From positions 1-24,444 of the IMG/VR virus record IMGVR_UViG_3300014868_000009: a DNA stretch of 24,444 nucleotides; one strand, given 5' to 3'. Made by a program: the position numbers and the translations under genes. The first letter of the stretch is position 1; each line of letters opens with the position of its first letter. Below are positions 1 to 24,444 of this stretch, piece after piece. The notes under the pieces were generated by a model. The model made no database searches, was not told where the DNA came from, and saw nothing but the letters and a program-made list of their open reading frames with translations. Source of the DNA: a virus.

Positions 1-1113
1 ATGGTGACGGAGGCGCTGGCGGCGGTGGGCGCGGCGCGGTCGATCGTCATCGACGAGGACAACGTGGTGCTCGCCGGGAATGGCGTCCAGGCTGCCGCAC
101 TGGCCGCTGGGTTGACGAAGGTGCGGGTGGTGGACGTGGAGGGCGACACGGTGGTGGCGGTGCGGCGCAGCGGCCTGACGGCGGCGCAGAAGCGGCAGCT
201 GGCGCTGTATGACAACCGCACGGCGGAACTGGCCGAGTGGAACCTTGAGCAGTTGGCGGCGGACCTGGCGAATGGGGAGGACTTGTCGGCGTTCTTCCTA
301 GCCGACGAACTCACGGCGCTGCTGGGGCCGGGCGCCGCGCAGCCGGGCCTGACGGATCCCGATGCGGTGCCGGAGGCGCGGCCGACGGACATTCGGCGCG
401 GCGACCTGTTTGGGCTGGGCGCGCACCGGCTGCTCTGTGGCGACAGCACAAATGCGGAGGACGTGGCGCTGGTGCTCGATGGCGCGCGTCCAGATGCCAC
501 GATTACGGACCCGCCGTACGCGGTGAACTACGGCGAGAGTCACAAGTCGCGCGGCGGTGATGTGGCGGTGCATACGCCATACAGCGAATCGGTCGACGCG
601 CATGACGCGCTCGGGTTTCTGCGGCACCTTCCGACGGATGTTCTCGTCATGTCGTTTCCGGTCGATCGACACTTCTCCGCGCTGGCCGCCGCGCTGGCCG
701 CGTCGCGGCTCGAGGTGCGAAAGGAATTGGTCTGGGTCAAGGATGTGTTTTCGTTCTGGCCGGGCGCGCAGTACCAGCAGCGGCACGAGCCAATCCTTGT
801 CATCGCGCGCCAGGGGCAGCCGGTGAATAGCGACGTGCCGGCGAACGAAACGACCGTGATGGAGTATCCGCGGCCACGCGCCCATGACCTGCATCCGACG
901 GCGAAGCCGATCGATCTGTGGCTGAAATTGGTGCGGTATCACACAACCACGTCGGCCTTCGATCCGTTCCTCGGGAGCGGCACGACGCTCATCGCCTGCC
1001 AACAGTTGTCCCGTCAGTGCTACGCGCTGGAAATTGAGCCGTCCTACGTGCAGGTCGCGATCGACCGCTGGGAAGCGTTCACGGGCCAGCGGGCGCGGAA
1101 GCTGCCGGCATGA
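1..1113 (+). CDS. DNA methyltransferase with N-terminal ParB-like domain, probably 5'-truncated by the window edge
   Basis: Two domains are visible. Residues about 1-75 match the second half of a ParB/sulfiredoxin-like domain (a VGAARSIVIDED stretch, then LAGNG). Residues about 130-365 form a beta-class amino-methyltransferase, with DPPY at 170-173 as catalytic motif IV and DPFLGSGTT at 321-329 as the S-adenosylmethionine site. DPPY favours N6-adenine methylation, though N4-cytosine cannot be excluded. Such phage enzymes methylate specific sites in phage DNA, protecting it from host restriction or marking it for other steps. Family members usually carry 25-30 more residues before the VGAARS stretch, so the ATG at base 1 may be internal. 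The frame stays open across a hypothetical join to the window end. The stop overlaps the small terminase start by four bases (ATGA), so the two are probably co-translated. Confidence 0.9.
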   Translation: MVTEALAAVGAARSIVIDEDNVVLAGNGVQAAALAAGLTKVRVVDVEGDTVVAVRRSGLTAAQKRQLALYDNRTAELAEWNLEQLAADLANGEDLSAFFLADELTALLGPGAAQPGLTDPDAVPEARPTDIRRGDLFGLGAHRLLCGDSTNAEDVALVLDGARPDATITDPPYAVNYGESHKSRGGDVAVHTPYSESVDAHDALGFLRHLPTDVLVMSFPVDRHFSALAAALAASRLEVRKELVWVKDVFSFWPGAQYQQRHEPILVIARQGQPVNSDVPANETTVMEYPRPRAHDLHPTAKPIDLWLKLVRYHTTTSAFDPFLGSGTTLIACQQLSRQCYALEIEPSYVQVAIDRWEAFTGQRARKLPA

Positions 1114-1568
1114 GGGGCCGCAAACCGACGCCGACGGCGCTGCATGTCCTGCGCGGCTTTCCCGGCAAGCGGAAGCTGGGGCGCCATGAGCCGCAGCCCG
1201 CCGCGCTGGGGACGCTGGCGCCGCCGGCGTGGCTGCATGATGAGGCAAAGGCGGAATGGGACCGGCTGGCGCCGGTGCTCGGGCGGCTCGGCGTGTTGAC
1301 GGAAACCGATAGCGATGCGCTGACGGCCTACTGTGAGGCATGGGTCACGTGGAAACAGGCCACGCAGAAAATTCGCCAGTTTGGCATGGTCATCAAGGGC
1401 AAGCAGGACGTGCCGATGATGTCGCCCTACGTAAAGATCGCGCATCACGCATTGAACCAGATGCGCGCCCTGCTGGTGGAATTCGGGATGACGCCCAGCG
1501 CGCGGGCGCGGCTTCGGGTGCCTGAGGGCGTAGCGCGGCCGGCGAGCAAGTGGGGCAGCACGCTGTAA
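1110..1568 (+). CDS. terS: Phage terminase small subunit, P27 family
   Basis: The 152-aa protein opens with the basic GRKPTPTALHVLRG signature and an APPAWLHDEAKAEWDRLAPVL stretch typical of P27-type small terminases. Helical segments and a C-terminal SPYVKIAHHALNQM region follow. Small terminases recognise the packaging site in concatemeric DNA and recruit the large subunit. Length is normal for the family. It is coupled to the methyltransferase by an ATGA overlap. The large subunit is not immediately downstream: a lipoprotein gene lies between them. Confidence 0.92.
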   Translation: MRGRKPTPTALHVLRGFPGKRKLGRHEPQPAALGTLAPPAWLHDEAKAEWDRLAPVLGRLGVLTETDSDALTAYCEAWVTWKQATQKIRQFGMVIKGKQDVPMMSPYVKIAHHALNQMRALLVEFGMTPSARARLRVPEGVARPASKWGSTL

Positions 1569-1601
1569 CACGAGGGCGTAGACTGGCGCCGCGCGCGCCG
1601 C

Positions 1602-1609
1602 AAAGGAGG
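1602..1609 (+). promoter_or_regulatory. Strong Shine-Dalgarno site for the lipoprotein gene
   Basis: AAAGGAGG sits four bases before the ATG at 1614. Most genes here rely on stop-start overlaps, so this near-consensus site marks the lipoprotein as an independently initiated, probably well translated gene. Confidence 0.75.
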
Positions 1610-1613
1610 CCGA

Positions 1614-2069
1614 ATGCCACGAGTCCTGCCGCTGTTCCTGCTGCTCGGCGCCGTCGGCTGCGACCCGGCGACGATCGTGACCACGAACGTGACCTTGCCG
1701 ACGTCGCCGACGCCGATCATCACGACCGCGGGCGCCACGAATCCGACCTGTCCGACGTGTCCCACGACGCCGTGTAGCCCCAGCGCCACGACCACGTGCG
1801 GCGGCACGGGCCAGCAGCAGCGCGCGCCCGATATCGTGAGCTTCGGCGCCGATAGCGCGCGCGTCTCGAAAGGCGGGCTGGCCGTGTTGCGGTGGGAAGT
1901 GCCGGACTTCGGCGCGACCGTGCGGATTGATCCCGGGATCGGCAGCGTGGCCACCACGGGATTTGTCCTGGTGTTTCCGACGGTGACGACCACCTACACG
2001 CTGACGGCCCGGAATAACTTCGGCATTGCGCAACGGCAGTTCACCGTTGTGGTGTTCACGGCCGACTGA
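1614..2069 (+). CDS. Predicted lipoprotein with a single Ig-like domain
   Basis: Residues 1-16 form a short signal sequence (MPRVLPLFLLLGAVG) ending at Cys16 in a lipobox-like LGAVGC context, suggesting lipid attachment and export. Residues about 17-65 are a Thr/Pro/Cys-rich linker with several cysteines. Residues about 70-151 resemble a bacterial Ig-like domain, with a KGGLAVLRWEV strand and a TTTYTLTARNNFG C-terminal strand. The role is unknown. Phage lipoproteins sometimes act in superinfection exclusion or modify the host surface, but nothing here proves that. It lies between the two terminase genes, starts from its own strong ribosome site and overlaps the large terminase by one base (TGATG). 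The gene looks like a cargo gene (moron), though its base composition matches its neighbours. Confidence 0.75.
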   Translation: MPRVLPLFLLLGAVGCDPATIVTTNVTLPTSPTPIITTAGATNPTCPTCPTTPCSPSATTTCGGTGQQQRAPDIVSFGADSARVSKGGLAVLRWEVPDFGATVRIDPGIGSVATTGFVLVFPTVTTTYTLTARNNFGIAQRQFTVVVFTAD

Positions 2070-3622
2070 TGGCCCGCCGCGATCCGATTCCCGGCGAAAA
2101 GGTGCGGCTTATCAATTGCCTCACACACACCAAGGGGCCGTTTGCCGGCCAGCCGTTCAATTTGCGGCCCTGGCAGGAACGCGACATCATCCGGCCGCTG
2201 TTTCGCACGAACCCGGCGACGGGCCTCCGGCAGATTCGCACCTGTCTTTGGATGGTCGGGCGCAAGAACGGCAAGACCGAATTGTGTGCAGCACTGGTGA
2301 TTGATGGGCTGCTGTTCGATGGGGAGATCGGCGGCGAAGTCTATTCCGCCGCCGCGGACAAAGAACAGGCTGGGCTTTGTTATGGGGTCGTGGCCCAGAT
2401 GATCCGCAACGATCCCGAGCTCTCGGCGGCCTGCGAAATCGTCGATTCGCAAAAGCGCATCGTGCATCGCAAGTCGGGCAGCGTCTACCGCGCAATCAGC
2501 GCCGAGGCCTATTCGAAGCACGGGTTCAACGCCAGTCGGGTGATTTATGACGAGCTCCACGCGGCGCCGACGCGTGAGTTATGGGATGTGCTCGCCACGA
2601 GCACCGGGGCCCGCGCGCAGCCGCTCGTCATCGCCATTTCGACGGCCGGCTACGATCGGCATTCCATCCTTTGGGAGCTCTATCAGCATGCGAAGCGGGT
2701 AAAAGAATCCCCGTCGATCGATCCGACGTTCCTCCCAATTCTTTACGAAGCGCCCGCGGCGGCCGACTGGACCGACGAGAAGGTGTGGCACCAGGCGAAC
2801 CCGGCGCTGGGTGATTTCCGCTCGCTCGAGGAGATGCGCGCCGCCTGCCAACGCGCGAAGGAAATTCCGGCGCAAGAGGCCGCGTTCCGGCGGCTTTATC
2901 TCAACCAGTGGACCGAGACGGAAACGCGCTGGTTATCGCTCGCGGCGTGGGACGCCTGTTGTGCGCCGATCGACCGTGCGGCCCTCGTCGGCCGCCGCTG
3001 TTATGTCGGCCTGGACTTGAGCACCACGACCGACTTGACCGCGGCCGTCGCGGTGTTTCCCGACGACGATGGCGGCGGGTTCACCGTGCTGCCGCACTTT
3101 TTTTGTCCGACGGACACCATCCCGCGGCGCGTGACGCGCGACCGCGTGCCCTACGACGAATGGGCGCGGCGCGGCGTGCTGACGGCCACACCCGGCCCGA
3201 CGGTCGATTACGACGCGGTGCGGGCGCTGCTCAACGAGTGGGACACGACGTTCACCGTCAAGATGGTGGCCTTCGACCCGTGGAACGCGACGCACCTGGT
3301 GTCACAGCTCGAGCAAGTCGATGGGTTCACGTGCGTGAAGATGCGGCAGGGGAAGGCGTCGCTGTCGGCGCCGTCCAAGGCGCTTGAGGCCGCGGTGTTG
3401 GCGCGCACGCTGCGCCACGACGGACACCCGATCCTACGGTGGAACGTGGGCAACGTCGCCGTTGACGTGGACCATGCCGGCAACATTCAGCCCTCGAAGC
3501 AAAAGAGCACCGAGCGGATCGACGGCGTGGCGGCGCTCGTGATGGCCCTCGACGCCATGCACCGCGATCAGGCTGGGCCGGCGGTCACGCCCGAAATGTT
3601 CATCTTCACAGGATCGTCATGA
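2069..3622 (+). CDS. terL: Phage terminase large subunit (ATPase/nuclease)
   Basis: This is the DNA-packaging motor, 517 aa and full length. The N-terminal ATPase has a deviant Walker A, GRKNGKT at 64-70, and Walker B, VIYDE ending at Asp161-Glu162. The C-terminal RNase H-like nuclease shows the expected acidic triad: Asp316 in YVGLDLS, Asp403 in AFDPWN and Asp485 in RIDGVAALVMALD. It would dock on the portal, cut concatemeric DNA and pump it into the prohead. The sequence is of the HK97/P27-associated Terminase_1 type. Its ATG overlaps the lipoprotein stop (TGATG). Confidence 0.96.
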   Translation: MARRDPIPGEKVRLINCLTHTKGPFAGQPFNLRPWQERDIIRPLFRTNPATGLRQIRTCLWMVGRKNGKTELCAALVIDGLLFDGEIGGEVYSAAADKEQAGLCYGVVAQMIRNDPELSAACEIVDSQKRIVHRKSGSVYRAISAEAYSKHGFNASRVIYDELHAAPTRELWDVLATSTGARAQPLVIAISTAGYDRHSILWELYQHAKRVKESPSIDPTFLPILYEAPAAADWTDEKVWHQANPALGDFRSLEEMRAACQRAKEIPAQEAAFRRLYLNQWTETETRWLSLAAWDACCAPIDRAALVGRRCYVGLDLSTTTDLTAAVAVFPDDDGGGFTVLPHFFCPTDTIPRRVTRDRVPYDEWARRGVLTATPGPTVDYDAVRALLNEWDTTFTVKMVAFDPWNATHLVSQLEQVDGFTCVKMRQGKASLSAPSKALEAAVLARTLRHDGHPILRWNVGNVAVDVDHAGNIQPSKQKSTERIDGVAALVMALDAMHRDQAGPAVTPEMFIFTGSS

Positions 3623-3768
3623 GCAAGCGGTTAAAGCCGGGCGATCCGCCACCAGGCATCGCCTTTGTGCGGTACGCGCTGCTGCTGGCGTATAGGTTAG
3701 GTCTAGATCTGGACCCGCCGCGGAAGCGACGTCGAAAGCGAACACGTCGAAAGCGAGCAACAGCATGA
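3619..3768 (+). CDS. Small basic 49-aa protein, unknown function
   Basis: An open frame of 49 codons fits exactly between two stop-start overlaps: its ATG overlaps the large terminase stop (ATGA at 3619-3622), and its stop overlaps the next ATG (ATGA at 3765-3768). That tight fit is the main evidence it is real. The protein has a Pro-rich start, a hydrophobic stretch near residues 14-31 and a strongly basic tail (about residues 35-46) built mostly of Arg and Lys. The tail is partly encoded by a 13-base direct repeat. It could bind nucleic acid or act in packaging or head assembly, but I recognise no family. Confidence 0.6.
   Translation: MSKRLKPGDPPPGIAFVRYALLLAYRLGLDLDPPRKRRRKRTRRKRATA
3729..3756 (+). 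repeat. 13-base direct repeat with a 15-base period
   Basis: ACGTCGAAAGCGA occurs at 3729-3741 and 3744-3756. The period is five codons, so the repeat duplicates part of the Arg/Lys-rich tail of the 49-aa protein in frame. It looks like a small slippage duplication. Confidence 0.8.
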
Positions 3769-3956
3769 CGAAACGCACCGGCCGCCCGCCGCTTGACCCG
3801 GACGATCCGACCGTGAAGGTCACGATTAGCCTGCCAACCAAACAATTCGACCGTTTGTGCACCGCCGCCCGGCAACATGACCTGAGTTTGCCGGAAGTCA
3901 TCCGCCGCGCCCTGGCTGGCCGGACTAAAACCCTAAAAACCCGACCATCGTCCTAG
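3765..3956 (+). CDS. Ribbon-helix-helix (CopG/Arc-like) DNA-binding protein
   Basis: The 63-aa protein has the pattern of a ribbon-helix-helix repressor. It has a basic arm with RTGRPPLDPDDP, a beta strand VKVTISLP at about 17-24, a first helix at about 25-39 and a second at about 42-52 (LPEVIRRALAG). These proteins dimerise through the strand and bind operators with it. It sits between terminase and capsid genes and could regulate late genes, but no operator is evident nearby. It is translationally coupled to the 49-aa gene upstream. Confidence 0.75.
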   Translation: MTKRTGRPPLDPDDPTVKVTISLPTKQFDRLCTAARQHDLSLPEVIRRALAGRTKTLKTRPSS

Positions 3957-3977
3957 CCAGCGCTACCCTGTCGGGCC

Positions 3978-5906
3978 ATGCTCGACCGGGCCTACGCGCT
4001 GCTGTCCATCAAAGCTCTCGACGGCCCGCGCCGCACCATCACCGGGCTGGCGTCCACACCGACGCCTGACCGCCACGGCGATATCCTCGAGCCGCTGGGC
4101 GCCACGTTCCGCAATCCCCTGCCGCTGCTGCTGTATCACGACCGCGCACGGCCGATCGGCCGCGCGACGTTGACCGCGCGCCGCGACGGGATTGCGTTTG
4201 AAGCGACGCTGCCAGAGATCACGACACCCGGCACCGTGCGCGATCGCGTGGATGAGGCATGGCACAGCATCCAAGCCGGGTTGATGACCGGCGTCAGCAT
4301 CGGCTTCCGGCCGATCGGCGGCGCGGATGGTGTGAAGGCGCTGCCCTCCGGCGGGATGCACCTGTTGCGCACCGAGATCTGCGAGCTGTCGCTCGTCACG
4401 GTGCCTGCCAACGTGGAGACCACCATCCACACGATCAAAAGTTTGGACTTACCGCATTTGGCCGCGTCTGGCCTGACCTTGCCCGGCGTTGCGGGCCGCA
4501 CGAGCACGAGGCCCACCATGGCCAAACCGACGACGGCTGAACACATTCAGAACTTGGAAAACAAACGCGCCGCGTTAACCGCGCGCATGAGTGAGATCCT
4601 GCAAAGTGGCGCGGACGACGGCGCCACGCTCGCACCCGACCAGGCCGAGGAACACGACGGCCTAGCCGTGCAAGTCAAGAATCTCGAAGCCGATCTCGTG
4701 CGCTGGCGCGAGATGGAACAGATCCAGATCAAGACTGCGACGGTGGTCCCGATCACGGCGCCAACGCTGCGGCTCAACAGCTATACGGGGCAGGTCTCGG
4801 TGCGGCCGAACGTCGCGCCGGGCACCGCGTTTGTCCGCATGGCGTGCGCGAAACTGTTGGAGCGGAGCGGCCAAGTGCGCGATGCGTCGGAGTACGCGAA
4901 GCGGTGGGATGACTCCACGCCGGAAGTGTCGCTCTTCCTGAAGGCGGCCGTCGCGCCGGGCACGATTACCGATGCGACGTGGGCCGCGCCGCTGGTCAAT
5001 CAGAACATCTCGAATGAGTTCATCGAGCTGTTGCGGCCCGCTACGATCTTGGGAAAGATCCCAAATCTTCGCACGATCCCGTTCAACACAAAAGTGCCGG
5101 CGCAGTCTGCCGGAGGCTCATACGGTTGGGTAGGCGAGGCGAAACCGAAGCCGGTGACGAAGCTGGCGTTTACGTCGACGTCGTTGAGCATCACGAAGGT
5201 GGCCGGGATCATCGTGCTGACGCAGGAATTGATCAAGCTCTCGAATCCGAGCGCGGAAGCCCTGGTGCGCAATGACATGATCAAGGGCATTGCGGCTTAT
5301 CTGGACCAGCAACTGACGGATCCGGCCGTGGCCGCGGTCGCCGGCGTCAATCCCGCGTCGATCACCAACGGCGCCCCCACGGCCGCGGCGACGACGAACC
5401 CGATGGCCGACATCATGGGATTAATTTCCCATTTTTCGTCGAATAACATCCCGGTCGATGGCGTGGTGTTCATCATGTCCGCGGCCAATGCGCTGGCGCT
5501 GTCGTTCCGCAGCAATCTCGACGGGTCGCCGCAGTATCCGGGCGTCACGATCAACGGCGGGAGCTACAAGGGCCTGACGTTCATCACGTCGAATGCCGTG
5601 GGCACCAACGTGATCGCGCTGCAGCCGGATCTGATCCTGTATGCGGACGATGGCGGTGTGACGATCGACGCCTCACAGGAAGCGTCGTTGCAGATGGATA
5701 GCGCGCCGGCGTCCCCGGCCGATGCGACCACGGTCTTCGTGTCCCTCTGGCAGACCAATACGGTCGGCCTGCGGGCGGAGCGATTTGTGAATTGGCAGAA
5801 GGCCAATGCCAATGCCGTGAAATATCTGACGGCGACCGCCTGGCCGGCGCCGACCGGCGGTGTGATGGCCGCGGACGCGCCGACGGTGCGCAACGGCAAG
5901 GCCTGA
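3978..5906 (+). CDS. Fused prohead protease-major capsid protein, HK97 type
   Basis: One 642-aa frame joins three parts. Residues about 1-150 are an HK97-like prohead protease, with probable catalytic His54 (LLLYHD) and Ser107 (LMTGVSIGF) and the conserved ELSLVTVPAN at 136-145. Residues about 181-255 are a charged coiled-coil scaffold (delta-domain) segment. Residues about 280-630 are an HK97-fold major capsid protein, with a long NEFIELLRPATI helix region and motifs such as GSYGWVGEAKPKP and WQTNTVGLRAERF. The protease presumably removes itself and the scaffold during maturation. No good ribosome site precedes the ATG at 3978. An internal Met181 (4518) has one and would yield scaffold plus capsid alone. 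Such fusions are known in some phages. The capsid precedes the portal here, opposite to the usual portal-protease-capsid order. Confidence 0.94.
   Translation: MLDRAYALLSIKALDGPRRTITGLASTPTPDRHGDILEPLGATFRNPLPLLLYHDRARPIGRATLTARRDGIAFEATLPEITTPGTVRDRVDEAWHSIQAGLMTGVSIGFRPIGGADGVKALPSGGMHLLRTEICELSLVTVPANVETTIHTIKSLDLPHLAASGLTLPGVAGRTSTRPTMAKPTTAEHIQNLENKRAALTARMSEILQSGADDGATLAPDQAEEHDGLAVQVKNLEADLVRWREMEQIQIKTATVVPITAPTLRLNSYTGQVSVRPNVAPGTAFVRMACAKLLERSGQVRDASEYAKRWDDSTPEVSLFLKAAVAPGTITDATWAAPLVNQNISNEFIELLRPATILGKIPNLRTIPFNTKVPAQSAGGSYGWVGEAKPKPVTKLAFTSTSLSITKVAGIIVLTQELIKLSNPSAEALVRNDMIKGIAAYLDQQLTDPAVAAVAGVNPASITNGAPTAAATTNPMADIMGLISHFSSNNIPVDGVVFIMSAANALALSFRSNLDGSPQYPGVTINGGSYKGLTFITSNAVGTNVIALQPDLILYADDGGVTIDASQEASLQMDSAPASPADATTVFVSLWQTNTVGLRAERFVNWQKANANAVKYLTATAWPAPTGGVMAADAPTVRNGKA
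4508..4520 (+). promoter_or_regulatory. Possible internal ribosome site and start for capsid protein alone
   Basis: GAGG at 4508-4511 lies six bases before an in-frame ATG at 4518 (Met181), exactly between the protease and scaffold segments. Initiation here would make a 462-aa scaffold-capsid protein, letting the cell produce capsid in excess over protease. Confidence 0.45.
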
Positions 5907-5907
5907 C

Positions 5908-7332
5908 ATGCGGCTCTTCGGCTACGAGATCACCCGTGCCCGCCCGGCGACGGCGCTGTCGCCGCCGGCGGGCACGATGGGCGGCGGCTGGTTGCCGATC
6001 GTGCGCGAGCCGTTTACGGGCGCCTGGCAGCAGAACTACCCGCCGATCACCACGTCTTCAGCTCTCAGCTATTTTGCGGTGTACGGCTGCGTCACGTTGA
6101 TCGCGACGGACATCGGCAAGCTGCATCTACGGCTGGTCGCCGAAACGGAAGACGGCGTGTGGGAGGAGACCAGCAATCCCGCGTACTCGCCGGTCTTGCG
6201 CCAGCCGAACCACTATCAGACGGTGAACAAATTCGTCGAGCAGTGGATCACCAGCAAGCTCACCGCCGGAAACGCGTACGTGCTGAAGGAGCGCGATCAG
6301 CGCGGCGTCGTGTCGGCGCTCTACGTGCTCGACCCGCTGCGCGTGACGCCGCTGATCGCGCCCGATGGCTCGGTCTACTACGGCCTAAAGCGCGATGACC
6401 TGACCGGCGTGGGGCTCGGGCCGGATGGCGCGCAGTACGACGTGGTCGTGCCCGCGCGCGAGATCATCCACGACCCGATGGTGACGCTATTTCATCCGCT
6501 GATCGGCGTGACGCCGCTCTACGCCTGCGGCATGGCCGCGCAGATGGGTCTGACGATGCAGACGGGGAGCGAAAAGTTTTTCCGCTCCGGCGCGCATCCC
6601 GGTGGCGTGCTCACCACGCCCGAAGGCGTGAGCAAGGAACAGGTTGATCGCTGGAAGGCGGAATGGCAGGAGAAGTTCTCAGGCGCCAACGTCGGCAATG
6701 TCGCCGTGCTCAGCGGCGGGATGAAGTACGAAGCGATGACGGTGAACGCCTCCGACTCGCAGCTGATCGAACAGCTCAATTGGACGGCCGCGAACGTTTG
6801 CAGCGCGTTTCACGTCCCGCCGCAATTACTCGACATCAGTGACGCGCCGACCAGCGACCTCGAAACGCTGCTCGCCAAGTACCATTCCCAGTGTTTGCAG
6901 TCGCTGCTGGCCAACTTCGAGGCCAGCCTGGATGCCGGGCTCGAGCTGAAGTCGCCCTACGGCACCGAATTCGATCTCGATGATCTGATCTGGATGGTGA
7001 CGTCCGTCCGCGTGAAAGCCGCGGCGGATGCCATCGGCGCCGGCGCGCTCTCGCCGAATGAAGCACGCTTCAAATACTTCGGGCTGGGCAAGGTGGAAGG
7101 CGGCGATAGTCCCATGATGCAGCAGCAAAATTTCAGCCTCAAAGCTCTGGCCCAGCGGGACGCCGACAACCCGTTCAGCAAACCGGCGCCGCCGACACCC
7201 GCGCCGCCCGCCACGCCCGAACCCGAGCCTGACCCCGACGAAGACGAGCCGCCACCGGAGGAGGAAGACGAAGAGAAAGCATTTCGCGCGGCCTTCCTGA
7301 AAACGCTCGACGGGTTGTCGTATGCGGCCTGA
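5908..7332 (+). CDS. Phage portal protein, HK97 family
   Basis: The 474-aa protein has the HK97 portal pattern. This includes ALSYFAVYGCVTLIATDIGKLHLRL at about 52-76, a YVLKERD/VSALYVLDPLRVTPL beta region and the SAFHVPPQLLDISD stretch. It forms the dodecameric ring at the packaging vertex through which DNA enters and leaves. The C-terminus is unusual: residues about 424-455 are a Pro/Asp/Glu-rich acidic tail. The start lies one base after the capsid stop; the end overlaps the next gene by 11 bases. Confidence 0.95.
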   Translation: MRLFGYEITRARPATALSPPAGTMGGGWLPIVREPFTGAWQQNYPPITTSSALSYFAVYGCVTLIATDIGKLHLRLVAETEDGVWEETSNPAYSPVLRQPNHYQTVNKFVEQWITSKLTAGNAYVLKERDQRGVVSALYVLDPLRVTPLIAPDGSVYYGLKRDDLTGVGLGPDGAQYDVVVPAREIIHDPMVTLFHPLIGVTPLYACGMAAQMGLTMQTGSEKFFRSGAHPGGVLTTPEGVSKEQVDRWKAEWQEKFSGANVGNVAVLSGGMKYEAMTVNASDSQLIEQLNWTAANVCSAFHVPPQLLDISDAPTSDLETLLAKYHSQCLQSLLANFEASLDAGLELKSPYGTEFDLDDLIWMVTSVRVKAAADAIGAGALSPNEARFKYFGLGKVEGGDSPMMQQQNFSLKALAQRDADNPFSKPAPPTPAPPATPEPEPDPDEDEPPPEEEDEEKAFRAAFLKTLDGLSYAA

Positions 7333-7669
7333 CGTGCTGGCGGAGTTTCTCGGCGTCACGATCCGCGGGTTAATCGACCCGTTGGCGCAGCGTGTTTCTA
7401 CCCTCGAAACGCGCGCGCCAGTGCCCGGCCCGCCCGGCCCGGCGGGCCGGGACGGGATCGACGGCATCAACGGCATGGATGGCCAAGGGCTGCGCTATCA
7501 CGGCGTGCATGTCCCCGGCAAGACGTACGACGTGGGCGACCTGGTAACGTGCGGCGGCTCGGCGTGGTACTGCGGGCGCACGACCACGGGCGCGCCGCGC
7601 CACTCGCCGGATTGGCAACTGATGGTCAAAGGCGGCCGGGACTTACGCGATCCACGAGGGCCGCGATGA
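7322..7669 (+). CDS. Collagen-like protein with C-terminal carbohydrate-binding-like domain
   Basis: The 115-aa protein starts with a short helical segment (about 1-30). A collagen-type Gly-X-Y run follows, with glycines every third residue from 36 to 54. A compact C-terminal segment (about 58-106) has Tyr, Trp and Gly spaced as in small chitin-binding-like modules (KTYDVGDLVTCGGSAWYC and SPDWQLMVKGGRD). The collagen run would trimerise it. A capsid decoration or surface adhesion role is plausible given its place between portal and connector genes, but this is inference. The start overlaps the portal end by 11 bases. Confidence 0.7.
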   Translation: MRPDVLAEFLGVTIRGLIDPLAQRVSTLETRAPVPGPPGPAGRDGIDGINGMDGQGLRYHGVHVPGKTYDVGDLVTCGGSAWYCGRTTTGAPRHSPDWQLMVKGGRDLRDPRGPR

Positions 7670-7965
7670 CCCTGGCCACGCTCGCGGACGCCAAGTTACA
7701 GATCCACGTCAGCGATCCGGCGCGCGATCCCGAAATCACGCTCCTGCTGACGCAGGCCAGCGCGATCGTCTACGACTACATCGGGGAGCGGGCCGATCCG
7801 CTGTGGGATGAAACCACGGCGCCCGACGTCGTGCAGGCCGCCACGCTGTACACGCTGGGCCACCTGTGGGAACACCGCGGCGACGATACGGCCGCCGATG
7901 ATGAGACGTTTTGGGCCGGGTTGTCGCTGCGGCTGCGCCGGACGCGGGACGAGGCGTTCGCCTGA
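7666..7965 (+). CDS. Head-tail connector protein, gp6-like
   Basis: The 99-aa protein begins LATLADAKLQIHV and continues with EITLLLTQASAIVYDYIG, the pattern of HK97 gp6-like adaptor proteins that form a ring under the portal. I chose the ATG at 7666 because it forms an ATGA overlap with the previous stop; an upstream in-frame ATG at 7549 would add residues that match no family and run over the preceding gene. Position immediately before the head-closure gene supports the call. Confidence 0.85.
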   Translation: MTLATLADAKLQIHVSDPARDPEITLLLTQASAIVYDYIGERADPLWDETTAPDVVQAATLYTLGHLWEHRGDDTAADDETFWAGLSLRLRRTRDEAFA

Positions 7966-8303
7966 TGGCCATCCCGACGCGCGGGCAACGGCGGCACGTC
8001 GTCTCGTTTGAACACCCGACGCGCACGCCCGACGGGGAAGGCGGCTATACCGAAGTCTGGACGGCGCTCGATCCGCCGGTGTGGTACGTGAGCATCCGCC
8101 CGGCCACCGCGCGCGATGCCGAAGCGGCGCTGGCCGGGACGCAGATCACGCATGTCTCGCACGTCGTGGAAGGCGACTATCACCCTGGCGTCACGACCGA
8201 TACCCGCATGCGGTTTCAGTCGCACGTCTACCAGATCACCAGCGTGATCGACGTCGAGTCGCGCGGCGAAACGATGGAGCTCGTCGCCGACCTGCAAAGC
8301 TGA
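7965..8303 (+). CDS. Head closure / head-tail adaptor protein (SPP1 gp16-like)
   Basis: The 112-aa protein starts at a TGATG overlap with the connector. Residues 1-112 are mostly beta strands, with RRHVVSFEHPTRTPDGEGGYTEVWTAL near the start. This is the usual pattern of phage head-tail joining proteins (RVTFERPVETPDGYGGVTETW-like), with a later MRFQSHVYQITSVIDVESRGETMELV region. It would plug or extend the connector after packaging. An upstream in-frame start at 7911 would only add residues overlapping the previous gene. Confidence 0.85.
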   Translation: MAIPTRGQRRHVVSFEHPTRTPDGEGGYTEVWTALDPPVWYVSIRPATARDAEAALAGTQITHVSHVVEGDYHPGVTTDTRMRFQSHVYQITSVIDVESRGETMELVADLQS

Positions 8304-8686
8304 TGAGTATCCGGCTCAAACTCGACGGCGTGACCGAGCTCCAGCGGGAGCTGGCCACGCTGACGCCGGATCTGGCGGAGGCCGCGGCGGCGCAGCAGCG
8401 CACGATCGGCGAGCAGGCCGCCGAGAACATTCGCGCGCGGCTGCCCGTCGTCACGGGCCGGTTGCGCGCCAGCGTGATCGTCCAGCGCGAACCCGGCCGC
8501 ACACCCGGCCGGGTGTTCACGCGGATCGCGGTGACGGCGCCCTACGCCGAACACGTCGAATTCGGCACGAGCCGCGTGGCGCCGCGGCCGGTGTTCGCGC
8601 CGGGGACGCGGCGCGCGAAGGATGCCTTTGCGAAAGCCGTGATCGAAGAGGTGCGGGCCACCGGGCTGAAAGTGACCGGCGGATGA
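8303..8686 (+). CDS. HK97 gp10-like neck/tail completion protein
   Basis: The 127-aa protein has an N-terminal helical segment (LDGVTELQRELATLTPDLAEA), an ARLPVVTGRLRASV motif at about 48-61 and PYAEHVEFGTSR at about 80-91. These are hallmarks of the HK97 gp10 family, which acts at the head-tail junction or tail terminus. The start is a TGATG overlap with the head closure gene. Its end overlaps the next gene by four bases (ATGA). Confidence 0.9.
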   Translation: MSIRLKLDGVTELQRELATLTPDLAEAAAAQQRTIGEQAAENIRARLPVVTGRLRASVIVQREPGRTPGRVFTRIAVTAPYAEHVEFGTSRVAPRPVFAPGTRRAKDAFAKAVIEEVRATGLKVTGG

Positions 8687-9111
8687 GCGATAGCGGGCTC
8701 GTGGACGCGGCCGTGATGGAAGTGTTGGCGAATGACGCCACGCTGACGGCGCTGTGTCCGGATGGTGTGTTCTGGGGCCGGGCGCCCGCCGGCGCGACGG
8801 CGTTCGTGATTGCGGCGCTGATCGACCACAGCGAACAGCCGGCGCTGGACCGTCAGACGCTCTACGAGACGACGGTCTATCTGGTCAAGGCCGTGATCCT
8901 GAACGCGAGCAAGACGCCGAGCCGCACGGCCGCGGCGCGGATTCATGTCCTGCTGCACGGCGCGCAGCTGGACCTGTCGCCCGCCGGCTATCAGGTGATG
9001 GCGTGTCAGCGGCTGGAACGGGTGGCGTATCCAGAACTCGACCCGATCAACGCGGTGACCTGGCACCACGGCGGCGGGCAGTACGCGGTGATGAGTTATC
9101 CGATTGCGTGA
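8683..9111 (+). CDS. Tail terminator/completion protein (DUF3168-like)
   Basis: The 142-aa protein sits in the slot of the tail terminator, between the gp10-like gene and the tail tube gene. It has the usual pattern: an N-terminal helix with LANDATLTALCPDGVFWG, a central beta region with a small ALDRQTLYETTVYLVKAV strand pair, and a helix with RIHVLLHG. These proteins cap the tail tube and join it to the head. The family assignment rests on position and overall pattern rather than a diagnostic motif. Confidence 0.7.
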   Translation: MSDSGLVDAAVMEVLANDATLTALCPDGVFWGRAPAGATAFVIAALIDHSEQPALDRQTLYETTVYLVKAVILNASKTPSRTAAARIHVLLHGAQLDLSPAGYQVMACQRLERVAYPELDPINAVTWHHGGGQYAVMSYPIA

Positions 9112-9120
9112 GGTATCCCG

Positions 9121-9621
9121 ATGGCCCGACGACATGGCAGCACCGGTCAGATCAAGATGGATCCCACCGGCGGCGCGACGACGGTCGCGATTGCGTCCAT
9201 CAATAACTGGACGCTGGATCTGGAACGTGACAAGGAAGACGTGACGTGCTTCGGCGACACCAACAAGGTGTACGTGCTGGGGTTACCCAACGTTGAAGGC
9301 GATATCGGCGGCGTGTGGGACGAGCTGTCGTCGCCCGACTTCCTGCGGATCGCGATGGGCGTCGTCCCGGTGATGCTCGAACTGATTCCGTCCACCGTCA
9401 CGCCGACGCATATGTTTAAGGGCCTGGCCTATCTGTCGGCGGGCCTCGAGTGCCCGGCGGATGGCGCGGTCACGATCACGGGCTCGTTTGTCGCGGCCGG
9501 GCCCTGGACGATCGAGCCGCCCGATACGCTGCTGATGGCGCGGATGGAAGCGGCGCAGCGCGATCGGGAGCAGCAGGACCGTGATCGGCTCGCACGCGAT
9601 CGCGAATCGCCGGCGGCGTGA
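9121..9621 (+). CDS. Major tail tube protein
   Basis: The 166-aa protein resembles siphophage tail tube proteins. It has an N-terminal beta region with INNWTLDLERDKEDVTCFGD at about 28-47, then NKVYVLGLPNVEGDIGGVWDE at about 48-68, and a further strand with VTITGSFVAAGPW. Residues about 140-166 are a charged Arg/Asp/Glu-rich helical tail. It would polymerise around the tape measure. The start follows a GTGAGGT sequence, a modest ribosome site, and is one of the few starts in this operon without an overlap. Confidence 0.85.
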   Translation: MARRHGSTGQIKMDPTGGATTVAIASINNWTLDLERDKEDVTCFGDTNKVYVLGLPNVEGDIGGVWDELSSPDFLRIAMGVVPVMLELIPSTVTPTHMFKGLAYLSAGLECPADGAVTITGSFVAAGPWTIEPPDTLLMARMEAAQRDREQQDRDRLARDRESPAA

Positions 9622-9890
9622 TGCTGGAGGCCGGGACGCTGCGCGGCGCGCGCGGGCTGGTGAAAGCGGCGTACCTCACCGCTGCGGAAGTCACCGGCTA
9701 TGTGCTAGCGCGCGAGCCGCTAACGGGCGCGTGGCAAGTGACCGGGACGATCGTCACGAGCGATCCGTATCTGCTGCAACAGCCCGGCCTGCAATTTGTG
9801 GCGCCGCACAAAGGCGGCGCCTGGCGCTGGGCGATCGACGCGCACCGCGTGGCGGGCGGGACGTTGGTCGCCACGCTGAAAGGGATCTGA
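9621..9890 (+). CDS. Small tail-region protein, unknown function
   Basis: This 89-aa protein begins at an ATG forming TGATG with the tail tube stop; a GTG at 9618 is an alternative start adding one residue. It contains AREPLTGAWQVTGTIVTSDPYLLQQPG and a GGAWRWAIDAHR segment and looks beta-rich. I recognise no family. Its position between the tail tube and the tail chaperone suggests a minor tail component or tube-associated protein. Confidence 0.65.
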   Translation: MLEAGTLRGARGLVKAAYLTAAEVTGYVLAREPLTGAWQVTGTIVTSDPYLLQQPGLQFVAPHKGGAWRWAIDAHRVAGGTLVATLKGI

Positions 9891-9894
9891 CCGT

Positions 9895-10326
9895 ATGTCG
9901 ATTCGCGTCCGACGCCCGGCGACCGAACGCCTGGAGCTGTCGCAGGGCGATTTTCTGATCGTCAAGCAGGATCTGACCGCCGGCGAGTATCGCGCCTTCC
10001 TGCGGGCCGGCACGCGCCCGCTGGCGCTGTCGGCGGGCACCACGCCGCAGATGGAACTTGATCCGATTGCCGCCGGGGAAGCGATGGTGCTGGCCTACCT
10101 GCTGGACTGGTCGTTCCAGGATGCCGACGGCCGCCCGCTGGTGATTGCCGACCAGCCGCCGGCGGTCGTGCGCGCCGCGCTCGATCATCTCGACAGCGCG
10201 GCCTACATGGAAGTGCAGCGCGCGATCCAGGCGCATCAGGCGGCGACCGAGGCCGCGCGCGACGCCGAAAAAAAAACCCTCTCTGGCGGGACCGGACCCG
10301 ACAAGACTTTGACGTCTGCCGCGTGA
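9895..10326 (+). CDS. Tail assembly chaperone, short form (G-like)
   Basis: The 143-aa protein occupies the lambda G slot, directly before the tape measure. It has a beta start (SIRVRRPATERLELSQGDFLIVKQDLTAGEYRAFL), a helical middle and a variable C-terminus. Such chaperones coat the tape measure before the tube assembles. A run of nine A at 10268-10276 near the end offers a -1 slip that would extend the protein (separate entry). In the zero frame only 16 residues follow the slip site. AAAGGGA at 9879-9885 is a usable ribosome site. Confidence 0.88.
   Translation: MSIRVRRPATERLELSQGDFLIVKQDLTAGEYRAFLRAGTRPLALSAGTTPQMELDPIAAGEAMVLAYLLDWSFQDADGRPLVIADQPPAVVRAALDHLDSAAYMEVQRAIQAHQAATEAARDAEKKTLSGGTGPDKTLTSAA
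10268..10276 (+). other. Programmed -1 ribosomal frameshift site (A9 run)
   Basis: In the chaperone frame the codons are GAA AAA AAA ACC, so A AAA AAA at 10269-10275 is a canonical slippery heptamer. A -1 slip continues through 10430 without a stop. I see no obvious downstream pseudoknot, but A-rich heptamers can shift without one. Confidence 0.85.
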
Positions 10327-10430
10327 TGGGCTGGACGTGGACGGACCTGCAGGACGTGCCGCAAGGCGTCTATGACGAGCTGATCGCGTATCTCGTGGAC
10401 GAGCAGGCGCGCACGACGCGCCGCTGGTAA
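10275..10430 (+). CDS. Tail assembly chaperone -1 frame extension (T-like part of GT fusion)
   Basis: After a -1 slip at 10275 the frame encodes 51 residues to a TAA at 10428, giving a 178-aa fusion product. The extension has the features of tail-chaperone C-termini: a VCRVMGWTWTDLQDVPQGVYDEL segment of helical, Trp-rich, acidic character. It fills the gap before the tape measure with no other plausible gene. An alternative is separate initiation at the ATG at 10326, which overlaps the short-form stop (TGATG) and would give a 34-aa peptide without a ribosome site. Frameshifting is the more likely route because of the conserved arrangement in long-tailed phages. Confidence 0.82.
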   Translation, partial: NPLWRDRTRQDFDVCRVMGWTWTDLQDVPQGVYDELIAYLVDEQARTTRRW

Positions 10431-10434
10431 CGTC

Positions 10435-11883
10435 ATGGCTCTGACCGCTACGCTGCTGGCCGACTTCAGCTCGTTCATCGACGCCACGAAAGAGGCCGGC
10501 GCGGCGATGTCGGGCTTTCAGAAGCAGGCGGAAACCGTCGGCCCGGCCGCGGACAAATCCTTCAAGCTGACGCAAGAGCAGGCGGTCGCCGCGGCGAACG
10601 CCGTCAATCGGGTCGTGACGACGATCGTCTCGTCGGCGCAGCCGTTCATCAAAGCGTTCACCGACGAGCAGGACGCGGTGACGCGGCTCACCAGCGCGCT
10701 GCATGCGACGGGGAATGCCACGCCGGCCGTCATCAAGTCGTATCAGGACATGGCGGGGGAATTCCAGAAGACGTCCCGCTTTGCCGACGAGGCGGTCATT
10801 GACATCACGGCGACCTTGACCACGATCGGCCGCGTCGGCCCCGAGCAGATGCGGCTCGCGCTCACGGCGACCACGAATCTGGCCAGCGCGCTGGAGATGG
10901 ATTTAGGCGCCGCGGCTGATCTCGTTGCGAAGTCGCTGGCCAATGTGGCCAACGACAAGGGCCCGCTTAGGAAATTGCGCGATTATCTCGGGGACGCGTA
11001 CAAGCCCGGCATGAGTGCCGCGGAGATGTTGCAGGCGGTGGCCGATAGGGCGTCAGGATCCAATCTGCGCGATTTGCAGACGTACAACGGGCAGATCGAG
11101 AACCTGAAGAACCAGATGGGCGAGTTGGACGAGACGATCGGGAAGCTCGTCACCGACCAGATGGGATCTTTGACCAGAGCCTTCATGGAGCTGCCCGAGT
11201 GGCTCCAAAAAACGATTGTCGGCGTCGGGACGTTTGCGACGGTGGTAGGCCCGCTGGCGGGTACCTTGGGTGGCCTCGCGACGGTCTTAGGGACCACCCT
11301 CGTGACAGCGATCGGGTTGGCCGCGGTGGGCTGGGGCACCATCGTCCTCGCGATGCGTGGCGCCTACCTCGAATTTATCCGGTTTAAGGATCGGATCGTC
11401 GAAGTCTACGGCAACATCAAGGATACGTTTGCGAAAATTCCGCCGCTGGCGCAGCAAGTCTACGAGGGCATCAAGCTGTGGCTGGTCGATCGGTTTACCG
11501 CGCTGCTGGGGAGCGTCCGACTGATTGGCGAACAACTGGTGGCGATTTTTCGCTGGATGTGGGCGCAAATCGTCGGCGGCTCGATCGTGCCCGATCTGAT
11601 CACCGGCATTGCGAAGGAATTCGGCCAACTCGATCGCGTGATGGTGGACCCGGCGCGCAAGGCGGCCGCGCACGCCTCCCAGGCGTTTGCCGGCATCGGC
11701 ACCGGGACCGCGGGCGGGTTCGGCGGCCTGGTGCCGGGCGGCGCGGGCGGGACGGTCGTAAACATCAGCATGACCGGCATGCTGGGCGCCAACGATCCGC
11801 AGACGCGGCAGGCGATTACGCAAGTGGTCGGGGATGCGCTGGCGCAGTCGATGCGCGGCCAGCGATTGCTGTCGAGCGCGTAG
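10435..11883 (+). CDS. Tape measure protein (short)
   Basis: The 482-aa protein follows the chaperone pair, as expected. Residues about 1-120 are helical (LADFSSFIDATKEAGAAMSGF). Residues about 85-200 contain the region typical of tape measures (VIKSYQDMAGEFQKTSRFADE, VAKSLANVANDKG). Residues about 258-310 are a long hydrophobic Gly/Ala/Val stretch compatible with membrane insertion. The C-terminus is Gly-rich. Tape measures set tail length at roughly 0.15 nm per residue, so this one implies a tail of only about 70 nm. No muralytic domain is visible. Confidence 0.9.
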   Translation: MALTATLLADFSSFIDATKEAGAAMSGFQKQAETVGPAADKSFKLTQEQAVAAANAVNRVVTTIVSSAQPFIKAFTDEQDAVTRLTSALHATGNATPAVIKSYQDMAGEFQKTSRFADEAVIDITATLTTIGRVGPEQMRLALTATTNLASALEMDLGAAADLVAKSLANVANDKGPLRKLRDYLGDAYKPGMSAAEMLQAVADRASGSNLRDLQTYNGQIENLKNQMGELDETIGKLVTDQMGSLTRAFMELPEWLQKTIVGVGTFATVVGPLAGTLGGLATVLGTTLVTAIGLAAVGWGTIVLAMRGAYLEFIRFKDRIVEVYGNIKDTFAKIPPLAQQVYEGIKLWLVDRFTALLGSVRLIGEQLVAIFRWMWAQIVGGSIVPDLITGIAKEFGQLDRVMVDPARKAAAHASQAFAGIGTGTAGGFGGLVPGGAGGTVVNISMTGMLGANDPQTRQAITQVVGDALAQSMRGQRLLSSA

Positions 11884-14859
11884 ATGGCGGCGACGCCAAT
11901 CCATGTCGTGATCGAGGGAATGGTCGCCTCCGCGCTCGTGCGCGTGGCCGACCTGGTGATCACCGACGTGCTCAACGAGGAACCGAATACCGCGACGCTG
12001 ACGGTGAACCAGACGCCGCACGCGCCGGACACGGGCGCCTTTTTCCCGCCCGCCTTTGACGCCACCGCGTTCGTCACGACGCCGCTGCCGACGCGCTATC
12101 CGTCGATCCGCCGCGGGCAACCGATCGAGATCTACCAGGGCACGCTGACATCCGACGCGCGGATCTTTGCCGGCGAGATTGTCGTCGTGCAGCAGCTCTA
12201 TGAGGGCGACCGGCCGGATCTCGTCGCGTATCACCTGTCGTGCACCGACTACACCCGCGCGCTCAACCGCCGCAAGGTGCTGAAGAGTTACGGCACGCAG
12301 TCGGCGACCGCGATCGTGCTCGACCTGATGGCCAGCCGCGCCGCCGATGGGTTCACGACGCAGCACGTCGCGCCGAACCTGCCCAGCGTGGCGATTGACT
12401 TCACCTTCGAGGAGATGAACCGCGCGCTCACGCGGCTGGCCAATCGCATCGGTGGCTATTGGTACGTGGATTACACCAAGGCGCTGCATTTTTTCCTGGA
12501 GGAACCCGGCGACGTGCCGGCGGCGCTCGTGCCCGGCGAACGCTTCGACGACTTGCGGGTCGAAACCGATCTCTCGCAAGTGCGGACGCGCGTCCTGGTG
12601 GAAGGGATGGGCTCGGCGGTCAGTACGGTCGTGGGGCCCGGCGAGACGGTGATTCCCGTGCGGACGGCGGTGATGTTTCCGACGACCGGCGGGCAGGCGG
12701 TCGTGGGCCAGCAGCGGCTCACGTATACCGGCGTGATCGTCGGCGGGACGGGATCGCTGGTCGGGCCGGGCGCGGCGCCGACCGTGGCGCCGGTGGCCGC
12801 GGCGCAGTCGGGCGCGGGCATCGAAGCCGGGACGCATGCCTATGCGATCACCTGGCAAACCGCGGCCGGGGAATCGTTGCCGTCGCCGGCGGTCACGGTG
12901 ACGCTGGGGCCGCTCGCGCCGCCGGCAACGGCCCCGGTGCTCGGGGCGCCGACGGCGGGCACCGGACCCGATCCTGGGCAGCATTTCTACGCGGCGACGT
13001 TCGTCACGGCCAGCGGGGAAACCACGTCGGCGGTGGCTGCGTCGGTGACCACGGCGGCGGGGCCGGTGGTGGCGCCGCCGGGCGCGACCGCGGCGGTCGG
13101 GCGCGATCTTGCCGCCGGGAATGTGTCCTCGACGGTGGCCGCGCAGTACGCGACAACGATCCTGACGGACACGGGCGAAACGCTGCCCGGCCCGGCCAGC
13201 GCGCCCGTCACGGCCAAGCCGCCGATCATGCTGGGGGGCGTTGCGCCCGCGATCGAGGGGACCGCGACGAGCGGAGGAATGACGCCCGGCGCGAGCTATA
13301 CCTATTGGCTGGCGTACACCGTTGGAGGCACGTACGAGACGGAGATCCCGGCGTTCAATACGGTGAGCATGGGCAGCGCGACCGCGATCAGTTTCCCTGG
13401 CGGGTTTTCCCGCTCGTCAGACGCGCGGATCACGGGCCGGAAGGTGTACCGCAGCACGGCGAACGGCTCAACGCCGCGCCTGCTCGTCACGATCTCGAAC
13501 AATACATCCACGGCAGCGTATCTCGACACGGCCAGCGATGCCAGTCTCGGCGCGGCGCGATCCGGGACCGGGCCGATCGGCACGCCGCCGCCTGGACAAA
13601 TCAAGGTGACGCTCCCGACGAGCAGCGATCCTCGCGCCGAGGGCCGCGTGCTTTACCGCAGCGACGGGGGCGCGGCGTTCCGGCGGCTCACGACGATCGA
13701 CAATCTGTCGGCGACAGAATATCTCGACAGCACGGCCAGCGTGGCGAGCAATCCGTTGGCGCCGACGGTGGACACCAGCGGCGGCGCGCCGCTCTGCGTC
13801 GTGCCGCTGACGGCGATTCCCGTCGGCCCGCCGGCGGTGACGGCGCGGCGGATCTATCGCACGCGGGCGAATGCCGGCGCGGGCGCCCCGTACGGCCTGC
13901 TCACGACGATTGCCAATAACACGACCACGACGTACACCGACACGACGCCCGATGTGAGTCTCGGCGCGGCGACCCTGCCGGCCACCAACACGGCCGTCGT
14001 GCAGCAAGTCGCGCTGAGCGCGATTGCGGCGGGCGGCGCCGCGGTGACCGCGCGCAAGATCTACCGCTCGGCGGCCAATACGACGCCGCTGAAACTGCTG
14101 ACGACGATCGCCAATAACACGGCGACGACGCACACCGACGCGGCCAGCGATGCCACGCTCGGCGCCGCGCCGCCGGGGGCCGATACGTCGGGCTTGCAGC
14201 AGCCGCAAGGGCAGGTCAACGCGGGCGCGACGGTGATCCCGGTGGCCGGGACGGCGCCTTTTGCCCCGACGGGCGGCTATGCGGTCGTGGGCAACGGCGA
14301 ACAGGTCGTGCGGTATACGGGCGTGACGGCGGGGAGCCTCACGGGGATTCCGGCCAGCGGGCCGGGCGCCCTGCGATCCACCGTGGCCTTTAACGCGAGC
14401 ATCACGGTCTCGCCGGCGCTGACGGGCGTCAGCGGGATTGCGCGCGCGCTGATTGACGGGGAAGAGATCTACCTGCTGGTCGTGCGCGACGATGCGGCGG
14501 CACAAGCGGCGCTGGCGGCCATCGAAGGCGGCGACGGCATCATCGAACACTTTGTTCAGGACCGGCGGCTGTCGGCGGCGGGCGCGACGGTGACCGCGGA
14601 TGCCGAGCTGGCGTTGTTTGCCACGCCCGAGATCCGCGTGAGCTACACGACGCGCGATCCGAACACGCGCACCGGCAAACTGATTGCGATCGACTTGCCG
14701 GCGCCGACCAACCTGGTCGGGAGTTTCCTGATTCAGCGCGTACAGCTCTCGCGCTTCCACGTGCCCGCGCTGGCGCCGCTGCGCACCGTGCAAGCCTCGA
14801 GCACGCGCTTCAGTTTTGACGACGTGCTGCGGCGGCTGTCGTTCGAGGTGTCGGCATGA
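11884..14859 (+). CDS. Tail hub/tip protein with a large inserted repeat region
   Basis: The 991-aa protein directly abuts the tape measure stop. Residues about 1-245 resemble phage tail hub (gp27-like) proteins, with an N-terminal VADLVITDVLNEEPNTATLTVN strand region, YHLSCTDYTRALNRRKVLKSY and ANRIGGYWYVDYTKALHFF. Residues about 845-991 look like the other half of the hub (EHFVQDRRLSAAGATVTADAELALFATPEIRVSYTTRDP). Between them lie repeats: fibronectin-III/Ig-like segments of the type YAITWQTAAGESLPSPA near 320, 368, 422 and 472, then four copies of a second module with a GRKVYRS-type strand and LLTTIANNT-type strand near 514, 585, 652 and 721. The inserted repeats probably reach outward to bind the host surface. 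Confidence 0.82.
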   Translation: MAATPIHVVIEGMVASALVRVADLVITDVLNEEPNTATLTVNQTPHAPDTGAFFPPAFDATAFVTTPLPTRYPSIRRGQPIEIYQGTLTSDARIFAGEIVVVQQLYEGDRPDLVAYHLSCTDYTRALNRRKVLKSYGTQSATAIVLDLMASRAADGFTTQHVAPNLPSVAIDFTFEEMNRALTRLANRIGGYWYVDYTKALHFFLEEPGDVPAALVPGERFDDLRVETDLSQVRTRVLVEGMGSAVSTVVGPGETVIPVRTAVMFPTTGGQAVVGQQRLTYTGVIVGGTGSLVGPGAAPTVAPVAAAQSGAGIEAGTHAYAITWQTAAGESLPSPAVTVTLGPLAPPATAPVLGAPTAGTGPDPGQHFYAATFVTASGETTSAVAASVTTAAGPVVAPPGATAAVGRDLAAGNVSSTVAAQYATTILTDTGETLPGPASAPVTAKPPIMLGGVAPAIEGTATSGGMTPGASYTYWLAYTVGGTYETEIPAFNTVSMGSATAISFPGGFSRSSDARITGRKVYRSTANGSTPRLLVTISNNTSTAAYLDTASDASLGAARSGTGPIGTPPPGQIKVTLPTSSDPRAEGRVLYRSDGGAAFRRLTTIDNLSATEYLDSTASVASNPLAPTVDTSGGAPLCVVPLTAIPVGPPAVTARRIYRTRANAGAGAPYGLLTTIANNTTTTYTDTTPDVSLGAATLPATNTAVVQQVALSAIAAGGAAVTARKIYRSAANTTPLKLLTTIANNTATTHTDAASDATLGAAPPGADTSGLQQPQGQVNAGATVIPVAGTAPFAPTGGYAVVGNGEQVVRYTGVTAGSLTGIPASGPGALRSTVAFNASITVSPALTGVSGIARALIDGEEIYLLVVRDDAAAQAALAAIEGGDGIIEHFVQDRRLSAAGATVTADAELALFATPEIRVSYTTRDPNTRTGKLIAIDLPAPTNLVGSFLIQRVQLSRFHVPALAPLRTVQASSTRFSFDDVLRRLSFEVSA
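12841..14180 (+). repeat. Repeat array inside the tail hub gene
   Basis: Two repeat classes are visible at protein level. The first has an aromatic-rich strand followed by an AAGESLPSPA-like turn, four copies from 12841 to about 13345. The second has a KVYRS-like strand, a LLTTI.NNT strand, then YLDTASDASLGAA, four copies from about 13426 to 14180. Copies are strongly diverged in DNA, with the last two the closest, suggesting old duplications. Confidence 0.7.
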
Positions 14860-15434
14860 GCAACGTGTTAACGCATCGCTTCGTGAGTCCCAAGCTGGAC
14901 GGGGCCGACGCCACGCAAGTGCAGCCGTCGTCGTGGAACGACGGCCACCGCTTCAGCGGCGGCGCGGCCGGCGATCTGCTCACGCGCGATCCCGCCGATG
15001 CGACGTGGGGCGCCGCGTGGACGACGCCGCCGGCGCCGGTCGGCTGGGTCGCCTATACGCCGATCTGGTACATCAGCGGCGTGGTGACGCCGCTGGGCAC
15101 GCACACCATGTTCGGCAACTATCATCGTGAAGGGAATGCGGTGTGGTTTCAGATCCTGTTCGTCGTGGGCAGTGGTGCGCTCCCGGCGGGCGATTGGCGC
15201 TTCAGCCTGCCGTTTCTCGCCGCCGGGACGCTGGTGAGTCCCGGCACGGGGATGCTGTTTGTGGAGGGCGTCGGCATTTACCCATTGTTTCTCATGATGC
15301 TGGGGCTGGCCGATCGCACGCTGCCGGGGTTTCTCTCGCCGTCGCTGAACCTCTCAGGCCTGTCGGCCACGGCGCCGGCCACGCTGGTGGCCGGCAATCT
15401 CATCGAAGTCCGCGGAAGCTATCAGGCGACCTAA
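14856..15434 (+). CDS. Tail fibre-like minor tail protein
   Basis: The 192-aa protein has an N-terminus often seen in tail fibres of high-G+C phages (THRFVSPKLDGADATQVQPSSWNDGHRF, then a GDLLTRDPADATWG segment). The remainder is beta-rich (WYISGVVTPLGTHTMFGNYHREGNAVWFQILF), suggesting a trimerising or sugar-binding head. It is coupled to the hub gene by ATGA. A receptor-binding role is inferred from position and N-terminal pattern only. Confidence 0.65.
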   Translation: MSNVLTHRFVSPKLDGADATQVQPSSWNDGHRFSGGAAGDLLTRDPADATWGAAWTTPPAPVGWVAYTPIWYISGVVTPLGTHTMFGNYHREGNAVWFQILFVVGSGALPAGDWRFSLPFLAAGTLVSPGTGMLFVEGVGIYPLFLMMLGLADRTLPGFLSPSLNLSGLSATAPATLVAGNLIEVRGSYQAT

Positions 15435-15438
15435 TCCC

Positions 15439-15446
15439 GGAGGAGG
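15439..15446 (+). promoter_or_regulatory. Strong Shine-Dalgarno site that fixes the start of the 45-aa membrane protein
   Basis: GGAGGAGG lies five bases before the ATG at 15452. It shows the frame beginning upstream at 15143 is not used, and that the short hydrophobic protein is independently and strongly translated. Confidence 0.8.
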
Positions 15447-15451
15447 CTCGT

Positions 15452-15589
15452 ATGGCGCTGACGCTGCGGCTCGTGCTGATCGTGATCGCGGTCGTGTGCT
15501 TTGCGCTGGCGGCCGCGGGCGTGGCCAGCCGCGTCAACCTCATGGCCGCCGGCCTGGCGCTGTGGGCCACGGCGACCCTGCTGCCGTAA
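15452..15589 (+). CDS. 45-aa two-helix membrane protein, possible holin-like protein
   Basis: Nearly the whole protein is hydrophobic: a first membrane segment at about 5-24 (LRLVLIVIAVVCFALAAAG), a short polar SRVN turn, and a second at about 30-44. Similar small hairpins occur in many phages and bacterial genomes. Its place after the tail genes and strong ribosome site are compatible with a holin or other lysis helper, but no endolysin is found beside it, so the function is unknown. Its TAA overlaps the next ATG by one base. Confidence 0.65.
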   Translation: MALTLRLVLIVIAVVCFALAAAGVASRVNLMAAGLALWATATLLP

Positions 15590-17115
15590 TGCACCGCCCG
15601 CAAACGCTCGCGCTCGTGGCCGACCTGGCGTGGCGCCCGCTCTTCGAGGCGGCGCGGCCGATCGTGCCGCCGCCGCGCGTGCACAAGTTCATCGACTGTG
15701 ATGGCGGGAGCGATACGACCGGGACCGGGACGTACGCGAATCCCTGGAAGACGCCCTACACGTGGACGATGCAGGCGCGGCCCGGCGAGTACTGGCACTT
15801 GAAAGGGACCGCCACGCCGGATAACGCCTCGATTCTGCCGCTGGCCGACGGCACCGCGCACGACTGGATCACCTTCGGCGATTGGGACGGGGCGCCGCTG
15901 CTGCTGCCGGGCCCGACGGGCCCGCAGCCGGTCGTCACGCTCGACGGCCGGACGCACATCTGCATCGAGCGGCTCACCATTGACGCCCGCAACAGCACGA
16001 CGATGGACGGCGGCTGCATCCGGGGCAATGGCGGCTGCGCGCACGTCGTCGTCAGGCGCAATCACGTGCAGGTCCATGCCGGCGGCTACGGCGCGCAGTT
16101 CTTCGGCAACCCGTCGACGATTTGGGTTGAGGACAACGATCTAACGGCGGGCGATGACGTGGCCTACGCCAACAGCGGCGACGGGATCAGCTTTGGCGGC
16201 GTGGGCGTGGCCCGCGGCTGCTGGGCGTACCGGAACCGGATCACCGACTTTGGCCACATGGGGATCCAAGCGCTGACGCAGGTGGTCGACCAACACAACA
16301 GCGGCATCTACAGCGGCTTCAACCGCGTGAGCTCGACGCTGGCCGGCGGCATTGCCTACCTCCGTACCGACGATTCGCTCGTCGTCGGCAACCTCATCGA
16401 CGGTATCGCCACGAATGACGCGAGCCAGAGCAATTCCAAGGAAGGGATCATCGTCAACGGCGCTAGGAACGGCTACTACCTGAACCGGATCCGCGACGTC
16501 CACGGGCCGGCCATCCTGCTGCTGATGAATTCCTTTGGCGGCATCGGCCAGAGCTGCGTCGAGAACGACATTGCCGGGAACGCCTGCTATGGCGGCGATA
16601 CCTTCCCGCTGGCGGTCACGCTGCGCACCGCCACGCCCGACCTGCACGGGGTGCTGACGATGGCCGGCAACCGCTACCGCGGGAACGTCCACGCGCGCAA
16701 CATGCGGAACGGCACGGGCGGGTTTTACGAGGGCTGCATCTGGCAAATCTGGGTCACGCTGGGCGCGAGTGGGTATCTCCTCAGCCCGGAGGAGTTCGCG
16801 CGCTGGTGTCCCGGCGGCGTGGCGAACGTGGCGGGCCGGCGGCTGGCCGGGCTGACGCTGACGGACAATCTGTTTGACCCGACGGGGACGAGCCCCACGG
16901 CGGGCTTCCTGATGTTCACGGCCAGCGATGCCACGCAGGCCAATGTCAATACGACGTACCCGGCATCCGCCGACGCGGCGGCGCAATTCGGCGCGGCCGT
17001 GGTCCGTGGCAACGTGGAGGCGGATGCCGGGTTCAGCGAAGAGGATCCGACGGACGCCCGGTGGCTCACCCGGCGGGCTGAGGCTGAGGCGATTGCCGTC
17101 GTGGTGGCTGGCTAG
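15589..17115 (+). CDS. Tail spike-like protein with right-handed beta-helix
   Basis: The 508-aa protein contains an N-terminal VHKFIDCDGGSDTTGTGTYANPWKT segment, typical of extracellular parallel beta-helix proteins. Repeating turns with buried Asn and Gly follow from about residue 120 to 360, such as HVVVRRNHV, TIWVEDNDLTAG, CWAYRNRITDFG, LVVGNLIDGI and YLNRIRDVHG. This fold is typical of pectate-lyase-like and phage tailspike depolymerases that cut host surface polysaccharide. No catalytic residues can be assigned by eye. I chose the ATG at 15589 (TAATG overlap) over an upstream frame opening at 15496. It is the last gene before the control region. Confidence 0.8.
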   Translation: MHRPQTLALVADLAWRPLFEAARPIVPPPRVHKFIDCDGGSDTTGTGTYANPWKTPYTWTMQARPGEYWHLKGTATPDNASILPLADGTAHDWITFGDWDGAPLLLPGPTGPQPVVTLDGRTHICIERLTIDARNSTTMDGGCIRGNGGCAHVVVRRNHVQVHAGGYGAQFFGNPSTIWVEDNDLTAGDDVAYANSGDGISFGGVGVARGCWAYRNRITDFGHMGIQALTQVVDQHNSGIYSGFNRVSSTLAGGIAYLRTDDSLVVGNLIDGIATNDASQSNSKEGIIVNGARNGYYLNRIRDVHGPAILLLMNSFGGIGQSCVENDIAGNACYGGDTFPLAVTLRTATPDLHGVLTMAGNRYRGNVHARNMRNGTGGFYEGCIWQIWVTLGASGYLLSPEEFARWCPGGVANVAGRRLAGLTLTDNLFDPTGTSPTAGFLMFTASDATQANVNTTYPASADAAAQFGAAVVRGNVEADAGFSEEDPTDARWLTRRAEAEAIAVVVAG

Positions 17116-17194
17116 CTCGGCCGCGCCAGTGGCGGCAGGAGCATTTGGCAAGGCGGCTGGCAGCTAACGTCGCGGGCTGGGGCGTGCGCTGTAG

Positions 17195-17214
17195 GGGCGC
17201 CAGCGTAGGCGCCC
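17195..17214 (+). terminator. Possible weak terminator hairpin
   Basis: GGGCGCC (17195-17201) pairs perfectly with GGCGCCC (17208-17214) around a six-base loop. There is no U-tract afterwards, so an intrinsic terminator is uncertain; it may instead be an operator or an RNA-processing hairpin. Confidence 0.3.
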
Positions 17215-17295
17215 GGCGGGGCCGTGCTGGCCGAGTGCCCTCGTTCCCGTCGCCCGTGACCCGCGAGGCGCCCTTCAACATAATCGCCGTTATCG

Positions 17296-17309
17296 GCCGC
17301 GTACGCGGC
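17296..17309. promoter_or_regulatory. 14-base perfect palindrome, candidate operator
   Basis: GCCGCGTACGCGGC equals its own reverse complement. It lies 54 bases upstream of the -35 box of the promoter, a typical place for a repressor or activator site. Which protein would bind is unknown; the HTH protein encoded just downstream is an obvious candidate. Confidence 0.4.
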
Positions 17310-17362
17310 GGGCTGGCTCGGTGAAGCTTCGTGAGACACTACTGACACACGCAACTTAGCTC

Positions 17363-17390
17363 TTGACGATATGCAGCACAATTCTATACT
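17363..17390 (+). promoter_or_regulatory. Sigma70-like promoter of the early-type operon
   Basis: TTGACG (-35, 17363-17368) and TATACT (-10, 17385-17390) are separated by 16 bases. The expected transcription start is near 17396-17398, only two to four bases before the ATG at 17400, and there is no ribosome site upstream of that ATG. The first message would therefore be leaderless or nearly so. Confidence 0.7.
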
Positions 17391-17399
17391 CTCCGCAGC

Positions 17400-17660
17400 A
17401 TGTCCACGGAGTCTGATAACACACATATTGTTGAGCCGGCCTCCGGCCGCGGCCCCGCGGTCCGGCGCCCGACCCTGCCACAAGACCCCCTCTTCCTGAC
17501 GGTCCCGGAAGCCGCCGCGCTCGTGAATGTCTGCACGTCCACGGGATGGTCCTACGTCCGGCAGGGCATCTGGCCCAGCGTGAAGATGGGCCGCACGGTG
17601 CGGATTCCCATGGCGGCCTTCCGGGCGTACATCGAGGCCCGGACGACGGGCGGGCGATGA
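17400..17660 (+). CDS. Excisionase-like helix-turn-helix DNA-binding protein
   Basis: The 86-aa protein has a polar N-terminus (1-28) and then a MerR/excisionase-type winged helix at about 31-81. LFLTVPEAAALVNVC forms the first helix region, GWSYVRQGIWPSVKMGRTVRIP carries the recognition helix and wing, and MAAFRAYIEAR the closing helix. As first gene after the promoter it is probably the operon's regulator. The fold is also used by excisionases and small phage activators; without an integrase nearby an excision role is not supported. Confidence 0.82.
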   Translation: MSTESDNTHIVEPASGRGPAVRRPTLPQDPLFLTVPEAAALVNVCTSTGWSYVRQGIWPSVKMGRTVRIPMAAFRAYIEARTTGGR

Positions 17661-17875
17661 CGCCCGCGCACATCACGGCGCTGTGTCAGCCGGAACGGAT
17701 TGAGGTCTACATCGGGCTGGGACTTGCGGCGCTCGTCGGCTATGGCGTGGGCGCGCTGTGGCCGTGGTTCAAGCGCGAGCTGTCTGAGGAAAACACGCTC
17801 CAGTGGTACGGCCGGGACCAGGAAACCGGCGCCGAGGTGCGCCGGCGCTTATTTGGAGGAAAGGACGTCACATGA
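17657..17875 (+). CDS. Small single-pass membrane protein, unknown function
   Basis: The 72-aa protein starts with ATGA overlapping the HTH gene. Residues about 17-37 form one membrane helix (VYIGLGLAALVGYGVGALW). The remainder is charged, with the ELSEENTLQWYGRDQETGAEVRRRL tail probably cytoplasmic. No family recognised. It ends in an ATGA overlap with the next gene. Confidence 0.65.
   Translation: MTPAHITALCQPERIEVYIGLGLAALVGYGVGALWPWFKRELSEENTLQWYGRDQETGAEVRRRLFGGKDVT
17855..17865 (+). promoter_or_regulatory. Shine-Dalgarno region deciding the start of the 189-aa protein
   Basis: GGAGGAAAGGA precedes the ATG at 17872 by six bases. This supports that start over an in-frame upstream ATG at 17803, which would run over the membrane protein gene. 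Confidence 0.65.
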
Positions 17876-18441
17876 CCACACGCGTCACGATCAATCGGGC
17901 GGCGAAGCCCGCGCCGCCGTGGGCCGTCGCATTGGCGAAGCTCACGCAACTGGAAGCCACCGTTTCGGAAGGCACACGGAAGTCATTGGAGGCTCGCTGG
18001 CGTTTCGGGCGTGAGCTTGCGAGCCGTCGCGTGGACTACAAGGGCAAGCACGTAATCCCGGCGGATCTCAAAACACTCGTCATGGAGCAATGCCGGGTGA
18101 GTAATTCGGAGCTTCAAAAGCGGGTGAAATTCGCAGAGCGATATCCGACGAAAGAGCTAATGTGTAACGCCGTTACACATTATCCATCCTGGCATCAACT
18201 GACGAAGGAAGGTTTGAACGACAAGTCGAAGGCCAAGCCGAAGGCGAAAGCAGTAAAAGTGCGTACCGATCCGAAATGGATCGTCGCCAAGTTAAAGCAG
18301 CAGCTCGTCACGGCTTTTACGCATCACGCCACGCTGACCCGTAATCAAGTCGCAGATTTAGAAGACCTGCACGCCACGTTGGCGGCCATCCTCGCGCGGC
18401 TCGATCAGAACGATGCGGAGAAAGCCGATCGCGCGTCATGA
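17872..18441 (+). CDS. Unknown 189-aa basic protein partnered with GHKL ATPase
   Basis: No family recognised with confidence. Residues about 30-115 read as a helical domain: WRFGRELASRRVDYKGKHVIP, then MEQCRVSNSELQKRVKFAERYPTKELMCNAVTHYPSW. This pattern of small HTH-like step followed by an aligned Tyr-Pro and Ser-Trp is seen in several poorly described phage and plasmid proteins. Residues about 120-140 are a Lys/Ala-rich linker, and the C-terminus is a helix probably forming a coiled coil. A DNA-binding adaptor is plausible. The gene is lower in G+C than its neighbours: bases 18121-18180 are 29/60 G+C, against 46/60 for 20341-20400. It contains a 25-base inverted repeat. ATGA couples it to the ATPase gene downstream. 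Confidence 0.7.
   Translation: MTTRVTINRAAKPAPPWAVALAKLTQLEATVSEGTRKSLEARWRFGRELASRRVDYKGKHVIPADLKTLVMEQCRVSNSELQKRVKFAERYPTKELMCNAVTHYPSWHQLTKEGLNDKSKAKPKAKAVKVRTDPKWIVAKLKQQLVTAFTHHATLTRNQVADLEDLHATLAAILARLDQNDAEKADRAS
18158..18182. repeat. 25-base perfect inverted repeat inside the 189-aa gene
   Basis: Arm TAATGTGTAACG (18158-18169), one central C, and its exact reverse complement CGTTACACATTA (18171-18182). It encodes residues near LMCNAVTHY. It can act as a dimeric repressor site in DNA or as a strong 12-pair RNA stem, though the one-base spacer makes a hairpin strained, favouring a DNA site. Confidence 0.8.
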
Positions 18442-19895
18442 GAGCGCAACCAACGGCTCGTATCCTGCTCACCATTCGCAATCGGTCCTGGACGGCGCAT
18501 CAGGCGTTAGCCGAGCTGGTTGACAATGCCTTCGGCGAAAAGCGTGGTCGGGCCTCTCACGTGCGGATCGCGTGGTCTCCGAAATGCCGGATGCTGACCA
18601 TCCTTGATGATGGGCAAGGCATGACCGATGTGCTCGATCTGTTTACGCTCGGCCAAGGGACGGAGAGCGGTGGGCAGGATATTGGACTCTACGGTGTGGG
18701 CGGATCGGAAGCGTTGTTGTGGTTGGCGGATTACGCCGAGGTCACGACACTCCGTGAAGGGCGTGTGTCACGCGGGAAAGCGGACTGGGCGAAGTGCATC
18801 GAGCGGCAGCAATTCCCGGACATCAATAATCGCTGGCGTGACGCGACGGTGGCGACCTGCCCGACAGACCTTTTGGAACTCGGACACGGGACGGGAATTG
18901 CCTTGCGCCTTCGCCCGCGTCTGCAAATCCATTCAGAGTTAATTCAAGAAAAGCTCTCACGCTTATTTGCCGTCGCGTTGCGGACGAATCGTCACATCAC
19001 GTGGACGACGCTTGAGCCGCACGTTGCGATGCAACATCTGCATGCGTGGACACCTGGTGAATTACAGGATGTCTGCAGCGGAACAGTGACGCTGGCGAAC
19101 GGCTTAGCGGCGACATTCACCGCGGGCCGCGTGGACGGACTCTCGATTGCGAATTCCAAACTGTCGGTGAATTACGTCTATCGCCAGATTAAGGAAACGA
19201 CGGCCGGTTTCGGCCGCCCGGTGCAAGGCGCGTGCGGGCATGTTGATTTGTCCGGCGAGTGGCTGCGCTACCTGACGACGACGAAGGACGACATTCAGGA
19301 GGACGGGCGAGAGTATGAGACGACGTTGATGGCGGAGATTGCGAAACAACTCAAGCCGTTAGTCGATCAACTCGCCGCAGCGAAACGCGCCAAAATCTTC
19401 AGCAATATCCGCATCAATCTTAAGCAGAAGCTGGAGCATGGATTCAAAGTGTTGGCGCCGCGGGGCCGGACGGGCGGATCCGGGTCTGAGCCTGGATCGG
19501 GCGGGGAGCCGCGGCCACGTCTTCCGCCGCGGCCACAGATTCATGCAGCTGTTGTGGACATCCTCGAAGTCGGCGATCAAGACGTGAACGGCGTCTTGTG
19601 CCGGGCAATCATGACGGAGACCGGGATTACGGCATTTGTCAACAAGGATCACGCGTTGATTGTAAAGGCGTTAGAGGCCGAACCTGTCAACCAAATGCTC
19701 TTGGAACAAGTCCTGATCGCGGCGTTGGCGAAGGAAATCATGGAGGCCGATGCGTTGGTCACGTTTGGCCTGCTCTCGCAACGGGATGCCGATGCGTTGT
19801 TCGAACATTACGACGGGAACACGTGGGATGTCTTTCTACATGTGATCCGTGTGCTTACCGACGGTATTGAATCGACGACGGAGGTCGCCCCATGA
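18438..19895 (+). CDS. GHKL ATPase, MORC/MutL-like
   Basis: The 485-aa protein has the Bergerat ATP-binding fold at residues about 1-200. The N box ALAELVDNAFG carries Glu26, Asp29 and Asn30. The G1 box is LDDGQGM (Asp57-Met62). The G2 box is GLYGVGGSEA at 83-92. A second lobe (about 200-340) ends near a TTTKDD motif whose Lys283 is placed like the phosphate-contacting lysine of GHKL enzymes. A Gly/Pro-rich linker (about 343-371) leads to a C-terminal helical domain of unknown function. Such ATPases clamp or remodel DNA or other proteins on ATP binding. Comparative genomics has linked prokaryotic MORC/MutL relatives to restriction-modification systems. The gene is lower in G+C than its surroundings and forms an ATGA-coupled pair with the 189-aa gene. 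Confidence 0.88.
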   Translation: MRAQPTARILLTIRNRSWTAHQALAELVDNAFGEKRGRASHVRIAWSPKCRMLTILDDGQGMTDVLDLFTLGQGTESGGQDIGLYGVGGSEALLWLADYAEVTTLREGRVSRGKADWAKCIERQQFPDINNRWRDATVATCPTDLLELGHGTGIALRLRPRLQIHSELIQEKLSRLFAVALRTNRHITWTTLEPHVAMQHLHAWTPGELQDVCSGTVTLANGLAATFTAGRVDGLSIANSKLSVNYVYRQIKETTAGFGRPVQGACGHVDLSGEWLRYLTTTKDDIQEDGREYETTLMAEIAKQLKPLVDQLAAAKRAKIFSNIRINLKQKLEHGFKVLAPRGRTGGSGSEPGSGGEPRPRLPPRPQIHAAVVDILEVGDQDVNGVLCRAIMTETGITAFVNKDHALIVKALEAEPVNQMLLEQVLIAALAKEIMEADALVTFGLLSQRDADALFEHYDGNTWDVFLHVIRVLTDGIESTTEVAP

Positions 19896-20638
19896 CGGAG
19901 ACCGATCTCATGACCATCGACGCGCAGACCGGCGAAGCGATCGCCACGCTGACGCTGCGCGAAGCCCCCTTCGAGACCTTAGCCGCGGCGCAGCAGGCGG
20001 CCGTCGCGCTGCAAGATGTGATTCGCCGCAAGAAGAATCCCGTCATGTTCGGCGGCGAACAGTATCTCGAATTCGAGGACTGGCAGACCGTCGGCCGGTT
20101 CTACGGCGTCACGTCCAAAGCCGTCAGCGTGGACCCGATCACGATCGGCGGCGTGCATGGCTTCAAAGCGGTCGCCGTGGCGCAGCTCGTGGACGGCCGC
20201 GCGATCAGCCGCGCCGAGTCGCTGTGCATGAGCGACGAAGCCAACTGGGCACACAAGCCGCTGTATCAGCTCGCCAGCATGGCGCAGACGCGGGCGTGCG
20301 CGAAGTCGCTGCGGAACGTGCTGGCGTGGGTCGTGGTCTTAGCCGGCTACCGTGCCACGCCGGCGGAGGAGCTGCAGGGGACGGCCGCCCCGTCGCGTAA
20401 GTCCCAGCCGGCCGTGCGGCCCGCGGCGCCGCTGCTGATCTCGAAGATGCAGCGGGACTATTTCGTCGAGCTGGTGGCGAAACACCCGGCGTGGTCCGAG
20501 GCGGAAGTCAAAGCCCTGCTGAAGCAGCACGACGTCCCGCACTCGTCGAAGATGCCGATCGCCAAGTTTGATCTGCTCTGTCAAGCCATCGAGGCCGGGC
20601 CGTCGGTCGCCCTGGCGGATGTCCTGCCGTCAGAGTAA
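19892..20638 (+). CDS. Conserved phage protein, possible Rad52-like DNA annealing protein
   Basis: The 248-aa protein has a conserved core at about 40-160. QYLEFEDWQTVGRFYGV is followed by a beta hairpin (GFKAVAVAQLVDGRAISRAES), then SDEANWAHKPLYQLASMAQTRACAKSLRNVLAWVVVLAGY. This pattern recurs in phage proteins at this place in early operons. Residues about 160-182 are a Pro/Ala/Arg-rich linker, and about 183-235 a small helical C-terminal domain. A beta-hairpin core of this type plus position beside replication genes suggest a single-strand annealing (recombination) role, but I could not confirm any known family. Start is an ATGA overlap with the ATPase gene. Confidence 0.55.
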   Translation: MTETDLMTIDAQTGEAIATLTLREAPFETLAAAQQAAVALQDVIRRKKNPVMFGGEQYLEFEDWQTVGRFYGVTSKAVSVDPITIGGVHGFKAVAVAQLVDGRAISRAESLCMSDEANWAHKPLYQLASMAQTRACAKSLRNVLAWVVVLAGYRATPAEELQGTAAPSRKSQPAVRPAAPLLISKMQRDYFVELVAKHPAWSEAEVKALLKQHDVPHSSKMPIAKFDLLCQAIEAGPSVALADVLPSE

Positions 20639-20649
20639 GAGGCGCGCGT

Positions 20650-21303
20650 ATGGCTCGACCTGGGCTCTTCTCCCATCGGAAGTTCCGCCAACTCGCCCGC
20701 GCGTTGAATGACGAGGCGCTGGCGGTCGGCACGCTGGAATGCCTCTGGTACGTCGCGGGCGAGACGTGCGACCCGCGGATCGGCGATGACCGCGACGTGG
20801 AGATTGCGGCGCGCTGGAAAGGAGCGCCCGGCGTGCTGGTGCCGGCGCTGGTGGCCGCCGGCTTCCTGGACCGTGACGCCGAGTCGTACGTCGTGCACCA
20901 CTTCTGGGACCATGCGCCGGCCTACGTGCTGAAGCGCCGGGTGCGCGAAGCCCAGCGCCGCACCGCCAGCCACCGGAACGGAACAGAAGTGGCTGAGGTG
21001 TTCGGCCGTACGTCCAGACACACGGACGACCACTCGTCCGGCCGAACAGCCGGACAAACGGCCGCCGTTAGGGCAGACGTACGGACAACAGCAGATCAGA
21101 GCAGTTCAGAGCAGAACAGAGCAGAAGATCAAGAGCCTCCGTACGCACGTGATCAACCGGCCTCCCCCCCTGTGCGGTCAGGGCACAAACCCAAACACCA
21201 GCCCAGAACCACGGGCGCGTGGAAGTGTCCGCACATCCCGATGTGCGCCAGTTACACGGCCTGCATCGATCGCACCCTGGACGACGCCAATGCACGCAGC
21301 TAG
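20650..21303 (+). CDS. Replication-type protein with N-terminal helical domain and Cys/His tail
   Basis: The 217-aa protein begins MARPGLFSHRKFRQLARALN and continues with AVGTLECLWYVAGE, GVLVPALVAAGFLDRDAE and VVHHFWDHAPAYVLKRR. This N-terminal domain is typical of phage proteins in the replication position that resemble replisome-organiser winged helices. Residues about 115-190 are a low-complexity linker whose DNA holds iteron-like repeats and a hairpin. Cys193, His195, Cys199 and Cys205 may bind zinc. A ribosome site, AAGAGG, lies seven bases before the ATG. Function as initiator or helicase-loader is inferred, not shown. Confidence 0.6.
   Translation: MARPGLFSHRKFRQLARALNDEALAVGTLECLWYVAGETCDPRIGDDRDVEIAARWKGAPGVLVPALVAAGFLDRDAESYVVHHFWDHAPAYVLKRRVREAQRRTASHRNGTEVAEVFGRTSRHTDDHSSGRTAGQTAAVRADVRTTADQSSSEQNRAEDQEPPYARDQPASPPVRSGHKPKHQPRTTGAWKCPHIPMCASYTACIDRTLDDANARS
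21006..21130. repeat. Iteron-like repeats and hairpin, candidate replication origin
   Basis: Four 10-base units start at 21091, 21101, 21111 and 21121. The first three match GCAGNNCAGA exactly; the fourth is partial. Upstream are a 7-pair hairpin (GTCCGGC at 21036-21042 with GCCGGAC at 21049-21055) and a pair of inverted 9-mers (CCGTACGTC at 21006-21014; GACGTACGG at 21076-21084). All lie in the linker of the replication-type gene, the arrangement of lambda's origin within gene O. Confidence 0.45.
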
Positions 21304-21700
21304 CCCGCGCCCGCCGCGCCCGCCGCTCGAAGTGGAAAAGCACATCCAGGCGGCGATCGTCCGGCTGCTGCGGACGCTGGGCTTTGCCGTCTGGACGACG
21401 GGCACGACGCGCCGGCGCGGCGACTACCAGGGCACGTGCATGACGCCGGGCCTGCCGGACGTGTTCGCCTTCGGGCGCGGCCGGCTGCTGTGCGTCGAGG
21501 TGAAACGCCGCGGGGCGCCGCTGCGGCCGGGGCAAGCGGCGTTCCGGGAGGCGTGCCAGGGCGCCGGCGTGGCGCATGTCGTGGGCGACACCGACGCGGT
21601 GGTGGATTGGTTGGTGAAGACCGGCGCGGTGCAGCCGTGGCTGTCGCGGCGGCGCGATGCGTTCGTGGACGCCGTGCCCGAGGAAGGCGAGACCGACTGA
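21290..21700 (+). CDS. VRR-NUC domain nuclease
   Basis: The 136-aa protein has the small PD-(D/E)XK nuclease of VRR-NUC type: an N-terminal helix with Glu15 (LEVEKHIQAAIVRLLR), GLPDVFAF with Asp57, LCVEVKR with Glu70 and Lys72, and GQAAFREAC with Gln82. Phage VRR-NUC proteins resolve branched DNA such as Holliday junctions during replication or packaging. The start at 21290 overlaps the preceding gene by 14 bases; an earlier in-frame ATG at 21149 would run far into it. Confidence 0.87.
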   Translation: MHAASPRPPRPPLEVEKHIQAAIVRLLRTLGFAVWTTGTTRRRGDYQGTCMTPGLPDVFAFGRGRLLCVEVKRRGAPLRPGQAAFREACQGAGVAHVVGDTDAVVDWLVKTGAVQPWLSRRRDAFVDAVPEEGETD

Positions 21701-21990
21701 TGCAGCGCACCTACCAGGGCCGCGCCGTGCGGCTGACGATCGACGCCAACGGCCATCTCTGGCTCGACTACGGCGAGGGCGAAGTCTCGTCCGTCCCGTT
21801 CGTCTACCACGCCGGGACGCACGCCATCGTGCTGCCCTTGTCGGCCGTGCACGATCTCGGGCCGGAAGCCTACGGCCGCTTCGTGCTCGACGCCGCCGAC
21901 CAGGGCATCGCCGTGCAGCCCGCGGTGTCCGCCGTGGGCCGCGCCGAGTGGCACATCGAAGCGCACGAGCAGGAGCGGCGCGATGATTGA
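21700..21990 (+). CDS. Unknown 96-aa phage protein
   Basis: Starts at TGATG after the nuclease. Likely mixed alpha-beta: TYQGRAVRLTIDANGHLWLDYGEGE is a beta-rich start and FVYHAGTHAIVLPLS another strand pair; the end is charged. No family recognised. It overlaps the next gene by eight bases and is part of the early-type operon. Confidence 0.6.
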   Translation: MQRTYQGRAVRLTIDANGHLWLDYGEGEVSSVPFVYHAGTHAIVLPLSAVHDLGPEAYGRFVLDAADQGIAVQPAVSAVGRAEWHIEAHEQERRDD

Positions 21991-22192
21991 GCCGCGGCCA
22001 CCGTATCCGCATGCCCCACATCCGGGGTATCAGGCCTTGTCCACGACCGCCCTGCTGGACTTACGCCTAGCGTTTATCCAAGTCGCGTATGCGCCCGGTG
22101 CGCGGCCGATCGTGGTGGACCAGTACTGCTGGAATCAAATCGAAACAATTGATGCGCTGCTGCGCGAACGCGCGAACGCCCCCCATGGCTGA
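21983..22192 (+). CDS. Unknown 69-aa phage protein
   Basis: The N-terminus is Pro/His-rich (EPRPPYPHAPHPGY). Two helices follow (TALLDLRLAFIQVAY and QIETIDALLRERAN). No family recognised. It is flanked by eight-base overlaps on both sides, which supports it as a real gene. Confidence 0.55.
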   Translation: MIEPRPPYPHAPHPGYQALSTTALLDLRLAFIQVAYAPGARPIVVDQYCWNQIETIDALLRERANAPHG

Positions 22193-22373
22193 CGACCTGC
22201 GGACCCAACGCCTTGACCTGCCGCGGTCGCTGCACGTCTCGTCCGCACATGCGCCGAAACCCGTGCGCCGCGTGGTGCCCCTCACCGAGCCGCCGCGCGT
22301 CGTCACGTATGATGGCCGCGAATTCGTGGTGATGTTCGATGGCGTAGACCACCACACCGTGCAGGACGCCTGA
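22185..22373 (+). CDS. Unknown 62-aa phage protein
   Basis: Starts at the ATG at 22185, overlapping the previous gene by eight bases; an upstream in-frame ATG at 22089 lies deep in that gene. The sequence has a basic/Pro-rich start and a C-terminal beta segment (PRVVTYDGREFVVMFDGVD). No family recognised. Its stop overlaps the methyltransferase start (TGATG). Confidence 0.55.
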   Translation: MADDLRTQRLDLPRSLHVSSAHAPKPVRRVVPLTEPPRVVTYDGREFVVMFDGVDHHTVQDA

Positions 22374-23320
22374 TGCTGGTGCAGGCCGACGCGCGCGCGC
22401 TGCCCTTGCGGGACGGGTGCGTGCAATGCGTCGTCACGTCGCCGCCGTACTGGGGGCTGCGCGACTACGGCATCGCCGGGCAGATTGGCCTCGAAGCCAC
22501 GCCGGAGGCCTACGTCGCCACGCTGGTGCAGGTGTTCCGCGAGGTGCGGCGCGTGCTGAAGGACGACGGCACGGTGTGGCTCGTGCTCGGGGATTCCTAC
22601 GCTGCCGGAAAGTTAGGACGCGCGGACACCGGGCCGGCAGACATCGCCCGCCGCGCGGCGCTGTATGGGACGGGGAACGGTAACGGGCAAGGGCCGCGAG
22701 AATTTCGGCAGCGTTCAGCGCCTGATGGCCTGAAGCCCAAGGATCTCGTCGGCATCCCGTGGCGCGTGGCGTTCGCGCTGCAAGCGGACGGCTGGTATCT
22801 CCGCAGCGACATCATCTGGCACAAGCCGAACCCGATGCCTGAGTCGGTGACGGACCGCCCGACGAAGGCGCACGAATACCTGTTCCTGCTGACGAAGGCC
22901 GCGCGGTATTTCTACGATGCGGACGCTATCGCGGAGTCGTCAGTTACCGGCGTGCATACGCGCGATCGGTTATCGACGTTCAAAAAATCTGGCGTGAGCG
23001 GGAATCATCATCAAGGGGCATCCCTCGTCCAATGCAACGGAACACGGAATAAGCGCAGCGTATGGACGATCGCCACTCGTAGTTATCCTGAAGCGCATTT
23101 TGCGACCTTCCCCGAGGCGTTGATCGAGCCGTGCATCCTGGCCGGCAGTCGGCCCGGCGATGTAGTGCTCGACCCGTTCGGCGGGACGGCAACGGTCGTG
23201 CGCGTGGCGCGGCGGCTGAACCGCGAGGGGATCGCCTGCGACCTGAACCCGCAGTACCTCGCGCTGGCCGAAGACCGGATTACCGAGGTGCAGCCGTCGT
23301 TGCTGCATGTAGGCGCCTGA
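22373..23320 (+). CDS. DNA methyltransferase, probably N4-cytosine type
   Basis: The 315-aa protein is a beta-class amino-methyltransferase. TSPPYW at 22-27 is the catalytic motif; the Ser form suggests N4-cytosine. DPFGGTATV at about 267-275 forms part of the S-adenosylmethionine site. A variable target-recognition region lies at about 80-240. Part of it (near 22930-23070) is visibly lower in G+C than the flanks, as if the recognition domain had been exchanged. No cognate restriction enzyme adjoins, so this looks like an orphan methyltransferase protecting phage DNA. Confidence 0.92.
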   Translation: MLVQADARALPLRDGCVQCVVTSPPYWGLRDYGIAGQIGLEATPEAYVATLVQVFREVRRVLKDDGTVWLVLGDSYAAGKLGRADTGPADIARRAALYGTGNGNGQGPREFRQRSAPDGLKPKDLVGIPWRVAFALQADGWYLRSDIIWHKPNPMPESVTDRPTKAHEYLFLLTKAARYFYDADAIAESSVTGVHTRDRLSTFKKSGVSGNHHQGASLVQCNGTRNKRSVWTIATRSYPEAHFATFPEALIEPCILAGSRPGDVVLDPFGGTATVVRVARRLNREGIACDLNPQYLALAEDRITEVQPSLLHVGA

Positions 23321-23544
23321 TGCCGCACTGGTACCGCGTGCAGACGATCTGCGCCGCCACGATTCGGGAGACGTGGACGATTCACAGCGACGTGCCGCTG
23401 ACGCACGACGGCATCGCCGAGGCGCTCGAAGCCCGCGGCCCGCATGTCATCAACATGGAAGACGAGACGCGCGTCACCGAAGCCGATCGCAGCATCATCC
23501 AGATTGCGCGCCTGCCCGGCGATCCGCGGCGCCCGACGCATTGA
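23320..23544 (+). CDS. Unknown 74-aa phage protein
   Basis: Starts at TGATG after the methyltransferase. It has a beta-rich start (HWYRVQTICAATIRETWTI), a helix (HDGIAEALEARG) and a last strand (RSIIQIARLPG). No family recognised. Confidence 0.6.
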   Translation: MPHWYRVQTICAATIRETWTIHSDVPLTHDGIAEALEARGPHVINMEDETRVTEADRSIIQIARLPGDPRRPTH

Positions 23545-23554
23545 GGAGAACGCC

Positions 23555-23716
23555 ATGCCGCTGCTCCACGCGCTGCTGATCGTCGTGCTGATCGTGCTGC
23601 TGCTCGGCGTGTTGCCCGGCTGGCCGTACTCCGCGACGTGGGGCTACACCCCGAGCGGCCTGATCGCCGTGCTGCTGATCGTCCTGCTCGTGCTGCTGCT
23701 CGCCGGGAAGCTGTGA
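23555..23716 (+). CDS. DUF3309-like small membrane protein
   Basis: The 53-aa protein has two membrane helices (about 5-20 and 34-51) joined by a PGWPYSATWGYTPSG loop. The WPYS.GWGY.PSG-like signature is characteristic of the DUF3309 family, common in bacterial chromosomes with unknown function. GAGGAG at 23543-23548 gives a good ribosome site. Presence in a phage suggests capture from a host; role unknown. Confidence 0.8.
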   Translation: MPLLHALLIVVLIVLLLGVLPGWPYSATWGYTPSGLIAVLLIVLLVLLLAGKL

Positions 23717-23973
23717 TGAAACGCACGCGACGCGAATATCCGTCTGGTGGAAGGGACTTGCGGACTGAAGTCGTGATGACGGCACTGACTCCGCAGGAGT
23801 TGATGAAACTGGCCGGAGGACACGTACCTCCCGTGATTCGGCGGTGGGCTAAGTACTGGACGCAGCGCGATGAGATCAGCGGCCGGTACCGCTGGGAAGA
23901 TCAGCGGCCGCAGGCGAAGCAGACGCCGCGCGAGCGATTCATGGCGTTACCGAAGGTCATGGAGAAATGCTGA
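23716..23973 (+). CDS. Unknown 85-aa basic phage protein
   Basis: Starts at TGATG after the DUF3309-like gene. It has a basic N-terminus (KRTRREYPSGGRDLR) and a helical middle (MTALTPQELMKLAGG, PPVIRRWAKYWTQRDE). An in-frame ATG at 23776 is an alternative start giving 65 residues. No family recognised. Confidence 0.55.
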   Translation: MKRTRREYPSGGRDLRTEVVMTALTPQELMKLAGGHVPPVIRRWAKYWTQRDEISGRYRWEDQRPQAKQTPRERFMALPKVMEKC

Positions 23974-24293
23974 TGCAGTTCTGCGGCGAACCCGGCTGCG
24001 GTGCCCTGGTCCCGAGTGGCCGCTGCCCCACGCATCACGTCCCCCGTCCGCAGGCCATCCGCGGCGCTGGTCACGCCTGGTATTCGTGGGCCCGCTGGCG
24101 TCGGCTGCGCGCTGACGTGCTGCGCACCGAACCGTTCTGCCGCACCTGTCGCGCCGACGGTCGCAAGGTGCTGACCACCGACGTCGACCACATCGTGCCG
24201 CACGGCGGCGACGCGCGCCGCTTCTGGGACCGGGCCAACGTGCAAGGGCTGTGCAAAGCCCATCACACCGCGAAGACGACACGCGGCGAGTAA
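23973..24293 (+). CDS. HNH endonuclease
   Basis: The 106-aa protein has two zinc-type Cys pairs: Cys4/Cys9 near the start and Cys56/Cys59, with Cys94 and His97-98 near the end. The HNH nuclease core has VDHIVPH (Asp72, His73), Asn89 and CKAHH. Small phage HNH enzymes next to terminase genes can stimulate cos cleavage, as HK97 gp74 does. I chose the ATG at 23973 because GGAG at 23961-23964 is eight bases upstream and it forms TGATG with the previous stop; the ATG at 23967 would be too close. Confidence 0.88.
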   Translation: MQFCGEPGCGALVPSGRCPTHHVPRPQAIRGAGHAWYSWARWRRLRADVLRTEPFCRTCRADGRKVLTTDVDHIVPHGGDARRFWDRANVQGLCKAHHTAKTTRGE

Positions 24294-24444
24294 CGAACAT
24301 GCGGCACATTCCCCGCAGCGACGTGGCACATGATCGCGCGTTGGCACGGCCTTTCAGGTGGCACGCCACGTGGCACGCCTTCGCAGTTGGCATGAAATAC
24401 CGGGGGGGGGAGTCTCGCGGCGGCGCATGATGCTGACCGGCGGG
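24294..24444 (+). other. Gene-free end of window, candidate packaging-site (cos/pac) region
   Basis: No gene is supported here. It holds TGGCAC-type repeats, a G9 run (24402-24410), and an open frame from 24334 that continues into the base-1 gene if the ends are joined, with ATGs at 24427 and 24430. It lies between an HNH gene and, on a circle, the methyltransferase and terminase genes. Confidence 0.45.
24302..24393 (+). repeat. TGGCAC-type repeat cluster
   Basis: TGGCAC occurs at 24324, 24342, 24359 and 24371, with near copies CGGCAC at 24302 and TGGCAT at 24388. Spacings are 22, 18, 17, 12 and 17 bases. GTGGCACGCC occurs twice (24358-24367, 24370-24379), and 24358-24369 is a 5-base-arm palindrome. 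This looks like a cluster of protein-binding sites. Confidence 0.6.

Follow-up and report, generated by a model that had tools for sequence, protein, structure and literature searches.

A palindrome kept inside the gene for a putative DNA reader that adjoins a MORC-like phage ATPase

The gene for P0001, a 189-aa protein encoded directly upstream of the GHKL ATPase P0002 in a phage operon, carries a perfect 25-bp palindrome that is kept beyond the demands of protein coding. Because palindromes recur at the same spot in related genes, with changing letters and kept symmetry, the sequences suggest a family in which the DNA target of the protein lies within the gene that encodes it. The best explanation of the whole, to which we give a probability of about 0.45, is that P0001 would serve as an address reader on its own palindrome and P0002 as a clamp, in a control, exclusion or counter-defence role.

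The pair lies in the 24,444-nt window (the whole stretch of viral DNA analyzed), with P0001 at 17872–18441 and the 485-aa P0002 at 18438–19895, both on the + strand. Both reading frames were found again together with the ATGA overlap by which the first-pass annotation had joined them. ATGA overlaps also tie the pair to the preceding gene (at 17872) and to the following gene (at 19892), and thus coupling alone does not mark P0001 and P0002 as a two-gene unit. The preceding gene (17657–17875, + strand) encodes a 72-aa protein with a hydrophobic segment predicted by eye and no confident family in Pfam and PHROG searches; the following gene (19892–20638, + strand) encodes a 248-aa protein of phrog_19042 (E = 2.2e-18), a group without assigned function, which we would guess to be annealing-protein-like. 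An excisionase-like HTH_17 gene heads the operon (17400–17660, + strand; Pfam HTH_17 2.3e-9, phrog_66 6.7e-8), and a replication-initiation-like protein is encoded at 20650–21303 (+ strand; phrog_9474, E = 2.2e-16). Small proteins with a hydrophobic segment directly flank the pair in the window (17657–17875) and in the related locus L037 (6512–6670). The window also encodes two N6/N4 DNA methylases, at 1–1113 and 22373–23320, the first with a ParB-like N-terminal part (phrog_498, phrog_8071). The lower G+C content noted earlier for the pair was reproduced exactly as counted (29/60 at 18121–18180 and 46/60 at 20341–20400) and amounts to 58.0% for the pair against 67.1 ± 2.0% (minimum 63.4%) for other segments of equal size; the low spot at 18121–18180 coincides with the palindrome.

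The palindrome, TAATGTGTAACG-C-CGTTACACATTA, was found by a repeat scan at 18158–18182 (a feature without strand, and the candidate P0001 site), where it is present as a single copy in the window; nothing else stood out beside it in a scan of the whole operon. None of 200 synonymous shuffles of the P0001 gene matched it. The P0001 family comprises seven known genes, and in all seven the best palindrome lies at homologous codons, reaching 28 bp in L005 and 33 bp in L033, with one mismatch in L037 and L035 and in imperfect form in the Gordonia phages Malisha and Squiddly. With 200 synonymous shuffles per gene, the palindrome was reached 0 to 2 times in five of the seven genes, those of Malisha (66/200) and Squiddly (18/200) not being significant alone, and the same test returned no significant palindrome for any of eight ATPase genes or eight control genes. 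Between L005 and L037, a 1-bp gap at the palindrome center is balanced by a 1-bp gap after the right arm, such that the DNA palindrome is kept and the reading frame of the right arm is shifted (NAVTHFP to NMLDTSR). The synonymous shuffles and this frame shift together rule out an explanation by amino acid sequence. Our literature search, which covered open-access papers, returned no report of the intragenic palindrome.

What kind of protein would read such a site? Profile searches link P0001, weakly but consistently, to the DUF1016 N-terminal (YhcG) domain as a distant relative: the PADLOC profile PDC-S02 matches P0001 weakly (E = 1.6e-4), hhalign against the DUF1016_N alignment gives E = 7e-5 at a probability of 62%, and the L037 relative has a weak Pfam match to DUF1016_N (0.04), P0001 itself having no match to that Pfam entry (PF17761). 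The DUF1016_N-like domain spans approximately residues 18–116 and is followed by a basic linker and a C-terminal helical hairpin (134–150 and 157–188) in a model of pLDDT 75.5. P0001 ends in this hairpin, and neither the Pfam search nor the model showed a C-terminal PD-(D/E)XK nuclease domain. Comparison of the model with solved structures gave chance helical matches only, no ParB match was seen in Pfam or PHROG, and a plasmid search found no P0001-type domain. MT-A70-type methylases of Malisha, Squiddly, L033, and L035 begin with the same type of domain, the MT-A70 match itself having been computed for Malisha. As its companions include a methylase, a nuclease family, and an ATPase of clamp type, the domain is most plausibly a DNA reader, which agrees, on sequence grounds, with the first-pass proposal that the 189-aa protein is the DNA-recognizing partner. 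Two other neighbors of family ATPases, gp95 of Mycobacterium phage Bobby and P0009 of L007, were considered as P0001 relatives and rejected, as BLASTP showed no relation.

The palindrome is also found in DUF1016 genes proper. E. coli yhcG (L050, 5828–6955), chosen as a control, carries a 33-bp palindrome within this domain as well. Among 30 DUF1016_N genes (L058–L087), drawn from the best-scoring end of the family in one phylum (that of G005) with close relatives included, 17 have a significant palindrome (p ≤ 1/100), compared with 2 of 48 other ORFs of the same loci. The center falls at one fixed place in approximately 20 of the 30, usually exactly four codons before a conserved L[SP]W. For 22 distinct odd-centered sites, a site's own arms pair at 12.05 of 13 positions, compared with 6.15 of 13 for arms taken from different genes, and none of 20,000 permutations was as good (maximum 201 versus 265 observed). 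All 13 positions show more than one Watson-Crick pair across these sites, such that arm letters change and complementarity is kept. A yhcG-type site is present in 3376 of 5426 E. coli genomes, approximately one per genome, and lies throughout in yhcG or a DUF1016 gene among the matches listed. We regard as tentative, and somewhat short of an even chance, the broader proposition that DUF1016_N-type proteins are a self-addressing family, in which the gene would carry, at a set position within the sequence coding for the DNA-binding domain, the palindrome its product recognizes, site and protein would co-diverge, and one reader domain would serve different effectors (nuclease, methylase, or GHKL clamp).

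Template-switch correction at quasi-palindromes can alone maintain arm complementarity and could do so here, raising the question of whether the palindrome is a functionless trace of a protein-coding palindromic repeat or of hairpin-templated mutation. In L061 and L083, the best palindrome is elsewhere in the DUF1016 domain (near YhcG position 70) and encodes a similar peptide in each (LQTVSAEL and LQTLSSQL), as if the site had moved, which would suit such a trace, as would the precedent of protein-coding palindromes from Rickettsia, mentioned in PMC4316617. We nevertheless consider this origin improbable, given that the codon position of the palindrome is largely constant across families ranging from phages to E. 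coli, that arms of varying sequence still pair better than in any of the 20,000 permutations, and that there is one copy in the window and roughly one per E. coli genome. The fixed position argues that template switching does not account for everything. A palindrome could also act in the message rather than in the DNA, as an mRNA hairpin controlling translation or stability of the P0001–P0002 transcript, and RNA folding indeed predicts a strong hairpin at all four sites folded (z from −1.6 to −3.7). However, the centers of 0, 1, or 3 bases resemble those of dimer sites, and the mismatches on the coding strand show no G-U-type excess (C-A 5, G-A 2, T-G 2, and A-A 1 at positions 2–11 of the 22 sites). 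These small numbers lean toward a DNA site, and we hold the hairpin to be rather unlikely.

The ATPase itself belongs to the GHKL superfamily, with the N box (E26, D29, and N30 in ELVDN), G1 box (DDGQGM, 57–62), and G2 box (GLYGVGG, 83–89) intact as first described, a Pfam HATPase_c_3 match of E = 1.5e-9, and the box residues E26, D29-N30, D57-G59-G61, and G86-G88 present in the family alignment. The GHKL domain (approximately residues 1–190) is followed by an S5 transducer whose K283 is invariant in the family alignments, a long helix (288–335), a disordered linker (341–368), and a conserved C-terminal domain (approximately 370–476); linker and C-terminal domain are common to the family, as are the GHKL boxes and S5. 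The best fold match for the GHKL-S5 part of the predicted model (pLDDT 80.7) is MORC3 (Z 23.3, rmsd 3.0, 289 residues), followed by SMCHD1 (Z 23.1), MORC2 (22.8), HSP90 (20.8), and GyrB (18.7), where values within 1 of each other count as tied. The top three thus bear out the assignment to the MORC/MutL type made from the sequence. The signature described for the MORC S5 domain, GhXhhpXXRhl (PMC2292703), had no match in its strict form in the 10 family members scanned, nine of which have a looser [YF]xxRxI motif. Because the strict signature is absent, we describe the P0002 family, on the strength of modeled folds, as a MORC-like or paraMORC-like phage family and not as MORC.

Full-length relatives of P0002 are rare. 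Eleven distinct members or loci were found (Bobby gp96 and IMG/VR loci, several on virus records that are fragments), approximately 21–31% identical to P0002, and gp96 is the sole relative in 50,697 phage records. Viral scans with P0001 or P0002 as a single-protein query gave no matches, a genome scan with the ATPase profile gave distant GHKL proteins only, and no full-length family member turned up when whole genomes sampled from three phyla, the ones to which G004, G005, and G003 belong, were searched; a plasmid search gave one weak match. In the L037 ATPase (4986–6515), ELIANS replaces ELVDNS with loss of the aspartate, and ATP hydrolysis may be altered. Another GHKL family, distinct from that of P0002, is encoded in L039 (2347–3885) and L040 (3223–4755), phages that appear T4-like; by sequence reading, nearby genes resemble those for a single-strand-binding protein of the gp32 type and a recombinase of the UvsX/RecA type.

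In three phages (window, L005, and L037), the ATPase gene is immediately preceded by a P0001-type gene that overlaps or abuts it, and the L005 and L037 pairs are approximately 30% identical to the window pair. Adjacency is therefore kept in every ATPase locus that has a P0001-type gene, and the earlier description of P0001 as the ATPase's partner stands for these three. It does not extend to other loci, in which an unrelated ParB-like protein is used: seven have such a partner (Bobby gp95, L006, L008, L009, L010, L012, and L044), adjoining the ATPase except in L006, where one gene intervenes, and those of L006, L008, L010, L044, and Bobby match the ParB N-terminal domain. In L007, the neighbor is the unrelated 239-aa P0009, without known family. 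A DNA-binding-type gene is thus adjacent or one gene away in 10 of 11 ATPase loci, and because the other loci have the unrelated ParB-like partner, the constant feature is a DNA-binding partner rather than a P0001-type protein. L006, with its ParB-like partner, groups with the three P0001-type members in one well-supported clade (99/97), which suggests that partners have been exchanged between ATPase loci; the tree also allows one origin per partner type.

Palindromes in partner genes of other types are less regular. They are clearly significant only in L044 and L007, marginal in L008 and L012, and not significant in L006, L009, L010, and Bobby. The best palindrome of four ParB-like genes is in the linker before the HTH (L044, 4066–4093; L008, 3380–3405; L012, 6720–6743; L009, 1914–1929), that of L044 (0/200) being the only clearly significant one among ParB-like partners, and the P0009 gene contains two perfect palindromes with 11- and 10-bp arms (4581–4602 and 4740–4760). 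Intragenic operators are a known phenomenon, and the palindrome lies within the transcribed region upstream of P0002, so that P0001 might be an autorepressor with an intragenic operator and P0002 might act on its own, be it as a chaperone-like factor or a counter-defence protein. The ATPase, however, adjoins different DNA-binding partners on the same strand, suggesting joint action, and we think separate roles fairly unlikely.

The module appears as an accessory element. Relative to phage Minerva, gp93–97 of Bobby, which include the ParB-like and ATPase genes, are a 3487-bp insertion at the boundary that separates the esterase gene from the one following it, and this stretch is held by 1 of 50 related records. 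The G+C content of the module is approximately 7 to 9 points below its surroundings in the window, L005, and L037 and 3 to 4 points below in L007, L010, and L012; that of L006 is not lower. Because the Bobby module is an accessory insertion, the pair is likelier to act in exclusion or conflict than in core replication. The neighbors of the window pair are recombination- and replication-type genes that suit ordinary DNA metabolism, and we count this against our explanation: the phrog_19042 gene adjoins the pair, the replication-initiation-like gene is close by, and YqaJ-like exonuclease genes were read from sequence near the L007 and L010 ATPases. The pair could accordingly be an ordinary phage helper of recombination or replication, a MutL- or topoisomerase-like clamp that aids strand annealing and initiation. 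We judge this unlikely, if worth keeping in view, for a family so rare and patchy among phage records, missing from 49 of 50 records in the Bobby comparison, and in most loci of a G+C content below that of the surrounding genes. Neither protein was found to belong to a well-described family with an ordinary replication role.

We infer the binding of P0001 to the palindrome, the clamp action of P0002, the interaction of the two proteins, and their biological role. A P0001 dimer would bind the 25-bp palindrome carried in its own gene and load or anchor P0002, which would close around DNA when ATP binds. The closed clamp would then mark, compact, or block the phage's own DNA or that of a related element bearing this site. 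Since the module is accessory and can change its partner, we would expect it to serve less in core replication than in control, exclusion, or counter-defence along rIIA/rIIB lines. The persistence of the palindrome from phages to E. coli yhcG makes it cheap to ask directly, for a widespread uncharacterized family, whether its proteins bind their own genes. If the family were self-addressing, related mobile elements could recognize one another by a built-in tag.

Several known systems resemble the pair in part, and we do not assign it to the rIIA, MORC, ParABS, or MZA families. MORC and paraMORC proteins (PMC2292703) share the GHKL and S5 domains with the conserved lysine, and MORC/SMCHD1 are the best fold match, but P0002 lacks the strict signature and is phage-borne with a DNA-binding partner. 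The restriction nuclease or superfamily II helicase of that comparison was not seen beside P0002 in the window, where the HTH_17, phrog_19042, replication-initiation-like, and methylase genes are found instead and do not make up a restriction-type operon. DUF1016/YhcG proteins (PF17761 with PD-(D/E)XK; PDC-S02) share with P0001 a remotely related N-domain and the position of the intragenic palindrome, but in P0001 the nuclease domain is missing and the neighboring partner is a GHKL ATPase. ParABS is comparable in concept, with its DNA-binding loader, cis palindrome, and ATPase, and ParB-like proteins replace P0001 in related phages; however, P0001 has no ParB match and the ATPase is GHKL rather than ParA (Walker). 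MZA (MzaB) and Shedu paraMORC3 are likewise conflict-system GHKL ATPases, with weak MzaB matches to P0002 (0.0059) and the L008 ATPase (6.5e-6), but P0002 scores 15 bits against an NCBIfam MzaB cutoff of 850 and has no PADLOC match, and neither the MZA partner genes nor the DUF4263 nuclease was seen at its locus. The closest functional analogue, as far as analogy reaches, is T4 rIIA/rIIB, a phage pair in which rIIA is a GHKL ATPase (HATPase_c_3 1.6e-4) and rIIB carries an N-terminal HTH, the two being described respectively as the center of a poorly understood phage counter-defence system and as a transcription factor (PMC7824862). P0002 matches predicted RIIA models over the shared GHKL-S5 part only, rIIA is 725 aa and is not found by tblastn with P0002, rIIB matches HTH families in Pfam and P0001 does not, and the rIIB gene has no palindrome scoring above 6. 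Together with the Bobby insertion, this analogy suggests a possible counter-defence or exclusion role for the pair. Among phage pairs of a GHKL ATPase and a DNA-binding partner is the long-unexplained rIIA/rIIB; P0001–P0002 is more compact and displays a candidate target site, which makes its mechanism testable.
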